Of a DNA stretch of 64,000 bases, positions 1 to 64,000 are shown one piece after another. The notes below the pieces were generated by a model. That model made no database searches. It was given only the letters and a program-made list of their open reading frames with translations, and was not told the DNA's origin. How positions within the stretch are numbered: the stretch's first letter is position 1; each line of letters begins with the position of its first letter. Source of the DNA: Methylococcus sp. Mc7 (GTDB lineage Bacteria > Pseudomonadota > Gammaproteobacteria > Methylococcales > Methylococcaceae); contig NZ_CP079095.1 in NCBI RefSeq assembly GCF_019285515.1, forward strand, positions 3,442,501 to 3,506,500. The letters run 5' to 3'. Both the position numbers and the translations under genes were made by a program.

Positions 1-71
1 TTGTCGATCCCCTTGATGTCGGCCAGCCTGGAAAGAAAGTGTTCGAGTACCTGGCGTTCTTCAGTGTTCAT
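1..71 (-). CDS. DUF2076-like protein, N-terminal fragment (runs off the window)
   Basis: Only the first 23-24 codons are visible, reading leftward from an ATG at 71-69. The peptide begins MNTEERQVLEHFLSRLADI, which resembles the N-terminus of the DUF2076 family (proteins starting MNxEERQLI with a following helix). That family is poorly characterised; some members are described as periplasmic ligand-binding sensors. The rest of the gene lies outside the window, so the family call rests on a short match and could be wrong. Confidence 0.45.
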   Translation of the reverse strand, partial: MNTEERQVLEHFLSRLADIKGID

Positions 72-169
72 AGGTCGATGTTCGATAGCGGGCGGCATGC
101 CCGACACCCCACATTGTCGGGATCGATGCGAGGATTTCAATGGGGCAGCGGCGGGACCTGCGGCGAAGT

Positions 170-910
170 TCAAAGCATGTGCCCGATGGCCGGATGTTCT
201 TCGAGCAGGCGTGCGCGGAAGCTTTCCACCCAGTCTCCGGGGGCGCGGACGGCGCGAGGTCCCGTGACGGAAACCTGCTGCTGGATGCGCATGGGGTGGT
301 CGGTCAGAAAGACCAGGCGGTCGGCCAGCGCGATGGCTTCGCGGACATCGTGGGTCACGAACAGCACGGTATGCGGCCGCTCCTGCCAGACGGCGAGCAG
401 CAGTTCGCGGATTCGGCGGCTGGTCGCGGCGTCGAGCGACACGAAGGGCTCGTCCATGAGCAGCAGGGCGGGGCGGACGGCGAAGGCTCGAGCCAGTGCG
501 GCGCGGCGGCTCATCCCCAGGGACAGCCGCTCCGGGAACTGGTGCTGGGCGTGGGTGAGTCCCAGAATGTCGAGCAGGTGGTCGACGTGCTCGCGGTCGG
601 TTTCGCCCTTCGGCAGCGCCAGCTCGATGTTCTGGCGGACGCTGCGCCAGGGCAGCAGGCGCGGCTCCTGGAATACGTAGGCGGTATGGGGCCGGTCGCC
701 GGCATCCTCGCCGAAGTCGACGCTGCCTTCGAATTCCCTGTCCAGGCCGGCGACGATGTTGAGCAGGGTAGTCTTGCCGCAGCCGGAAGGGCCGACCAGG
801 CAGACGAATTCGCCGTGTGCCAGGTTCAGTTCCAGGTTTTCGATGACCGCCGGGTTTTCCCGCGAGGTCGGCACCCGGTACAGCTTCCGCACGATCCGTA
901 CGCGAATCAT
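170..910 (-). CDS. ABC transporter ATP-binding protein, nitrate/sulfonate/taurine type
   Basis: A 246-aa ATPase that would energise import through the adjacent permease at the inner membrane. The Walker A motif GPSGCGKTT lies near residue 40, followed by the signature-like LSLGMSRRAALARAF, Walker B LLLMDEP and the H-loop FVTHD. The signature LSLGM deviates from the usual LSGGM. I chose the ATG at 910, giving protein MIRVRIVRK, because it overlaps the permease stop by 4 bp (ATGA), a typical coupled arrangement; an upstream extension inside the permease gene is less likely. The family (SsuB/TauB/NrtD) imports nitrate, sulfonates, taurine or related organic ions. No substrate-binding protein is next to it, so the substrate is unknown. 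Confidence 0.85.
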   Translation of the reverse strand: MIRVRIVRKLYRVPTSRENPAVIENLELNLAHGEFVCLVGPSGCGKTTLLNIVAGLDREFEGSVDFGEDAGDRPHTAYVFQEPRLLPWRSVRQNIELALPKGETDREHVDHLLDILGLTHAQHQFPERLSLGMSRRAALARAFAVRPALLLMDEPFVSLDAATSRRIRELLLAVWQERPHTVLFVTHDVREAIALADRLVFLTDHPMRIQQQVSVTGPRAVRAPGDWVESFRARLLEEHPAIGHML

Positions 911-1665
911 CGCCGCCACCGCATTGCCCGCGCCTCCAGGGGCTTGAAGATTGCCCATTCGATGAGCTGGATCACGCCGACGAAGGCAATCGTGTAAGCC
1001 AGAATTCCCGCCACGTCGAACATCTGGAAGAACAGGTGCAACTGGTAACCCATGCCGTCGCTGCGGCCGAGGATCTCAACCACCAGGATGATTTTCCAGA
1101 TCAGCGCCACGCCGTTGCGGGAAGCGGCGATGAAGAACGGAAAAAGCTGCGGCGCGATGACATGGCGCAAGGTCTTGATGCGGCCGAAGCGATAGGATTC
1201 GGCCATCTCCAGCAGGTTGCGGTCGATCGCGCGGGTGCCTTCGCGCAGGGTGACGACGACATTGGGCAGTTTGTTCACGACCACCGCCGTAACCGCCGCG
1301 GCCTCGCCCAGCCCGAACCAGACGTAGCAGAGGATGATGATGACGAGGGCCGGCACGTTGAGGAACAACATCACCCAAACGTCGAAGAACAGATCCAGGC
1401 GCGGGTGCCGCCCCAGCAGCACGCCGAGCGCGCTCCCGAGGCTCGTCGCCAGCACGAAACTCGCCGCCAGCCGTGACAGGGTGGCGCCCAGATGATGGAG
1501 CAGGTTGCCGGAGCGGATTTCCCCGGCGAGCACGCTCAGGACCTCGGACGGGCCGGGCAGGGTGGCCGACGCCGTCGCGTTCGCTGCGATCTGCCAGAGC
1601 CCCACCAGCGCCAGTAGAGAGAGTGCGGGGTAAATCCTGTAAAGGCTGGAGCGTAGGGAGAGCAC
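907..1665 (-). CDS. ABC transporter permease, SsuC/TauC/NrtB type
   Basis: A 252-aa integral membrane protein with an N-terminal hydrophobic segment and about six predicted membrane spans. The BPD_transp_1 region carries the EAA-type loop near residues 150-175 ([19 protein letters not shown]), which contacts the ATPase. It is the first gene of a two-gene operon with the ATPase downstream. It is divergent from the phosphorylase gene at 1775, with about 110 bp between them for promoters. The binding protein normally found with such permeases is missing from this window and may be encoded elsewhere. Confidence 0.85.
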
Positions 1666-1774
1666 GCCGGGGGAAGGGATCGTGGGGCTTCAAAGGCGTG
1701 ATATTGTACGGGGCGGAAAGGGCTTTGTCCTGGCGCCGCCGGGGATTTTCGATTCGAGGAGGGATTGCCGACCG

Positions 1775-3325
1775 ATGTCCGACGAAGAGCCAATCAAGAC
1801 CCGGCTGAAGCTCCGGGCGGTGGCCGTCGATACGTACCGGGAAAATGTGGCCTACATGCACCGGGAATGTTCGGTGTACCGGGCGGAAGGCTTCCAGGCG
1901 CTGGCCAAGATCCGGGTCGGCTGCAACGGCAAGCAGATCGAGGCGGTACTGAACGTGGTGGACGATACCCGCATCGTAGCCCCGGATGAGCTGGGTCTGT
2001 CCGAGCAGGCGTTCCAGCGTTTCGGCGAACCGGCGGGGCAGCCGGTCAACGTGGCCCAGGCTGAGCCGCCGCTGTCCATGGACGGGGTCCGGCGCAAGAT
2101 CGGCGGCGAGCGGCTGGATTACGGCGACTATCAGGCCATTACCAGCGACATCGCCAAAGGGCGCTATTCCAAGATGGAAATGGCCGCGTTCCTGGTGGCG
2201 ACCGGACAGAACGGACTGGATCGCGACGAAGTGCTGTCGCTGACAAGGGCGATGCTGGAAACCGGTGTGCGGCTGAGCTGGAACGAGCCGCTGGTGGCCG
2301 ACAAGCACTGCATCGGTGGTATTCCGGGCAATCGGACCTCGCTGCTGATCGTTCCCATCGTGGCGGCGCACGGCATGCTGATCCCCAAGACTTCCAGCCG
2401 GGCGATCACCTCGCCCGCCGGGACGGCGGACACCATGGAAGTACTTGCCCGCACCGACCTGGTGCCGGAGTCCCTCGACCGGCTGGTGCGGATGGAGCGG
2501 GGCTGCCTGGCGTGGGGCGGCACCACTCGCCTGGCTCCGGTCGACGACATGCTGATATCCGTGGAGCGCCCGCTCGGCATCGACTCCCAAGGCCAGATGG
2601 TCGCTTCGATCCTGTCGAAGAAGCTGGCGGCCGGTGCCACCCATCTGCTGTTGGACATCCCGGTCGGTCCCAGCGCCAAGGTGCGGCAGATGCGCGATGC
2701 CATGAGCCTCAGGAAGCTGTTCGAATACGTCGGCGACCGCGTCGGCCTGCACTTGGAAGCCGTCATCACCGACGGCGGCCAGCCGATCGGCCGGGGCATC
2801 GGCCCGGTGCTCGAGGTGCGGGACGTCATGCAGGTGCTGGAAAACGATCCGAAAGCGCCAGTCGACCTGCGCGAAAAGTCCCTGCGCCTGGCCGGGCGTA
2901 TCATCGAGTTCGATCCCGACGTCCGGGGCGGTTTCGGCTATTCGATCGCCCGCGACATCCTGGAATCGGGTCGGGCGCTCGCCAAGATGCACAGGATCAT
3001 CGACGCCCAGGGCCGGCAGGAGCGGCGGCTGGAGCCCGGACGGCTGGTCTTCGAGGTGTTGGCGGAGCGGGCCGGAATGGTGGTCGGAATCGACAATTTC
3101 TTCCTGGCGCAGACCGCCCGTCTGGCCGGCGCGCCCATGAGCAGAGGCGCGGGTGTGGATCTGCTGAACAAGCTAGGCGATAGGGTGGAGGAGGGGCAAC
3201 CGCTCTACCGGGTCTACGCGGAATTCCCCGCCAACTTCGAATTCGCCCGTGAGTTCACCCGCGCGAGGAGCGGCTACCGCATCGGGGACGCAGCCTCCTT
3301 GAGCAGGCCGCACATGGAGTTCTGA
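1775..3325 (+). CDS. Archaeal-type thymidine/AMP phosphorylase family protein
   Basis: A 516-aa member of the thymidine phosphorylase/AMP phosphorylase superfamily, which cleaves nucleosides or NMPs with phosphate to give the base and a ribose 1-phosphate or ribose 1,5-bisphosphate. The phosphate-binding signature [17 protein letters not shown] (about residues 206-222) matches the long archaeal-type branch rather than classical DeoA of about 440 aa. An N-terminal domain of about 90 residues precedes the helical domain, as in AMP phosphorylases. The ATG at 1775 follows AGGAGGG at 1757-1763; an in-frame ATG at 1682 lacks such a site. The PRPP synthetase-like gene starts 2 bp after the stop, so the pair is probably co-transcribed and works in phosphopentose/nucleotide salvage. 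The substrate (thymidine or AMP) cannot be settled from sequence. Confidence 0.85.
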
Positions 3326-3327
3326 CC

Positions 3328-4206
3328 GTGGTCGTCATGGGTTTCGAGGAAACCCGAGCCCAGTCCCGGCAGCTTGCCGGATCGCTGGACTGTCCCTGGC
3401 GCGAGATCGAGGTCCACCGGTTCCCGGACGGCGAAAGCCGAGTGACCGTTCCGCCGGACGTGCGGGGGACCGGGGTCGTGCACCGCAGCCTGGACCGCCC
3501 CAACGACAAACTGGTGGAGCTGGTGCTGGCCGCCGAGACCTTGCGCCGGCAGGGCTGCGACCGGCTGGTCCTGGTGGCGCCTTATCTCTGCTACATGCGC
3601 CAGGACATCGCGTTTCACCCCGGCGAAGCGGTGGCGCAGAGGGTCGTCGGGAACCTGTTGGCACGTTATTTCGATGCGCTCATCACCGTCGACCCCCATT
3701 TGCACCGGATCGACCGTCTGGACCAGGCGGTGCCGCTGAAACAGGTCCTGAGTCTGTCCTCGGCGACGCTCGTCAGTCGCTATCTGGCGACAGGTGAAAG
3801 GAAACGGCTATTATTGGGGCCGGATCAGGAATCCCGGCAATGGGTGGAGGCGATCGCCGCGCAGGCGGGCCTGCCGTGCGCCGTCGCCTCGAAGCGTCGC
3901 ATGGGGGACAGGGAGGTTGGCATCGCGCTCCCGCGGGAGACCGGGGCGTTCGAGGCCGTGGTGCTGGTGGACGACGTCGCGAGCACCGGAACCACCTTGG
4001 CGGAAACGGCGCGGCTACTCGCCCAGGGCGGGGTAACCAGAATCGATGTGGTCGTGACTCATGCCCTGTTCGCCGGCGATGCCTGGAACCGGCTCAAGCA
4101 GGCGGGGGTCGGGGAGGTAGTCTCGACCGACAGCATCAGCCATCCCACCAATCGGATGTGTCTCGCACCTCTGCTGGCCGATGCGGTGCGAAGATGCGCG
4201 TTTTGA
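3328..4206 (+). CDS. prs: Ribose-phosphate pyrophosphokinase (PRPP synthetase) family protein
   Basis: A 292-aa protein resembling Prs, which makes PRPP from ribose 5-phosphate and ATP. Visible marks are the N-terminal HRFPDGES segment, the metal/ATP region ITVDPHLHRI, the flexible-loop-like SKRRMGDREV, and the PRPP-binding loop VVLVDDVASTGTTL near residue 215. It is shorter than the usual bacterial Prs (about 315 aa), closer to archaeal forms. The start is GTG at 3328, 2 bp after the phosphorylase stop; an ATG three codons downstream (3337) is possible. Tight coupling to the phosphorylase suggests it uses or regenerates phosphoribosyl intermediates from nucleotide breakdown. It could be a second, specialised Prs rather than the housekeeping enzyme. 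Confidence 0.85.
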   Translation: MVVMGFEETRAQSRQLAGSLDCPWREIEVHRFPDGESRVTVPPDVRGTGVVHRSLDRPNDKLVELVLAAETLRRQGCDRLVLVAPYLCYMRQDIAFHPGEAVAQRVVGNLLARYFDALITVDPHLHRIDRLDQAVPLKQVLSLSSATLVSRYLATGERKRLLLGPDQESRQWVEAIAAQAGLPCAVASKRRMGDREVGIALPRETGAFEAVVLVDDVASTGTTLAETARLLAQGGVTRIDVVVTHALFAGDAWNRLKQAGVGEVVSTDSISHPTNRMCLAPLLADAVRRCAF

Positions 4207-4233
4207 GCGGCCCTAAGCAGCAGGAACCTTTCG

Positions 4234-5787
4234 TTGTACAAATTCCGTTTTCCTTCACTGTCGGTGAGCAAGCTGGTGCTCGGCGGCTTCGTCCTGGCGG
4301 CTTTACCGCTGCTGGTCGCCATCGGCTCGACCGTCGGCGCCGTGGACGATCTTGCCGCGCAGTCCCGAAAAACGGTTTATTCCGTCGCCCAGCTCAGCCA
4401 GAAAAGCTTCATGCTCATGGAGCGCCTGAGCGACCTGGAGCGGAAGGGAAAGCAGCTCCTGGTATTCGATGACGCGGACATGCGCGGCGCCTTCAAGGCC
4501 ATGCACGAACGGGTGCAGGACATCGTGCTGGACCTGCGGGTCCGGACCGAAGACGAGTCGCTGACCGTCCAGCTCGATCAGTTCGGTTCGGACGAGGCGG
4601 CCGCCTATGAAAGCGTGGTGGAGGTGTACGAAAGCCGCAAGGCGAAAGCGCAAGGGGCGGCGCAGCGGCGCGGTTCGCAGGGCCCTTCGGCGGCCCTGGA
4701 GAAGTTCGACGGCGTGTTCCAGGCACTGGGGATGCGGGCCAGGGCTTTGTCGCAGGCTTATACGGTGCTGATCGACAAGGAGGTCGCGCTGCTCGACGGG
4801 CATTCCAAAACCGTCCAGGACCGCATCCTGGTGCGCTCGGCGGTGCTGGTTCCCGGAGCAGCCTGTCTCGTCGCCCTCTTCACCGTCCTCATCACCCGTC
4901 CGATCCGCCAGTTGGAATACGCGATCCGCCAACTGGGGAGCGGCGATTACCACCAGCCGGTCAGCGTCACCGGGCCGTCCGACCTGACATTCCTGGGCGA
5001 GCGCCTGGAATGGCTCAGAGGCCGGCTGAACGCGCTGGAGGAGGCCAAGCAGCAATTCATGCGCCACGTTTCGCACGAAGTCAAGACGCCGCTCGCGACC
5101 ATCCATGAAGGCACGGGACTGCTGGCGGACGAAGTGGTGGGCGAGCTGAATCCGGAGCAGAAGGAGATCACCCAGATACTGGTCAGCAACACTCAGCGGC
5201 TCGAGCGGCTGATCACCGCGCTGATCAATTTCAGCCAGGCCAATGCCGATCCGGGTGCGCTCCGGCGCGAACCGGTCGACATGCATGCGCTGGTGGGTGA
5301 GGTCCTGGAGGAGTATCAGTTGCGTCTCCGGGCGAACGAACTCCGGGTCGAGTCGCATCTGGCGAAGGTCGAAATCGAAGGCAACCGCGAACAACTCCGC
5401 ACCGTGATCGACAATCTCCTGTCCAACGCCGTCAAGTATTCCCCGACCGGCGGCCTGATTTCGCTGCGGCTCAGCGCCCTGGACCACTACCTGGAACTCG
5501 AAGTCGGCGACGAGGGGCCGGGGATAGCGCCGGAAGAGCGGCAGCAGGTGTTCGAGCCCTTCTTCCAGGGCAGCAAGGGGCGGGAACTGGGCATCCCGGG
5601 CACGGGGCTCGGCTTGGCCATCGTCCGCGAGTGCGTCATGAGCCACCATGGCAGCGTCGAGCTGCTGGATGCGCCGACCGGCAGGGGCACCCTGGTCAGG
5701 GTCAGAATCCCCTGGTGTGAAGAATCGGCGCCCCGGTTGCGTGTGCGAATATCGCTTCCTCGACAAGGAGAACCAGCCAATGTTTAA
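4234..5787 (+). CDS. glrK: Sensor histidine kinase, GlrK/QseE type
   Basis: A 517-aa inner-membrane histidine kinase. It has a TM helix at about residues 14-34, a periplasmic helical sensor region to about 190, a second TM at about 200-222, a HAMP linker, HisKA with HVSHEVKTPLATI (phosphoacceptor His near 280), and a HATPase domain with an N box (DNLLSNAVKYS) and G boxes (GDEGPGIAP, GTGLGLAI). The only suitable start is TTG at 4234. Its stop overlaps the next gene by 8 bp. The following lipoprotein and sigma54 response regulator reproduce the glrK-qseG-glrR (qseEGF) order of enterobacteria, where the system responds to envelope stress; the signal here is unknown. Confidence 0.88.
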   Translation: MYKFRFPSLSVSKLVLGGFVLAALPLLVAIGSTVGAVDDLAAQSRKTVYSVAQLSQKSFMLMERLSDLERKGKQLLVFDDADMRGAFKAMHERVQDIVLDLRVRTEDESLTVQLDQFGSDEAAAYESVVEVYESRKAKAQGAAQRRGSQGPSAALEKFDGVFQALGMRARALSQAYTVLIDKEVALLDGHSKTVQDRILVRSAVLVPGAACLVALFTVLITRPIRQLEYAIRQLGSGDYHQPVSVTGPSDLTFLGERLEWLRGRLNALEEAKQQFMRHVSHEVKTPLATIHEGTGLLADEVVGELNPEQKEITQILVSNTQRLERLITALINFSQANADPGALRREPVDMHALVGEVLEEYQLRLRANELRVESHLAKVEIEGNREQLRTVIDNLLSNAVKYSPTGGLISLRLSALDHYLELEVGDEGPGIAPEERQQVFEPFFQGSKGRELGIPGTGLGLAIVRECVMSHHGSVELLDAPTGRGTLVRVRIPWCEESAPRLRVRISLPRQGEPANV

Positions 5788-6349
5788 GGCACATGTATTG
5801 CTTATTTTGCTTGCGGGCCTGTTGGCCGGGTGCCAGCTATGGCAGCCCGCCAAGCCTCCGGAGCAGCCGGTTGCGGCGCCTCCCCGCGATTATGCGGCGA
5901 CGGATCTGGACGCGCTGGTCCGCTACAGCGAAGACCTCGCCAAGATGACGCCGGCCGAGCGTCTGCCGGAGTGCCAGCAGGCCGACCGCATGCAGGCATC
6001 CAATCCGCGTATGGGATACCGGCTTCACCTGCTGCTGGCGCAGATGGTCACGACGGGCTGCGGCGACGCTTCGGTGACGCTGGGGAACATCAGGGTGGTG
6101 ATCAACGAAATCGAGGACGCGCGCGTGCGCGGCTGGCTGGCCTACCTGGGTGAGCTGGTGTCCAGGTCTCAGAAGGAGGCGGCCGAAAAGGCCGAGCTGG
6201 ACAAGCAGCTCAAGGAGGCGCAGAGCGGCAAACACAAGGTGCGCAAGGACGCAAAGGCCAAGGACAGCAAGATCCAGAGCCTGGAAAGCGAAGTCGAGGA
6301 ATTGCGCAGCAAATTGAACACGCTCAAATCGATTGAGCAGAAACTGTAG
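5780..6349 (+). CDS. qseG: QseG/YfhG-like outer-membrane lipoprotein
   Basis: A 189-aa lipoprotein. The N-terminal signal ends in lipobox LLAGC (Cys near residue 17), and residue +2 is Gln, compatible with outer-membrane sorting. The C-terminal third is a charged coiled coil rich in Lys/Glu with heptad-like spacing (KIQSLESEVEELRSKLNTL). It sits between the kinase and response-regulator genes, overlapping the kinase by 8 bp. QseG is the conserved lipoprotein of this locus and is known in enterobacteria to bind the kinase and modulate its activity. Sequence similarity outside the lipobox is not obvious by eye, so the name rests partly on position. Confidence 0.75.
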   Translation: MFKAHVLLILLAGLLAGCQLWQPAKPPEQPVAAPPRDYAATDLDALVRYSEDLAKMTPAERLPECQQADRMQASNPRMGYRLHLLLAQMVTTGCGDASVTLGNIRVVINEIEDARVRGWLAYLGELVSRSQKEAAEKAELDKQLKEAQSGKHKVRKDAKAKDSKIQSLESEVEELRSKLNTLKSIEQKL

Positions 6350-6368
6350 TGATCGGGATTTTCAAACG

Positions 6369-7751
6369 ATGAGTGAAACGCGCAAGCGAGTGTTGCTGGT
6401 GGACGACGACCCGGACCTGTTGCGGCTGATCGGGTTACGCCTGACGGCGGCGGGGTTCGACGTGGCCAAGGCGGCGAACGGCCAAGCCGCGCTGTCCCAG
6501 GTGGCGGTATTCCGGCCCCACGTCGTCGTGACCGATCTCAGGATGGACGGAATGGACGGCATGGCATTGTTCGACGCTTTGAATGAACGCCATCCCACCT
6601 TGCCCGTGATCATCATGACGGCGCACGGCACCATCAACGACGCCGTCGCCGCGACCCGCCGGGGGGTATTCGGGTTCGTCACCAAGCCGGTGGACAAGAA
6701 CGACCTGATCGAGCACATTTCCGAAGCGATCCGCATCAACGGAAACACCGCCGTCGTTCCCGACAAGGAGGAGTGGCGCGCACGGATCGTCACTCAGAGC
6801 CCCCTGATGGAGGAAGTCCTGGGGCAGGCCCAGCGGGTGGCCCAGAACCGCGCCAGCGTGTTCATCGGCGGCGAGAGCGGCACCGGCAAGGAACTCCTGG
6901 CTCGGGCCATCCACGACCTGAGCCCTCGCGCCAAGGCGCCGTTCGTGGCCGTCAACTGCAGCGCCATCCCGGAAAATCTGCTCGAGTCCGAGCTGTTCGG
7001 CTACCGCAAGGGAGCGTTCACCGGCGCGACGCGAGACCACCAGGGCCTGTTCAAGGCTGCCGACGGCGGCACCCTGTTCCTGGATGAGGTCGGCGACATG
7101 CCGAGGTCCTTCCAGGTGAAGCTGCTGCGCGCCCTTCAGGAGATGAAGGTACGTCCGGTCGGAGCGACCCATGACGAGCCGGTCGATGTCCGCGTGATCT
7201 CCGCTACCCACGTCGATCTCGAACAGGCGATGGCGGAGGGGAACTTCCGCGAGGACCTGTATTACCGCCTCAACGTGGTGACCCTGCTGTTGCCGCCTCT
7301 GGTAAAGCGTCCCGAGGACATTCCCTTGCTGGCTCTGCATTTCCTGCGGGATCTCGCGAGTTCGTACGGCGATCAGGTCAAAGGATTCTCTCCGGAAGCG
7401 ATGGAGGCGCTGGTGAATTTCCAGTGGCCCGGCAACGTCCGGCAACTGCGCAACGTGGTAGAGCAGTGCATGGCGCTGTCGACCACGCCGCTGATTCCCG
7501 TGACGCTGGTGCAGCGCGCCTTGCGGGAGGCTCCGTCGGCCTTCCCCTCGCTGCAGGAAGCCAGGGACCAGTTCGAACTCAATTATCTCATCCGCCTGTT
7601 GCAGATGACCCGGGGCAACGTGACCCAGGCCGCCCGCCTGGCCAAACGCAACCGCACCGAATTTTACCGGCTTCTGAGCCGGCACGGGATGAATCCGGCG
7701 ATGTTCAAGGCGGGCGGCGAGCCGGCCGGCGATGCGCAGCCGCCTTCGTGA
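6369..7751 (+). CDS. glrR: Sigma54-dependent response regulator, GlrR/QseF type
   Basis: A 460-aa NtrC-family regulator. The receiver domain (about residues 1-120) has the acidic pair DDDPD and the phosphorylatable Asp in [12 protein letters not shown]. The AAA+ domain has Walker A GESGTGKE, the sigma54-contacting GAFTGA loop and Walker [12 protein letters not shown]. The C-terminal Fis-type HTH ([20 protein letters not shown]) ends the protein. The ATG at 6369 gives the canonical [14 protein letters not shown] start. It is the output partner of the kinase two genes upstream and should activate RpoN-dependent promoters; in E. coli GlrR drives glmY and rpoE. Confidence 0.9.
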
Positions 7752-7786
7752 TATTCTCAGCGTCCGGTTAATTCCCCGATTTCCTC

Positions 7787-8548
7787 ATGAGCAATCCCAT
7801 TTCGCAGGTCGCGGCCGCCGATTTCCGCCGCCTGAATTCGCCCGGGACGGCGTTCCGCTGCCTGGTCACTGGCTTGACCTGGCTGGCCAAGCCCGGTATC
7901 CGGCGCTATGTCTGGATTCCCCTGGCGGTCAACCTGATCCTCTACAGCGTGGGGCTGTGGCTGGGGATCCGCTATTTTTCCGCTTTCCTGAACTGGATGC
8001 TGCCGGGATGGCTGGATTTCCTGCGCTGGCTGCTGTGGCCTGTGTTCGCCGTCGGTTTCTTCACGGTGATGTATTTCACCTTCTCGGTGCTGGCCAACAT
8101 CATCGGCTCGCCGTTCTATGGCGCCCTGGCTGAACGCACGACGGAACTGGCGACGGGGCGCCGGATCAGGCCAGCGGGAGTGCCGGGCGAGGCCGGCGTG
8201 TGGTCCAGCTTGCGAAGCGAGTTCCGGCGCCTGGCCTATTTGGGGCTGCGCATCGTGCCCCTGGCCGTCCTGTTCCTGATTCCGGTCGTCAATCTCGCCG
8301 CCCCGGTGTTATGGATGGTCTTCAATGCCTGGTTCATGGCGCTGGAATACACGGCCTATCCGCTGGAAGCGCGCGGCTGCGACTTCGACCGCCAGCGTGA
8401 ACTGCTGGGCCGGTTCCGGCTCGGTGCCGCGACGTTCGGCGGGACGGTCCTGCTGGCGCAGACGATTCCTCTCCTGAACGTTCTCGCCGCACCGGCGGCG
8501 GTCATCGGTGCTACCTTGTATCTGCTGGAGCTGCCGGCGGAAGAGTAG
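7787..8548 (+). CDS. cysZ: CysZ-like EI24 domain membrane protein
   Basis: A 253-aa integral membrane protein of the EI24/CysZ family, with four hydrophobic segments at about residues 45-65, 75-105, 145-195 and 215-245. E. coli CysZ mediates sulfate uptake for cysteine synthesis. The match includes the conserved N-terminal GLTWLAKPGIRRYVWIPL and the central ANIIGSPFYGALAERTTE region. It follows glrR by 35 bp and may be in the same transcript. Its last 38 bp overlap the 3' end of the convergent mtaB gene. The sulfate role is inferred from the family only. Confidence 0.8.
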   Translation: MSNPISQVAAADFRRLNSPGTAFRCLVTGLTWLAKPGIRRYVWIPLAVNLILYSVGLWLGIRYFSAFLNWMLPGWLDFLRWLLWPVFAVGFFTVMYFTFSVLANIIGSPFYGALAERTTELATGRRIRPAGVPGEAGVWSSLRSEFRRLAYLGLRIVPLAVLFLIPVVNLAAPVLWMVFNAWFMALEYTAYPLEARGCDFDRQRELLGRFRLGAATFGGTVLLAQTIPLLNVLAAPAAVIGATLYLLELPAEE

Positions 8549-9812
8549 CCGGCCCGCACCAGAGGAATTCGCCGGAGACGTCCACCTCCGAGAGGCGGAC
8601 CGGCGTAATGCGGTTGGTCAACCCGGTTTCCGGCGTCTGCATGGCGACGCGGAGATAGTTCGGCGTGTAGCCGCGATCGGCGCCGTCCCTCCGGTTTTCC
8701 CACAGCACCGGCATTTCCCTCCCGGCAAAACGCTCCAGCAGAGCCCGCTTTTGTGCCAGGGCCAGCTCATGCAGCGCCCGGCTGCGTTCCTTCTTGACCT
8801 CGGCAGGGACCTGTCCGCCCATTGCCGCGGCTTTCGTGCCCTCGCGGACGGAATAGGTGAAGACGTGGATATCGCCGAAGCCCATGGTTTCGACGAACTG
8901 CAGGCTTTCCTCCCATTCGTGCTCGGTTTCCCCCGGAAAACCGACGATGATGTCGGTGGTAATGTTGATGTCCGGTACCTGCTGCCGGGCTTGGGCCACC
9001 AATCGGGCGAATTCTTCCGACTTGCATCGCCTCGCCATGCGTTTGAGCACCGCGTCGCTGCCGCTCTGCAGCGGCAGGTGCAGATGCGGCATGAAACGGG
9101 GGTTCTCGAACAGCTCGAAAAAGCCTGATGGCAGGTCCCAGGGTTCCAGTGAGCCCAGCCGCAGGCGCGGAATTCCGGTCTCTTGCAGGATCGAGCGGAT
9201 CAACGCATCCAGCGGCAGCCCCAGATCGCCGCCGTAGCCGCCGAGATGCACGCCCGTCAGCACCACCTCCTGTACGCCTTCTGCCTGCAACTGCCGGATC
9301 TCCCGGACGACTTCCGCGAGGGGGCGGCTGCGCTCTTCGCCCCGCGCCACGGTGACGATGCAGAACGTGCAGCGGTAACGGCAGCCATCCTGTACCTTGA
9401 CGAACGCGCGCTGCCGGCCCAGAGCGAACAAGGCTGCCTCGCCGGGCTCGGTGGAAAATTCCGGCATGGCTTCCAGCGCGAGTTCCCGCGCGGCGATTTC
9501 GACCAGGCGCGATTTGTCCGCATTGCCGACGACGAGGTCGACGCCGAGCGCCGCTGCTTCTTCACGATGCAGAGTGGCGTAGCATCCACTGAGCACGAGG
9601 CGCGCGCGGGGACTCTGGCGCTGACTGCGGCGGATCGTCTGTCTCGACTTGCGTACGGCTTCCGCGGTCACGGCGCAGGAATTCAGCACGATGATGTCGG
9701 CATCGCCCGCTTCATCGACGAGGCGGTGGCCGCCGGCTTGAAATTCCCGGGCCCAGCTTTCCAGTTCCGCCTCGTTCAGACGGCAGCCCAGACTCTGAAG
9801 ATTGATTCGCAT
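8511..9812 (-). CDS. mtaB: tRNA (N6-threonylcarbamoyladenosine37-C2) methylthiotransferase MtaB
   Basis: A 433-aa radical SAM enzyme that converts t6A37 to ms2t6A37 in ANN-decoding tRNAs. The N-terminal UPF0004 domain holds the first-cluster cysteines (SLGCRLNEAE, LNSCAVT, LSGCYAT). The radical SAM cluster motif is CRYRCTFC (CxxxCxxC) near residues 147-154, followed by TVARGEERSR. A TRAM-like tail follows. LGCRLNE rather than MiaB's GCQMNE supports MtaB (MiaB-like e-type). It overlaps the cysZ-like gene convergently by 38 bp. Confidence 0.88.
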   Translation of the reverse strand: MRINLQSLGCRLNEAELESWAREFQAGGHRLVDEAGDADIIVLNSCAVTAEAVRKSRQTIRRSQRQSPRARLVLSGCYATLHREEAAALGVDLVVGNADKSRLVEIAARELALEAMPEFSTEPGEAALFALGRQRAFVKVQDGCRYRCTFCIVTVARGEERSRPLAEVVREIRQLQAEGVQEVVLTGVHLGGYGGDLGLPLDALIRSILQETGIPRLRLGSLEPWDLPSGFFELFENPRFMPHLHLPLQSGSDAVLKRMARRCKSEEFARLVAQARQQVPDINITTDIIVGFPGETEHEWEESLQFVETMGFGDIHVFTYSVREGTKAAAMGGQVPAEVKKERSRALHELALAQKRALLERFAGREMPVLWENRRDGADRGYTPNYLRVAMQTPETGLTNRITPVRLSEVDVSGEFLWCGPATLPPAAPADTR

Positions 9813-9839
9813 GATGAATGGATGTTGCGGGACCGCCGC

Positions 9840-10601
9840 TCAGTCGTCGTCGGCGCGGGCGGCCTGTTTGGCCGGCAGAAAATTGCGGTAATCGATGGAC
9901 AGCTTGAGTCCGATGAATTTTCCGGTGAATTTCCGCAAGGTCTTGCTGGCCGGATCGAACCAGAACCTGGCCAGCGCAATGCGGCGATTTCCTTCGTCGT
10001 CCTCGATATGAGGAGTGTTGACCCGGTAGCGGTAGACCCAAAGCCGACCGTCTTCATGGTCCAGCTCCAGCGCCGGCGCCCCCAAGCCTTCCTTTACGCG
10101 AGCCTGGTTGGGAAATTCCGCGTCGATTTGCGGCAGGTCCTTCGGATCGACCTTGAGTTGGCGCTGATCCTGGAAAATTTCGCCTTTGCCCAGCGACCGT
10201 AAGGAGGCTTCAAGAAACTGCGGAGGCGCTGCGGCCAGGAAAGGCGGCGGAAAGTCCCAGACCGCCAGCCGCGATTTCGAGTTGAAACTGAGTACAAATT
10301 CCAGATCCTGGTGGCCGGGATCCGGTTTGCCGTTCATGTCGATCTTCTCGAACAGCACATGCCAGCGGCTGCCTTTAGGCAGGGTTTCGATACGGGTCGG
10401 CTCCATCCGCGTCAATTCGCGAAAATCGTCGGCGTAAAGGACCGGGTGCAGGAATTCGAGCAGGAAGTGGTCGGTCGAGACCACCTTGAAGTGATCGTCG
10501 AAATCGTCGAGCTGATTCTTGACTTCAAGCAGCCGGAGCCAGACACACCCGAAGAGCGTGAGCGTCACGGCCAGCATGGAGCAACGCAGAAGATGTCGCA
10601 T
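9840..10601 (-). CDS. Putative lipoprotein of unknown function
   Basis: A 253-aa protein whose N-terminus (MRHLLRCSMLAVTLTLFGC) is a lipoprotein signal ending in LFGC at residue 19. The mature part is hydrophilic with a mixed alpha/beta character and no motif I recognise; the C-terminus is acidic (ADDD). It lies 27 bp upstream of mtaB on the same strand. The integrase-core IS ends about 100 bp upstream of its start, within its promoter region, which could alter expression. No function is proposed. Confidence 0.7.
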   Translation of the reverse strand: MRHLLRCSMLAVTLTLFGCVWLRLLEVKNQLDDFDDHFKVVSTDHFLLEFLHPVLYADDFRELTRMEPTRIETLPKGSRWHVLFEKIDMNGKPDPGHQDLEFVLSFNSKSRLAVWDFPPPFLAAAPPQFLEASLRSLGKGEIFQDQRQLKVDPKDLPQIDAEFPNQARVKEGLGAPALELDHEDGRLWVYRYRVNTPHIEDDEGNRRIALARFWFDPASKTLRKFTGKFIGLKLSIDYRNFLPAKQAARADDD

Positions 10602-10743
10602 TATGCGGAAATCGAAGCAAAGGCCAAATTATTGTCCGCCGCCAAGCGCAGCGGGTCAATGCGAATACGGGCAGCGCGCGCACCAACTGACAGTCCTTTC
10701 CAATCCAGAAATGAGCCTGAAGGAGGGTTCTGAGTGAACCTGT

Positions 10744-12000
10744 TCAGGCGGCGGGTTGTTGGGCTGTGTTGATGTATTGGAACAGTTCGGTGCGCGCCTG
10801 GTTGAGGAGTCGCGCGGCCTCATTGTCGCTGATGGCGTAGGCGATTTCATCCAGTTGTTTGAAGGAGATGCCGGGCTTGAGGTACTGCTCGGCCTCGGGC
10901 AGGGATTTGAGTTTTTCGTAGGGGGTCATGAGATTGGCGTAGGGATAGCGCTTGCGCCGTTTGCCCTTGGCGTCGACGACCGCCTCGGGGAAGAGGCAGG
11001 GGCGGTGGAAGTTGAGATAGGGGGTGAGGACGCCGCTGGAGAAGGCGTTGACCCGCGCGGCGAAGCGTCCGGGGATGTGGGCATAGCCGAGGTGCTTGCG
11101 CACGACGGAGCCGTTCTTGCTTTCGACGAGGGCGTTGTCGTTGGTCTGGCGGGCGCGGGACTTGGTGAAGTCGATGCGCAGTTTCTCCAGGAGTTGGGCG
11201 ACCCGGTGGTTGATGTACTCCGAACCGTTGTCGGAGTGGAAGCCGAGGATGACGAAGGGGAAGCTGTCGAGGAGCTGGTTGAGCGCCGGGATGAGGAAGC
11301 GCTCGCTGATCCGTTCGACGCTGACGACGCACTGCATCTGGGTGGCCTCGTCGACGGCGTTGAGGTGGTAGAGGCCCTTGATGCCGTCGAGATCGCCCTG
11401 ATGGACGGAATCGACGCGCAGGAAGCCGGGGCGTCCGTCCGGAAAGGGTTTGCGGCGCTCGCCGATGGCGACGGGCGTGGGGCGGGTCTTGTCGTAGTGA
11501 GTGCGCTGCCGCCGATAGGTCGTGGAGTGGCGGAGGTTGTAGAGGCCGCCGTTGGAGATGCGGGCGAGGCGGACGAAGCGCTGATCCGAGAAGACGTGGA
11601 AGGCGCGCTCGCAGAGCTTGCGGGTGGCGGGGCCGGAGAGGGTGCCGTGGAGGGCATCGAGTTCGGCCAGGAGCACGGCATCCTGGGGCAGATAGCGACG
11701 CTGAAAGGCGTTGGCCGGCCGACCGCGGTGGTCGCGTACCCGTCCCGTTCGGCGGTACTGCGCGATCAGGCGGGTGATCTGGGCGCGGGAGAAGCCGCTG
11801 ACCTTGATCAGGTAATCCCGGACGATCCCCTTGTCGGCCTTGCCGAGGCGCAGGTAACCGAGCTGACAGAGCGAGGACTCGATCCAGCCATAGGCCTCCG
11901 GGCGGGAGGGTACGGTGAAGTCCAGCGGTGAGGCGCCATCCAGGAAGGCCCGGATCTCGTCGAGGGTTTGAAGGCGTTGGGTATGCAGTTTCACGATCAT
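10744..12000 (-). CDS. Integrase-core (DDE) transposase
   Basis: About 418 aa from the ATG at 12000 (an in-frame start at 12054 lies in the IS end). An N-terminal HTH region (FSRAQITRLIAQYRRTGRV) precedes an rve integrase core. Candidate catalytic residues are Asp in LRVDSVHQGD, Asp in GFHSDNGSEY and Glu in NDNALVESKNG, a D-D-E set. It mobilises the surrounding element by cut-and-paste or copy-out chemistry. The frame is intact from start to stop, so the element may be active. Confidence 0.85.
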   Translation of the reverse strand: MIVKLHTQRLQTLDEIRAFLDGASPLDFTVPSRPEAYGWIESSLCQLGYLRLGKADKGIVRDYLIKVSGFSRAQITRLIAQYRRTGRVRDHRGRPANAFQRRYLPQDAVLLAELDALHGTLSGPATRKLCERAFHVFSDQRFVRLARISNGGLYNLRHSTTYRRQRTHYDKTRPTPVAIGERRKPFPDGRPGFLRVDSVHQGDLDGIKGLYHLNAVDEATQMQCVVSVERISERFLIPALNQLLDSFPFVILGFHSDNGSEYINHRVAQLLEKLRIDFTKSRARQTNDNALVESKNGSVVRKHLGYAHIPGRFAARVNAFSSGVLTPYLNFHRPCLFPEAVVDAKGKRRKRYPYANLMTPYEKLKSLPEAEQYLKPGISFKQLDEIAYAISDNEAARLLNQARTELFQYINTAQQPAA

Positions 12001-12025
12001 CCTCCGATGATCCCAAAACCCACCC

Positions 12026-12084
12026 CCTTCAGGCTCACCTTCCGGTGGAATCACGCCCCTCCTTCAGGCTCATCTTCCGTTGGA
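12026..12084 (+). repeat. Two 24-bp direct repeats at the right end of the IS
   Basis: Copies at 12026-12049 and 12061-12084 differ at two positions; both contain CCTTCAGGCTCA followed by CTTCCG and TGGA, and both include the IS inverted-repeat core. The left IS end has only one copy. Such duplicated termini are usually transposase-binding sites, or a trace of a tandem end duplication. Confidence 0.7.
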
Positions 12085-12096
12085 CAAGGCTCTGAC

Positions 12097-12125
12097 TTGC
12101 TTCATGCATGCCTCATCCATATAAT
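12097..12125 (+). promoter_or_regulatory. Sigma70 promoter of tRNA-Lys
   Basis: A consensus -10 TATAAT at 12120-12125 is spaced 17 bp from TTGCTT at 12097-12102. The predicted start is near 12132, 4 nt before the tRNA. It begins about 13 bp beyond the IS right end, so the insertion just missed it. Confidence 0.75.
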
Positions 12126-12135
12126 TGCCAGCTCC

Positions 12136-12208
12136 GGGCCGTTAGCTCAGTCGGTAGAGCATTGCACTTTTAATGCAGTGGTCATTGGTTCGAATCCAAT
12201 ACGGCCCA
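12136..12208 (+). tRNA. tRNA-Lys (anticodon TTT)
   Basis: A full cloverleaf is visible: acceptor GGGCCGT pairs with ACGGCCC, the D arm is GCTC/GAGC, the anticodon arm TTGCA-CTTTTAA-TGCAG gives anticodon TTT, and the T arm is ATTGG-TTCGAAT-CCAAT. The discriminator is A at 12208. The 3' CCA is not encoded (ACAG follows). It is 73 nt. An intrinsic terminator follows, and an integrase relic abuts it, as expected of a tRNA attachment site. Confidence 0.96.
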
Positions 12209-12219
12209 CAGATAAAACA

Positions 12220-12249
12220 AAGGGTTAGGCGAAAGCTTAACCCTTTTTT
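12220..12249 (+). terminator. Intrinsic terminator of tRNA-Lys
   Basis: An 11-bp stem (AAGGGTTAGGC with GCTTAACCCTT, one G-T pair), a GAAA tetraloop and a T6 tract. It overlaps the 3' end of the integrase relic on the other strand and could work in both directions. Confidence 0.9.
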
Positions 12250-12770
12250 GTTTCCGAGCGTAGCCGATTCGTAACCACCCGACGCGTGCTGCCGGTCATG
12301 CTGGTGACGTATTGCGCGAGATGTTCACCGCTCAGATGGGCGTAACGCTTCACCATTTCCACCGACTCCCAGCCGCCCAGCTCCTGGAGCACATGCAGGG
12401 GCGTTCCGCCTTGGACATGCCACGATGCCCAGGTGTGCCGGAGATCGTGCCAGCGGAAATTCTCAATTCCGGCCCGTGCCAAGGCTTTCGTCCAGGCATG
12501 GTTATTCACCCGGCTCACGGACCGTCCACGATAGCTGAACACGTGGGTGTGATGCTTTCCGAGCTGGCGCCGGATGATGTCGACCGCGACGTCTGAAAGC
12601 GGTACCGCAATAGCCTTACCTTAGGCATAGCGTCCAACCATTCCCATTCGTGAACCGCCTTCCTGAGAATAGCGCGGACAAGAGCAAGCGCTCGATTTAC
12701 TGTTCCGTCGGATAAATCACGCAGCCGTACAAACTTTGGAAGAAACCAGGGCACATTCTGGACACACGGG
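12237..12770 (-). pseudogene. Tyrosine integrase relic with internal deletion
   Basis: Two parts of one phage/island integrase are joined in different frames. The core-binding part (about 12770-12615) reads LSDGTVNRALALVRAILRKA...EWEWLDAMPKV. The catalytic C-terminus (12620-12237) begins GKAIAVPLSDVAVDIIRRQL and contains HDLRHTWASW, the later Gly-Trp (GGWES) and the nucleophile region VKRYAHLS. The segment that should lie between, about 70-80 residues with the first catalytic Arg, is missing, and the N-terminus is gone. The relic sits directly beside tRNA-Lys, pointing to an island that was integrated there and then lost. Confidence 0.82.
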
Positions 12771-12815
12771 CAGTTTCCAGGATGCGGAAAATGGATGATA
12801 AGCGATTGATTTAGA

Positions 12816-12890
12816 TGGTGGGCGGTGCAGGGATTGAACCTGCGACCCCTTCCGTGTGAAGGAAGTGCTCTCCCGCTGAGCTAACCGCCC
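12816..12890 (-). tRNA. tRNA-Val (anticodon CAC)
   Basis: On the minus strand the acceptor GGGCGGT pairs with ACCGCCC. The D arm is GCTC/GAGC, the anticodon arm CTTCC-TTCACAC-GGAAG gives anticodon CAC, and the T arm is GCAGG-TTCAATC-CCTGC. The 3' CCA is encoded (12818-12816). It is 75 nt including CCA. The integrase relic lies between this gene and tRNA-Lys. Confidence 0.95.
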
Positions 12891-13378
12891 TTGACCGGTG
12901 AATCGCACACGGACGCTGTGTGTCTTTCCGAAAAGACAAGCTGAGTTGTACCAGGTCCGAAACAACAATGTACGCATCGAGTAGGACCGAAGAATCCTAT
13001 CTTGAAATCCAAACGTTGTAAATGCTCAGTGGTGAGATCACGCTCTGTAACATCTCGATTTGACGTGCCCCTATTCAGAATGACCGGGAGAGGGGTCCCC
13101 CCCCTCGCTGCTCTCGCTGGTTTTCCTCACACCCCTGCCGTTCCGTCAGTATCCGCAGAGGCAGCGCTTCGAGCCATTCGAATCCTCTCGATGCGAATTC
13201 GCCGGCCTCAGATTCGTCGTCATCGAACTGTCATATAAGCGTGGGATTATCGTCATGATTCCATGGTCAGATTCCTGGTCTCCGGTCTGTCAGAGCGACG
13301 CAAAGACCCCGGCGACGTTGGGCTGTCCGTAGGCTGTATCGGTCAGACCGGTGACGCGAAACCCTATCACTATCCCTG
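12891..13378. other. Intergenic stretch without a recognisable gene
   Basis: About 490 bp upstream of both tRNA-Val (leftward) and pstB (rightward). Base composition is less GC-biased than in the flanks, with TATA-like stretches such as catataagcg near 13214, so promoters are likely, but I see no supported gene, repeat or RNA. Confidence 0.5.
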
Positions 13379-14347
13379 ATGTCATCAGCCATTACTCCGC
13401 CCCCAACACATAGCACCCCCGGGCTTCGGCCAACTCGGAAGGACTCGGCATCTCCGCCCTCCCCGAACGCGATAACGCGCGGTGCGAAACCCGCGACCAG
13501 GTACTCGCTGTTACAGCGGGCATCGGGCAGCGCTTCGGCCGTCCTCTATCCTCATGACCCTGCCGCTACCGTAGGGGAGTCGGTCATCACAAATCCGCGA
13601 ATCGCCTGCCGCCGCCTCAACGTCTACTATGGCGCAAAACATGCCATTCGAAATCTCAGCCTGGACATCGGCCGGAACGAGGTCCTGGCGCTGATAGGCC
13701 CCTCAGGATGTGGCAAGACCACGTTCCTGCGCTGTTTGAACCGGATGAACGACTCCATCCAAGGTTGCCGGGTAACCGGAGAAATCCATATCGACGGCCG
13801 GAACGTCTGTCACAGCGGGATCGACGTCGTGCCCCTGCGGGCAATGGTCGGGATGGTATTTCAAAAGCCGAATCCGTTCCCCAAGAGTATCTACGACAAT
13901 ATCGCTTTCGGACCTCGCCTCCATGGTTTGGCGAACAGTCCTGCGGAACTGGATCGAATCGTCGAATCGTCGTTGCGACGGGCCGGCTTGTGGGAGGAAG
14001 TCAAGGACGGACTCGATCAGATGGGAACCAGTCTGTCCGGAGGCCAGCAGCAACGCATGTGCATCGCACGGGCGATCTCGGTGAACCCCGAGGTCATTCT
14101 GATGGATGAGCCCTGCTCGGCCCTGGATCCGATCGCGACGGCGGCCATCGAACAACTCATCGACGAACTGCGGGAGCTCTACACCATCGTCATCGTGACC
14201 CATTCGCTATCCCAGGCGGCGCGGGTGTCGCAGCGTGTCGCTTATTTCCATCTCGGCTGCCTCATCGAAGTGGGCGCCACCGACGTCATATTCCAGAATC
14301 CACGCCACAAACTGACGGAGGATTACATCACCGGGCGTTTCGGCTGA
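13379..14347 (+). CDS. pstB: Phosphate ABC transporter ATP-binding protein PstB-like
   Basis: The ATPase of the high-affinity phosphate importer. Walker A is [19 protein letters not shown], which with the following segment is diagnostic of PstB. Also present are [18 protein letters not shown], signature LSGGQQQR, Walker B VILMDEP and the H-loop VTHS. The first 65-70 residues from the ATG at 13379 are Pro/Ser/Ala-rich and absent from normal PstB (about 255-280 aa); homology begins near residue 72. A later non-ATG start is therefore possible, but I see none that is clearly better. There is no pstS, pstC or pstA next to it, so this is an orphan copy unless the partners lie elsewhere. Confidence 0.85.
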
Positions 14348-14481
14348 CCCGAACTATCCCGGATGTTCCCTAAAAATGCCCCCTGCGCCCGATAGCTTGG
14401 CCAGCTGCCTATTTTTTCAGCACACCGAACTGGCCTACGCCCCCCCTATGAGGCATGGGTGGCCCCTCGACCTGCCTCTTT

Positions 14482-15040
14482 TCACGGGGGGCCGGAATTC
14501 CAGACACTGGACGCAATCAACCCTCCGAGTCCTGCCGGATCCTCCTCGGTTAATGGGATGGACTCCTCCAGCTTGAACAGCTTCAGGATAGGGCTCATGG
14601 GCTGCGCCTTGGCCAGTTCGGTGTGGCACAAGGTGTTCTCCCGCAGGCTGAGGATCAGGCGGTAGGCGGCGCAGGCATAGAGCAGGCGCAGGTGATTGGC
14701 GAGGAAGGCGTGGTCGGCGGTGCGATCACTGGCCAGATCGTTCTTCACCGCCTGGATGAAGTTCTCGTCCTGGCCGCGGGCGCAGTACAGGTCCCGGTAC
14801 AGCGCCTCGGGCGTCGGATCGGCGAGCGAGGTCACGACAAAGCGCGGGTTGTCGCCCAGGCCCCTGACCTCTGCCGGGTAGTGTTCCAAGATAGGCAGGG
14901 CCGCAGCGGGGGGGTTGCCGCACTCGAAGGAGCGCGGGACTTTGCCGGTAGCGCAGAGATTGCGCCGTACCTCGGCGAGCTGAGACACGGAAGCAAAAAG
15001 TCGCGCACCTTGACCACGGCTTCGCGTCGTTCAAGGGGAT
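14482..15040 (-). pseudogene. IS1380-type transposase remnant (C-terminal part)
   Basis: The minus-strand reading frame contains DNPRFVVTSL, ALYRDLYCARGQDENFIQAVKND, ASDRTADHAFLANHLRLL and a hydrophobic end, the order seen in the C-terminal region of IS1380 family transposases. There is no catalytic N-terminal two-thirds, and residual similarity upstream of 14988 (VVKVRDF) lies in another frame. No terminal inverted repeats were recognised. It is a decayed fragment, not a mobile unit. Confidence 0.7.
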
Positions 15041-15117
15041 ATCATGGCGCTTGCAGAACCGTTACGATTGTCCGTCATCGATTGATCGTTCGATCGCTGC
15101 CTCCCGAAGAGTTGCGA

Positions 15118-15645
15118 ATGCCATCCGAGAAACTCCAATTTCCCGACCCTGGCCCAAACCCGCCGGTGCTGCAATCCGGCACCGGCCCTGTGCCTGAAGA
15201 GACGCAGCAACCGCGCAAGCGGCGCACCAAGAAGACGGCGCATCCGCCTCGCTGTTTCCTCGAGCCGAAGTTCAAACTGACCTTGCGTCTGCTCTACGGC
15301 ACCGAAATCGCCTTCGGCCCCGGCAAGGCCGAGTTGCTGGAGGCGATCGAACAGACCGGGTCGATATCGGCCGCCGGCCGCAGCATGGACATGAGCTACC
15401 GGCGAGCCTGGCTGCTGGTCGACACCATGAACCGTTCCTTCCGCGAGCCGGTGGTGGATGCCTCCCGTGGCGGGCGGCACGGGGGAGGTGCTCACCTGAC
15501 GCCCTTCGGCAAGGAGGTGCTGGAGCGCTACCGCGAGGTTCAGGGGTCGCTCCAGCAAGTCGCCGATACCTACCTGCGGCTATTTCGTCCTTGTATGGCT
15601 ACGACGCCGCCGATCGGGGAATCAATTCCCCATCCGGATTCCTGA
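15118..15645 (+). CDS. ModE-type molybdate-responsive regulator (DNA-binding domain only)
   Basis: A 175-aa protein. Residues 1-45 are Pro/Arg-rich. From about 50 onward it matches the ModE N-terminal LysR-like winged helix: KLTLRLLYGTEIAFGPGKAELLEAIEQTGSISAAGRSMDMSYRRAWLLVDTMN (residues quoted in pieces), ending with the wing GGGAHLTPFGKEVLERYR. The C-terminal Mop/TOBE molybdate-binding domains of E. coli ModE are absent; a separate two-domain Mop protein is encoded at 25844. It probably controls molybdate transport genes, and a ModE-like operator lies at 22307. The ATG at 15118 is the nearest plausible start; longer frames run back through the IS1380 relic. Confidence 0.8.
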   Translation: MPSEKLQFPDPGPNPPVLQSGTGPVPEETQQPRKRRTKKTAHPPRCFLEPKFKLTLRLLYGTEIAFGPGKAELLEAIEQTGSISAAGRSMDMSYRRAWLLVDTMNRSFREPVVDASRGGRHGGGAHLTPFGKEVLERYREVQGSLQQVADTYLRLFRPCMATTPPIGESIPHPDS

Positions 15646-15663
15646 CGGCGCCAGGAGAGCGGC

Positions 15664-17157
15664 TCAGGGTTCCACGACCACCGATACGGCATCGCACACC
15701 ACGGGCAACTGGCCGGTCGGTTTGACGCAAACCCGCAGCACGCCCTGGGCGGTGATCTGCTTCCGGGTCGGCTTCCAGTTGAAGCTCCGTTTCTTGGCTG
15801 CCGCGGTTCCGATCGTCTTGAAATTCGCCCCGTCTTTGGCGAACTGGATCTTCACTTGGCGGCTGCCTTTGATGGTGCCGGGATCCCAGCCGATCTGCTG
15901 CTTGACCTTGACCTTCCACTGAGTGGGTGCCGTCAGCGTAATGAGCTGAGTTGCGCTGACTTCCACCTGGGTAGCCGCGGTCGAGAAGGCGGCGCCGTCG
16001 CTCACGGTGAGTTCGAATCCATAGCTACCTTCCTGCGCCGGTGTGAAGCTGGCCTTTGCCGTCGCATCTCCCGCCAGGACAACCGCGACCGGGCCGGAAA
16101 CCTGAGTCCATTGGTATGCCAGGGGCGAGGGACTTTGATCCGGATCACTGCTGGCACTTCCGTCGAGCGTTACGAGCTGCCCCACGACCGCTGCTTTGGA
16201 CGCTCCCGCATTGGCAACCGGCGGCTGATTCACCGCGCCCGCCGTTACGGTGACGGCAGCCGTGGCCGAGGCTTCACCGTCGCCCACGGTGAGCCGGAAG
16301 CCGTAGATGCCGGCCTTTGCGGCGGTGAAACTCGGTTTGGCCGTGTTGCCTCCGGTCAAGGCCGTGAAGGGCCCGGAGGTCTGGCTCCATGCGTAGGACA
16401 GGGGATCGGGACCGTTGTCAGGGTCATGGCTGGCGCTGCCGTCCAGCGTCACTACCGTTCCCTGGTCGACTGTCCGGGCGCTGCCGGCATCCGCGACGGG
16501 CGGTTGGTTGGCGTTGGCCTGGGCGGAAAAGCTCAGCTTGCCGTCGCCGCCCAGGGTCCAGGCGCCGAGCGCCCGGACGATGCCGCCGGCCGTCTCTCCC
16601 GTCGAGTTGCTGACGAAATAGAACGGCAAGGCTTGGCCGACCTGGCCGACGCTGCTTCCGCCCAATTCCCCATTGAGACTCGGCCCCCAGTGGTCGCCGT
16701 CGAAGTAGCCGGCGTCCCCGACGCCGAATACACCGCTGGAACCGGTGAGGTAGCTGGCGTAAACCAGCATGCGCTGTCTCACCGCATCCACTGCGACGAA
16801 GCTGCGGCCGAAGATCCCCCGTCCCTCGGCGGACGTCAGGAGGTAGCCCCATTGGGCGATGTTGCTTTGATCCGGCTTGAGCGCGAGGAACGCCGCGACG
16901 TTGTACACGAGGTTGGGTTTGCCCAGAAAGGCGGCAAAGCTCCCGTCCGATGCCAGGTCGGCGCTGGCGGACGGATTTTGCAGGAACTGGTCCATCGTCA
17001 TACCGAGGTCCCGGTAGTAGGACTTGCGGCTGTCCGGATCGAGCACTGCGATGAACAGGGAGGAGGGCGCGCCATTGCCGCCGTTGCTGGTGAGCGCTAA
17101 GGCATGCCCGGTCCAGAAGGCAAGCAGCCAGAGGCCTAGGGTGAAGAATCTGGTCAT
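15664..17157 (-). CDS. Secreted protein with two PKD-like domains
   Basis: A 497-aa protein with a Sec signal (MTRFFTLGLWLLAFWTGHALA). The N-terminal 220 residues have no motif I recognise, though they include an extended hydroxylated segment (DQFLQNPSASADLASDGSF). Two PKD-type Ig-like domains follow, each beginning NQPPVA(D/N)AG and containing LDGSAS(H/S)DPD. The C-terminal domain ends with KRSFNWKPTRKQI and a Cys pair (VCVKP...VVCDA). PKD domains usually mediate surface protein interactions. It lies 34 bp downstream of the PstS-like gene, so the two are probably one operon and both exported. The ATG at 17157 was chosen for the signal peptide. Confidence 0.75.
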   Translation of the reverse strand: MTRFFTLGLWLLAFWTGHALALTSNGGNGAPSSLFIAVLDPDSRKSYYRDLGMTMDQFLQNPSASADLASDGSFAAFLGKPNLVYNVAAFLALKPDQSNIAQWGYLLTSAEGRGIFGRSFVAVDAVRQRMLVYASYLTGSSGVFGVGDAGYFDGDHWGPSLNGELGGSSVGQVGQALPFYFVSNSTGETAGGIVRALGAWTLGGDGKLSFSAQANANQPPVADAGSARTVDQGTVVTLDGSASHDPDNGPDPLSYAWSQTSGPFTALTGGNTAKPSFTAAKAGIYGFRLTVGDGEASATAAVTVTAGAVNQPPVANAGASKAAVVGQLVTLDGSASSDPDQSPSPLAYQWTQVSGPVAVVLAGDATAKASFTPAQEGSYGFELTVSDGAAFSTAATQVEVSATQLITLTAPTQWKVKVKQQIGWDPGTIKGSRQVKIQFAKDGANFKTIGTAAAKKRSFNWKPTRKQITAQGVLRVCVKPTGQLPVVCDAVSVVVEP

Positions 17158-17191
17158 GATAGATGTCCCGCGCGAGTTGCCCACTGGCCGT

Positions 17192-18730
17192 TCAGAGGTT
17201 AGGCGTCTGTCCTTCCGCAATCTGGGGATAGGTGCAATTGTCCAGGCTGCCCGTGGGGGCATGGGTGTAGCCGGTAACCGGATTGTTGGGATCGAAGGGA
17301 TGCGTCACCGAATAGCCTTGCGCCGCCACGGCGATGAATGAGCCTTTGCCCCAGGGTTGGGCGATGGCGGCATTCAACTGGCCGAACATGCTGGGCGTCG
17401 TGGCGTCGGTGGCGATCTTCTGGATCAGGGTCAGGGCGTCGCCGGTCGGAGCGGGGGCGTTCCGCCGCCAGACGTAGGCCGCTTCCGAGAAATACTGGTA
17501 GTGGCCCGCGGCGACTTCCTCCACCGTCGGCGCCGCGCCGTCGATTTTGATGTAGCGGTAGCCGAGGGCCAGATTGCCGTTGCGTTCGGTGGTCAGCATG
17601 CCGACGGCCCAGGCTTTGGCGGCATTGGGGTTAAAGGTGCCGTTGTTGCTGCCGTCGTTGAAGTCCGCCAGGCAATGTTCCTCCATGGTGACCTGGGTGG
17701 GGGTCACGACCACGGGACCGGCGACCGGATTGCTGATTTCCACCGGCACCGAACCGGTCGCGGCGCAGGGGGTGTTGAGGAAATAGGCGTTGATGGCCGC
17801 CTGGGTGCTGGCGCCTTTGTTTCTGCGGCAGATGTGGACCAGCGGGGTGCTGAAGGACCCGCTGTTGAAATCCGTCAGCGGCTTGGAGCTTGCGCCGGAC
17901 GAACCGGAGGCGGTGAATTCCACCTTCACGTCACTCCACTTGCCGATACGGCCGGCAAACAGGCTGGTCAGGAAGCCCTTGCTCAGCGAGGGCATGCAGC
18001 CTTCCGTTTCCCGCAGGCTGGCATCGGTCAGGCACTGCGCGTCGAGCTTGCCTTGCGCCACCTGGGCTTCCTGAAGAGCGTCACGGAGATTCTTGCTGAC
18101 GGGGGTGTTCTGCAGTACGGCGCCGGCGTTCTTGACGGTCAGCGTCGCGGCGACCGCAGCCGGCGTAGGCTGGTTGAACGAAGTGTCGTCGATCTTCGCG
18201 TTGAAATTGACGTCGCGGAAAATCTGCGGGTCGATGTCCGACACCCCCATGTCAGGCAGGGCCTTGAACACGTCACCCGGGCGGTCGGTCCGGCAGGTCC
18301 AGCTTTGCGAGCCGGCGGATATGCACTGGGCTTCCCCCCCCGGCGAGTTGTTGATGCCCATGAAATTGATGGTCTTTTCGGGCTCCAGCAACGGATAGAC
18401 GCCGGTGATGGCGCCGCTGCGGTTGCGTTTGAGCAGCAACAGCTTGGGATCCTTGAGATTGAGCCCAGGGACTTTGCTGGAATCGATCTGGCAGAAGAAC
18501 GCCTTGTAGTAGGTGCCCTTCCCGGCGGCATCGGCGTCCTTGTAGGTGTCGAGGGTTCCTGGTTTACACAGGTCGTCCAGCACCTTCTTGAAGTTGTTGT
18601 CCTGAATGGTGGAGCCGGCGATGCGAATGGTGATGTCCGGGGTTTGGCTGGGCTGCAGGGCCGGCGCTGCAGCGCTGAAAATCCAGAGTCCGCCGGACAT
18701 CAGGGCGGAATTCTTAACGGAAAGCTTCAT
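17192..18730 (-). CDS. Secreted PstS-like/periplasmic-binding-fold protein
   Basis: A 512-aa exported protein (signal around residues 1-25, cleavage after AAAPALQ or nearby). The region FAGRIGKWSDVKV resembles the phosphate-binding-protein segment in which the substrate loop precedes a conserved K-W-(N/S)-D. Several Cys residues suggest disulfides. It is much longer than PstS (about 340 aa) and lacks a clear phosphate-binding signature, so the ligand is unknown. It is the first gene of a likely two-gene operon with the PKD protein. Its upstream region carries a 27-bp perfect hairpin and then an IS1595-type element 136 bp from the start codon, which may have cut away its original promoter. Confidence 0.6.
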   Translation of the reverse strand: MKLSVKNSALMSGGLWIFSAAAPALQPSQTPDITIRIAGSTIQDNNFKKVLDDLCKPGTLDTYKDADAAGKGTYYKAFFCQIDSSKVPGLNLKDPKLLLLKRNRSGAITGVYPLLEPEKTINFMGINNSPGGEAQCISAGSQSWTCRTDRPGDVFKALPDMGVSDIDPQIFRDVNFNAKIDDTSFNQPTPAAVAATLTVKNAGAVLQNTPVSKNLRDALQEAQVAQGKLDAQCLTDASLRETEGCMPSLSKGFLTSLFAGRIGKWSDVKVEFTASGSSGASSKPLTDFNSGSFSTPLVHICRRNKGASTQAAINAYFLNTPCAATGSVPVEISNPVAGPVVVTPTQVTMEEHCLADFNDGSNNGTFNPNAAKAWAVGMLTTERNGNLALGYRYIKIDGAAPTVEEVAAGHYQYFSEAAYVWRRNAPAPTGDALTLIQKIATDATTPSMFGQLNAAIAQPWGKGSFIAVAAQGYSVTHPFDPNNPVTGYTHAPTGSLDNCTYPQIAEGQTPNL

Positions 18731-18789
18731 CTCTCGTCTCCAGTAGCGTTGTTCAGGTATTCGTCAGCCAAGCCGAGACTCTTCCCGGT

Positions 18790-18816
18790 CCGGTTCCTCC
18801 TCGAGGGAGGAACCGG
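18790..18816. repeat. Perfect 11-bp stem hairpin in the 5' region of the PstS-like gene
   Basis: CCGGTTCCTCC and GGAGGAACCGG are separated by 5 nt. It lies 60 bp upstream of the start codon at 18730. There is no T tract on either strand, so it is not a canonical terminator. A 5'-UTR structure or protein-binding palindrome is possible. Confidence 0.7.
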
Positions 18817-18857
18817 AGCGAGTCAGCATGCGAGGGCGTGTTTTCATTATAGCGAAA

Positions 18858-20008
18858 TAGATATAAAGGGGTGTCCATGTGAGTGCTGTAACCACTACCG
18901 GTTGTGTTCCCGCCATGGGTGTACGAGGGATGCCCCAGCAAATGATGAGGTATGCGCTTGATGGTTGATGGGCGGCAGAGGCTTCGTGAGTTTGGGGGCT
19001 GGAGCCATGACGAGAACCCTATACGCTATAGGCTTCACTTGAACCGCTTGCTCAAGGATGCGCCGAAACAGGAGGCCACGGAACTCCGCTTTGCGCCGGT
19101 TGAAACGGAAGGCGAACTCGTCAAGGTACGCTTGAAGATGGTCGGCCTCCACGGCCCCTTGATGGGTTCCGAGCAACCATCGTTTGAGGAGGCTGGCGAC
19201 ACGGTGGACCCCCGGCAAGGCCACATGGGCTGGGTCGCCGGATCGGGCCACCACGTAGGGCTTGTGGAGGTAGTCGTCTCCGATTGCCTCCGGGTAAGAG
19301 GACAAGCCATCGGTGACAATGACGGCCCCAGGGCTCACATAGTCGAGCAGGAACGCGCGCAATGTCGGCGCTCGGGTATCGGGAATGATGCGCAGGCGGC
19401 AACGACCGAAGCCTTTGGGGCGGAGCAACTCAACGGCCACAGCCACAAGCGTCTTGCCCTCCGCGCCTCGTCCCCGCTTTCCCGGCCTGACGCCACCGAT
19501 GAAAATCTCGTTGACCTCAACTTCGCCGGTGAGCGGATCACGGCCCGGCCGCACCATCGCCGCGCGGAAGCGGTGCAGCATGGCCCAGGCCGTTTGATAA
19601 GAACCAAAACCGAGGAGCCTATGCAGGGTTTTGGCAGAGACGCCATTCTTCGCCGAGGTCACATGCCAGGCGGCCGCGAACCAGACCATGAGAGGAATCC
19701 GGGTACGGTGGAAGATAGTTCCAGAAGTCACCGATACCCGGCGTTGGCATGATGCGCACCAGAACCGTCCGTCGCCCATCCGCCAATGGCCGGGCGTCTC
19801 GCATCGCGGGCAGACGAAACCGTTGGGCCAACGCAGCCACTCAAGGTAGTCGAGACATGCCGCGTCATCCGGGAACCAGGCGCGCAAATCAGCATAGCTG
19901 GGCGGATAATCGCGCCCCGCTCGAAGATCGGACGCAGGCGTTTGTGTTGGGGCCGGCATTCCCATATTTTGGGCCTACAGCACTCACATGGATACCCCTT
20001 TAGATATA
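18858..20008 (-). mobile_element. IS1595-type insertion sequence with 8-bp target duplication
   Basis: The element proper is 18866-20000 (1135 bp). Its 25-bp terminal inverted repeats, beginning AAGGGGTGTCCATG on the left and AAGGGGTATCCATG on the right (complement), differ at one position. The direct repeat TAGATATA at 18858-18865 and 20001-20008 is an exact 8-bp target duplication, the length typical of IS1595. The intact ends, duplication and transposase indicate a recent and possibly active insertion. It lies between the PstS-like gene and the porin gene. Confidence 0.93.
18895..19965 (-). CDS. IS1595-family transposase
   Basis: A 356-aa transposase. The N-terminal zinc ribbon has two CxxC pairs (CPRCETPGHW...FWCASCQRR) at about residues 50-75. 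The ISXO2-like DDE domain follows: VNEIFIGGVRPGKRGRG, VIVTDGLSSYP and the HRVASLLKRWLLGTHQG region, then an acid-rich helix (HLQAYLDEFAFRFNRR). FRFNRR is characteristic of this family. The frame is intact and fills the element between its inverted repeats. Confidence 0.92.
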   Translation of the reverse strand: MGMPAPTQTPASDLRAGRDYPPSYADLRAWFPDDAACLDYLEWLRWPNGFVCPRCETPGHWRMGDGRFWCASCQRRVSVTSGTIFHRTRIPLMVWFAAAWHVTSAKNGVSAKTLHRLLGFGSYQTAWAMLHRFRAAMVRPGRDPLTGEVEVNEIFIGGVRPGKRGRGAEGKTLVAVAVELLRPKGFGRCRLRIIPDTRAPTLRAFLLDYVSPGAVIVTDGLSSYPEAIGDDYLHKPYVVARSGDPAHVALPGVHRVASLLKRWLLGTHQGAVEADHLQAYLDEFAFRFNRRKAEFRGLLFRRILEQAVQVKPIAYRVLVMAPAPKLTKPLPPINHQAHTSSFAGASLVHPWREHNR

Positions 20009-20334
20009 TCGATGTCAAACGCGGGAAAGCGTTCCGGGACGGACAAACGCCTTGCTTTCGGCGCATCGGCGACTGTCGATCGATGTGAGCGTCCTGTCCT
20101 GACAGCGGGGCTTGAAGCCGGCTGAAGGACGGAAGGCCGCCTGGATCGGCCGGCGCAAATGGGGCTGAGCGGCACCGCTGGCCTTTAGTGATTCCGTCGG
20201 GTTCGTCTCGATGTCCGAAGAGTGTTAACGTTCGTGAAATATAATGAATGCATTATCGATCGCGTCCGACCGCCTACGGAGAGTTGACGGTTCGAAAGTC
20301 GGACGGCCATCGATACTCCCTCGGCACGCAGAGG
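20009..20334. other. Intergenic stretch downstream of the IS, no gene seen
   Basis: About 326 bp between the IS target duplication and the 3' end of the porin gene. Before insertion it was continuous with the 5' region of the PstS-like gene, so it may hold the displaced promoter of that operon. I see no supported ORF or strong terminator. Confidence 0.4.
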
Positions 20335-22074
20335 CTAATAGGCGATCTGGAACCGCGTGAACCATGCCTGCTCTTGGCGCCGGTTTTCGCCGTTCGATCC
20401 GCCGCCGCCCTGGAAGTAGGTATTGTTGTAGTCGGTCTGCATTTTCATGAACGGGTTGAGGTACCAGTTCAGTGCAACGCCCCAACTGTTGGCGCTGGAG
20501 ACCGAGGTCAGAGGATTGGCCAGAGTGGCGCTCCTGCCGTTCGCTCCGGTAAACGGCTCGAAGGCGTGAGAGTCGATCGCCAGCCCGGTCCAGCGGCCGG
20601 CCAGCACGAAGGCGCCCCAGTTGCCGGCCAACGGATCGAAGTTGTTTTGAGGCTTGATCCCGAAGAAGCCGTCGCGTTCCCCGGTGAGGACGTAGGTAGC
20701 CTCCAGGTTCCATGCCCGGTTGTCCATGCGGGTCTCGTAACTCGTGGACTTGCTGCCGGAAGTGCTGGTGGCGAGGACCCGATGGTTGGTCCAGAGGTAT
20801 TCGCCCAGCAGGCCGAACGGACCGTAGTACCAGTAAGCCTGTGGGTAGTAGCGGTACGCGTTGCCGTTGGCGACGACCGCCGAGGTGTTGGTACCGCTTC
20901 CGCCATAGTTGAAGATGGTCTGCTGGCCGACGCTGATCAGCTTGTTGAGCGTCTGGTTGATCGGATTCCCCCAGGTGCCGGCGACGCCGATCCCCAGACC
21001 CTCCAGCGGTTCGATGCCGCTCTTGAGAAACGGATGGGAGAAGACGCGGGCGGCGATGTCCTTTTCCTGGTCGACCTCGACATCGCTCTGGCCGACCGGT
21101 GTGCTGTCGCCCGTTCCGTTGAACCAGCCGAATTCGTAGGAAATCCAGTCCCGGAACACCGGCTGGATCGAGTAGTGCGGCTTGTAGCCCGGATAACCGA
21201 TCTGACCGTGCAGCATGGCGCCGACGTCGCGGTTCGGGGCAATCTGCGCCGGATAGCCGCGCTCCACGAAATCGAGGTTGGTTGCGGTCTTGTAGCGCTC
21301 CAGGCTCATGGGGACCCGCATCTTGCCTACCTGCAGGGCGGCTTCCGGGATGTAATGGGCGTCGATGAAGGCGTCGAACAGTTGGAGCTGGCTGTTGGCG
21401 AAATCGGGCGATACCCGCCAATCGACCCATTTGAACAACTGGCCTTCCAGGGTGAGGCGGGCGCGCCGGATCAGCGCCGAGTCGGTGAGGTCGGAGCCGG
21501 GATTTCTGGTCTTGTTCGAACCGTCGAAGAAAGTCCGGAAATCGGCTTGCAAGTAGCCCCGCAGGGCAAGTTTGTAGTTGCCGTCGGCGGACGACCAGGC
21601 GATGCCGCGGTCGCCGATTTCGGTGAGGGCACTCTTCTTGGCCTTTTCTTCCGCGGCCGCTTTCTGGGCTTCGGTGGTTTTTTCCAAGTTGGTCACCCGC
21701 TCATGCAGCTCGGTGACCTTATTGGGATCGAAGCCTTCGGTCGGCCATTGCTGGAAACTGCTGATCCAGCTTTCCAATTCCTTGTCGGCCCTGGCCTGGG
21801 CAGCCTTTTCGGCCTGGTCGGACGGGCCGGTTTCGACTTTGGCCGGCTTGGGCACCGCCGCGGCGGTAGCCGCGACGAGTTTCTGCGTCGCGGCCAGTTT
21901 CAGTTTCAGATCGGCGTTCTCCTGCTCGGATTTTTCCAGCTTGTTTTCGAGTTGCAGCATCCGCTGCTCCATGGCCTGCATGCGTTCCTCCATGGTCATC
22001 GAAAATGTCTCCGGCGCATGCACCAGCGCGGGACCGGCTGCGATCATCAGAGGGGGCAATTTTCGCAATCTCAC
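20335..22074 (-). CDS. OprO/OprP-type phosphate-selective porin family protein
   Basis: About 579 aa from a GTG at 22074 (preceded by GGAGAA); an in-frame ATG at 22182 would add residues without signal character. A short signal-like stretch (PPLMIAAGPALVHA) precedes a coiled coil (MEERMQAMEQRMLQLENKL), then a disordered linker, then a beta-barrel beginning near IAWSSADGNYKLALRGYLQ. The C-terminus RFQIAY ends in aromatic Tyr, though an IAY rather than terminal Phe. OprP-type porins form anion-selective trimers. It is divergent from modA with a shared 327-bp intergenic region holding a ModE-like site, so molybdate or another oxyanion is a plausible cargo; that is inference. Confidence 0.8.
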   Translation of the reverse strand: MRLRKLPPLMIAAGPALVHAPETFSMTMEERMQAMEQRMLQLENKLEKSEQENADLKLKLAATQKLVAATAAAVPKPAKVETGPSDQAEKAAQARADKELESWISSFQQWPTEGFDPNKVTELHERVTNLEKTTEAQKAAAEEKAKKSALTEIGDRGIAWSSADGNYKLALRGYLQADFRTFFDGSNKTRNPGSDLTDSALIRRARLTLEGQLFKWVDWRVSPDFANSQLQLFDAFIDAHYIPEAALQVGKMRVPMSLERYKTATNLDFVERGYPAQIAPNRDVGAMLHGQIGYPGYKPHYSIQPVFRDWISYEFGWFNGTGDSTPVGQSDVEVDQEKDIAARVFSHPFLKSGIEPLEGLGIGVAGTWGNPINQTLNKLISVGQQTIFNYGGSGTNTSAVVANGNAYRYYPQAYWYYGPFGLLGEYLWTNHRVLATSTSGSKSTSYETRMDNRAWNLEATYVLTGERDGFFGIKPQNNFDPLAGNWGAFVLAGRWTGLAIDSHAFEPFTGANGRSATLANPLTSVSSANSWGVALNWYLNPFMKMQTDYNNTYFQGGGGSNGENRRQEQAWFTRFQIAY

Positions 22075-22306
22075 GACAAGGTTCTCCGTTGTCGGGTTGG
22101 TCAGAATATCGTTAAAAATATAACGCGAGACGCGCGACAAGCGCGGTGGTGCGGCATGATGGAGAGATGTTGTGGCGGCCATGAGGTAAAGGGGCGCCAG
22201 GCGTAGCCAGCTAGTGTCTGATCAATGGATCATTTACAATTCGCGTGGTTAATCGGCGCTCGCCGGTACTTTACGCCGTCTTTCAACGACCCGAAGATCA
22301 ACCTTT

Positions 22307-22330
22307 CGATATATTTGTAGTAGCATATCG
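22307..22330. promoter_or_regulatory. Putative ModE operator between porin and modA
   Basis: Inverted half-sites CGATATAT (22307-22314) and CATATCG (22324-22330) are separated by 9 nt; with flanking T and A the palindrome is 26 bp. Layout and 24-bp length match my recollection of the E. coli modA ModE operator (CGTTATAT and ACATAACG halves, 8-nt spacer). The site ends 71 bp upstream of modA, consistent with repression by molybdate-loaded ModE. Confidence 0.65.
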
Positions 22331-22401
22331 AGTTGGTCATAGTCCGGAATTGACGGAAGGACGCGCCGGGTTGCCCTCGGCAACTATTTTGGAGACATCT
22401 G

Positions 22402-23151
22402 ATGAATGCCTTGAAATTTCTTGGTTTGTTCGCATGTGCGCTGATTTCCGGACTTTCCTTTGGCGCGGAAGTGAATGTCGCGGTTGCTGCGAACTTCACC
22501 GGTCCCATGGAAAAGATCGCTTCGGCGTTCGGGCGGGAGACCGGCCACAAGGCCACCATTGCTTATGGGACGGTCGGAAAGTTCTACGCACAGATCAAGA
22601 ACGGCGCACCTTTCGAGGTGCTGATTTCCTCCGATGCCGAAACCCCGAGCCGCTTGGAGCAGGAGGGACTGGCGATCCCCGCAAGCCGTTTCACCTACGC
22701 GGTCGGCAAGCTCGTGCTGTGGAGCGCCAAGCCGGGCGTCGTCGACGACAAAGGGGAGGTGCTCAAACGGGGGGCGTATCGGCATCTGGCGCTGGCGAAC
22801 CCGAAGATGGCCGTCTACGGCGCGGCGGCGGTGGATGTCATGAACAAGCTGGGTGTGGCTTCGGCGCTCGAACCGAAGTTCGTGCTGGGAGAGAGCGTCA
22901 CCCAGGCCTACCAGTTTACCGCCAGCGGGAATGCGGACCTCGGCTTCGTCGCTTTGTCCCAGATTTATCAGGATGGCCGTTTCGCGTCGGGCTCGCATTG
23001 GGTGGTGCCGGCGGAGTTGTATCCAAGGCTCAGGCAGGATGCGGTGCTGCTCGCCAAGGGCAGGAACAATCCGGCAGCGACGGAACTGCTCGCGTATCTG
23101 AAGAGCGAAGCGGCCAAGGAGATCATTCGCGCATACGGTTACGAACTTTGA
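22402..23151 (+). CDS. modA: Molybdate ABC transporter substrate-binding protein ModA (copy 1)
   Basis: A 249-aa exported binding protein (signal ending LSFGA). The mature start EVNVAVAANFTGPMEKIASAF is typical of ModA, as are GKFYAQIKNGAPFEVLISSDAE, VYGAAAVDVM and SGNADLGFVALSQ. It captures molybdate or tungstate in the periplasm for ModBC. First gene of the mod cluster, 71 bp downstream of a putative ModE operator. A second modA starts 29 bp after its stop. Confidence 0.92.
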   Translation: MNALKFLGLFACALISGLSFGAEVNVAVAANFTGPMEKIASAFGRETGHKATIAYGTVGKFYAQIKNGAPFEVLISSDAETPSRLEQEGLAIPASRFTYAVGKLVLWSAKPGVVDDKGEVLKRGAYRHLALANPKMAVYGAAAVDVMNKLGVASALEPKFVLGESVTQAYQFTASGNADLGFVALSQIYQDGRFASGSHWVVPAELYPRLRQDAVLLAKGRNNPAATELLAYLKSEAAKEIIRAYGYEL

Positions 23152-23180
23152 TCCTGAATTAAAAATAAGGAACAAATACA

Positions 23181-23951
23181 ATGAGTTTCACAAAAGTTCT
23201 GCTGGCTGCATGCGTCCTGCTTTCGACAAGCGCAGCCCATGCCGGGAAGATCACGGTCGCGGCCGCGGCCGATCTCAAATTCGCGATGGATGAGATCGTT
23301 GCGACGTTCAAGAAATCCAATGCCGGCGAGGACGTGGAGGTGATCTACGGCTCCTCCGGCAAATTCCACACCCAGATTCAGGAAGGGGCGCCCTACGACC
23401 TCTATTTTTCCGCCGACATCGGTTTTCCCCGTGAACTGGTGAATAAAGGCCTGGCCGCCTCGGAAGTCAAACCTTACGCTTTCGGTCGCATCGTGCTGTG
23501 GAGTGCGACCCTCGATGCCACCAGGATGAGTCTGAGCAGTCTTGCCGATTCCAAGTTCGCCCGCATCGCCATCGCCAACCCCAAGCATGCGCCTTACGGC
23601 AAGCGTGCCGAAGAGGCATTGCGCGCCGCGCGCGTGTGGGAGCAGGTGGAACCGAAGCTGGTGTACGGCGAGAATATCGCGGCCACGGCGCAGTTCGTAC
23701 AGACGGGCAACGCCCAGATCGGCGTCATCGCACTGTCTCTGGCACTGAATCCGGAGCTGGCGAGCAAGGGCGGCTACTGGCTGATCCCGGATTCCCTGCA
23801 CGAGCCTCTCGAACAGGGTTTCATCATCACCAAGCGGGCGGAGAGCAATCCCTTGGCCAGACGTTTCGCCGAATATATGAGCGGCAAAGAGGCCCGTGCC
23901 GTGATGACGCGGTACGGCTTCGTGCTGCCGGGCGAGAGCGTGAAAAAATAG
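23181..23951 (+). CDS. modA: Molybdate ABC transporter substrate-binding protein ModA (copy 2)
   Basis: A 256-aa paralogue of the preceding gene, with the same layout: signal peptide (cleavage near AHAG), then [54 protein letters not shown] and [13 protein letters not shown]. The two copies are clearly related but well diverged, so the duplication is old or one was acquired. They could differ in oxyanion preference (for example molybdate against tungstate). An RBS AAGGA is visible about 10 bp upstream. ModB follows after 13 bp. Confidence 0.92.
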
Positions 23952-23964
23952 CCGGGCCGCCAGG

Positions 23965-24642
23965 ATGTTCCTGTCCGACAGCGATCTTCAGGCGATCTGG
24001 CTCACCGTCAAGCTGGCGAGCATCGTCACCGCGATCCTGCTCGTCGTCGGGACGCCCATCGCCTGGTGGCTGGCGCGTACACGATCGAAATGGAAAGGCC
24101 CGATCGGCGCCGTGGTGGCTTTGCCCCTGGTGCTGCCGCCATCGGTACTGGGGTTCTACCTGCTGCTGGCGATGGGGCCTTACGGGCCGGTCGGTTACCT
24201 GACAAGCGAGTTGGGCATCGGCCCGCTGCCGTTCACGTTCTGGGGACTGGTGCTGGCCTCGGTATTCTATTCATTGCCTTTCATGGTTCAGCCGGTGCAG
24301 AACGCCTTCGAGGCCATCGGCGACCGGCCGCTGGAAGTGGCCGCGACGCTGCGCGCGGCGCCGCTGGATGCGTTCTTCAGCGTCGCTTTGCCGTTGGCGC
24401 TGCCGGGTTTTCTCACCGCCGGCATTCTGACGTTCGCGCACACCGTCGGGGAATTCGGCGTCGTGCTGATGATAGGCGGCAACATACCGGGCGTGACGCG
24501 GGTGGCTTCGGTTCAGATTTACGACCATGTCGAGGCGTTGGAGTATGCCCAGGCCCATCGGCTGGCGGCGGTGATGCTGGTGTTTTCGTTTCTGGTTCTG
24601 CTGGGGCTCTACGCCTGGCGGCCCAACCCCAAGAAGGCGTGA
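23965..24642 (+). CDS. modB: Molybdate ABC transporter permease ModB
   Basis: A 225-aa inner-membrane permease with five to six hydrophobic spans. Family marks are [34 protein letters not shown], the cytoplasmic EAA loop [23 protein letters not shown] and the C-terminal [15 protein letters not shown]. It forms the molybdate channel with ModC, whose gene starts 1 bp after its stop. Confidence 0.95.
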
Positions 24643-24643
24643 C

Positions 24644-25714
24644 ATGGGGGAGATTCGCGCCCGTTTCCGGGTCGACTGGCCGGGTTTCCGGCTCGACGTC
24701 GACCTTGCCCTGCCCGGACGGGGAGTGACGGCCTTGTTCGGCCATTCCGGTTCGGGAAAGACCACGCTCCTGCGCTGCATCGCGGGACTCGAACGCGCCT
24801 CCCCCGGCCACCTCGCGTTCAACGGCGAAGTCTGGCAGGACGAAAGAACCTGGGTTCCCACCCACAGGCGGCCGTTGGGCTATGTTTTTCAGGAAGCCAG
24901 CCTGTTTCCCCATCTGACGGTCCTCGGCAATCTGCGCTTCGGGATGAAACGGGCATCCGCGCAGCGAAGGGTGGGCCTAGATCAGGCCGTGGAGCTCTTG
25001 GGCATCGGCCATCTCCTGGACCGAAGGCCGGACCGGCTATCCGGCGGAGAGCGCCAGCGTGTCGCCATTGCCAGAGCGCTCGCCGTCGGCCCGCGCATCC
25101 TGCTCATGGACGAGCCGCTTGCCGCACTCGATCTCAAGCGCAAGCAGGAAATCCTGCCGTACCTGGAGCGCCTGCACGACGAGCTGGACATTCCGGTCAT
25201 GTATGTGAGCCATTCTCCCGATGAGGTGGCACGGCTGGCGGATCACCTCGTTGCGATGGAGGAGGGGCGGGTGATCGCCGCCGGCCCCTTGAAAGAAACC
25301 CTCGCGCGGCTCGACCTGCCCATTCGGCTCGGCGAGGATGCCGGGGCGGTGCTGGATGCCGTGGTGGGGGAGAGGGACGAGTCCTGGCATCTGGCGCGCG
25401 TTGATTTTCCAGGCGGCAGTTTATGGACCAGGGATCGGGGGATTCCGGTGGGGCGCAGGATAAGGGTGCGTGTGCTGGCCCGCGACGTCAGCTTGGCCCG
25501 GCAACGGCAGGAGGAAACCAGTGTGCTCAATCTGCTGCGGGGACGGGTGGACGCGATCGAGGACGAGGACCATCCGGGCTTGGCGCTGGTGCGGGTGCGG
25601 GTGGGAGAATCGCCTTTGCTTGCGCGGTTGACGAAGCGTTCCGCCTCGGCGCTCGGCATCGTCCGAGGCCAGGAGGTATGGGTTCAGGTGAAGTCCGTCG
25701 CTTTGATGGAATGA
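24644..25714 (+). CDS. modC: Molybdate ABC transporter ATP-binding protein ModC
   Basis: A 356-aa ATPase. Walker A GHSGSGKTT near residue 33, the Q-loop region GYVFQEASLFPHL, signature LSGGERQRVAIARAL, Walker B LLMDEPLAALDLKRK and H-loop VSHS are all present. The C-terminal about 65 residues form a Mop/TOBE regulatory domain (SVLNLLRGRVDAIEDEDH...VWVQVKSVALME), which binds molybdate in ModC. Length is normal for the family. It overlaps nothing and follows modB directly, making a compact modA-modA-modB-modC transcript. Confidence 0.95.
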   Translation: MGEIRARFRVDWPGFRLDVDLALPGRGVTALFGHSGSGKTTLLRCIAGLERASPGHLAFNGEVWQDERTWVPTHRRPLGYVFQEASLFPHLTVLGNLRFGMKRASAQRRVGLDQAVELLGIGHLLDRRPDRLSGGERQRVAIARALAVGPRILLMDEPLAALDLKRKQEILPYLERLHDELDIPVMYVSHSPDEVARLADHLVAMEEGRVIAAGPLKETLARLDLPIRLGEDAGAVLDAVVGERDESWHLARVDFPGGSLWTRDRGIPVGRRIRVRVLARDVSLARQRQEETSVLNLLRGRVDAIEDEDHPGLALVRVRVGESPLLARLTKRSASALGIVRGQEVWVQVKSVALME

Positions 25715-25843
25715 GCCGGCGGCGGTACGGGGCAAGCCGCATCCGGGAGACTGCGGCATCGTCCATGCCCGCTGCGACGGAGGGTTGCCGCCACTTCCGG
25801 ATGCGACATTTTCTGGCGGCCAATGAGACAAAGGAGTCGAGTC

Positions 25844-26272
25844 ATGAAAACGAGTGCACGCAATCGGTATTTCGGCAAGATCACCGCCGTCAACGTCGGC
25901 GCGGTCAATGCCGAGGTGGCCGTGGGTCTCCAGGGAGGGCAGAGCATCGTTGCCGCGATCACCAAGGAGTCGGTGGAGAAGCTCGGGGTCAAAGTGGGGG
26001 GCGATGCCGTCGCTCTGGTCAAGGCGCCCCAGGTCATCATCGTCACGGACACCGCCGGCTACCGCCTGTCCGCCCGCAACCAACTGAGCGGCAAGGTGAG
26101 TCGCATCCACAAGGGAGCGGTCAATTCCGACGTCATCATCGATCTGGGCGGCGGCGAGACCGTGGCAGCGACGATCACCAACGACAGCCTCGAAGCGCTG
26201 GGGCTGGCGGAAGGCCAGACCGCCACGGCGGTGTTCAAGGCCGGCTCCGTCATTCTCGGCGTGGCCAGCTAA
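25844..26272 (+). CDS. Molbindin: two-domain Mop molybdate/tungstate-binding protein
   Basis: A 142-aa cytoplasmic protein made of two tandem TOBE/Mop domains: domain 1 opens RNRYFGKITAVNVGAVNAEV, domain 2 opens ARNQLSGKVSRIHKGAVNSDV. Each ends with a VVA/VAATITxxSLExLGL-type stretch. Molbindins store or buffer molybdate/tungstate. The ATG at 25844 follows AAGGAG (25831-25836). With the Mop-less ModE-type regulator at 15118, the sensing and DNA-binding functions of ModE appear to be on separate proteins here. It is the last gene of the mod cluster before a terminator-like hairpin. Confidence 0.92.
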   Translation: MKTSARNRYFGKITAVNVGAVNAEVAVGLQGGQSIVAAITKESVEKLGVKVGGDAVALVKAPQVIIVTDTAGYRLSARNQLSGKVSRIHKGAVNSDVIIDLGGGETVAATITNDSLEALGLAEGQTATAVFKAGSVILGVAS

Positions 26273-26282
26273 GCGCTGTCGG

Positions 26283-26317
26283 CCGCTCCGGCTCGCGCAT
26301 CCAGCCGGAGCGGATTT
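26283..26317 (+). terminator. Likely terminator after the mod cluster
   Basis: An 11-bp GC-rich stem (CCGCTCCGGCT with AGCCGGAGCGG, 9-nt loop) is followed by ATTTCCC, only a short T run, so termination strength is uncertain. Confidence 0.55.
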
Positions 26318-26330
26318 CCCAATACCAAAT

Positions 26331-26359
26331 GTAGCCTGGGCTGAGGCACGAAGCCCAGG
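26331..26359. repeat. REP-like hairpin (GTAGCCTGGGCT...AGCCCAGG)
   Basis: An 8-bp stem (CCTGGGCT at 26335-26342, AGCCCAGG at 26352-26359) preceded by GTAG, the head typical of Y-REP elements seen in many gammaproteobacteria. Its right arm overlaps the ribosome-binding AGGAG (26357-26361) of the next gene, so the fold could mask the start of that gene. Confidence 0.55.
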
Positions 26360-26370
26360 AGCACCAGAAC

Positions 26371-27174
26371 ATGCTTTCCGAATCCTCCGAAACCCATTCG
26401 CCGTTTGCCGTATTCGGCAGCGGGGCCGTGATCGGCACATTGGGCGGGCTGATCGGCCTCGGCGGCGCGGAGTTCCGGCTTCCTCTGCTGATCGGCCTGT
26501 TCGGCTTCGGTGCGCTGGAGGCGGTCATCCTGAACAAGGCGATGAGCCTCATCGTGGTGGCCACCGCCTTGCCGCTCCGCACCGGCGCCGTCCCTTTTTC
26601 CAGCATACTGTCCCGGTGGGACGTGGTCCTCACGCTGCTTTCCGGAAGTCTCGCCGGGGCCTGGTTCGGCGCAGGTTGGGCGACCCGTCTCCAGTCACGG
26701 ACCCTCTACCGCGTGATCGCGGTGCTGCTGGTGGGAATCGCCGCTGCCTTGCTGTGGGGGCATGGTGTGGAGGCCGGGCGTTCCGCGTCGCTGGAGGGCT
26801 TTGCCCTGGCCCTGGCGGGCGCGCTTGCCGGTGTCGGCATCGGCGTGGTCGCGGCGGTTCTGGGGGTCGCGGGTGGCGAACTGCTCATTCCCACCCTCGT
26901 TCTGCTGTTCGGCCTCGATCTCAAGCTGGCCGGGAGCCTGTCCCTCGCCGTCAGCCTCCCCACCATGGTGACGAGCTTCGCCCGCTACAGCCGCGACCGG
27001 AGCTTCGCGGTGATCGGCGCGCAACGCCGCTTCCTCGCCGTCATGGCGCTGGGGTCGCTCACCGGGGTCTGGCTGGGCGGCCTGCTGCTCGGCGTGGTTC
27101 CTGCGGCCTGGCTGCTGCCCGCGTTGGCGGCGATTCTGGCGACATCGGCCGTCAAGGTCTGGCGCCACGGCTGA
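26371..27174 (+). CDS. TauE/SafE-family membrane transporter
   Basis: A 267-aa polytopic membrane protein with about eight hydrophobic segments and the TauE/SafE repeats: GGLIGLGGAEFRLPLLIGLFG in the N-half and VLGVAGGELLIPTLVLLFG in the C-half. The family exports sulfite, sulfoacetate or related organosulfur anions. Its position just after the molybdate cluster suggests an oxyanion export or exchange role; the substrate is unknown. The ATG at 26371 has an AGGAG 10 bp upstream, partly inside a REP-like hairpin. Confidence 0.82.
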   Translation: MLSESSETHSPFAVFGSGAVIGTLGGLIGLGGAEFRLPLLIGLFGFGALEAVILNKAMSLIVVATALPLRTGAVPFSSILSRWDVVLTLLSGSLAGAWFGAGWATRLQSRTLYRVIAVLLVGIAAALLWGHGVEAGRSASLEGFALALAGALAGVGIGVVAAVLGVAGGELLIPTLVLLFGLDLKLAGSLSLAVSLPTMVTSFARYSRDRSFAVIGAQRRFLAVMALGSLTGVWLGGLLLGVVPAAWLLPALAAILATSAVKVWRHG

Positions 27175-27200
27175 CCCTCTCACGCGAGGAGAGAGGGTCA
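27172..27200. terminator. Hairpin between convergent tauE-like and htpX genes
   Basis: A perfect 10-bp stem, TGACCCTCTC with GAGAGGGTCA and a 9-nt loop, beginning at the tauE-like stop codon. No T tract follows in either direction, but its place between convergent genes suggests bidirectional termination. It is not convincing as a member of the hsd-locus palindrome family. Confidence 0.5.
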
Positions 27201-27224
27201 GGACGACGGCGCCGCATGCCCGGC

Positions 27225-28109
27225 TCAGCGCAGGTTCTGCAGCGCGGCGATGCGCTCCTCCAGCGGTGGATGGCTCATGAACAGCCGGCTCATGCCGCCG
27301 CCACCGCCGATGCCGAAGGCGGCGAGCTGGCCGGGCAGGTCGTGCGGTTCCTGCGCCCGCTGGAGCGCGCGCAGGGCGTCGATCATCTTGCCGCGGCCGG
27401 CCAGGCGGGCACCGCCGGCATCGGCGCGGAACTCGCGCCAGCGCGAGAACCACATGACGATCATGGTGGCCAGGATCGACAGCACGATCTGCGCGATCAT
27501 CTGGGTGATGTAATAGGCCGGTCCGTAGCCACCGCGGTCGTTCTCGGAGCGGAACAGCACCCGGTCGACCAGGTGGCCGGCAATGGTGGCGAAGAAATAC
27601 ACGAAGGTGTTGACCACGCCTTGCAGGAGGCCCATCGTCACCATGTCGCCGTTGGAGACATGGCTCATTTCATGGCCGAGCACGGCTTCGACTTCGTCCG
27701 GGTTCATGTTCTGCAACAGGCCGGTGCTGACCGCGACCAGCGAGCTGTTCTTGCTGGCGCCGGTGGCGAAGGCGTTCGGTTCCGGCGATTCGAAAATGCC
27801 GACTTCCGGCATGCCGAGCCCGAGCTGCCGGGCTTGGCGGGCCACGGTGTCGACCAGCCAGCTCTCGGTGCTGTTGGACGGTCGTTCGATGACGAAGACG
27901 CCCATGGATTGCTTCGCCATCCATTTGGACATCAGCAGCGAGATGAAGGAACCGCTCATGCCTATGACCGCGGAGAACACCAGCAGGCTGTTGAGGTCGA
28001 GGTCGACCCCCTGCTGTGCCAGCAGTTGGCCCAGGCCGAGCACGTTGAAGACGATGCTGATCAGCACCAGCACGGCGGCGTTGGTTAGCAGGAACAAGAG
28101 GATACGCAT
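27225..28109 (-). CDS. htpX: Membrane zinc metalloprotease HtpX
   Basis: A 294-aa M48 protease of the inner membrane that degrades damaged membrane proteins, with FtsH. Two N-terminal TM helices (residues 5-25 and about 35-55), the zinc motif HEMSH near residue 140, two further TM segments, then the third zinc ligand Glu in REFRADAGGARL. The insert SENDRGGYGPAYYI matches gammaproteobacterial HtpX. The ATG at 28109 gives the canonical MRILLFLLTN start. Confidence 0.95.
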   Translation of the reverse strand: MRILLFLLTNAAVLVLISIVFNVLGLGQLLAQQGVDLDLNSLLVFSAVIGMSGSFISLLMSKWMAKQSMGVFVIERPSNSTESWLVDTVARQARQLGLGMPEVGIFESPEPNAFATGASKNSSLVAVSTGLLQNMNPDEVEAVLGHEMSHVSNGDMVTMGLLQGVVNTFVYFFATIAGHLVDRVLFRSENDRGGYGPAYYITQMIAQIVLSILATMIVMWFSRWREFRADAGGARLAGRGKMIDALRALQRAQEPHDLPGQLAAFGIGGGGGMSRLFMSHPPLEERIAALQNLR

Positions 28110-28216
28110 GGCGGGAATACCCGTGGTTGGTTTGAGTGCTACCATGATCTGCGGCGTCCGGGTGAAAAATCAAGCGCCGCCCGGTTTTCTTTCGACGATG
28201 CGGTAACTCATTCTCC

Positions 28217-28960
28217 ATGAACGCGATTCCGAATTTGCACACCGCCGAGAGGCTGTTCTCCGGCGCCATAGCCGAAGAATACGAAAAGCTCAAATTGATC
28301 TGTCCCGCCGCCGCGGAGATGAGCCGGCGCGTAGGAGAGTTCATGGCCGAATGGCTGCGGGGGCGGGCAGTCCCGGACAGCGTGCTGGAGCTCGGCTGCG
28401 GTACCGGCGTGACCACCGCGGCCCTGCTCGCGGCGCTGGGCGAGGCGCCGCTGACCGCCATCGATTCAGAGCCCGCCATGCTGGCCCAGGCTAGAGCGAA
28501 TCTTGCGCCCTGGATCGAGGCGGGGCGCTTGCGGCTCGTCGAGAACGACGCCCTGTCGTTTCTCCGCGCACAGGCCGACGGCAGCGTCGACATCATCGCT
28601 TCCGCCTTCACCCTGCACAATTTCATGGACGGCTACCGGAGCGAAGTGCTGCGGGAAATCTTCCGGGTGCTCAAGCCCGGCGGGCTGTTCGTGAACGGCG
28701 ACCGCTACGGGCTGGACGACACCCTGGAACATACCCGGCTCATCCAGGAAGAGGTCAAACAGTACTTCAAGGTGTTCCGGGACCTGAACCGTATCGACCT
28801 GTTGGAGCATTGGATCGTCCATCTGTTCAGCGACGAATCGCCAGACCGAGTGATGCGGCTGGCTCCGGCTCTGGAGAACATGGCGGAAATCGGATACCAA
28901 GCCGTCACCGTGCATTATCGGAACGAGGTGAACGCGCTCGTGAGCGGAGTCAAGCTCTGA
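28217..28960 (+). CDS. Class I SAM-dependent methyltransferase
   Basis: A 247-aa methyltransferase. Motif I is VLELGCGTGVTTAAL (about residues 56-70), then the acidic residue of motif II in TAIDSEPAMLAQA, motif III DIIASAFTLHNF, and the post-motif FRVLKPGGLFVNGDRYG. These are Rossmann-fold class I features; the substrate is not indicated. Its stop overlaps the probable radA start, suggesting coupling. It is divergent from htpX with about 108 bp between the start codons. Confidence 0.85.
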   Translation: MNAIPNLHTAERLFSGAIAEEYEKLKLICPAAAEMSRRVGEFMAEWLRGRAVPDSVLELGCGTGVTTAALLAALGEAPLTAIDSEPAMLAQARANLAPWIEAGRLRLVENDALSFLRAQADGSVDIIASAFTLHNFMDGYRSEVLREIFRVLKPGGLFVNGDRYGLDDTLEHTRLIQEEVKQYFKVFRDLNRIDLLEHWIVHLFSDESPDRVMRLAPALENMAEIGYQAVTVHYRNEVNALVSGVKL

Positions 28961-30330
28961 GCGGGATTCGCTCCAAGCCCGGCAGGATCGTCTACCGCTG
29001 CACCGAGTGCGGCCAGAGCCAGCCCAAATGGTCCGGTCAGTGCGGCGGCTGCGGTTTGTGGAACACTCTGGCCGAGGAGGTCGAAGCGCCCGCGCCCAGC
29101 CGGCGCCAAGTCGGCTACGCCGGTGTCGCCGAGGCGAGCGTCCCGGTCTCCCTGGCCGAGGTGTCCCTGGAGGAACTGTCGCGCGTCGGCAGCGGCCTGG
29201 CGGAACTCGACCGGGTGCTCGGCGGCGGCGTGGTGCCGGGTTCGGCGATCCTGCTCGGCGGCGATCCCGGTATCGGCAAATCGACCCTGCTGCTGCAGAC
29301 GCTGGCTTATCTGGGCAAGAGCGCGCGCACGCTGTACGTGACCGGCGAGGAATCGCTCAGCCAGGTCAGCCTGCGGGCGCATCGGCTGGGCCTCAACGGC
29401 GGGGATATCCAGGCGCTGGCCGAAACCTCGCTGGAACGCATCCTCGGCGCGGCAAGCCAGCACAAGCCCGAGGTGCTGGTGGTCGATTCGATCCAGACCG
29501 TATACAGCGAGTCCCTGCAATCGGCGCCCGGTTCGGTGGGGCAGGTGCGGGAATGCGCGGCGCAACTGGTGCGCTACGCCAAGCAGAGTTCGACCACCGT
29601 GTTCCTGGTCGGCCACGTCACCAAGGAGGGCGCGCTGGCCGGTCCCCGGGTGCTGGAGCACATGGTCGACACCGTGCTGTATTTCGAGGGCGATGCGTCC
29701 AGCCGCTACCGGGTGGTGCGCTCGTTCAAGAACCGCTTCGGCGCGGTCAACGAACTCGGCGTGTTCGCCATGACCGAGACCGGTCTCAAGGAAGTCCGCA
29801 ACCCTTCGGCCATCTTCCTGTCGCGGGGCGACGAGGACATGCCGGGCAGCATCGTCACCGTGACCCGCGAGGGCAGCCGGCCCTTGCTGGTGGAAGTCCA
29901 GGCCCTGGTCGACGAATCCCATCTCCAGGCCCCGCGGCGGCTGGTGGTGGGCATGGAGATGAACCGCCTGGCGATGCTGCTGGCGGTGCTGCACCGCCAC
30001 GGCGGGGTTCCCGTCGCGGCGCAGGACGTATTCGTCAACCTGGTCGGCGGCGTCCGTCTCACCGAGACCGCCGGCGATTTGGCCGTGGCCTGCGCCGTGG
30101 TCTCCAGTTTCCGCGACCGCCCCGTGCCCGGCGACTGGGTCGTCTTCGGCGAACTCGGCCTCAACGGCGAGATCCGTCCCGTGCCCAACGGTGAAGAGAG
30201 GCTGCGTGAAGCCGCCAAGCACGGTTTCAAACACGCCCTGGTGCCGGCCAAGAACGCGCCGAAGCAGGGTGTGCCCGGCGTTTCCATCATCCCCGCGAAA
30301 AATTTGCGGGAAGCGATCAACGCGCTCTGA
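28957..30330 (+). CDS. radA: DNA repair protein RadA
   Basis: A RecA-like branch-migration ATPase in recombinational repair. The N-terminal zinc finger is CTECGQSQ...GQCGGC (CxxC x n CxxC), then Walker A GGDPGIGKST, the RadA motif KNRFG (FKNRFGAVNELG), and a C-terminal Lon-protease-like domain (PVPGDWVVFGELGLNGEIRPV). The frame has no ATG, GTG or TTG near the expected start; the only in-frame ATG is 28810, deep inside the methyltransferase gene, and would add about 50 Arg-rich residues. I place the start at CTG 28957, which overlaps the upstream TGA; ATT at 28966 is an alternative. About 457 aa, normal for RadA. Confidence 0.9.
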   Translation: MSGIRSKPGRIVYRCTECGQSQPKWSGQCGGCGLWNTLAEEVEAPAPSRRQVGYAGVAEASVPVSLAEVSLEELSRVGSGLAELDRVLGGGVVPGSAILLGGDPGIGKSTLLLQTLAYLGKSARTLYVTGEESLSQVSLRAHRLGLNGGDIQALAETSLERILGAASQHKPEVLVVDSIQTVYSESLQSAPGSVGQVRECAAQLVRYAKQSSTTVFLVGHVTKEGALAGPRVLEHMVDTVLYFEGDASSRYRVVRSFKNRFGAVNELGVFAMTETGLKEVRNPSAIFLSRGDEDMPGSIVTVTREGSRPLLVEVQALVDESHLQAPRRLVVGMEMNRLAMLLAVLHRHGGVPVAAQDVFVNLVGGVRLTETAGDLAVACAVVSSFRDRPVPGDWVVFGELGLNGEIRPVPNGEERLREAAKHGFKHALVPAKNAPKQGVPGVSIIPAKNLREAINAL

Positions 30331-30578
30331 CGGCGCATCTGCCGGATTTCCTCCCTCTCACCGGCAAGGTCCGGGCTCGACGCCATCGCGTAAGCGAAAC
30401 GTAAGCGCCGCGAAAGGACTCGCCGATTCCGCACTGTTAGCCTCGTGTCGCTTTGTCCGGTTGCATGCTGACGGATGCAAGGCGGGACCCGGGTCAACTT
30501 CTTCCGCTCCAAGGGTTTCGCTGCAGTCCCGTGCCTGCATCCGGACGGGATGAATCGAAACCGTGAGAGAGGAACCAT

Positions 30579-32786
30579 ATGATGATGATGAGGGATGCAA
30601 GCCCATTACCTTTGAGCCCGGTGCTGGGGCACTGCGTGCTGAGGCTGGTGCTGGCCGCCGGGCTCTGGGGTCCGGCGGCCGCTCATGCCGCGGCTGTTCC
30701 GGAGATTCCAAGTGAACTCAAGACGGCGGTGAGCGCGGATCTGCGCTGCATCGAAGCGGCGGGCGCGAACGGCTACCGGGGGTTGAATCCGGAAAACCGG
30801 ATGACGCTGAACTTCGACGGGCGCAGCGTGCAACTGGCGCCCACCGGCAAGGACAAGTCCTGGCACTGGGGTCTGGAGCTGGCCGGATTTGGCACGCCGG
30901 GTCATTTGCAACCGGTTCTGCCGGCGCGAGTCGCGGTGACTGGGCAGCGGGTGGAATACCGCCGAGGACCCTTGACCGAATGGTATGAGAACCGCCCCGA
31001 AGGGTTGGAGCAAGGCTTCACCGTCGCCAAGCCGCCGGTGGCTGGCGCATCAGAAATCGAGTTGAGTCTGAGCGCGAGCGGCGGGCTCAAGGCCGAGATC
31101 GAGGCCGGCGGGCACAGCGCCAAGCTGCGCGACCCGAGCGGCCGTGTGGTATTGGCCTACCGCGACTTGAGTGTGGCCGATGCCAAAGGCAAAGCACTGC
31201 CGGCACAGATGACCTTGGCCGGAGAAAGTCTCGCCATCCGGATCGATGTCCGCGGCGCGGCTTGGCCCATCGTGGTCGATCCTCTGATCGTCAGCGAGCA
31301 GGCCAAGCTGACGGCCAGTGACCGGAACGCGCAAGACTATTTCGGGTTTTCGGTTGCTGTGTCGGGTGACACCGCGGTCGTGGGAGCGCCTGGCGCTGAC
31401 GGTCCCGGAGTTCCCGGACTTCCCGACGTGGGCGCGGCTTATGTGTATGTGCGGATTGCAGGAGGAACGACCTGGACTCAGCAAGCGAAGCTCACGGCCA
31501 GCGACTGGACACCGTCCGATTATTTCGGCACGTCCGTCGCCGTAGGGGGTGACACCGTCGTAGTCGGAGCGCCGGCCGCAGAAGTGCTCAGCGAGTGCTG
31601 CGTCGGGGCGGCATATGTCTTCGTCAAGCCCGCCGGCGGTTGGACGAATGCCACCGAAACGGCCAAGCTGACGGCGAGCGATTGGATTCAGAACAGTGAT
31701 TTTGGCAGGTCGGTGGCCGTGTCCGGCGATACCGTATTGGTAGGGGCACCTGTCGGTTCCGCCGGTTACGGCGCGGGCTACGTCTACTCCAAACCTCCGG
31801 GCGGCTGGACGAGCGGCACCGAGACGGCCAAGCTGACCGGAACTGATTCGGTGGTCGACGACAGATTCGGTTTCTCCGTGGCGCTGTCGGGGGAGACCGC
31901 AGTCGTGGGCGCACCGTACGCCATTTTGGGGGGCACCCAGTCCTGGACTGGGGCGGCCTATGTGTATGTCAAGCCTGCCGGTGGCTGGGTCGATACGACC
32001 GAGCAAGCGAGACTCCGCGCCAGCGATGGCGATACGGGGGATTCTTTCGGTTGGTCGGTGGCCACGGCGGAAAACACGATTGTTGCGGGGGCTCCGTATG
32101 CGGACACGTCGGCCGCCGATGATTCCGGCGCCGCTTATGTCTTCGCAAAGCCCCTCGGGGGTTGGTCGAGCGGAACGGAAACCGCCAAGCTCGCCGCCAG
32201 TGACGGACAGCCCTTTGATTTGTTGGGCTGGTCGGTAGGGGCATGGGGCGATACCGTGTTGGCTGGCGCCATATACGCCCACGTTGCGGCGGAGGTGAAG
32301 GGGGCTGCCTACCTCTATACCCGGCCTGCGGGCGGATGGACGAACGGAACCGAGGCGGCGAGGCTTACCGCCTCCGACGGCGGCCAGTACGACAACTTCG
32401 GTTCTGCCGTGTCGGTATCGGGGGCGACGGCGGTGGTCGGTGCGTCTTACGCCAGTGGCGGCATAGCAGCGCTTCAAGCCGGCGCTGCCTACGTCTACGT
32501 GCGTCCGCAGCACACCCTGACCGTGACGAAAGCCGGAACCGGCACCGGCAAGGTGACGAGCGATCCGGCGGGCATCGACTGCGGCGGGGTGTGCCAGGTG
32601 AGCTATCCGAAAGACACCGTGGTCACCCTGACCGCCCAGCCCTCGCCCGGGTCGATCTTCCTGGGCTGGGGCAGTTCTTGCGGCTACCAGGGCGTCGGCG
32701 CACCGGTGCTGCCACTCAATCAGTGCCAAGTCAAGCTGAACAAGGCCAAGACGGTCAAGGCCAAGTTCGTCAAGGTATTGCCCTAG
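30579..32786 (+). CDS. Secreted FG-GAP repeat protein with C-terminal InlB-type repeat domain
   Basis: A 735-aa exported protein (signal ending near AHAAA). Residues about 40-230 form an N-terminal domain like those of TIGR-type surface proteins (AKLRDPSGRVVLAYRDLSVADAKG, then WPIVVDPLI). Seven FG-GAP-like repeats follow, each about 50-58 residues, with core (A/R)KLTASD...FGxSVAVSGDTxVVGAP. The last 80 residues are a divergent InlB B-repeat-like domain (HTLTVTKAGTGTGKVTSDPAGIDCG and SPGSIFLGWGSSC). FG-GAP repeats form beta-propeller blades that bind Ca and mediate surface binding. The ligand is unknown. A strong hairpin follows the stop. Confidence 0.8.
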   Translation: MMMMRDASPLPLSPVLGHCVLRLVLAAGLWGPAAAHAAAVPEIPSELKTAVSADLRCIEAAGANGYRGLNPENRMTLNFDGRSVQLAPTGKDKSWHWGLELAGFGTPGHLQPVLPARVAVTGQRVEYRRGPLTEWYENRPEGLEQGFTVAKPPVAGASEIELSLSASGGLKAEIEAGGHSAKLRDPSGRVVLAYRDLSVADAKGKALPAQMTLAGESLAIRIDVRGAAWPIVVDPLIVSEQAKLTASDRNAQDYFGFSVAVSGDTAVVGAPGADGPGVPGLPDVGAAYVYVRIAGGTTWTQQAKLTASDWTPSDYFGTSVAVGGDTVVVGAPAAEVLSECCVGAAYVFVKPAGGWTNATETAKLTASDWIQNSDFGRSVAVSGDTVLVGAPVGSAGYGAGYVYSKPPGGWTSGTETAKLTGTDSVVDDRFGFSVALSGETAVVGAPYAILGGTQSWTGAAYVYVKPAGGWVDTTEQARLRASDGDTGDSFGWSVATAENTIVAGAPYADTSAADDSGAAYVFAKPLGGWSSGTETAKLAASDGQPFDLLGWSVGAWGDTVLAGAIYAHVAAEVKGAAYLYTRPAGGWTNGTEAARLTASDGGQYDNFGSAVSVSGATAVVGASYASGGIAALQAGAAYVYVRPQHTLTVTKAGTGTGKVTSDPAGIDCGGVCQVSYPKDTVVTLTAQPSPGSIFLGWGSSCGYQGVGAPVLPLNQCQVKLNKAKTVKAKFVKVLP

Positions 32787-32804
32787 CCGCAAGGGCAGAC
32801 TCAG

Positions 32805-32850
32805 AACCCGCTCATCTCCGGCCGGCGTCCGGAAATGAGCGGGTTCGTTT
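32805..32850 (+). terminator. Probable terminator after the FG-GAP gene
   Basis: An 11-bp outer stem (AACCCGCTCAT with ATGAGCGGGTT) plus an inner TCCGG/CCGGA stem, followed by CGTTTCG. The T run is short, but the stem is very strong. Confidence 0.7.
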
Positions 32851-32954
32851 CGACCGGCTTCCGATCTTGATCATTGCGCAATTGTCCCGTTCCCAGTGCG
32901 CTTTCGTCCAAGAAAACATCGGAGCGTTCGTTCACAATCCACGTATACCTTTGA

Positions 32955-34031
32955 TTGTTTGGCCAGGACGAAGTGAAGACAGCGACATCTACCACTACTG
33001 CAACGCAATCGCAGCGGCGCAATGCGCCAATCACGAGATCGGGCCAGCCCTCGCGGCGGAATGCCGACCTCCTCTTGACGCGGGTGATCCGGGACTACGT
33101 TCGCGCCCGCCACAACAAAGTCCGCTATGAACGGCTGCGGCAGGCGGAAAGCCATTTGGTCCGCTGCGCCGAAATCCTCGGCGACCGGCCGGTCGGTGCA
33201 TACCGGTCCGAGGACATCCGTATTCTGCTGAACGAGCTGCGCGGCGCCTATGGCTTGTCCGCCGCGACCGCCAACGGTTATCTCGGTTCGTTGTCGGCTC
33301 TCTTCAACTGGGCCATCGCGGAGCGGCGTTACGGCTTCGAGCGAAATCCTTGCAACGGCTGTCGGCTGCCGGACGAGAGCGTCGTGGCGGAACTGCGCCA
33401 GCAAAGTGGCGACAAACCGCTCAGCCCGGAGCATCTGAAGATCTTCTTCGAGTCCGAGCATGGACGGAAAGGCGTCAACACGGCCTACAAGTATTGGATT
33501 CCCCTGATCCAGCTCTATGCGGGCGCCCGCATCGGCGAAATCTGCCGGCTCACCCCCGAAGACATCGTGGAGCTTCCCGGCGGCATCCCGGCTTTCCGTC
33601 TGGTAGCGGCCAACGCCCGGCTGTCCGTCATGCGCAAATTGCGTTTCGTGCCTGTTCACCCCCGGTTGGTGGCCCTTGGGCTGCTCGAGCATGCAAGAAA
33701 TCAGCGCGGCCGCGACACGCTGTGGCCGGGGCTGAAGATTCCGCGCCTGGGCAGCAAAGGACAGAACCTTGGAATGTGGCTCAACCGGCACTTGAACGCG
33801 CTGGGGCTGAAGCGGGAAGGGCGGCGTTCCGACGTTTTCCGCGCCACGTTCCGGGCCTCTTTGAGGCAGGCGGGCGTTGCCGAATTGCATGTCGACGCCC
33901 TGCTGGGGTTGACCGGAAGCGGTGGCGGCGGCTGCGCCAAGCCTCTCTGGGAAACCCATCCGGATGTGCTCCTGCGCGAACTGGCCAAGCTCGACTATGG
34001 CATCGAGCACGCCGCGCCTCCGGCGAGATAG
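32955..34031 (+). CDS. Tyrosine recombinase/integrase family protein lacking catalytic residues
   Basis: A 358-aa protein with a full tyrosine-recombinase layout. The core-binding region (residues 35-125) includes GYLGSLSALFNWAIAERRY and the catalytic domain starts near 155. The first Arg is kept in YAGARIGEICRLTPEDI. The HxxR box is degenerate: DVFRATFRASLRQAG aligns with the family HSFRHTFK, so the His is replaced. The region that should carry the nucleophile Tyr (family GRxYG) reads GGGGCAKPLWET; the nearest Tyr is in KLDYGIEH. The frame is intact for its whole length. It may be inactive as a recombinase but retained as a DNA-binding protein. No att repeats were found. Confidence 0.7.
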   Translation: MFGQDEVKTATSTTTATQSQRRNAPITRSGQPSRRNADLLLTRVIRDYVRARHNKVRYERLRQAESHLVRCAEILGDRPVGAYRSEDIRILLNELRGAYGLSAATANGYLGSLSALFNWAIAERRYGFERNPCNGCRLPDESVVAELRQQSGDKPLSPEHLKIFFESEHGRKGVNTAYKYWIPLIQLYAGARIGEICRLTPEDIVELPGGIPAFRLVAANARLSVMRKLRFVPVHPRLVALGLLEHARNQRGRDTLWPGLKIPRLGSKGQNLGMWLNRHLNALGLKREGRRSDVFRATFRASLRQAGVAELHVDALLGLTGSGGGGCAKPLWETHPDVLLRELAKLDYGIEHAAPPAR

Positions 34032-34051
34032 CGGCGGAGACCTCCGGCGCG

Positions 34052-37000
34052 TTATGAGGGCGATGGCAGTGCTTGTGGGGCGAGCGGCCGGAGAGCGCTT
34101 AACAAGGTTCCGGCCAGAATCCTGCCTTCGTCAGTGTCGCCCAGGCCATCGGCAAGTCCGCGGAGTACGGTTGCGGCCTGACGGTGATGTTCCTCCGCAG
34201 TGGCGCTATCGCCCCAACGCTCATGCAATTCGGCCGCCGCGGCATGCACCTGCCAGGCCGCCAGCGGCACTTCTCCGTCCTCCGCGAAAGCCAGTGCTTG
34301 CTCGATTCGGGCCGCGGCGTCGGGCCGGTCGTTCTCAGCCTGGGCGCACAACGCGAGAAGGCGATGGCCGATTGCCAAGAAGTGGCGGTTGCCCGGCGGG
34401 GTGGCGAGCTCCAGGAGCCGTTCCGCCGCGGAGCGCGCCTTCCCGGAGTCGCCTTCGGCCAGCCAATAGGCGCCAAGGTTTTCGTAGAACATCAGCCGGT
34501 AACGCAATTCGATCAGGGCGCCACCGTCCAAAGCTTGCTCGATTTCGTGAAAGAACCTCCAGGCTTCGGTAAGACGGCCGAGGCCCAGGTAGGTATGCCC
34601 GTACATGAGTTGGTAAACGTACTTGGTGTATTGGTCGCCCAGATAGTTGGCCGCATTCATACAGAAGACTTCGGCGCCTTGAAAATCAAATGCCTGCAAA
34701 TGCAGTGCCGCCTTAACCAGCTGATACGCTGTGTCAATGAAGAGGTTGGAGTTCTGGCTGGCGGTATGCAGGCCTTCGTCGATAGCCGAAACCAACTGCC
34801 GCCAGTTTCCGGAATATAGCAGTGGCCAGGTGCGGTAATACTGTCCCCCCATGTAATTGAAGCTGTCTCTCTGTCGTAGACTGAGCTGCACGACTTCATC
34901 GGCTGTGCAGAGAGCGTCCATATAGCAAGACTGCGAACATAACAGGGTGGATTGCATCGCTCCGAAATGTGCAAGGAGGTTTGCGTCGTTCAGCGCTCGC
35001 ACGCCTTCGAGTGCGCATTCGAAATCGGCCCGCTCGGTGTCTCTCCATCCGCCGAAATCCAGATGAAAATAAGCCAGATAACCCGACGCGTAAGCCTGGA
35101 ATCTCGAGTCCGCAATCTCCAGGCTGCGATGGTGCGAAGATTTCAGCAAGTCCTGAAAATGCCTGCGGTCGCAAAAGGAAGTCGCCAGGGTCAAAAGGTG
35201 TAAGGCGCCGATTTCCGTTTCAATCCGCCCGGCGTCGCGGGCAAGTTCAACGAGCGCTTCGAGGTCTGAGAGAACGGCGGCCCATTCGGTAAGCGCCCAG
35301 TTGACGCGGGAGCGCAGTTGGAGCAGCTTCAGGCGGGCATCGATGCGTGCAGCTTCGGGCAGGCGATCCGCCCAGCGAAGGGCACGGTTCAGGTAATCCA
35401 GCGCCTCACGGTTGGCATAGCGGCGGGCCGATTGTTCCGCCGCCAAGGCCAGGTAATGGACCGCCTGGGCGGAATTCCGACCCGCCTCGAAATGCCGGGC
35501 CAGTTCGGCGGCGATATCGCTCGTGTGGGCACCATGGGCGGATTCCAGCCGCTCGGCCAGACGCAGATGCAGCGACACGCGGCAGGCGGGAGTCAGGTCC
35601 TGATACAGCACGTCGGCGTACAACGCGTGACGGAAGGCATACTGTCCGGCGACCGTGCCGTCCGGCCATTCCGTAATGCCCGTGTTGGCGAGTATCACCC
35701 CGCGTCGCGCCAGGCTTTCGCAGACGGCTTCAACGTCCACCACGTCACGATCCAGCGCCGATGCCAGCAGCGCCGCAGAACTCTCCACGCCGGCGGCGCT
35801 GGCTACCCCGAGCAACCGCTGCTCCTCGGGCGACAGCCGCGATACCTGGTGCCGGATCATCTGGCGAACGTCGTCCGGAATCTGCGTCTCCAGCGTATCG
35901 GCGCCGCCGATGTTCCAGCCGCTCGGCAACGGCTGGAGCTGTCCTCGGGAAAGGAGGTAATCCAGCAGGTTCACCAGGAACAGGGGATGGCCCCCGCTTC
36001 TGCGGTGGAGGAGGCGCGCGACCGGTTCCGGGGGAGCCTGTTCCGGAAACCGCTTGGCCAGATAATCCTGCACCTCCTCGAAACGCCAGGTATCGAGCGC
36101 CAGTTCGGCGCACAGGCGGTGGGACTCCAGTTCCTGCTGCACCTGTTTCACCGGGTGATCCCGCAGGGCGGCATCGCCCGGCCGGTAGCTGCCGATGACC
36201 AGCAGCGGAGCCCGGCCGCGTCTTCGCCCCAAGAGGCTCAAGAGTTCCAGGGTCGCGTTGTCGCTCCAATGCAGGTCTTCGAGTACCAGAACCAGCGGCG
36301 TCCGGGTACTCAATGCCTCCAGCAGCTCGCAGCCCTCGCGCAGCATGCGTTCCCGGTTCGCGCCGATCACCTCCTGCTGCAAGTCGGCGCGTTCCTCCGG
36401 CGCGACCGCCCCCGGCAGTTGCGCCAGCCATGTGGGTGCCACGCTGCGGAAAACCGCCTTGCAGTAGGGCACATAGCCGCCCAGGGCGCTGAGCAGGGGC
36501 AGGAAGGCCTCGCCTGCGCCGAAATGGTCGATGCACTGCCCCCACAACACCGGCGGCGGGTTAGGTTCCGTTCCCAGGTCGCGCAGCAGCATCTCGATGA
36601 GGGTGGTCTTGCCGATGCCTGCCTCGCCGGTGAGAAAGAGAATCCGCCGTTCGCCGGCGAGCGTCTCGGCCCAGAGACCGTGGAGCCGGGCCAGCGCTCC
36701 CTTCCGGCCCGCCCAGCGCTCGGCGTCGGGAGGAGCCGTGTGGGCATGGGTCGTTACCGCTGTCGGGGCCTCGTCCGATTCGGCACATTGAACCGCGACC
36801 TCGGCGATGAAGCGGTAACCCCGTTTGGGCACGGTCTCGATGTAGCGCGGCGACCGGGGGTCGTCTTCCAGTGCCTTCCGCAGCTGATTGATGCATACCT
36901 CGACAACCGAGTCACTGACATAGCCGCGGGGCCAGACCGCATTCAGCAGTTCGTCCTTGCCGACCAGCCGACCCGAACGCTCGACCAGATGGCACAATAC

Positions 37001-37105
37001 CGCAAAGGCCTTGGGCCGCAGCGGCAACGTTTTTTCTTCACGTGTAAGGCGGGCATCGGCCGGTTCGAGCCGGTAGGGACCAAAGTTCCATTCGGGAAGG
37101 GTCAT
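34052..37105 (-). CDS. Transcriptional regulator: winged helix, AAA-type ATPase and TPR-like domain
   Basis: A 1017-aa single-chain regulator. Residues 1-105 are an OmpR/CadC-type winged helix (LRPKAFAVLCHLVERSGRLVGKDELLNAVW, then RYIETVPKRGYRFI). Residues about 130-420 are an ATPase with Walker A GEAGIGKTTL and Walker B-like LVLVLEDLHWSD. The remaining 500+ residues are helical with TPR-like repeats (ALDYLNRALRWADRL, AYLAYFHLDFGGW). This is the domain order of the MalT-like/AfsR-like STAND regulators with an OmpR-type winged helix, which bind DNA after ligand- and nucleotide-driven oligomerisation. The target genes are not apparent; the cytochrome c gene lies 104 bp away on the same strand and would be downstream of its 5' end. 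Confidence 0.85.
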   Translation of the reverse strand: MTLPEWNFGPYRLEPADARLTREEKTLPLRPKAFAVLCHLVERSGRLVGKDELLNAVWPRGYVSDSVVEVCINQLRKALEDDPRSPRYIETVPKRGYRFIAEVAVQCAESDEAPTAVTTHAHTAPPDAERWAGRKGALARLHGLWAETLAGERRILFLTGEAGIGKTTLIEMLLRDLGTEPNPPPVLWGQCIDHFGAGEAFLPLLSALGGYVPYCKAVFRSVAPTWLAQLPGAVAPEERADLQQEVIGANRERMLREGCELLEALSTRTPLVLVLEDLHWSDNATLELLSLLGRRRGRAPLLVIGSYRPGDAALRDHPVKQVQQELESHRLCAELALDTWRFEEVQDYLAKRFPEQAPPEPVARLLHRRSGGHPLFLVNLLDYLLSRGQLQPLPSGWNIGGADTLETQIPDDVRQMIRHQVSRLSPEEQRLLGVASAAGVESSAALLASALDRDVVDVEAVCESLARRGVILANTGITEWPDGTVAGQYAFRHALYADVLYQDLTPACRVSLHLRLAERLESAHGAHTSDIAAELARHFEAGRNSAQAVHYLALAAEQSARRYANREALDYLNRALRWADRLPEAARIDARLKLLQLRSRVNWALTEWAAVLSDLEALVELARDAGRIETEIGALHLLTLATSFCDRRHFQDLLKSSHHRSLEIADSRFQAYASGYLAYFHLDFGGWRDTERADFECALEGVRALNDANLLAHFGAMQSTLLCSQSCYMDALCTADEVVQLSLRQRDSFNYMGGQYYRTWPLLYSGNWRQLVSAIDEGLHTASQNSNLFIDTAYQLVKAALHLQAFDFQGAEVFCMNAANYLGDQYTKYVYQLMYGHTYLGLGRLTEAWRFFHEIEQALDGGALIELRYRLMFYENLGAYWLAEGDSGKARSAAERLLELATPPGNRHFLAIGHRLLALCAQAENDRPDAAARIEQALAFAEDGEVPLAAWQVHAAAAELHERWGDSATAEEHHRQAATVLRGLADGLGDTDEGRILAGTLLSALRPLAPQALPSPS

Positions 37106-37209
37106 GTCGGTATACGGGACCGCAGGCGAAGTCTATGGATAAGTACCCGCCTTCTCCCGGGCCGCCTTGTTTGCGAACCTGACCGGTCTTCCATCCGCAA
37201 ACCTTGGGT

Positions 37210-38079
37210 TCATGGCCTCGTGATATCCATCGCCGGAGCTCGCAGATAGCGGATGATCGCGTCGGCGATACGGTTGCGCTCGGTTTCGGGCAACAGCGCG
37301 TCCAGTGGCGGCATCGCAGTGCCGGGGCGCATTTTCTGGGGTTCGATGATCCAGCTTTTCAGCGCCTCGTCGCCGAGCGGGCGTGAGATTTCGCGCAGGT
37401 CGGCGGGAAATTTCTCGCCGCCGATGCCAGCCACCCGGTGGCAGGTGAGGCAGTAATTTTTGGCGTGCTCGAAACCTTCGGTGGCCGCGGGGTCGGCGTC
37501 CTGCGGACGCGCCGCGGCATAGTCCGCCGGCGTGGCCAGGTCGATCCTGACGACCTGGTAGGGCCAGCCGTACGTGCCTTGGGCACGAGCGACGGGGTCG
37601 TGCAGGTTGTCCCAGATGAGGTAATACGGTCCCAGCGCCACGTCGCTTTCGTGCTGGCTCGGATTGTCGACCGTAAAGGGCTTGCCGTCGGCGCGGCCGA
37701 ATGCGAGCCAGGCGGAGGCGGCGAGAAAACGCCCTGAGTCGGTGCTGGAGCGGTAGCCGTCGCGGGCGAAAAACACGACTTCGGTGCCTGGAGCTTTCCA
37801 GCGCTCCCCGAACAGCCGGCTCAATAATCCGGCCATTCCGAATCCCCGGTAGCTGACCCGGAGTTCGTGTCCGGGGCTGGAAGTGTGCGGCTCGACCACC
37901 TCCACGGTCTGTGCCGGAACGCCGGCCTCGGATTCCAGCCTGTCCGGCGGCGGGAGTTCGACGGCAAGGACGGGTAGCGCCATGGCCGCGAACGCCGCCC
38001 GGATCGTGGTACGGAAAACACCCGCCGGCGTGGACCGCCGGAAAATGGCGCTCCCGCCGTTGGGCTCGGATGCCCTCAT
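37210..38079 (-). CDS. Periplasmic c-type cytochrome
   Basis: A 289-aa protein with one heme-binding CxxCH (CLTCH) in the C-terminal third and a likely axial Met in PGTAMPPLDALL. An N-terminal segment (TTIRAAFAAMALPVLAVE) can act as a Sec signal, though it lies about 20 residues in. The N-terminal 180 residues have no motif known to me; they include WKAPGTEVVFFARDGYRSS and WDNLHDPVARAQ. The ATG at 38079 overlaps the universal stress protein stop by 4 bp (ATGA), so the two are coupled. The start within the frame was chosen from that overlap. It could be an electron carrier or a heme sensor. Confidence 0.75.
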   Translation of the reverse strand: MRASEPNGGSAIFRRSTPAGVFRTTIRAAFAAMALPVLAVELPPPDRLESEAGVPAQTVEVVEPHTSSPGHELRVSYRGFGMAGLLSRLFGERWKAPGTEVVFFARDGYRSSTDSGRFLAASAWLAFGRADGKPFTVDNPSQHESDVALGPYYLIWDNLHDPVARAQGTYGWPYQVVRIDLATPADYAAARPQDADPAATEGFEHAKNYCLTCHRVAGIGGEKFPADLREISRPLGDEALKSWIIEPQKMRPGTAMPPLDALLPETERNRIADAIIRYLRAPAMDITRP

Positions 38080-38504
38080 GCCGGCACCACGAGGACGGGC
38101 ACGGAAGTCCCGCGCAGGACGCCCTCGCAACTGCTTCCGACGATGAGCCGGGCCAGCAGTCCCTTCCCATGGGAACCGAGCACGATCATGTCCGCCTGCA
38201 ACCGTTCGGCTTCCTTGAGAATCGTGTCCACGGTCGGTCCCTGGATCATCAGCCCGGTGCAACTGAATCCCTCCGCACGCAAGGCTTTGGCAGCATCTTG
38301 AACCCGCTGGTGCCAAATCTTGTAGGTTTCGGCGGCCAGGTCGCGCATGATCAGAGGATCGGCGTCGTAGCCGACGAAATCCGGCTCCGGTTCGGCAACG
38401 TGCAGCAGCCATATTTCGGCGGATAACGCTTTGGCCAGGAGCTTGGCCTGGCCCAATACCTTGTCGGTGATTTCGGAGAAATCGATCGCAACCAGCAGCT
38501 TCAT
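38076..38504 (-). CDS. Universal stress protein, UspA family
   Basis: A 142-aa single-domain Usp with the expected start (MKLLVAIDFSEITDKVL) and C-terminal ATP-binding motif GSHGKGLLARLIVGSSCEGVLRGTSVPVLVV (quoted in part; G-2x-G-9x-G(S/T) pattern). Members bind nucleotide and support survival under stress. It is translationally coupled to the cytochrome c gene. Confidence 0.9.
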   Translation of the reverse strand: MKLLVAIDFSEITDKVLGQAKLLAKALSAEIWLLHVAEPEPDFVGYDADPLIMRDLAAETYKIWHQRVQDAAKALRAEGFSCTGLMIQGPTVDTILKEAERLQADMIVLGSHGKGLLARLIVGSSCEGVLRGTSVPVLVVPA

Positions 38505-38825
38505 GGATGGTCAGCCTGTTCGATGGATGTGTGGTCGTTGGCCCGGTGGCGGGCCGCCGACATTATTGGGCGGGATTCGCGGCGATGTAAACCGGAGCCT
38601 TCGTTCGGACGCGGGCTCGAGTTCCGATAGTGCAGCCAGGATCGGAAAAATGCGCCATCCATGGCCGAACATGCCTTGATACGGAATGCCAGGAAACCTT
38701 GTCCTGAAGATGGGAGATGATGGACGCGCTCATGCCGGCAGAGGTTAAGCGCCGGCATCGGCGTCAGCGGAAGACTAGCATGATCGATGCCAGACGTCCG
38801 GAGCACGGGAAATCGCGGCATCGGA
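38505..38825. other. Intergenic stretch without a supported gene
   Basis: About 321 bp between the flippase stop and the usp start. It contains a small GCCGGC inverted repeat (around 38740-38760) near the flippase end, perhaps a weak terminator, and presumably the usp promoter. No ORF is supported. Confidence 0.4.
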
Positions 38826-40310
38826 CTAGCGGGCGGGTGCCGGTCCACGGAGACGGTGTCGCTCCAGCACGACCACGAGGGCGAAGATGAGTAGCAGAAG
38901 GCTGTTGCTGAAGGTGAATTCGGCCCAGGACGGCAACAAGGGCATCCGCTCGGTCAGTTGCCAGATGCTCACGGCGAGCAGGGGATAGCCGAGAATTCGT
39001 TTCAGGTCGTAGCGGACCGGATAGAAGCGTCTGCCCAGGACGTAGGACAGCAAGGCCATGCTGCCGTAGCAGGCGAGCGTCGCCCAGGCGGCGCCCATGT
39101 AGCCGAGCCGCGGTATCCAATAGACGTTGAGCGCCAGCGTGACCGCCGCTCCCCAGACGGTCAGATAGGTGCCGAAGCGCGTCTGCTCGGTCAGTTTGTA
39201 CCAGATGGAAAAATTGAAGAAGACGCCCAGCCAAAGGTTGGCCATCAGAAGGATGGGGACGACGCCGATGCCGGCGCGGTACTTGGCCCCCACGAAATAC
39301 TGGATCCAGCCGAGGTTGAGCATCACCCCCAGGAAGATCAGGGAACAGGCGATGACGAACCAGTTCATGACCAGGGCGTAGAGTTCCCTCGCATCCTTCT
39401 GCCGGTAGTAAGAGAAGAAAAATGGTTCGGCGGCATAGCGGAACGCCTGGATGAACAGGCTCATGAGGATGGCGATCTTGTAACAGGCGCCATAGATGCC
39501 GAGCTGTTCCATGGCGGTGTCCGGCGGCAACAGATACTTCAGCAGAATGCGATCCATGGTCTCGTTGACCATGCCCGCAAGGCCGGCGACCAGCAGCGGC
39601 AGGGCATAGGCCAGCATCCGTCGCCAAAGCGCGACATCGAAGCGAAGTTTCGCCGCGGCCAGCTCGGGTAGAAGCAGCAAGAGGGTCAGGCCGCTGGCGA
39701 TGAGGTTGGCGATGAACACGTAGCCGATGCCGATGGCGGGATCGTAGAGCTGCGCCGCCCAGCCCAGCGAATCTGTCGCTCCGCCGTCGTATGCCCATTT
39801 GCACAAACCGATGAGAAAGACATTGGCGGCGATGTTGACCAGGATGTTCGTGGTCTTGAGCACCGCGAAGCGCTTTGCCTTCTGCTGCTCCCTCAGCTTG
39901 GCGAACGGGAGGGCGGCGAGCGCATCCAGAGCGATGATCCAGGCGACCCAATGCACGTAATCGGTGCGGTCCGGATGTCGAAGCAGGCCGGCGAGGGTGT
40001 CGGCTTGCCACAACACCGCCGCCAGGTACAGCGCCGTCGACAGCGCCAGAGACAGCAGAGCGGTGCTGTACACTGTGGCCTTGTCGGCGGATTTCGCGGA
40101 AAAATTGAAGAGGGCGGTTTCCATGCCATAGGTCAGAACGACGTTCAGAAACGACGTATAGGCATAGAACTCGGTAATCACGCCGAATTCGCCCGGATCG
40201 GCAAACTGGTAGGTATACAGCGGGACCAGGAAGTAATTGAGCAGCCTGCCGATGATGGTACTGAGGCCATAGATCGCGGTCTGGCCGGCCAGCTTCTTGA
40301 GCGGATTCAT
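38826..40310 (-). CDS. Polysaccharide flippase, Wzx/MATE-like
   Basis: A 494-aa polytopic inner-membrane protein with about 12-14 hydrophobic segments, starting MNPLKKLAGQTAIYGLSTIIGR, a typical Wzx/PST-family N-terminus. The family moves lipid-linked polysaccharide units or related cell-surface precursors across the inner membrane. The ATG at 40310 was preferred over an in-frame TTG seven codons upstream. No glycosyltransferases are next to it in this window, so the cargo is unknown. Confidence 0.82.
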   Translation of the reverse strand: MNPLKKLAGQTAIYGLSTIIGRLLNYFLVPLYTYQFADPGEFGVITEFYAYTSFLNVVLTYGMETALFNFSAKSADKATVYSTALLSLALSTALYLAAVLWQADTLAGLLRHPDRTDYVHWVAWIIALDALAALPFAKLREQQKAKRFAVLKTTNILVNIAANVFLIGLCKWAYDGGATDSLGWAAQLYDPAIGIGYVFIANLIASGLTLLLLLPELAAAKLRFDVALWRRMLAYALPLLVAGLAGMVNETMDRILLKYLLPPDTAMEQLGIYGACYKIAILMSLFIQAFRYAAEPFFFSYYRQKDARELYALVMNWFVIACSLIFLGVMLNLGWIQYFVGAKYRAGIGVVPILLMANLWLGVFFNFSIWYKLTEQTRFGTYLTVWGAAVTLALNVYWIPRLGYMGAAWATLACYGSMALLSYVLGRRFYPVRYDLKRILGYPLLAVSIWQLTERMPLLPSWAEFTFSNSLLLLIFALVVVLERHRLRGPAPAR

Positions 40311-40758
40311 GATCGGGGGAATGCGATGCAAAGCGTCAATGCTACCACTGAGGCATGGAACGGCAGTACGGGAGCCGGCTTGCGCCGGCGGGGCGACCGA
40401 TTCGTGTCGAGGCTGACCGCCACTGCACCCGGATGATATGATCCCGACCGCACAAAAGGGTCGGTCACATGCCCAGCCATCGGGTCGGGCGCTTCAGCTT
40501 CCCAGGCAGATTCCGCCGATCGCCTCACTCCTACGATCCGGTTCGCTTCCCGATGGCAACGGGTTGCCGGAGCTGAACGGCCCGTCGCGCCGTGCGGCCC
40601 GTAACCTCTCCCATAACCTGGGTAGCATGGAACGCCGCGGCCTGGATCATCCGCATCGGGCCCGGATACCTGTGCGGTGAGCCAGGAAGCGCTGGCCAAG
40701 GAGTTTCCGCGGCGGTACGGGACTGACCTCCACGGTATAGCGAAACCGGAAGCGATAC
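40311..40758. other. Intergenic stretch upstream of the restriction-modification island
   Basis: About 448 bp. A GCCGGC-TTGC-GCCGGC hairpin lies at 40374-40389. No ORF has recognisable similarity. It presumably holds the promoter of the hsd operon and the left edge of the island. I see no direct repeat matching the right edge near 52304. Confidence 0.4.
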
Positions 40759-41202
40759 ATGGCCAAAGGCAAAGAGAAGGACAACGGTAACCTCGGCTTC
40801 GAGGCCGAATTGTTCCGCGCCGCCGACAAGCTGCGCGGCAACATGGAGCCCTCCGACTACAAGCATGTCGCGCTGGGCCTGATTTTCCTCAAGTACATCT
40901 CCGACGCCTTCGAAGCCAAGCACAAGGCGTTGCTCACCGAAGACGCAGCCGCCGCCGAGGACAAGGACGAATACCTCGCCGACAACGTGTTCTGGGTGCC
41001 GAAGGAGGCCCGCTGGTCGCACCTCAAGGCCTCTGCCCGCCGCCCCGAGATCGGCACCCTGATCGACGACGCCATGCGCGCCATCGAGAAGGACAATGAA
41101 TCCCTCAAGGGCGTGCTGCCCAAGGACTACGCCCGCCCGGCGCTGAACAAGGTGATGCTGGGCGAACTCATCGACCTCATCTCCGGCATTGCTTTACAGC
41201 AA

Positions 41203-41258
41203 CCCTCACCCCCAACCCCTCTCCCAATGGGAGAGGGTGGCCGAAGGCCGGGTGAGGG
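41203..41258. repeat. Hsd-locus palindrome copy a (in hsdM, full length)
   Basis: Outer arms CCCTCACCC and GGGTGAGGG enclose CCCTCTCCC-AAT-GGGAGAGGG and GGCC-GAA-GGCC. It is translated in frame as [19 protein letters not shown] between HsdM residues LISGIAL and [10 protein letters not shown]. It is the longest copy, 56 bp. Confidence 0.88.
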
Positions 41259-41346
41259 AAACATCCGGCGCGCGCAAGCGACGGATGTTTTAGGCCGCGT
41301 CTACGAATACTTCCTCAGCCAGTTCGCCGGTGCCGAAGGCAAGCGC

Positions 41347-41378
<32 letters not shown>

Positions 41379-41525
41379 ACAGGTGCTGGTGCAGATGCTC
41401 GAACCCTACCATGGCCGCGTCTATGACCCTTGCTGCGGCAGTGGCGGTATGTTCGTGCAGTCCGAAAAGTCGTGCTGGAGCACGGCGGGCGCATCGGCGA
41501 CATCGCCATCTACGGCCAGGAGAGC

Positions 41526-41560
<35 letters not shown>

Positions 41561-41580
41561 CGCCGTGCGCGGCATCGATT

Positions 41581-41623
<43 letters not shown>

Positions 41624-41723
41624 GCTGCGCGACCTGCGCTTCGACCACATCCTCGCCAACCCGCCCTTCAACATCTCAGACTGGGGCGGCGACCGCCTGC
41701 GCGAAGACCCGCGCTGGCAGTTC

Positions 41724-41764
<41 letters not shown>

Positions 41765-41983
41765 ACACATCTACTGGCACCTGGCGCCCTACGGCACCGC
41801 CGGCGTAGTGCTGGCCAACGGCTCCATGAGCTCCAACCAGAGCGGCGAAGGCGAGATCCGCAAGGCGATGGTCGAAGCCGACGCCGTGGACTGCATGGTG
41901 GCCCTGCCTGGGCAGTTGTTCTACTCCACCCAGATCCCCGCCTGCCTGTGGTTCCTCGCCCGCGACAAGTCCGGCGCTTCTCT

Positions 41984-42019
41984 CCCCTCTCCCCCTGGGA
42001 GAGGGGCCGGGGGTGAGGG
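41984..42019. repeat. Hsd-locus palindrome copy b (in hsdM)
   Basis: CCCCTCTCCC and GGGAGAGGGG hairpin with a right-hand GGGTGAGGG arm. Translated in frame as [14 protein letters not shown] within WFLARDKS...[10 protein letters not shown], a position where HsdM normally has only a few residues. Confidence 0.88.
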
Positions 42020-42166
42020 AAAGCTGCGCGACCGGCGCGGCGAAGTGCTGTTCATCGACGCCCGCAACATGGGAAGGCTTGTGGATCGCACCCGGCGTGA
42101 ACTCACTGACGCCGACATTCAGAAGATCGCCGATACCTATCACGCTTGGCGTTCCGCCCGGCGTGA

Positions 42167-42199
42167 CCCTCACCCCGGCCCTCTCCCAGAGGGAGAGGG
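42167..42199. repeat. Hsd-locus palindrome copy c (left of DUF559 module 1)
   Basis: CCCTCACCCC arm followed by the hairpin CCCTCTCCC-AGA-GGGAGAGGG. Translated [13 protein letters not shown] in hsdM and running in frame into the DUF559 domain. Confidence 0.88.
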
Positions 42200-42562
42200 T
42201 GAAAAGCTCCAGTATCGGGGCGGATTTGATTTTTCCGGACTGGTGCAGACGGCACGGGAGTTGCGCAAGAAGCAAACACCGGCGGAAGCAGTCATGTGGG
42301 AGCTGCTTCGTAACCGCCAGTTCATAGGACTGAAGTTTCGTCGCCAACATCAGATTGGGGAGTATGTGGCGGATTTTTATTGCGACGAACACAAGCTGGT
42401 CATTGAACTCGATGGAGATGTTCATTCCACCTCGGCACAAGCAACAAAGGACAAGACCCGCGATGCCTACATGACATCCCTGGGACTGACCGTTGTTCGT
42501 ATCCGCAATGCTGAATTCCTCGCCGATCCCAAAGCAGTCCTCGAACGCATCGCGGTAGTTCG

Positions 42563-42593
42563 CCCCTCTCCCTCTGGGAGAGGGGGGTGAGGG
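42563..42593. repeat. Hsd-locus palindrome copy d (right of DUF559 module 1)
   Basis: CCCCTCTCCC-TCT-GGGAGAGGGG hairpin then GGTGAGGG. A run of six G (42582-42587) ends this copy. The DUF559 frame stops within it (TGA 42588-42590), and hsdM resumes one frame over. Confidence 0.88.
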
Positions 42594-42826
42594 TGTCGCG
42601 CCTTACCGCGACATACCCGGCTTCTGCAAATCCGCCACATTGGAAGAAATCCGCAAGCACGGCCATGTGCTCACCCCCGGCCGCTATGTCGGCGCCGAGG
42701 CTGCCGAGGACGACGGCGAGGCCTTTGCCGACAAGATGCGGCGGCTCAGCACCCAGTGGCGCGAGCAGCAGCGCGAAGCGGCGCGGCTGGATTCGGTGAT
42801 CGCGGCCAACCTGAAGGCGCTCGGCT

Positions 42827-43870
42827 ATGACTGATCTGACGACACCTGTCGGCTACGCCGACTTCGTGAATGAAATCAAACAGCAAATCCGTCAGCGCCA
42901 GTATCAGGCGCTACGCGCGGCCAACAAGGAACTGCTCGCCCTGTACTGGTGGATGGGTGAAACCATCAGTCGCCGTCAGACCGAACAGGGCTGGGGCAAG
43001 GCGGTTGTCGAAAGCCTGGCCCACGACCTGCAAGCCGCATTTCCCGGACGCAATGGATTCTCGGCACGCAACCTGTGGAACATGCTGGACTTCTACCGTG
43101 CCTATGCGGACAAGCCAAAACTGCAACCATTGGTTGCAGAAATCAGTTGGGCCAAGAACCTGCTGATCATGGCCCGTTGCAAGGATGATCTGGAACGAGA
43201 GTTCTATCTGCGTGCCACCGCCCGCTTCGGCTGGACCAAGAACGTCCTGCAACACCAGATCGACAACCAGAGCTATCGCCAGTATCTGGCCGGGCAGACC
43301 AACTTCGACGCCGCCGTACCCGAAAGCATCCGTGCGCAAGCCCTGCTGGCGGTGAAAGATCACTATACCTTCGACTTTCTGGGCCTTGCCGACGAACATT
43401 CCGAGCGCGAGCTGGAGCAAGCGCTGATCCGACATCTGCGCGCCTTCCTCACCGAAATGGGAGAGAGCTTCACCTTCGTCGCCAACCAGTACCGGCTGGA
43501 GGTCGACGGCAAGGACTACTTCATCGACCTGCTTTTATTCCACCGCCGCCTGCGCTGCCTGGTCGCCATCGAACTGAAGATCGGCTCGTTCAAGCCCGAG
43601 CACAAGGGCCAGATCGAGTTCTACCTCGACCAGCTCGACCAGCATCACCGCTTCGAGGGCGAAAACCCACCCATCGGCATCGTCATCTGCCGCGACAAGA
43701 CCCGCACCGTGGTCGAATACGCCCTGCGCAACATGAACCGCCCGCTTGGCATCGCCACCTACACCGTCACGCCCCAGCTCCCGGCCGACTACCGGCACGA
43801 CCTGCCCAGCCCTGAGCAGATCGCGGCACGCCTGCAAGCCTGGGCGGTCGGGCAAGGAGAGGACGAATGA
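42827..43870 (+). CDS. DUF1016 family PDDEXK nuclease (YhcG-like)
   Basis: A 347-aa protein. DUF1016_N spans about residues 15-140 ([29 protein letters not shown], quoted in part). The C-terminal PDDEXK nuclease domain has Asp in [13 protein letters not shown] and E-x-K in [11 protein letters not shown], with a downstream Gln (GQIEFY) as in this family. YhcG-type proteins occur in many defence islands and restriction loci; the function is not established. The start overlaps the hsdM end by 8 bp and the stop overlaps the next gene by 4 bp. Confidence 0.88.
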
Positions 43871-44115
43871 GCGAACGACAAGCCGCCTCCGACCCGCGCA
43901 TCGCCATCGTCGATGCCCCGTTCGATTGCGACGAAAGCGAACACCCCTTCGGCAAGCGCTGGCGTCAGGAAACCATTACCCTGACGGCAGCGCATGTCGA
44001 GGCGCTGCGGCAAGGCAAACTCCTGGCCGTGGATGTGCAGGAGGAGTATGTCGTGTATCTCAAGCTGGATGCGGCGATCGAGGCCAACCTGGGGGAGATT
44101 GGGTATGGGGGGTGA
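43867..44115 (+). CDS. Small acidic protein of unknown function in the hsd operon
   Basis: An 82-aa ORF, ATGA-coupled to the DUF1016 gene (43867-43870) and overlapping hsdS by 11 bp. Sequence begins [16 protein letters not shown]; no motif is recognised, though its central part (RQETITLTAAHVEALRQGKLLAVDVQEEYVVYLKL) looks folded. Tight overlap on both sides argues it is translated. Confidence 0.7.
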   Translation: MSERQAASDPRIAIVDAPFDCDESEHPFGKRWRQETITLTAAHVEALRQGKLLAVDVQEEYVVYLKLDAAIEANLGEIGYGG

Positions 44116-45883
44116 GTGGCGCGATTCCACGCTTGGTGAAGTGACTGATTTCTTGTCGGGCGGCACCCCATCAAAGAGCAGAGCCGACTACTGGAACGGC
44201 TCAATCCCTTGGGTATCTGCAAAAGATATGAAGCAGTTCCGGCTCGAAGATTCAGAAGACCACGTTACTGAAGCTGGTGCTTCGAACGGTACGAGACTCG
44301 CTCCTGCTGGCTCGGTATTGCTCCTAGTTCGCGGCATGACCCTGCTCAACGACCTGCCAATTTGCGTTATCAATAAGCCCATGACGTTCAATCAAGACGT
44401 CAAGGCGCTTCGACTAAACACGCATGTCACTGATGACTTCCTTCCATATCTATTGCTCGGGAACAAAGATAGGCTTCTCTCCCGAGTCGATCTCGCGGGC
44501 CACGGCACAGGCCGTCTGAATAGCGACGAACTTAAGGCTCTCGAAATTGGGCTGCCACCCAAGCCCGAACAACGCGCCATCGCCCACATCCTCGGCACGC
44601 TGGACGACAAGATCGAACTCAACCGCCGCCGCAACCAGACCCTGGAGGCCATGGCCCGCGCCCTGTTCAAGGACTGGTTCGTCGACTTCGGCCCCGTCCG
44701 CGCCAGAATGCAGCTCCCCTCTCCCTCCGGGAGAGGGGTAGGGGGTGAGGGAGCCGCGCCCAACCCCCGCATCAAACTTCCACTCCCGCCCCCCCTGCTG
44801 GACAACGCCCGCGCCTTGCGCAAACATGCCACCGATGCGGAAACCCTGCTGTGGCGGCTATTGCGCAACCAGCAACTCGCCGGCGCCAAGTTCCGCCGCC
44901 AGCATTCGCTGCCGCCCTACATCCTCGACTTCTACTGCCACGCACTGAAACTGGCCGTCGAGCTGGACGGGGGGCAACACAACAGCGCCGAAGGCCAGCA
45001 GCGCGATGCGCGGCGCAGCGCCTATCTCGAAGAACGCGGCATCCGGGTTCTGCGTTTCTGGAACAACGACGTATTGCGCGAGACCGAGGCGGTTTTGGAG
45101 GCGATTTATCAGGCCGTGCAGGAGCGGCAGGGCGTGTTTCCCTCACCCCCAGCCCCTCTCCCGGGGGGAGAGGGGAGCCCGATGCCCTTCTCACTTGCGG
45201 AGAACGCTCTGGATGAGCGGGCCTGCCTTCCCGCCGACCTCTGGCAACTCTTCCCCGACCGCCTCGACGACGAAGGCAAGCCGGAGGGGTGGAGTAAACG
45301 GCCGCTCGATGAGATCGCAGACTTTCTCAATGGCCTTGCTCTGCAAAAGTTCCCGGCGACCGATCCTGACGACAGGCTCCCGGTGACCAAGATCGCCGAG
45401 CTTCGCAACGGCGTTAGCGCCAAGAGCGATCGCGCATCGCGTGAGGTGCCGGCCAAGTACATCATCAAGGACGGCGATTTCCTTTTCTCGTGGTCGGGCA
45501 GCTTGCTGGCGAAATTCTGGACCGAGGGTGAAGGAGCGCTCAACCAGCACCTGTTCAAAGTCACTTCCGAGAGCTACCCCATGTGGTTTGTCAGCCATTG
45601 GGTGCATCACCACCTCGAAGCGTTTCAAGCCATCGCAGCCTCAAAGGCCACGACCATGGGCCATATCCAGCGTGGTCATCTCGAGGCGGCGATGACGCTT
45701 TGCCCACCAGACGATGTATTGGAGAGACTTGGCGTCGTGATGGCGCCCCTTGTCGAGCAATCGATTCACAACGAACTCGAATCCCGCACCCTCGCCCAAC
45801 TCCGCAACACCCTGCTGCCCAAACTGATCTCCGGCGAACTGCGCATTGCCGATGCCGAAGAATTCCTAGAGCGCATCGCATGA
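44105..45883 (+). CDS. hsdS: Type I restriction-modification specificity subunit HsdS with inserted DUF559 domain
   Basis: 592 aa, against about 430-450 for a normal HsdS, in one intact frame. The first target-recognition domain runs from WRDSTLGEVTDFLSGGTPSK to the conserved helical spacer (KPEQRAIAHILGTLDDKIELNRRRNQTLEAMARALFKDWFVDFGPV, quoted in pieces). The second target domain starts at LWQLFPDRLDDEGKPEGWSKRPLDEIADF and ends with RNTLLPKLISGELRI. Residues about 204-357 are an insertion: a palindrome-encoded linker, a DUF559 endonuclease-like domain (FRRQHSLPPYILDFYC, LAVELDGGQH) and another palindrome. It lies at the joint between the central spacer and the second half, a site likely to tolerate extra sequence. 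The ATG at 44105 overlaps the previous gene. Confidence 0.9.
   Translation: MGGEWRDSTLGEVTDFLSGGTPSKSRADYWNGSIPWVSAKDMKQFRLEDSEDHVTEAGASNGTRLAPAGSVLLLVRGMTLLNDLPICVINKPMTFNQDVKALRLNTHVTDDFLPYLLLGNKDRLLSRVDLAGHGTGRLNSDELKALEIGLPPKPEQRAIAHILGTLDDKIELNRRRNQTLEAMARALFKDWFVDFGPVRARMQLPSPSGRGVGGEGAAPNPRIKLPLPPPLLDNARALRKHATDAETLLWRLLRNQQLAGAKFRRQHSLPPYILDFYCHALKLAVELDGGQHNSAEGQQRDARRSAYLEERGIRVLRFWNNDVLRETEAVLEAIYQAVQERQGVFPSPPAPLPGGEGSPMPFSLAENALDERACLPADLWQLFPDRLDDEGKPEGWSKRPLDEIADFLNGLALQKFPATDPDDRLPVTKIAELRNGVSAKSDRASREVPAKYIIKDGDFLFSWSGSLLAKFWTEGEGALNQHLFKVTSESYPMWFVSHWVHHHLEAFQAIAASKATTMGHIQRGHLEAAMTLCPPDDVLERLGVVMAPLVEQSIHNELESRTLAQLRNTLLPKLISGELRIADAEEFLERIA
44716..44751. repeat. Hsd-locus palindrome copy e (left of DUF559 module 2)
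   Basis: CCCCTCTCCC-TCC-GGGAGAGGGG hairpin followed by GGGGGTGAGGG. Translated [13 protein letters not shown] in hsdS. Confidence 0.88.
45140..45175. repeat. Hsd-locus palindrome copy f (right of DUF559 module 2)
   Basis: CCCTCACCCCC arm followed by CCCCTCTCCC-GGG-GGGAGAGGGG. Translated [15 protein letters not shown] in hsdS, in frame into the second target-recognition half. Confidence 0.88.
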
Positions 45884-47592
45884 AGTTGGCGCGCATCTCC
45901 ATACACAACTTCCGAGGCATCATCGACGCCTCGATGGCATTCCATCCCTATGCGCTGGGAGCAGGCGCGAACAATTCAGGCAAGAGCACCATCATCGACT
46001 GCATCCGGGCCTTCTATGAGAAGGACGGTTTCAAGTTCAAAAAGGAGGCCGATTTCCCACTCAAAGGGGCGGTTGACCAGGAGTCATGGGCAGAGCTGAC
46101 GTTTTCGCTCACCGACGAAGAGCATGACTCCCTGAAGGATGAATACAAGACCGCTGAAAAGGTGCTAAAGGTCAGGAAGTACTTTCAGACTGGCGAAAAG
46201 CTCCACGACGGAAAGGGTGCCGCCGGGTCAATTCTTGGCTACAAGACTGATGGCACCCTGTCGAACGAACCTTTCTACGGCGCGAAGAATGTCCAGAGCG
46301 GCAAGTTCGGCGATCTGATCTATATCCCGGCCATCAGCAAGGTTGATGAACACACGAAGCTCAGCGGCCCGTCGGCCCTGCGCGATCTGATCACCAATAT
46401 TATGTCGGATGTGGTGGAAGGGAGCGACGCCTACAGGGCGTTGACCGATAGCGTAACCACTTTTGCCGACAGCGTTCGTGCCATCGAGACCGAGGATAAA
46501 CGCTCGCTGTCGAATTTCGAGAATGACCTAAACGCACTGCTTGCCCCGTGGCAGACGAACTTCAATCTCAAGTTCACGGCGCCATCCACGGCGGAAATCA
46601 TCAAGTCCATGCTCGGGTGGGACATCCGGGACAATCATCACGAGAAGCCGCAAGGTGTCGAGTACTTCGGCTCCGGCTTCCAGCGACACTTCATCTATTC
46701 GCTGATTCAACTTGGCGCGAAGTACGTGCCACAGAAGGTTTCGAAGAAGGCAAAAGACTTCGCGCCCTCATTGAACCTGGTGCTTTTCGAAGAGCCAGAG
46801 GCTTTCCTGCACCCGCCGCAACAGGAGGATTTGGCCCGTAACCTGATCACGGTCAGCGAGGCTGTCGACTGGCAAATTGTCTGCTCCACCCACTCCGCGC
46901 ACTTCGTGAGCAGGAATGCCGTGCGAATTCCAGCCATCATTCGGGCGCGACGGGCAGACGGGGTCGTATCCACCTTCCAGATCGACGAGGCGCAATGGAA
47001 CAACATCGTTGATGCCAACCACGCCATTCAGCAGGTTGCAGCCAAGTACCCAAGGGTACAGCAAACCATGCAGGCTGATGACCTCAAGCCTGAAATGGAG
47101 TCGGTGAAGTACTTCTTGTGGCTCAATCCAGATCGCGCCGGAATGCTGTTTGCACAACATGTACTGCTCGTCGAAGGACCCAGCGAGACTGCATTGATCA
47201 ACCGCTTGTTGGACGATGGCAGAATCGCTTTACCTCAAGGAACCTATGTCCTCGACTGTCTCGGCAAGTACAACATACACCGCTTCATGAATCTGCTAAG
47301 TAGCCTCGGCGTGGTTCATGCGGTGCTGCACGATGACGACAACAGTGCGAACGAGCACCAGGAACTCAATCAGCTGGTGGCGGATTCGAAGAACGCGGAC
47401 TTTACGCATTCGGTCATCACGATACCGAAGGATCTCGAAGATTACCTCGGTGTGGCGCCGCCGGGCTCCAGCCACAGAAAGCCCCAGCATCTGCTGTATT
47501 GCTACGCCACCAATCAAATTGACAATGCAAAGCTGGGTGGATTCTGCGAGCTGGTGCAATCCTGCTTCGCAATGAAGGAAGACAAACCATGA
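45880..47592 (+). CDS. OLD-family ATP-dependent endonuclease (AAA ATPase with TOPRIM)
   Basis: A 570-aa protein beginning MKLARISIHNFRGIIDASMAF, the SMC/RecF-type start. Walker A is GANNSGKSTI near residue 32; Walker B LVLFEEPEAFLHP and the following signature-like STHSAHF lie near 310-350. The C-terminal TOPRIM nuclease domain has VLLVEGPSETALINRLL and the acidic DDDN cluster (HAVLHDDDNSANEH). OLD nucleases act in phage defence (Gabija- and retron-associated versions included). The ATG overlaps the hsdS stop by 4 bp (ATGA), so it is coupled to the hsd operon. I do not assign it to a named system. Confidence 0.87.
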   Translation: MKLARISIHNFRGIIDASMAFHPYALGAGANNSGKSTIIDCIRAFYEKDGFKFKKEADFPLKGAVDQESWAELTFSLTDEEHDSLKDEYKTAEKVLKVRKYFQTGEKLHDGKGAAGSILGYKTDGTLSNEPFYGAKNVQSGKFGDLIYIPAISKVDEHTKLSGPSALRDLITNIMSDVVEGSDAYRALTDSVTTFADSVRAIETEDKRSLSNFENDLNALLAPWQTNFNLKFTAPSTAEIIKSMLGWDIRDNHHEKPQGVEYFGSGFQRHFIYSLIQLGAKYVPQKVSKKAKDFAPSLNLVLFEEPEAFLHPPQQEDLARNLITVSEAVDWQIVCSTHSAHFVSRNAVRIPAIIRARRADGVVSTFQIDEAQWNNIVDANHAIQQVAAKYPRVQQTMQADDLKPEMESVKYFLWLNPDRAGMLFAQHVLLVEGPSETALINRLLDDGRIALPQGTYVLDCLGKYNIHRFMNLLSSLGVVHAVLHDDDNSANEHQELNQLVADSKNADFTHSVITIPKDLEDYLGVAPPGSSHRKPQHLLYCYATNQIDNAKLGGFCELVQSCFAMKEDKP

Positions 47593-47693
47593 CCCGCATC
47601 CCCGTCAACCCCGAGCTGCTGACCTGGGCGCGCGAGCGCGCCGGGCTGGAGGGCGAAGCACACAAATCCGGGGTCGCCCGTCATGCGAGGTAA
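47589..47693 (+). pseudogene. Truncated XRE-ImmA/IrrE-type N-terminal fragment
   Basis: A 34-codon ORF starting MTRIPVNPELLTWARERAGL, which matches the N-terminus of XRE-HTH proteins fused to an ImmA/IrrE metallopeptidase (antitoxin-like partners). It breaks after about 20 residues and ends at TAA 47691, overlapping the Fic start. It overlaps the OLD-nuclease stop by 4 bp. The bulk of the gene has been lost, presumably when the Fic gene arrived. Confidence 0.6.
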
Positions 47694-48813
47694 TGCTATG
47701 CAGCCCTATGTCCCCGACACATTGCCGCTGACCGATCTGAATTACCGCCTGCTGCTGCCTCTGGTGGGGCAGGCCAACGCCGCGCTGGCCCGGTATGACG
47801 GGCTGCTGCAGGGCATCCCGAATCCGGCGGTGATGCTCTCGCCGCTGACGACGCAAGAAGCAGTGCTGTCCTCGAAGATCGAGGGCACCCAGGCCACCGT
47901 GGATGAGGTGCTCGAACAGGAGGCGGGGCTGATCAAGGAGGGCGAGAAGTACAAGGACATTCAGGAGATTTCCAATTACCGGCTGGCGCTGTTCAAGGCC
48001 AGGGAATATCTGGAGGTTTACCCGATTCGCCTGGGATTCGTGCGCGAGCTGCACCGCATCCTGATGAACAGCGTGCGCGGCGAAGAGAAGAACCCCGGCG
48101 ATTTCCGGCGCGACCAGAACTGGATCGGCCGGCAGGGCTGCCCGATCGAGCAGGCCAGTTTCGTGCCCCCCAACCCCGTTCAACTGCCGGATTTCATGCA
48201 GGCATGGGAACGGTATCTGGACAGCGACGATGTGGACTTTTTGATCCAGACGGCGGTGGTCCACGCGCAATTCGAGTTACTGCACCCATTCAAGGATGGC
48301 AACGGTCGTATCGGACGCATTCTGATTCCACTGTTCCTGTACCAGAAGCGAGCGCTGTCGCAGCCGATGTTCTACCTGTCGGAGTATCTGGAGAGTCATC
48401 GCGACGAGTACTACGAGCGCCTCAAGGCGATTTCAGCCGAGAAGGACTGGGATGGCTGGATTGCTTTCTTCCTGCGCGCCACCATTGAGCAGGCGGGGCA
48501 GAACACAAGGCGGGTCGAGGCGATCAAGGCGCTCTACGACGAGATGAAGATCGCCATTCAGGAAACCACCCATTCCCAATATTCGGTGCACTTGCTCGAT
48601 GCCATTTTCAGCAAGCCCATCTTCCGCACCTCGGATCTGGCGCAAAAGTTGGCGGCGGACTACGGCATCCACGAGAAAACCGCCCCGGCGCTGCTGCGGC
48701 AGCTGAAGGCAGCAGGCATCCTGCGGGAGTTGCAGGCCGGTAGCGGCCGCCGTGCGGCGACCCTGTGCTTTCCCCGGCTGATCAACCTGGCGGAAGGTCG
48801 CGAGGTGCTATGA
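47683..48813 (+). CDS. Fic-domain protein (AMPylase/adenylyltransferase family)
   Basis: A 376-aa Fic protein (or 371 from ATG 47698, MQPYVPD). The Fic catalytic motif is HPFKDGNGRIGR (HPFxxGNGRxxR) near residues 201-212, so the active-site His is intact. An N-terminal inhibitory helix with the (S/T)xxxE(G/N) motif is present: SSKIEGTQATVDEVL. This is a class II, self-inhibited Fic layout. The C-terminal winged-helix-like region (FRTSDLAQKLAADYGIHEKTA) suggests DNA or protein binding. Fic enzymes modify target proteins with AMP or other nucleotides; targets are unknown. It sits between the OLD nuclease and hsdR. Confidence 0.92.
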   Translation: MRGNAMQPYVPDTLPLTDLNYRLLLPLVGQANAALARYDGLLQGIPNPAVMLSPLTTQEAVLSSKIEGTQATVDEVLEQEAGLIKEGEKYKDIQEISNYRLALFKAREYLEVYPIRLGFVRELHRILMNSVRGEEKNPGDFRRDQNWIGRQGCPIEQASFVPPNPVQLPDFMQAWERYLDSDDVDFLIQTAVVHAQFELLHPFKDGNGRIGRILIPLFLYQKRALSQPMFYLSEYLESHRDEYYERLKAISAEKDWDGWIAFFLRATIEQAGQNTRRVEAIKALYDEMKIAIQETTHSQYSVHLLDAIFSKPIFRTSDLAQKLAADYGIHEKTAPALLRQLKAAGILRELQAGSGRRAATLCFPRLINLAEGREVL

Positions 48814-49087
48814 CCTTTCTGCGGAGCGGCTGGACTCCTCAAGCACATTTGCGGAGCGTATGCGTAGAAATAGGCTCCGCAATCTTGGTAGCGGCGTCGG
48901 GCAACTCCGCTAAGCGCGCTGTCTGCCCTTCCGGGCAGGAGCCTTATTTAATCCCGTGCCCGGAAAACGCCATGCCTACTTCTAAACATTCATTGAAATC
49001 AGTGACTTGCTTATTAAAGCCTGTCCCGGCTTCTGTGGCATGCCACGACCAGGGGCATGGCAGCCACCCCCTGCGGGAGCGACCCTG

Positions 49088-52304
<3,217 letters not shown>

Positions 52305-52325
52305 AAATTGCGTCGGGTGCGACCG

Positions 52326-54773
52326 ATGAAACTGAAGGCGATCTGGGGTGAATTCCCGGGATGGCGCCGGTGTCTGACGGTCGCCTTGGCTGTGCTGGCG
52401 GTCGCCGGCTGTATCGAGGCTTACCGCACCGATTACGACTCACGCTACGGTCCGCCCGCCCCACGGGAGCGGCGCCTGAGCGAGGCGGCTCATCTGGCGC
52501 AGCTCGTCGCCGGCAAGGTGTCCTATGCCCGCGATGTCCAGCCTATCCTCGATTCGCGCTGTGTCGTCTGTCACGGCTGTTACGACGCGCCCTGCCAGTT
52601 GAAGCTGGAGTCGTTCGAGGGCCTGGAACGCGGCGGCAGCAAGACCCCGGTGTACGACACCACCCGCATCCAGCCCGCTCCGCCGACGCGTTTGTTCATC
52701 GATGCCGACGGCGTTCAGGCCTGGCGCTCCAAGGGTTTCTTCCCGGTACTGAACGAACGGCGCGATTCGTCCGAGGCGAACCTGCTGGGCTCCTTGCTGT
52801 ATCGGATGCTCGAGTTGAAGAAAGAGCATCCCCTGCCCACTTCGAGCGTGTTGCCCGACACTTTCGACTTCGGTCTCGACCGCAAGCTGAACTGCCCCGC
52901 CATCGAAGAGTTCGACGATTTCGCGGACGATCACCCCGAATGGGGCATGCCTTACGGGTTCCCCGGCCTGAGCGGGCGCGAGCACGATACCTTGGTAAGC
53001 TGGCTGCGCCAGGGCGGGTTCGTGCCGCCTCCCGATCCCGTGTCGCCCGAGGCCGGGTCGGCCGTGGCGCGCTGGGAGGCGTTCCTCAACGGCTCCAGCC
53101 CGAAGGAGCGGCTGTTCGCCCGTTACGTTTACGAGCATCTCTTCATCGGCAACCTGCATTTCCGCGGATTGGCGCCCCGCGAATTCTTCCGGCTGGTGCG
53201 CTCCCGCACGCCGCCCGGCGAGCCGATCCGGGAAATCGCGACGACCCGGCCGTACGACAGCCCGGGACCGGGAGAATTCTATTACCGCCTGCGGCCGGTG
53301 CGGCAGAGCATCGTCGACAAGATCCACATGGTCTACGAACTCGACGACGTCCGGATGCGCCGTTACCGGGAGCTGTTTCTGGAACCCGAGTACACGGTCG
53401 ACCGGCTGCCGGGTTATGCCGCCGCCGACGCCGCCAACCCGTTCAAGACCTACGTCGCCATTCCTCCCAGGTCGCGCTACCGGTTCCTGCTCGACGACGC
53501 CCATTTCTTCTTTTCCGGTTTCATGAAGGGGCCGGTCTGCCGGGGACAAGCCGCGCTCAACGTGATCCGGGACCGTTTTTGGGTCGCTTTCACCGATCCG
53601 GATGCCGATCCCGTCAGCAACGACGCTCAATTCCTGGCGAACCAGGCGGAGCGCCTGCGGCTGCCGGCCGAGAAGGAAAATTCGCCCGGGATCGGCGACA
53701 TCTGGTACACCTACCGGGCGCTGGAAGAGGACTATCAGGCGGCCAAGGCGGGCTGGCTGCGGATCCACGGCGATCGCGGCGGCATCGCGCTGCGCGACCT
53801 CTGGGACGGCGAAGGCAACAACCGCGATGCCTTGCTGACGGTGTTCCGCCATTTCGACAGCGCTTCGGTCGAGCGGGGGCTGGTCGGAGATACTCCGCTG
53901 ACCGCCTGGGTCGTCGACTACCCCTTGCTGGAACGGATTCATTATCTGCTGGTTGCAGGCTTCGACGTGTTCGGCAATGTCGGCCACCAGTTGGCGACCC
54001 GCTTGTACATGGATTTCATGCGTATGGAGGCGGAAAACAATTTTCTGCGGTTCCTGCCGTCGACCATGAGGCAGGCCGAACGCGCCGGTTGGTACAAAGG
54101 CATTGGAGGGGGAGTCAACAACCTTTGGCAGAATCCGGTTTGGGGGCTGGACGGTGAGACGGTCATCGGTTACCGGCCCAAGAAGGAATTTTTCGATCTG
54201 GTCCGGGCCCGCTTCGGCGAGGCGGCAGGTCATCCCGACCCGTTCACCGGCTGCGGCGCCGCGGGATGCGGGGACGGCGGTACGCCGACGGTTCCGCCGG
54301 CGCAGGCATCCGTGGAGCGCGAACTGCGGCGCCTGGCGTATGCCAAGGGCGGCGGGATCGCCTTTCTTCCCGAGCTGTCCTATCTGCGCATCCGGACGGG
54401 GACCGGCGGGGCGGAAGACGGCTGGATCTACAGCCTGGTCAAGAACACCGCGCTCGAAAATGTGTCGATGCTGTTCCTCGAAGAATTGAGGCGGACGCCG
54501 GCGGAAGACACACTGACGCTGGTCCGCGGCGTCGTCGGAAGCTATCCGAATTTCTTTTTCGACTTGGACGAAGCCGAGGCCGGCGAATTCGTGGATGCCA
54601 TCCTGAGCCTGGACAGCCCGAAAGCGTTCGGTCCGAAGCTGGCTGAACGCTTCGGCGTCCACCGCGGGAACCCCGGATTCTGGAAGATATCGGACTGGTT
54701 CAACCGGCAGCACCTCGAGGCGAACCCCGTCACGGCGGGCTGGCTGGATCTGAGCCGTTACGACAATTTGTGA
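52326..54773 (+). CDS. cti: Cis-trans fatty acid isomerase (Cti)
   Basis: A 815-aa periplasmic heme protein that converts cis- to trans-unsaturated fatty acids in membrane lipids, a rapid response to solvents and heat in Pseudomonas and relatives. The N-terminal hydrophobic stretch ends in VAGC (lipoprotein-like). The heme c motif is CVVCH near residue 79 within SRCVVCHGCYDAPCQLKL, the Cti hallmark. The rest has the family-typical order with LYMDFMRMEAENNFLRFLP. The ATG at 52326 was chosen for its signal; an in-frame ATG at 52308 is possible. Convergent with tilS, overlapping by 16 bp. Confidence 0.9.
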   Translation: MKLKAIWGEFPGWRRCLTVALAVLAVAGCIEAYRTDYDSRYGPPAPRERRLSEAAHLAQLVAGKVSYARDVQPILDSRCVVCHGCYDAPCQLKLESFEGLERGGSKTPVYDTTRIQPAPPTRLFIDADGVQAWRSKGFFPVLNERRDSSEANLLGSLLYRMLELKKEHPLPTSSVLPDTFDFGLDRKLNCPAIEEFDDFADDHPEWGMPYGFPGLSGREHDTLVSWLRQGGFVPPPDPVSPEAGSAVARWEAFLNGSSPKERLFARYVYEHLFIGNLHFRGLAPREFFRLVRSRTPPGEPIREIATTRPYDSPGPGEFYYRLRPVRQSIVDKIHMVYELDDVRMRRYRELFLEPEYTVDRLPGYAAADAANPFKTYVAIPPRSRYRFLLDDAHFFFSGFMKGPVCRGQAALNVIRDRFWVAFTDPDADPVSNDAQFLANQAERLRLPAEKENSPGIGDIWYTYRALEEDYQAAKAGWLRIHGDRGGIALRDLWDGEGNNRDALLTVFRHFDSASVERGLVGDTPLTAWVVDYPLLERIHYLLVAGFDVFGNVGHQLATRLYMDFMRMEAENNFLRFLPSTMRQAERAGWYKGIGGGVNNLWQNPVWGLDGETVIGYRPKKEFFDLVRARFGEAAGHPDPFTGCGAAGCGDGGTPTVPPAQASVERELRRLAYAKGGGIAFLPELSYLRIRTGTGGAEDGWIYSLVKNTALENVSMLFLEELRRTPAEDTLTLVRGVVGSYPNFFFDLDEAEAGEFVDAILSLDSPKAFGPKLAERFGVHRGNPGFWKISDWFNRQHLEANPVTAGWLDLSRYDNL

Positions 54774-56098
54774 GCGTTTTTCGGGTTCCAGCGGACGACG
54801 ACGTTGGCCTGTGCCGGGGGACCTGCGAATTCGGAAGCCAGCCACCGGCTGCCGCCGATCGCGGCGATCCTGCCGTCGATGCAGACGATGGGCTGGCGGT
54901 TTCTCAGCCACGGCGGCAGCCCCGCCTCCTGGAACAGTTTCTTGAGTTCGCGGTGTCCCTTGCGGCCCGCCGGTTCGATCCTGTCGCCATCCCGCCGGTA
55001 ACGCACGGTGATGCGCCCGCTCCGCCATTTGTCCGGATCGATGCCGGGGCCACGTTCCAGCGCAGCATCGAGGCTGCCATTGCCGGCCAGCATGAGTGGC
55101 GTCTCTCCGTTCCAGATGGCCGTCCAGGAGGCGTCGAAATCCGCCGCGGGAAGAACCAGATAAAGGCGGTGACGGTAGCGCCGCACCTCTCCGTCGGCCC
55201 AGGCGATCGTCGGCGAATGCCCGCCGGCCGTTTCGACGATTTCCCTACGAACCCGCTCCAGCAGCTTCGCCGGGGGCGCGCGCAGACCCCGGTTCCGTAT
55301 CCAGCGGCGCAGCAGGAGCCGTTGTTCGTCCGGCTGGAGTCTCTGCACCGCATCGAGGTCGAGGCTGCACGAATCGTCCGCGGCCGTCGCGGCGGCCGTC
55401 ATGGCGTCGGCATGCTTGTCCAGGAGTTCGACGGCTTCGGCACAGTGTCCGGCGCTGCGGGACAGATTGGCCGCGACTGCCGGCCAGCGGTCGGCGAGCC
55501 GCGGCATGATCCGTCGACGGATGAAATTGCGATCATAGCGCTCGTCGCGGTTGCTGGGGTCTTCGATCCAGCGCAGGCCCCTGTCTCGCGCATACGCCAG
55601 AATTTCCCGGCGGCTGAAGCGGAGGAGGGGACGGTGCAGGATGCCCGGACCGAAAGGTGCGGCGTTCGGCATTGCGGCAAGGCCTGCCAGCCCCGCGCCA
55701 CGCAGCAGTTGAAGCAGCAGCGTTTCGGCCTGGTCGTCGAGATGTTGTGCCGTCACGAGGATCTCCCCCGGATTCAGCAAGGCTTCGAGGGCCAGGTAGC
55801 GGGCGGTACGCGCCGCCGCTTCGGGACTCTCGCCGGGCTTGGGGCGAGCGTCGACCCGGAGGATGTCCAAAGCGATGCCGTACTCGTCGGCGACCGCCGC
55901 ACAGTGCCGGGACCAGGCGTCGGCTTCTGGCAGGAGGCCGTGGTGAATGTGGACGGCGCGCAGATCGATGGCGGAGAGGGGGCGAACTTCCTGCATCAGA
56001 TCGAGCAGGACGGCGGAGTCAAGCCCACCGCTGAAAGCTACCCGGTAGGTCGCGCCGGGGTGGAGGCCGGCGCGGAAACTGTCGAGGCTCAATCTCAC
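54758..56098 (-). CDS. tilS: tRNA(Ile)-lysidine synthase TilS
   Basis: A 446-aa enzyme that makes lysidine34 in tRNA-Ile(CAU), letting it read AUA. The PP-loop ATP-binding motif is VAFSGGLDSAVLL (SGGxDS) and a further HHGLLPEADAWSRHC matches the family. A TilS substrate-binding and C-terminal domain follow. The start is GTG at 56098 (the frame extends further but without similarity). It overlaps cti by 16 bp at its 3' end and lies 28 bp after accA. Confidence 0.92.
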   Translation of the reverse strand: MRLSLDSFRAGLHPGATYRVAFSGGLDSAVLLDLMQEVRPLSAIDLRAVHIHHGLLPEADAWSRHCAAVADEYGIALDILRVDARPKPGESPEAAARTARYLALEALLNPGEILVTAQHLDDQAETLLLQLLRGAGLAGLAAMPNAAPFGPGILHRPLLRFSRREILAYARDRGLRWIEDPSNRDERYDRNFIRRRIMPRLADRWPAVAANLSRSAGHCAEAVELLDKHADAMTAAATAADDSCSLDLDAVQRLQPDEQRLLLRRWIRNRGLRAPPAKLLERVRREIVETAGGHSPTIAWADGEVRRYRHRLYLVLPAADFDASWTAIWNGETPLMLAGNGSLDAALERGPGIDPDKWRSGRITVRYRRDGDRIEPAGRKGHRELKKLFQEAGLPPWLRNRQPIVCIDGRIAAIGGSRWLASEFAGPPAQANVVVRWNPKNAHKLS

Positions 56099-56126
56099 CG
56101 GATTCGCCCCGTACCGGCGGGTCTCC

Positions 56127-57092
56127 TCAGGCGACTGGCTCTTCGTAGACGCCGTAGCCCATGAGGCGCTCGTAGCGCATGGCCAGGAGTTCCTCCATCG
56201 GCAAGGCGGCGAGTTCCTCGAGATTGCGTTTGATTTCGGTCTTGAGGTTGTCGGCCATCCGCTCCCGGTCGCGATGGGCGCCACCCAAGGGCTCCGGCAC
56301 GATCGAATCGATCAGCCCCAGCTCCATCAGGCGCTCGGAAGTGATGCCCATGGCTTCCGCGGCCAGCTCGGCCTTCTCCGCGCTCTTCCACAGAATGGAG
56401 GCACAGCCTTCGGGCGAGATGACGGAATAAGTGCTGTACTGGAGCATCAGCAAACGGTCGCCCACGCCGATGGCCAAAGCTCCCCCGGAGCCGCCTTCGC
56501 CGATCACCACACAGACGATGGGGGTCTGTAACTGGGCCATTTCGAACAGGTTGCGGGCGATCGCCTCGCTCTGGCCGCGCTCTTCGGCGTTGATGCCCGG
56601 ATAGGCGCCGGGGGTGTCGATGAGGCACACGAGGGGCAGTTGGAAGCGCTCGGCAAGCCGCATCAGCCGCAAGGCCTTGCGATACCCTTCCGGCCTCGGC
56701 ATGCCGAAATTCCGGTAGATTTTTTCCTTGGTGTCGCGTCCTTTCTGGTGTCCGATGACCAGCACGGCGGTGCCATCCAACCGGGCCAGGCCGCCGATGA
56801 TGGCGGGGTCGTCGGCGAAGGCCCGGTCGCCATGCAGTTCGTGGAACTCCTGGAAGATCAGATCGATGTAATCGCGGCTGTGCGGCCTTTGCGGATGGCG
56901 GGAGATCTGGGAAATCTGCCAGGCGCTGAGGGAGGAAAAAACCGATTCGGTGAGCTTGCGGCTCTTCTCTTCGAGCTTGGAGATTTCCTCGGAGATATTG
57001 ATTTCGTTGTCGAATCCGACGTGTCTGAGCTCTTCGATCTTGGCTTCCAGCTCGGCGATCGGCTGTTCGAAATCCAGGAATTTCAGATCCAT
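56127..57092 (-). CDS. accA: Acetyl-CoA carboxylase carboxyltransferase subunit alpha AccA
   Basis: A 321-aa protein, first committed step of fatty acid synthesis with AccD. N-terminus [19 protein letters not shown], then the carboxyltransferase core with [24 protein letters not shown], the oxyanion-type [13 protein letters not shown] and [15 protein letters not shown]. Length and start are normal for the family. tilS follows on the same strand. Confidence 0.97.
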
Positions 57093-57129
57093 TTAGGTGC
57101 TGTCAATGGGCCGGGAATGATGTGACCGC

Positions 57130-57849
57130 TTAGTTTAACACTTCGGCCAGGAAATTCTGCGTCGCCTGCCAGGAGCGCCGATCGGCCGCGGGATCGTAAA
57201 CGGTGCCGAAGGTCCGGTCGTTGGCCATGGGGTTGGTGAAGGCATGGAGGGTGTGGCCGTACATGTGGATTTGCCAGTCGGCCCCGGCTTCCGTCAGCTC
57301 GCGGCCCAAGGCGACGGCCTGATCCGGCGGCGCCATGGGATCCTCGTAACCGTGCAGTACCAGTACCTTGGCGCGGATTTTCCGGCCCGCGGTGTTGCCT
57401 GGCGGAGTGAACAGGCCGTGGAAGCTCACCACGCCCCGGAGATCGGCGCCGGTCCGGGCGAGGTCGAGGACGCATAGTCCGCCGAAGCAGAATCCCATCG
57501 CCGCGATGCGTCCAGGATCGACTTCGGGAAGCGAGCGTACGGTGTCCAGGGCCGCGGCGATCCTTGCCTGCAGCAGCCCGCGGTCCGCCATGAACGGTCC
57601 CATGAGTTGAGCGTTCTGCTCCGGTCCGGTGCCCAATACCCCCTTGCCGTACATGTCCAGGGCAAAGGCGGCGTAGCCCAATTCCGCCAGATGGCGCGCT
57701 TTGCCGCACACGAATTCGTCACGCCCCATCCAGGCGTGGGATATCAGGACGGCGGGGCGGGGCAGAGGAAAGCGGTCGTCGCAGGCGAAGTAGCCCGACA
57801 GCAGCGTATCGGCGTGGCGGTAATCGATATCCCGTGTCTGCACGGCCAT
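57130..57849 (-). CDS. Dienelactone hydrolase family protein
   Basis: A 239-aa alpha/beta hydrolase with the DLH nucleophile motif GFCFGG (Cys rather than Ser, as in true dienelactone hydrolases), an oxyanion region (HAWMGRDEFVCGKA) and the catalytic His in YGHTLHAFTNP; the acid is probably Asp in GYEDPMAPPDQA. The substrate is not indicated. The ATG at 57849 (MAVQTRDIDYR) follows a GAGAGATG region; a start at 57858 is possible. It lies 37 bp upstream of accA. Confidence 0.82.
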   Translation of the reverse strand: MAVQTRDIDYRHADTLLSGYFACDDRFPLPRPAVLISHAWMGRDEFVCGKARHLAELGYAAFALDMYGKGVLGTGPEQNAQLMGPFMADRGLLQARIAAALDTVRSLPEVDPGRIAAMGFCFGGLCVLDLARTGADLRGVVSFHGLFTPPGNTAGRKIRAKVLVLHGYEDPMAPPDQAVALGRELTEAGADWQIHMYGHTLHAFTNPMANDRTFGTVYDPAADRRSWQATQNFLAEVLN

Positions 57850-57872
57850 GGGGCACATCTCTCGTTCAGGTC

Positions 57873-58177
57873 AGCTAGCGGCTGCGATTTTCCCCGCCTT
57901 TCGGCCATCCCGCAAGCTGGAATACTGCAATCCTGTTTTGCGGATCATTTGGCCGGGAACCTGCGCAAACTGCACGCCCAGGCCAAGGTACTGGATTTCA
58001 TCCGTCACCGACCGGCGGCTGGAGGCGGCGCATGCGGCGGTGCAAAGCACCGGTACGCCATTAAAGGTGTTGGCGGCCCGGCTGGGCTATTCCAGCGTCA
58101 GCCATTTCAGCAATGCATTCACGAAGAAATTCGGCTACCGGCCGGGGAGCCTGAGGCGGGGGAAATCCGGCCGGTAG
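57873..58177 (+). pseudogene. AraC-family regulator remnant, frameshifted
   Basis: Two parts in different frames: ADHLAGNLRKLHAQAKVLDFI (AraC-family linker helices) and LKVLAARLGYSSVSHFSNAFTKKFGYRPG, a second HTH (HTH_18-type) ending the domain. The ligand-binding part is missing and the helices between are deleted or shifted. It resembles PchR/AraC-type regulators of siderophore or stress genes. It ends at TAG 58175-58177. Confidence 0.65.
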
Positions 58178-58182
58178 GTCCT

Positions 58183-58194
58183 GGGGGGGGGGGG
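58183..58194. repeat. Run of 12 G
   Basis: A 12-bp poly-G tract between the AraC relic and the DUF2058 gene, not within a supported coding region. Such long G runs are rare in bacterial DNA and prone to slippage. Confidence 0.95.
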
Positions 58195-58204
58195 CGGGTG
58201 CGGA

Positions 58205-58741
58205 CTACCACATCAGGTCGTCCGGCACTTGGTAGGCGGCGTAGGGATCGTCCCTATTTTCCTCGCCGGTTCGGCTCGGCACGTTTTTCAGCACGACGCA
58301 CGAGGCATCCCTCGCTGCGATGCGCTCGGCGATGTCCGCCGGCACCAGTTCGTATTTGCCGTCCAGTTTGACGATGGCGATCTGGCCCTGGGCGATGCGC
58401 TTGCGCATGGCCTCGTCGACGTAGATGCGCTTGACGGTGCCGCCGTCGGCAAAGTTGTAAGCGACTTCGCCGTCGGCGGGCTGGCGGTTGGCTTCGACGA
58501 GCTGGCGTATCTGCGCGGCCAGCGCCTTGCGTTCCTCGGCTTCCTTCTTCTGCAGATTCAGCTCGCGGTCGCGCGCGGCTTTCTCGGCCTGGGCCTGCTG
58601 AATCCTGGCCTTTTCGGCATCCGTACCCTTGTTTTCGGCGGCGCGCTGGCGTTCCTTGCGCTGCTCCTTCTGCGCCTTTTTCAGTTGCTTGTCGTTGACC
58701 AGGCCTGCCTTGCGCAGTTGTTCCTGGAGAGGATTGCTCAT
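58205..58741 (-). CDS. DUF2058 family protein
   Basis: A 178-aa protein with a highly charged, coiled-coil N-half (LRKAGLVNDKQLKKAQKEQ, then repeated Lys/Arg/Glu) and a C-terminal globular part with VAYNFADGGTVKRIYVDE, the DUF2058 (YaiL) hallmark. Its function is unknown; some members are called nucleoid/polynucleotide-associated. It sits alone between acetate kinase and the AraC relic. Confidence 0.9.
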   Translation of the reverse strand: MSNPLQEQLRKAGLVNDKQLKKAQKEQRKERQRAAENKGTDAEKARIQQAQAEKAARDRELNLQKKEAEERKALAAQIRQLVEANRQPADGEVAYNFADGGTVKRIYVDEAMRKRIAQGQIAIVKLDGKYELVPADIAERIAARDASCVVLKNVPSRTGEENRDDPYAAYQVPDDLMW

Positions 58742-58788
58742 GGGAGGTTTCCTGTTCGCTTCTCTATCTCGGGGGCGGATGTTAAGGC

Positions 58789-59973
58789 TTAAAGGGATTG
58801 TGGGGAACCTTGCGTCAGTTCCAGAATGTGCCGGACATGGCGGGCGATCATGGCTTCCTCGTCGGTGGGGACCACCAGCACGTGGACGGCGCTTTCCGGC
58901 GTGTGCAGGATCCGGTCGGCGGCCGGATCGATCGCGACTCCCAGCCAGGCCGACAGCTCGCAGATGCGGGCGCGTACGGGCGCTGCGTGTTCGCCGATGC
59001 CGGCGGTGAAGATCAGGGCATCCAGCCCGCCCAGCGCGGCGCTCAGCGAGCCGATTTCGCGGGCGATGCGGTAGCAGAAATATTCGACGGCCTCGGCGGC
59101 TTCCGGCCTATCGCTGGCCAGGAGGTCGCGCATGTCGCCGCTCAGGCCGGACAGTCCCAGGAGTCCCGAGCGCTTGTACAAGAGGTCCGAGAGGGTCCCC
59201 GTATCCATGCCAGGCTGGCCCATGAGATGCAGCAGCACGCCGGGGTCGATGGCGCCGCAGCGGGTGCCCATGGGGATGCCGTCCAGGGCGGTGAATGACA
59301 TGGTGGTCGCGACGCTGCGGCCCGCCCGTATGGCGCAAAGGCTGGCGCCGTTGCCGAGATGGCAGACGATGGTGCGGCCTTCGGCCGCGGCGGGGTCGAT
59401 CTCCGGCAGGCGCGATGCGATGTATTCGTAGGACAGGCCGTGGAAGCCGTAGCGGCGGATACCGGCCGCTTCATATTCCCTGGGCAGGGCGAAGCGCCTT
59501 TCCACGGCGGATTGGGTGGCGTGGAAGGCGGTGTCGAAACAGGCGACCTGCGGCAAGTCGGGGAACTTCGCCGCCAGCAGCCGGATGGGTGCCAAGTTGT
59601 GCGGCTGGTGGAGGGGCGCCAGAGGGATCAGTGCCTCGATCTGGCCGATGACCTCATCGGTCACCCGTGCCGGCCGGGTCAGGCTGTCGCCGCCGTGGAC
59701 CACCCGGTGGCCGACCGCGGCGGGCTTGAATCCTCCGTCGTTGCGGGCCAGCCAGTCGAACAACCAGTCCAGCGCCTCCTCATGGGTATGCGCGGGGATC
59801 GGGCCTTGAAACAGCGAGGCGCCTTGGGCATCGCGTAAGCGGGCGCAGGCGCCGTTGGCGGCCCCGCTCCCGAGCCGGTCGAGCAGGGCGCCGAGCAGCC
59901 GTTTCTCACCGTTCAGCAGGGAGAACTTGAGGGTCGAGGAACCGGCGTTGATGACGGCGATGGGTCCGTCCAT
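58789..59973 (-). CDS. ackA: Acetate kinase AckA
   Basis: A 394-aa ASKHA-fold kinase that interconverts acetyl phosphate and acetate with ADP/ATP. Signature blocks are VINAGSSTLKFSL near the N-terminus, VVHGG, YGFHGLSYEYI, VCHLGNGASLCAI and DGIPMGTRCGAIDPG. With phosphoketolase upstream on the same strand, acetyl phosphate from sugar phosphates would be turned into acetate and ATP. It lies 8 bp after the small ORF, 47 bp upstream of DUF2058. Confidence 0.97.
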   Translation of the reverse strand: MDGPIAVINAGSSTLKFSLLNGEKRLLGALLDRLGSGAANGACARLRDAQGASLFQGPIPAHTHEEALDWLFDWLARNDGGFKPAAVGHRVVHGGDSLTRPARVTDEVIGQIEALIPLAPLHQPHNLAPIRLLAAKFPDLPQVACFDTAFHATQSAVERRFALPREYEAAGIRRYGFHGLSYEYIASRLPEIDPAAAEGRTIVCHLGNGASLCAIRAGRSVATTMSFTALDGIPMGTRCGAIDPGVLLHLMGQPGMDTGTLSDLLYKRSGLLGLSGLSGDMRDLLASDRPEAAEAVEYFCYRIAREIGSLSAALGGLDALIFTAGIGEHAAPVRARICELSAWLGVAIDPAADRILHTPESAVHVLVVPTDEEAMIARHVRHILELTQGSPQSL

Positions 59974-59980
59974 GGCGTTC

Positions 59981-60280
59981 TTAGAGCGGGGAAGCCGGTC
60001 CCAGCCGTTCCCGCTCGTTCTCCATCGCCTTGTCCATGATTTCCGTGTAAAGCTCCACCGCGCAGGCGTATATCTCCTGGTACTCGGGCTGGCGGTCCAC
60101 CTGCGGCTTGATGGTTTGCGCGGTTTCGAACACGTCGCGGAGAAAACCGATATCCAGGTCGTCGAGTGGTTCCTTACGCTCGACTTTCGCTTGGATGTCC
60201 AGTGCCCGCGGCAGGCGATGAGTAGTGAACTCGGTGAGCAGCGCGACCGCGATGCCGTGGTCTTTGGAGACTTGCGTCAT
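59981..60280 (-). CDS. Small conserved-looking protein between xfp and ackA
   Basis: A 99-aa ORF from the ATG at 60280 (MTQVSKDHGIAVALLTEF). It is rich in charged residues and ends RLGPASPL. No motif is recognised. It lies 70 bp after phosphoketolase and 8 bp before acetate kinase, so it is probably co-transcribed with them; the hairpin between phosphoketolase and this gene may tune that. Function unknown. Confidence 0.75.
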   Translation of the reverse strand: MTQVSKDHGIAVALLTEFTTHRLPRALDIQAKVERKEPLDDLDIGFLRDVFETAQTIKPQVDRQPEYQEIYACAVELYTEIMDKAMENERERLGPASPL

Positions 60281-60315
60281 GGGGATTCCTGCTTGTGGTG
60301 GATGAGGGATAAGAG

Positions 60316-60345
60316 GAGGGGGAAGGCCGCGCCGCCTTCCCCCTC
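60316..60345. terminator. Strong hairpin between phosphoketolase and the small ORF
   Basis: A perfect 12-bp stem (GAGGGGGAAGGC with GCCTTCCCCCTC, 6-nt loop) right after the phosphoketolase stop. No T tract follows on the minus strand (CTCTTATCCC). It may act as a processing or partial termination site, lowering expression of the downstream genes. Confidence 0.5.
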
Positions 60346-60350
60346 GCCGG

Positions 60351-62786
60351 TCAGCCCGGCCAGCGCCAGCCGGCGACGTCCGGCATGTCGATGCCATGTT
60401 CGTAGGCGTACTGCCGGCAGGCGATCTGCTGCTTGCGGAACCTGGCCTTGGCGTGGGCGCCGGAGACCGCGATTTCCGGAATCCGGTCGATGACGTCGAT
60501 GGCCAGGCTGAAGCGGTCGATCTGGTTGTTGATCGCCAGCTCCAGCGGGGTGTTGATGTTGCCTTTCTCCTTGTAGCCGCGCACGTGCATGTTGGCGTGG
60601 TTGGTGCGCCGGTAGGCCAGGCGGTGAATCAGCCAGGGATAGCCGTGGAAGTTGAAGATGATCGGCTTGTCCTTGGTGAACAGGCTGTCGAAATCCTTGT
60701 CGCTGAGGCCGTGCGGATGCTCGGATTCGGGCTGCAGCTTGAACAGGTCCACCACGTTGATGAAGCGGATCTTCAGTTCCGGGAACTCCTCGCGCAGCAG
60801 GGCGGTGGCGGCGAGGGCCTCCAGGGTCGGGATGTCGCCGGCGCAGGCCATGACCACGTCCGGTTCCTGGCCCTCGTCGTTGCTGGCCCATTCCCAGATG
60901 CCCAAGCCCTCGGTGCAATGGGCGATCGCGGCGTCCATGTCCATGAACTGGAGGTGCAACTGTTTGTCCGACACGATCACGTTGATGTAGTTCTGGCTGC
61001 GCAGGCAGTGGTCGGCGACCGACAGCAGGCTGTTGACGTCCGGCGGCAGGTAGATGCGGGTGACGTCCGTGCTCTTGTTGACGACCACGTCCAGGAAGCC
61101 GGGGTCCTGGTGGGTGAAGCCGTTATGGTCCTGCCGCCACACCGTCGAGGTGATGAGCAGGTTGAGCGAGGCCACGTCCTGGCGCCAGGACAACTGGTTG
61201 CAGATCGACAGCCACTTGGCGTGCTGGTTGAACATCGAATCGATGACGTGGACGAAGGCTTCATAGGTCGAGAGGAAGCCGTGGCGTCCGGTCAAGAGAT
61301 AGCCCTCCAGCATGCCTTCGAGGGTATGCTCGCTGAGCATCTCCATGACCCGGCCGTCGGTGGCCAGTTCGCCGCCATCCTGGTCTTCGGGGAAATACTC
61401 GGCGATCCAGAACTTCTTGGCGGCGGCGTAGACGGCGTCCAGCTTGTTGGAGGTGTTCTCGTCCGGGCCGAACACCCGGAAGTTGTGCATGTTCTCCTTC
61501 ATGACGTCGCGCAGGAAGACGCCCAGCGGCTGGGTGTTCGGCGCTTCGATCTGGCCCGGTTTGGCGACTTCGATGCCGTAGTTGCGGAAGTTCGGGATGC
61601 GCAGCGCCTTTTTCAAATGGCCGCCGTTGGCGTGGGGATTGAGACCCATGCGGTGGAAGCCGGCCGGCGCCATCTCGCGGATTTCGGCCACGGGGCGGCC
61701 TTCGGCGTCGAACAGTTCTTCCGGCTTGTAGCTGCGCATCCAGCTTTCCAGCAGCTTCAGGTGTTCGGGGTTTTTCGTGACGTCGGCCACCGGCACCTGG
61801 TGGGCGCGCCAGAAGCCTTCGACGTTGCGGCCGTCGATCTGGCGCGGCGCGGTCCAGCCCTTGGGCGAGCGCAGCACGATCATCGGCCAGCGCGGACGTC
61901 GGGCGATGCCGGAGGCGCGGGCTTCGGTCTGGGCGGCGTGGATGTCTTCGACACAGCGGTCCACGGTCGCGGCCATCGCCTGGTGCATGCTTTCCGGTTC
62001 CGAGCCTTCCACGAAATAGGGGGTGTAGCCGTAACCCTCGAGCAGGTTTTCCAGCTCGTCATGGCTGATGCGTGCCAGCAGGGTGGGGTTGTTGATCTTG
62101 TAGCCGTTGAGGTTGAGGATCGGCAACACCGCGCCGTCGCGGATCGGGTTGAGGAACTTGTTGATGTGCCAGGAAGTGGCCAGCGGGCCGGTTTCCGCCT
62201 CGCCGTCGCCGACCACGGCGGCCACGATCAGATCAGGGTTGTCGAAGGCCGCGCCGCAGGCGTGCGACAGCACGTAGCCCAGTTCGCCGCCCTCGTGGAT
62301 CGAGCCCGGCGTCTCCGGCGTGCAATGGCTGCCGATCCCGCCGGGGAAGGAGAACTGCTTGAAGAAGTTCAGCAGGCCTTCTTCGCTCAGGTCCTTGTCG
62401 GGGTAGATTTCGGTGTAGCTGCCTTCCAGGTAGAGCGGTCCCAGCACGCCGGGGGCGCCGTGGCCGGGGCCGGCCATGAAGATCATGTTCAGGTCGTGTT
62501 TCCTGATGGCCCGGTTCAGGTGGGTGTAGACGAACGAAAGGCCGGGGCTGGAGCCCCAATGGCCGAGCAGGCGGTTCTTGATGTGCTCGGGTTTGAGCGG
62601 CTCGCGCAGCAGCGGGTTGTCGCGCAGGTAGATCATGCCCAGCGCCAGGTAGTTGCAGGCTCGCCAGAAGGCATGGAGTTGCCGGGCTTCTTCGGCATCC
62701 AGCGGGGTTCCGCTCACGGTGGCGCGGGTCGGGCCGTAGACGGTGAGCCGTTCGAATTCGGCAGAGAGGGGGGACGTGGCTTCCAT
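60351..62786 (-). CDS. xfp: Xylulose-5-phosphate/fructose-6-phosphate phosphoketolase
   Basis: An 811-aa ThDP enzyme splitting xylulose 5-phosphate (or fructose 6-phosphate) with phosphate to acetyl phosphate and glyceraldehyde 3-phosphate (or erythrose 4-phosphate). Visible family blocks: [58 protein letters not shown] and [20 protein letters not shown]. The ATG at 62786 starts [11 protein letters not shown]; upstream frame residues look non-coding. With ackA downstream it provides an ATP- and acetate-producing carbon route; a carbon-conserving role in C1-assimilating organisms is inference. Confidence 0.97.
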
Positions 62787-63172
62787 CGGTAATCTCCATG
62801 TGGGAACGATCGTTGGTAAGGCGCGCTTGAAAACGCGATAATCCATCGGGTCTGGCTATTTTGCTCGGGGATTATGACAGCGCAAGAGGTTTGGCGGATT
62901 CCGCGCCGGTACCTATGGGAGCCCTTGCACGCCGGCAGCAGTGTCCCCCACCCGTCGGTCGTTTTGCAAGGCTTTGACACCGGCTGCGCCGGGAAGCTCT
63001 GGCCGGACTCCAATACTGAAATCCCATCCATCGCAGCGCCAACAATGAATCAGGAACACACTCCTCTGGATCGCCAGGCCTGGGCGCGCTTCAAGCGCCA
63101 TGTAAGAACCTGTCTTGAAAAATCTATTCAAGCAAAGTCGATCCGTTGAAGTCAGGAAAATTCTCCGCTCAG
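62787..63172. other. Intergenic stretch upstream of phosphoketolase
   Basis: About 385 bp with no supported gene; it should hold the xfp promoter. Near its right end GTCTTGAAAAA (63112-63122) is an inverted partner of TTTTTCAAGAC (63323-63333), on the other side of the MITE-like repeat. Confidence 0.4.
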
Positions 63173-63308
63173 GTAGGGTGGATAAGCGTAGCGCATCCAC
63201 CTCCGCGCCGACTCGGAGAGCAGCGAAGCTGACTCGAAGAGCGGCGGAGCCGACTCGGAGAGCAGCGAAGCTGAATTTGGCGGATGCGCTGCCGCTTATC
63301 CGCCCTAC
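63173..63308. repeat. MITE-like inverted repeat with internal 21-bp tandem repeats
   Basis: Outer inverted repeats GTAGGGTGGATAAGCG (63173-63188) and CGCTTATCCGCCCTAC (63293-63308) match at 15 of 16 positions, and AGCGCATCC/GGATGCGCT continue the pairing inside. Within lie three 21-bp tandem units (63210-63230, 63231-63251, 63252-63272); the first and third are identical. No transposase is encoded. The outer arms resemble repeats I recall from other gammaproteobacterial genomes. Confidence 0.85.
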
Positions 63309-63347
63309 GATCCTCTATTTTCTTTTTCAAGACAGACTCTAAGAGTC

Positions 63348-63879
63348 TTGCTGCATTCCGACGTGGGCGGCAAGGCGCTCGGCCTGTTCCTTTTGCTGAT
63401 CGTGTTCCTCGAGTTGCTATTGCCGCCACATCCTCTCGAACTGGTCCGTGCCGGCTTCGGCGCTGCAGGTTGTTCCATCGAGTTCGAGGCGTCGGCGGGT
63501 ATGCCGCCGATTGTCGACGGACGGATCGACGATGCACTTGCAGCGTTGGGGTTGGCGTCTCTGCCGACCCGTTTCGGTGGCCTCGATGTGGAGCAGGACT
63601 GGAGCAACATCCTCCCTCTGGCAGAGCAGCAATTGCTGGTGTTCGCCCGAGTGCTGGCCGGCCGTTCCCGGCTTCGCCTTCCTCGATCGTCCGGCCACCG
63701 CGCTGGGGGACGATCAGCTGGACTTGGTCCTGAACCAGTTGAGCCGGAATTCCATCGGCTACGTGGTCTTCGCCGAAACCGAAGACCGGATGGATCGTTA
63801 CGACGGAATGCTGGAACTCAAGAGGGACGGCGCCTGGGAGTGGAAACCGCTCACGCCTGCCGGCCGCACGGTTCGGTGA
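63348..63879 (+). pseudogene. ABC transporter ATPase C-terminal relic, frameshifted
   Basis: A hydrophobic segment (ALGLFLLLIVFLELLLP) is followed by PPIVDGRIDDALAALGLASLP, then NILPLAEQQLLVFARVLAGR (a degraded signature LSEQQ-type), and, one frame over after an extra base near 63665, PGFAFLDRPATALGDDQLD (Walker B/D-loop) and GYVVFAETEDRMDRYDGMLEL. This matches the C-terminus of ABCD4/YddA (SbmA-like) fused transporters. Walker A and the membrane domain are missing. The relic starts just right of the MITE-like repeat. Confidence 0.75.
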
Positions 63880-63880
63880 G

Positions 63881-64000
63881 TTATTCGAGTATCACCGCCA
63901 GCCGGTTTTTGCCTTCCGTCGCTTTCGACCGCAACGTGTCCAGGGAGACTTCGGCGCCGCCGGTCCGGTACGGATTCGGTGCCCGGCTGAACGGCAGATC
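63881..64000 (-). CDS. C-terminal end of a protein running off the window
   Basis: Thirty-nine codons end at TAA (63883-63881): DLPFSRAPNPYRTGGAEVS, then LDTLRSKATEGKNRLAVILE. The start lies beyond 64000. No family is recognised. It is convergent with the ABC relic, whose stop is 1 bp away. Confidence 0.45.
   Translation of the reverse strand, partial: DLPFSRAPNPYRTGGAEVSLDTLRSKATEGKNRLAVILE

Follow-up and report, generated by a model that had tools for sequence, protein, structure and literature searches.

The hsd locus of Methylococcus sp. Mc7, studied here in a window of 64,000 nt (the whole stretch of DNA analysed), raises the question of how two nuclease domains of the DUF559 family, each set between palindromes, came to lie within HsdM and HsdS. 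Pfam places one domain inside hsdM and one inside hsdS, as an earlier note on this DNA had read them, with PF04480 scores of 115.7 and 127.9 bits, respectively, against a curated cut-off of 20.6. A palindrome pair brackets each domain (Table 1), the palindrome type on both sides being CCCTCTCCCnnnGGGAGAGGG, and the opposite orientation described for the two modules is borne out: the tails of the HsdS pair are directed inward, those of the HsdM pair outward. The 592-aa HsdS frame is open throughout, again in agreement with the note. Two HsdS profiles cover residues 1–202 and 381–589, and the insert therefore occupies approximately residues 203–380; the structure predicted for this protein from a two-row alignment has a mean pLDDT of 31. 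The frame change that the note places behind the HsdM insert is confirmed; a further one, at about 41457, lies ahead of the insert. The frames of the N- and C-terminal parts of HsdM agree, and the middle part lies in a different frame; the HsdM changes could be mutations or sequencing errors, and sequencing error could likewise explain that in HsdR. Overlooked in the earlier note were the lone palindromes starting at 41203 and 41980 (hsdM) and 50301 (hsdR), and the further DUF559 copies that the genome holds outside this locus. The palindrome at 41203 is absent from the HsdM of genome G029 (95% identical), and that at 41980 is absent in G029 and G005. Rfam gave no match over 38000–52000.

Table 1. 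Features of the hsd locus, in positions of the window
Feature	Position	Strand	Basis or remark
hsdM, N-terminal part (HsdM_N and start of N6_Mtase)	40759..41457	+	Pfam, ORFs; frame change near 41457
Lone in-frame palindrome in HsdM, with second small hairpin and both tails	41203..41259	none	
hsdM, middle part (N6_Mtase and DUF559 sharing one frame)	41430..42590	+	ORFs, Pfam
Lone in-frame palindrome in HsdM	41980..42020	none	
HsdM module, left palindrome, tail outward	42167..42199	none	
DUF559 (EDxHD/Vsr-fold) nuclease domain within HsdM linker	42243..42554	+	Pfam, E 1.2e-33
hsdM, C-terminal part, other frame (...LTPGRYVG)	42559..42834	+	ORFs
HsdM module, right palindrome, tail outward	42562..42594	none	Frame change at same place
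hsdS, 592 aa, frame unbroken, nuclease between both halves	44105..45883	+	Pfam, ORF
HsdS module, left palindrome, tail inward	44714..44752	none	
DUF559 nuclease domain in HsdS, EDxHD residues kept	44801..45118	+	Pfam, E 1.8e-37
HsdS module, right palindrome, tail inward	45137..45177		Arms 88% complementary over 49 nt
Lone palindrome in hsdR, at frame change	50301..50333		hsdR named by eye

The exact core CTCTCCCNNNGGGAGAG occurs in 35 copies in the 4.0-Mb Mc7 genome, seven of them between 41203 and 50333, and the reversed control pattern does not occur. Typical ends combine a C-rich hairpin (CCTCtCCC-loop-GGGaGAGG) with a purine tail (GGGtGAGGG) that follows it and is usually directed toward the nuclease gene; in some, another small hairpin lies between the two. 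Judged by sequence and hairpin folding, with the triplex taken as named in the literature, the window palindromes have the CCCTCTCCC hairpin and the mirror purine tail GGGTGAGGG by which TM/PIT is defined in Table 1 of PMC4666352. The module palindrome is this already-known intrastrand triplex motif, TM/PIT. The E. coli form, TM_ECO/PIT, is given there as a hairpin CCCTCTCCC..GGGAGAGGG plus the tail GGGTGAGGG; such repeats, abundant and in print since at least 2015, are reported in >260 genomes, with 23 copies, some paired, in E. coli K-12, where the accessible text describes them as always intergenic and with no mobility gene found nearby (PMC4666352). Most of the six reading frames run through the palindromes without a stop, and the linkers so encoded are flexible and rich in P, S, G, E and R, which suggests that interdomain insertions are tolerated when in frame.

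Such bracketing extends well beyond this locus. Scoring a DUF559 gene as associated when a stem score of at least 8 lay within 200 bp on both sides, and with several loci per genome in both samples, both-sided palindromes were found at 48/72 loci in a first sample compared with 1/381 shifted windows, and at 42/70 loci, compared with 2/278 shifted controls, in another drawn from 150 Pseudomonadota genomes. The association is thus general, as the earlier reading implied. Eight of the 80 loci fetched for the first sample were dropped as too near a contig end. The second comprised full-length matches other than those of Mc7 itself, with E values up to approximately 1e-13 (72 loci fetched, two too short); excluded were fragments and three further matches: G151:C12, interrupted by a stop, G155:C16, at the edge of a contig, and G151:C10:5527, which lies next to another match. 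Stems on both sides were lacking at 28 of these 70 loci, and the five weakest DUF559 matches had no stem; at least one side carried a stem at 63/70 loci, compared with 45/278 controls. Just two of the 70 copies are embedded in a gene, most standing alone. Among Vsr genes, both-sided palindromes were found at 0/30 with 200-bp flanks and 1/30 with 350 bp. No C-rich palindrome pair was found at 16 Y1-type genes, three of which had other hairpins on both sides.

The two ends also match each other. Over 168 loci scanned, 47 pairs have tails inward on both sides, four outward on both and four mixed; in the remainder, one side or both had no tail or stem that could be read. Inner-loop length is equal at both ends in 44/50 loci (expected 15.8; highest of 2000 shuffles, 27), and on a DUF559 tree of 77 rows it requires 16 changes, compared with a shuffled mean of 36.4 and a minimum of 31 in 300 shuffles. 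The inverted ends are near-identical over approximately 60 bp in four loci (L090, L299, L290 and L311); by the measure used for insertion sequences and MITEs, terminal inverted repeats are present at DUF559 loci. TMs with a 6-nt loop are commoner where the genome has a DUF559 of the 6-nt type (P=0.02, uncorrected for phylogeny, TMs near DUF559 excluded).

All four DUF559 domains found in the Mc7 genome are in frame with another gene, encoding HsdM, HsdS, a DNA methylase and SelD. Elsewhere, hosts of embedded copies identified by Pfam include MetG, ValS, Mfd, PriA, IspE, MetH and YkuD, and about half of all embedded copies lie in restriction-modification or methylase proteins. Fusion to unrelated proteins through low-complexity linkers (P, S, G, E and R), which the earlier note had proposed seeking in databases, is confirmed, and Pfam found no intein profile in the host frames it scanned. 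At L252, L268, L282, L285, L302, L303, L308, L311 and L313, in GC-rich genomes, a long open frame lies upstream of DUF559; inspected by eye, these frames were not accepted as host genes and were left uncounted. A single DUF559 query matched two phage records and 44 plasmid-collection records, and viral contigs yielded 32 loci; phages thus look like a minor route.

Empty homologous sites, raised in the earlier note as a check on its reading, were found in relatives for both HsdM and MetG. The HsdM linker holds DUF559 in six genomes (Mc7, G005, G030, L058, L064 and L094), is empty in G029 and G057 and has a lone palindrome in G004; in relatives it also holds unrelated palindromes. The six copies require five changes on the DUF559 tree, and together with the empty close relatives this makes the linker look repeatedly invaded. 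On these sequence comparisons, it looks like a permissive site of repeated insertion rather than a fixed domain architecture. At the corresponding HsdS linker, DUF559 was also found in one Nitrospira (L069). DUF559 at exactly these positions in many HsdM or HsdS proteins had been named in the earlier note as evidence against mobility; the six HsdM and one Nitrospira HsdS touch on this, but repeated insertion is favoured. MetG inserts occupy one common site in three genera: DUF559 is present in G002 and the site is empty in five congeners (G000, G001, G003, G004 and G005), and it is present in G019 and G032 with the site empty in the congener G029. Identity between MetG inserts is 71%, compared with 65–68% upstream and 80–82% downstream in the host, and in another comparison 89%, compared with 91 and 96%. 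The inserts have thus diverged about as far as their hosts, which gives no support to recent homing into MetG.

Target-site duplications over 54 loci showed no excess of 2-mers (10 compared with 11.3 expected) or 3-mers (3 and 3.1), and 4-mers (2 and 0.9) and 5-mers (1 and 0.14) were within the shuffled range. In E. coli, ycjD has palindromes at both sides; no clean empty site was found at its locus, where the three ycjD-less strains examined carry an efflux operon, as is also recorded in PMC12817139. Segments with a DUF559 gene are reported among the recombination hotspots of an evolution experiment (PMC12308824), which speaks for mobility; that these segments hold a transposase too counts against this reading.

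The EDxHD residues (E, D, H and D) are present in 31/31 domains labelled fused. dN/dS is 0.07–0.19 in eight of nine DUF559 pairs, the ninth giving no dS, so that in the pairs examined the domain is under purifying selection. Foldseek ranks 3hrl (DUF559) highest, then the homing endonuclease I-Bth0305I (3r3p_B; E 8.6e-5, TMt 0.82), with Vsr lower (1cw0; E 0.011, a similarity of fold only). DUF559 has the fold and active-site pattern of EDxHD homing endonucleases and Vsr; the Vsr profile itself, PF03852, was not among the Pfam matches of HsdM and HsdS and was not found in the Mc7 genome.

The reading preferred here, with a probability of roughly 0.6, is that each module represents one copy of a compact mobile element in which two inverted TM/PIT palindromes enclose a DUF559 gene of about 110–125 codons. 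The general association, the empty sites and the unrelated, linker-joined hosts support well the suggestion in the earlier note that a nuclease gene spreads together with hairpins on its flanks. That the nuclease drives the movement is a part of that suggestion which we infer; against it stand the absence of excess target-site duplication, the lack of support for recent homing into MetG and the palindrome-rich genomes without a strong DUF559 match; the mostly free-standing copies of the second sample also count against the preferred reading. In such a mechanism, the EDxHD/Vsr-type nuclease would cut or nick the palindromes or structures adopted by their single strands; with another copy as template, repair or recombination would insert the unit, a lone palindrome or a doublet elsewhere without target duplication. 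In-frame insertions into interdomain linkers would survive, the embedded nuclease being made as an extra domain through expression of the host, and both halves of HsdS would be predicted to stay functional. Later loss by recombination between the palindromes would leave a single one.

The palindromes might instead be moved by other machinery (RAYT/Y1, replication slippage or host recombination), with DUF559 as cargo caught between two TMs. Y1-type genes, which could move palindromes in trans, are present in 54/61 relatives. Gene-free TM doublets of fixed spacing exist (among those listed, 96, 78, 96, 98 and 96 in G018, and 52, 52, 81, 52 and 52 in G029), with tails inward in most G018 doublets but not in those of G029. 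TMs are also plentiful in genomes without a strong DUF559 match, by a PF04480 search that gave no match in the E. coli control genome, yet MG1655 ycjD is annotated as DUF559: type 3 in G024 (143), G011 (35), G015 (32), G039 (26), G046 (25) and G051 (20), and type 6 in G057 (24). This suggests that TMs can persist or spread without DUF559. Random cargo is nevertheless unlikely to be one gene family across many phyla; among the families tested, paired ends were a property of DUF559 only (0/30 for Vsr, 0/16 for Y1, and 1/381 and 2/278 in shifted windows), and the ends follow the DUF559 tree. This explanation is considered unlikely.

Ordinary fusion, in which restriction-modification and repair proteins recruited DUF559 as a working nuclease domain and the linkers are palindromic only incidentally, would fit the embedded copies (about half) with restriction-modification or methylase hosts, the kept active site with its purifying selection, and MetG inserts as old as the divergence of their hosts. 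It is improbable, given that MetG, ValS, MetH, SelD, IspE and YkuD have no common function, that sister species have empty sites and that a single HsdM linker carries different DUF559 branches and lone or unrelated palindromes. Selfish palindromes alone, comparable to the Rickettsia palindromic elements, could have come to flank a Vsr-like host repair gene through palindrome-promoted recombination; this would leave unexplained the matched ends, the inward orientation (47 to 4) and the agreement of ends with the tree, and the related repair nuclease Vsr is without such ends. It appears highly improbable, even with the mismatch-repair role proposed for the Caulobacter DUF559 protein VsrA (PMC12907096) and the instability of TM loci in E. 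coli (PMC4666352).

The finding of DUF559 with matched hairpin ends in many bacteria, and sometimes in frame in unrelated and even essential proteins, points to an undescribed mobile unit; among the open-licence PubMed Central papers searched, none was found to describe palindromic ends on DUF559. The palindrome is already known (PMC4666352), and the pairing gives an orphan repeat a candidate enzyme. More tentatively, and with rather less than even probability, TM–DUF559–TM may be a new autonomous mobile element, whose EDxHD nuclease would recognize its own hairpin, perhaps triplex, ends and copy itself as well as non-autonomous TM doublets and singles, parasitizing even essential host genes in frame without splicing; it would then be the missing TM/PIT mobility enzyme, with YcjD as its E. 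coli representative. As DUF559 genes often have matched TM/PIT pairs across phyla, the origin of the repeat can be tested directly, and ycjD allows this in E. coli K-12 as well. A nuclease able to live in essential proteins without splicing, its own palindromes supplying the linkers, matters for the annotation of fused proteins, the evolution of restriction-modification and the origin of domain insertions.

REP/REPIN sequences with their RAYT have short palindromes, inverted doublets, one palindrome-flanked nuclease gene and no obvious target duplication; the DUF559 units resemble them in the palindromes, the flanked nuclease gene and the target sites, and the doublets may be a further likeness. 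The enzyme here is an EDxHD/PD-(D/E)XK nuclease, unlike RAYT (HUH Y1, TnpA-REP), and the palindrome sequence differs from that of GTAG-tagged REPs; no HUH Y1 enzyme lies between the repeats, where the gene is DUF559, and the 16 Y1 loci were without the C-rich palindrome. Rickettsia palindromic elements are palindromes inserted in frame in many proteins; unlike them, the palindromes here have a different sequence and a nuclease gene between copies. The inverted ends, dispersal and gene-free doublets recall MITEs and insertion sequences, but here there is no transposase between the ends and no excess target-site duplication. The EDxHD homing endonuclease I-Bth0305I (3r3p) is the nearest solved fold after DUF559 itself and has the same active-site pattern (PMC3943268); unlike such endonucleases, the DUF559 modules are palindrome-flanked and have no added DNA-binding region, and neither an intein profile nor splicing was seen. 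Caulobacter VsrA, with proposed catalytic residues spaced as here (PMC12907096), and E. coli YcjD (PMC1189080; PMC12817139) belong to the same DUF559 family, and are treated as repair-like or hypothetical, with palindromes unmentioned, in the accessible portions of these three sources. Closest is TM_ECO/PIT, which has the same hairpin and tail as the module palindromes; the difference from TM_ECO/PIT, as described in the available part of PMC4666352, is that the palindromes here are paired around DUF559 and lie in frame within proteins.

In the type I restriction-modification operon of the window, hsdM is followed by a DUF1016/YhcG nuclease gene, a short gene, hsdS, an ATPase-like gene and, further on, hsdR (the last two identified by eye from their ORFs). 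Both hsdM and hsdS contain a DUF559 domain (PF04480) flanked on each side by the palindrome CCCTCTCCCnnnGGGAGAGGG, as the earlier note had described. The HsdS reading frame is, as claimed there, open over 592 residues, and since HsdS profiles match at residues 1-202 and 381-589, the insert has been added between the two halves. The frame change reported for HsdM was also seen: the gene is broken into three pieces, of which the outer two share a frame and the middle one encodes the methylase core together with the DUF559 domain. Frame changes lie at 41457 and 42585 in hsdM and at 50301-51060 in hsdR, two of them coinciding with palindromes; they reflect either decay or sequencing error.

Nuclease features and single palindromes of the operon (window positions)
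Feature	Position	Basis
DUF559 domain in hsdM	42243-42554	Profile match
DUF559 domain in hsdS	44801-45118	Profile match
Single palindromes in frame inside hsdM	41203 and 41980	
DUF1016/YhcG PD-(D/E)XK nuclease gene, between hsdM and hsdS	42827-43870	Pfam

The palindrome is the intrastrand triplex motif (TM/PIT) of PMC4666352, which reports it from >260 genomes, ties it to instability and describes it as always intergenic in E. coli; 100 TM copies are given for Enterobacter sp. 638 in PMC2869309. The core CTCTCCCNNNGGGAGAG has 35 copies in the own genome, against 0 for the reversed control, and a variant with a 6-nt interior has 11. Seven of the 35 type 3 (3-nt loop) palindromes fall in this one operon (window 41203-50333), and five of the 11 type 6 (6-nt loop) palindromes lie at a methylase gene with another DUF559 copy (G000:C1:515575-517594, G000 being the own genome). 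Restriction-modification genes look like a palindrome hotspot. Four DUF559 domains were found in this genome, each in a long frame with another gene: HsdM, HsdS, an N6/N4 DNA methylase (locus L001; Pfam E 1.6e-30) and SelD (L004), which has AIRS domains and carries DUF559 at its C-terminus. The SelD copy is flanked by a different palindrome family, CCCCCCTTATCAGGGGGG. In the corresponding DNA methylase of a relative, G004 (L015), a palindrome-derived linker has expanded into the tandem array ENESPSPAGGGG, and L001 lacks a stretch of ~120 residues at the array site, as if by deletion between palindromes.

The link between DUF559 and palindromes extends well beyond this locus. To measure it, the strongest hairpin in the 200 bp flanking the domain to either side was scored, with windows shifted along the same loci as controls; some genomes contribute several loci, which are partly non-independent. 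Among the best 80 of 570 related stretches, 72 loci were used (eight lay too close to a contig end): a stem score >=8 was found on both sides in 48/72 compared with 1/381 shifted windows, and an inverted similarity of the flanks >=16 in 50/72 compared with 0/381. A second sample, of DUF559 hits from 150 Pseudomonadota genomes, gave 42/70 against 2/278 and 41/70 against 1/278, respectively, with a stem on at least one side in 63/70 against 45/278. The five weakest of these hits (E >1e-16) have no palindromes, so a palindrome-free DUF559 branch seems to exist. Vsr genes of the same genome sample had both-sided palindromes in 0/30 loci with 200-bp flanks and 1/30 with 350 bp (loci were available for 30 of 43 listed matches). 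The C-rich palindrome was found at none of 16 Y1-type genes of relatives (four of 20 were too short), and other hairpins lay on both sides of three of the 16.

The two ends are matched. With a narrower TM-like expression, 50/108 loci had a match on both sides, and in 44 of these the loop lengths were equal (15.8 expected; highest of 2000 shuffles 27). Over 77 rows with one loop length, loop length changes 16 times on the DUF559 tree, which is weakly resolved (106 columns), compared with a shuffled mean of 36.4 and a minimum of 31 in 300. Several elements have inverted ends that are nearly identical over ~60 bp. In 168 loci, tails point inwards in 47 pairs, outwards in four and are mixed in four, by an expression that mislabels some multi-palindrome loci (e.g. 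L076, which looks outward in end-to-end comparison). The outward pairs (L003, L067, L086 and L115) are all embedded in host genes (4/16 embedded compared with 0/35 others, p 0.007).

Fusion of DUF559 to unrelated hosts, for which the earlier note had proposed a database search, is found elsewhere. With the DUF559 alignment as query, 17 of the best 80 of 570 stretches have the domain in frame with host sequence: MetG, ValS (two), HrpA, HsdM (four, of which L094 is identified by sequence, not Pfam), type IIG-like methylases (two), HsdS, Mfd, MetH, a peptidase, PriA, IspE and a protein without a Pfam name (L108). The HsdS copy, from a Nitrospira, occupies the inter-half linker that also holds the insert of the window. 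HsdS, DNA methylases, HsdR, MetG and HsdM are further hosts in the relatives' genomes. That first sample is biased towards near relatives of the own DUF559 copies. Only 2/70 copies in the second are embedded, the Mariprofundus HsdM already counted (L258) and a YkuD protein (L276), so most stand alone.

Empty homologous sites, which the earlier note had proposed to look for in close strains, exist in relatives. The HsdM linker after YHAWR holds a module in the own genome, G005 and G030, a single palindrome in G004 (HsdM 89% identical), and nothing in G029 (95% identical over 219 residues) or G057 (84%). The corresponding linker is filled with a module in Methylomonas (L058), Mariprofundus (L064) and Azonexus (L094), is occupied by a gene-free palindrome doublet in L187 and L188, and in L168, L175, L179 and L182 holds unrelated palindromic elements, GTAGGGGCG.. 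and GTAGGTTGGG... As modules, doublets and unrelated palindromes occupy it in different genomes, this linker is permissive, has been hit many times and is a general landing site for palindromic elements. The module of G005 sits out of frame, so insertion as such does not depend on frame. In MetG, a module precedes the tRNA-binding domain in G002, G019, G032 and G010. MetG is empty in all five remaining members of the G002 genus, the own genome included, and in G029, of the same genus as G019 and G032. A MetG match was obtained in 54/61 genomes, and of 30 loci read, three have a module and 27 none (10 + 17 in two readings). In two of these 27, G015 (L144) and G018 (L159), a different linker of MetG holds in-frame TMs; palindrome-like sequence also occurs there in G002. 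The MetG inserts have diverged to much the same extent as their hosts, so the insertions are old; this comparison gave no sign of recent homing in MetG.

The predicted model of the HsdS domain (with 67 relatives; pLDDT 86.7) best matches the DUF559 structure 3hrl, followed by the EDxHD homing endonuclease I-Bth0305I (3r3p, TMt 0.82), with Vsr (1cw0) ranked 7 (E 0.011); the sequence profile gives 2.6e-38 for 3hrl and 2.3e-4 for 3r3p. Residues E14, D43, D56, H60 and D69 (HsdS-copy numbering) are kept in 31/31 domains labelled fused and in at least 107/109 overall. dN/dS is 0.07-0.19 in eight of nine domain pairs (dS was not computable in one), for example dN 0.045 and dS 0.287 in MetG of G019 and G032, and 0.052 and 0.279 in the methylases L001 and L015. 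With catalytic residues kept and dN/dS low, the embedded copies are, judged by sequence, live nucleases. DUF559 proteins are described as Vsr-like (VsrA, PMC12907096; YcjD, PMC1189080) or EDxHD-type (a cyanobacterium, PMC9403480), and larger segments holding a transposase and DUF559 are reported as hotspots of recombination during experimental evolution (PMC12308824). No literature joining DUF559 with palindromes was found in open-licence PubMed Central. A hairpin covers the start, and a TM-like palindrome the stop, of the annotated DUF559 gene ycjD of E. coli K-12 MG1655 (L194), and a TM follows ~170 bp past the end of the gene; at least 80% of the locus is present in one place in 3330/5426 genomes. 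Three strains without ycjD have an efflux operon at that place.

In 61 relatives, the median type 3 count is 9 in the 21 that have a DUF559 hit <1e-20 and 0 in the other 40 (p 1e-4; phylogeny is ignored in this comparison), and within the family 9.5 compared with 1. Six genomes (G024, G011, G015, G039, G046 and G051) have 20 to 143 type 3 TMs and no strong DUF559 hit, and TM doublets of recurring spacing occur without a gene. The expectation that 6-nt-loop TMs accompany 6-nt-type DUF559 was also tested. Counts with such a copy were 11, 10, 5, 12, 1, 7 and 0 (G000, G004, G023, G028, G031, G036 and G020), falling to 6, 1, 2, 11, 0, 6 and 0 without TMs near DUF559 genes (p 0.02); nine genomes whose typed copies are all 3-nt had 0, 1, 0, 4, 0, 0, 0, 0 and 0. 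This test left out G003 and G018 (5-nt type; counts 0 and 1) and G041, G048 and G059 (no TM typed; counts 0). G015, G034 and G026 have 4, 2 and 2 type 6 TMs. G057 is a clear exception, with 24 type 6 TMs and no DUF559 found, which reflects either past loss of DUF559 or another mover.

Six of the window palindromes are open in 27/36 frames and read as linkers rich in P/S/G/E/R, so that a unit landing in frame in an inter-domain linker would often be harmless, and its nuclease would be produced through expression of the host gene. As each palindrome is self-complementary, inverted copies are also direct repeats over their cores; recombination between them can remove the gene and leave one palindrome behind, in line with the single-palindrome sites observed. 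From the kinship with homing endonucleases and the matched, tree-following ends, we infer that the nuclease may initiate movement by cutting at the palindromes. The earlier note had proposed a nuclease gene that spreads with flanking hairpins: the module is real and general, with the nuclease as its putative driver.

We rate the nuclease with paired TM ends as a new kind of unit, outside every class tested. No intein profile (Pfam) was found in the host frames. From IS elements and MITEs the unit differs in having neither an excess of target-site duplications (54 loci) nor a transposase between its ends, and from RAYT/REPIN systems it differs by its enzyme; if another enzyme moves it, it would be a variant of the REP type.
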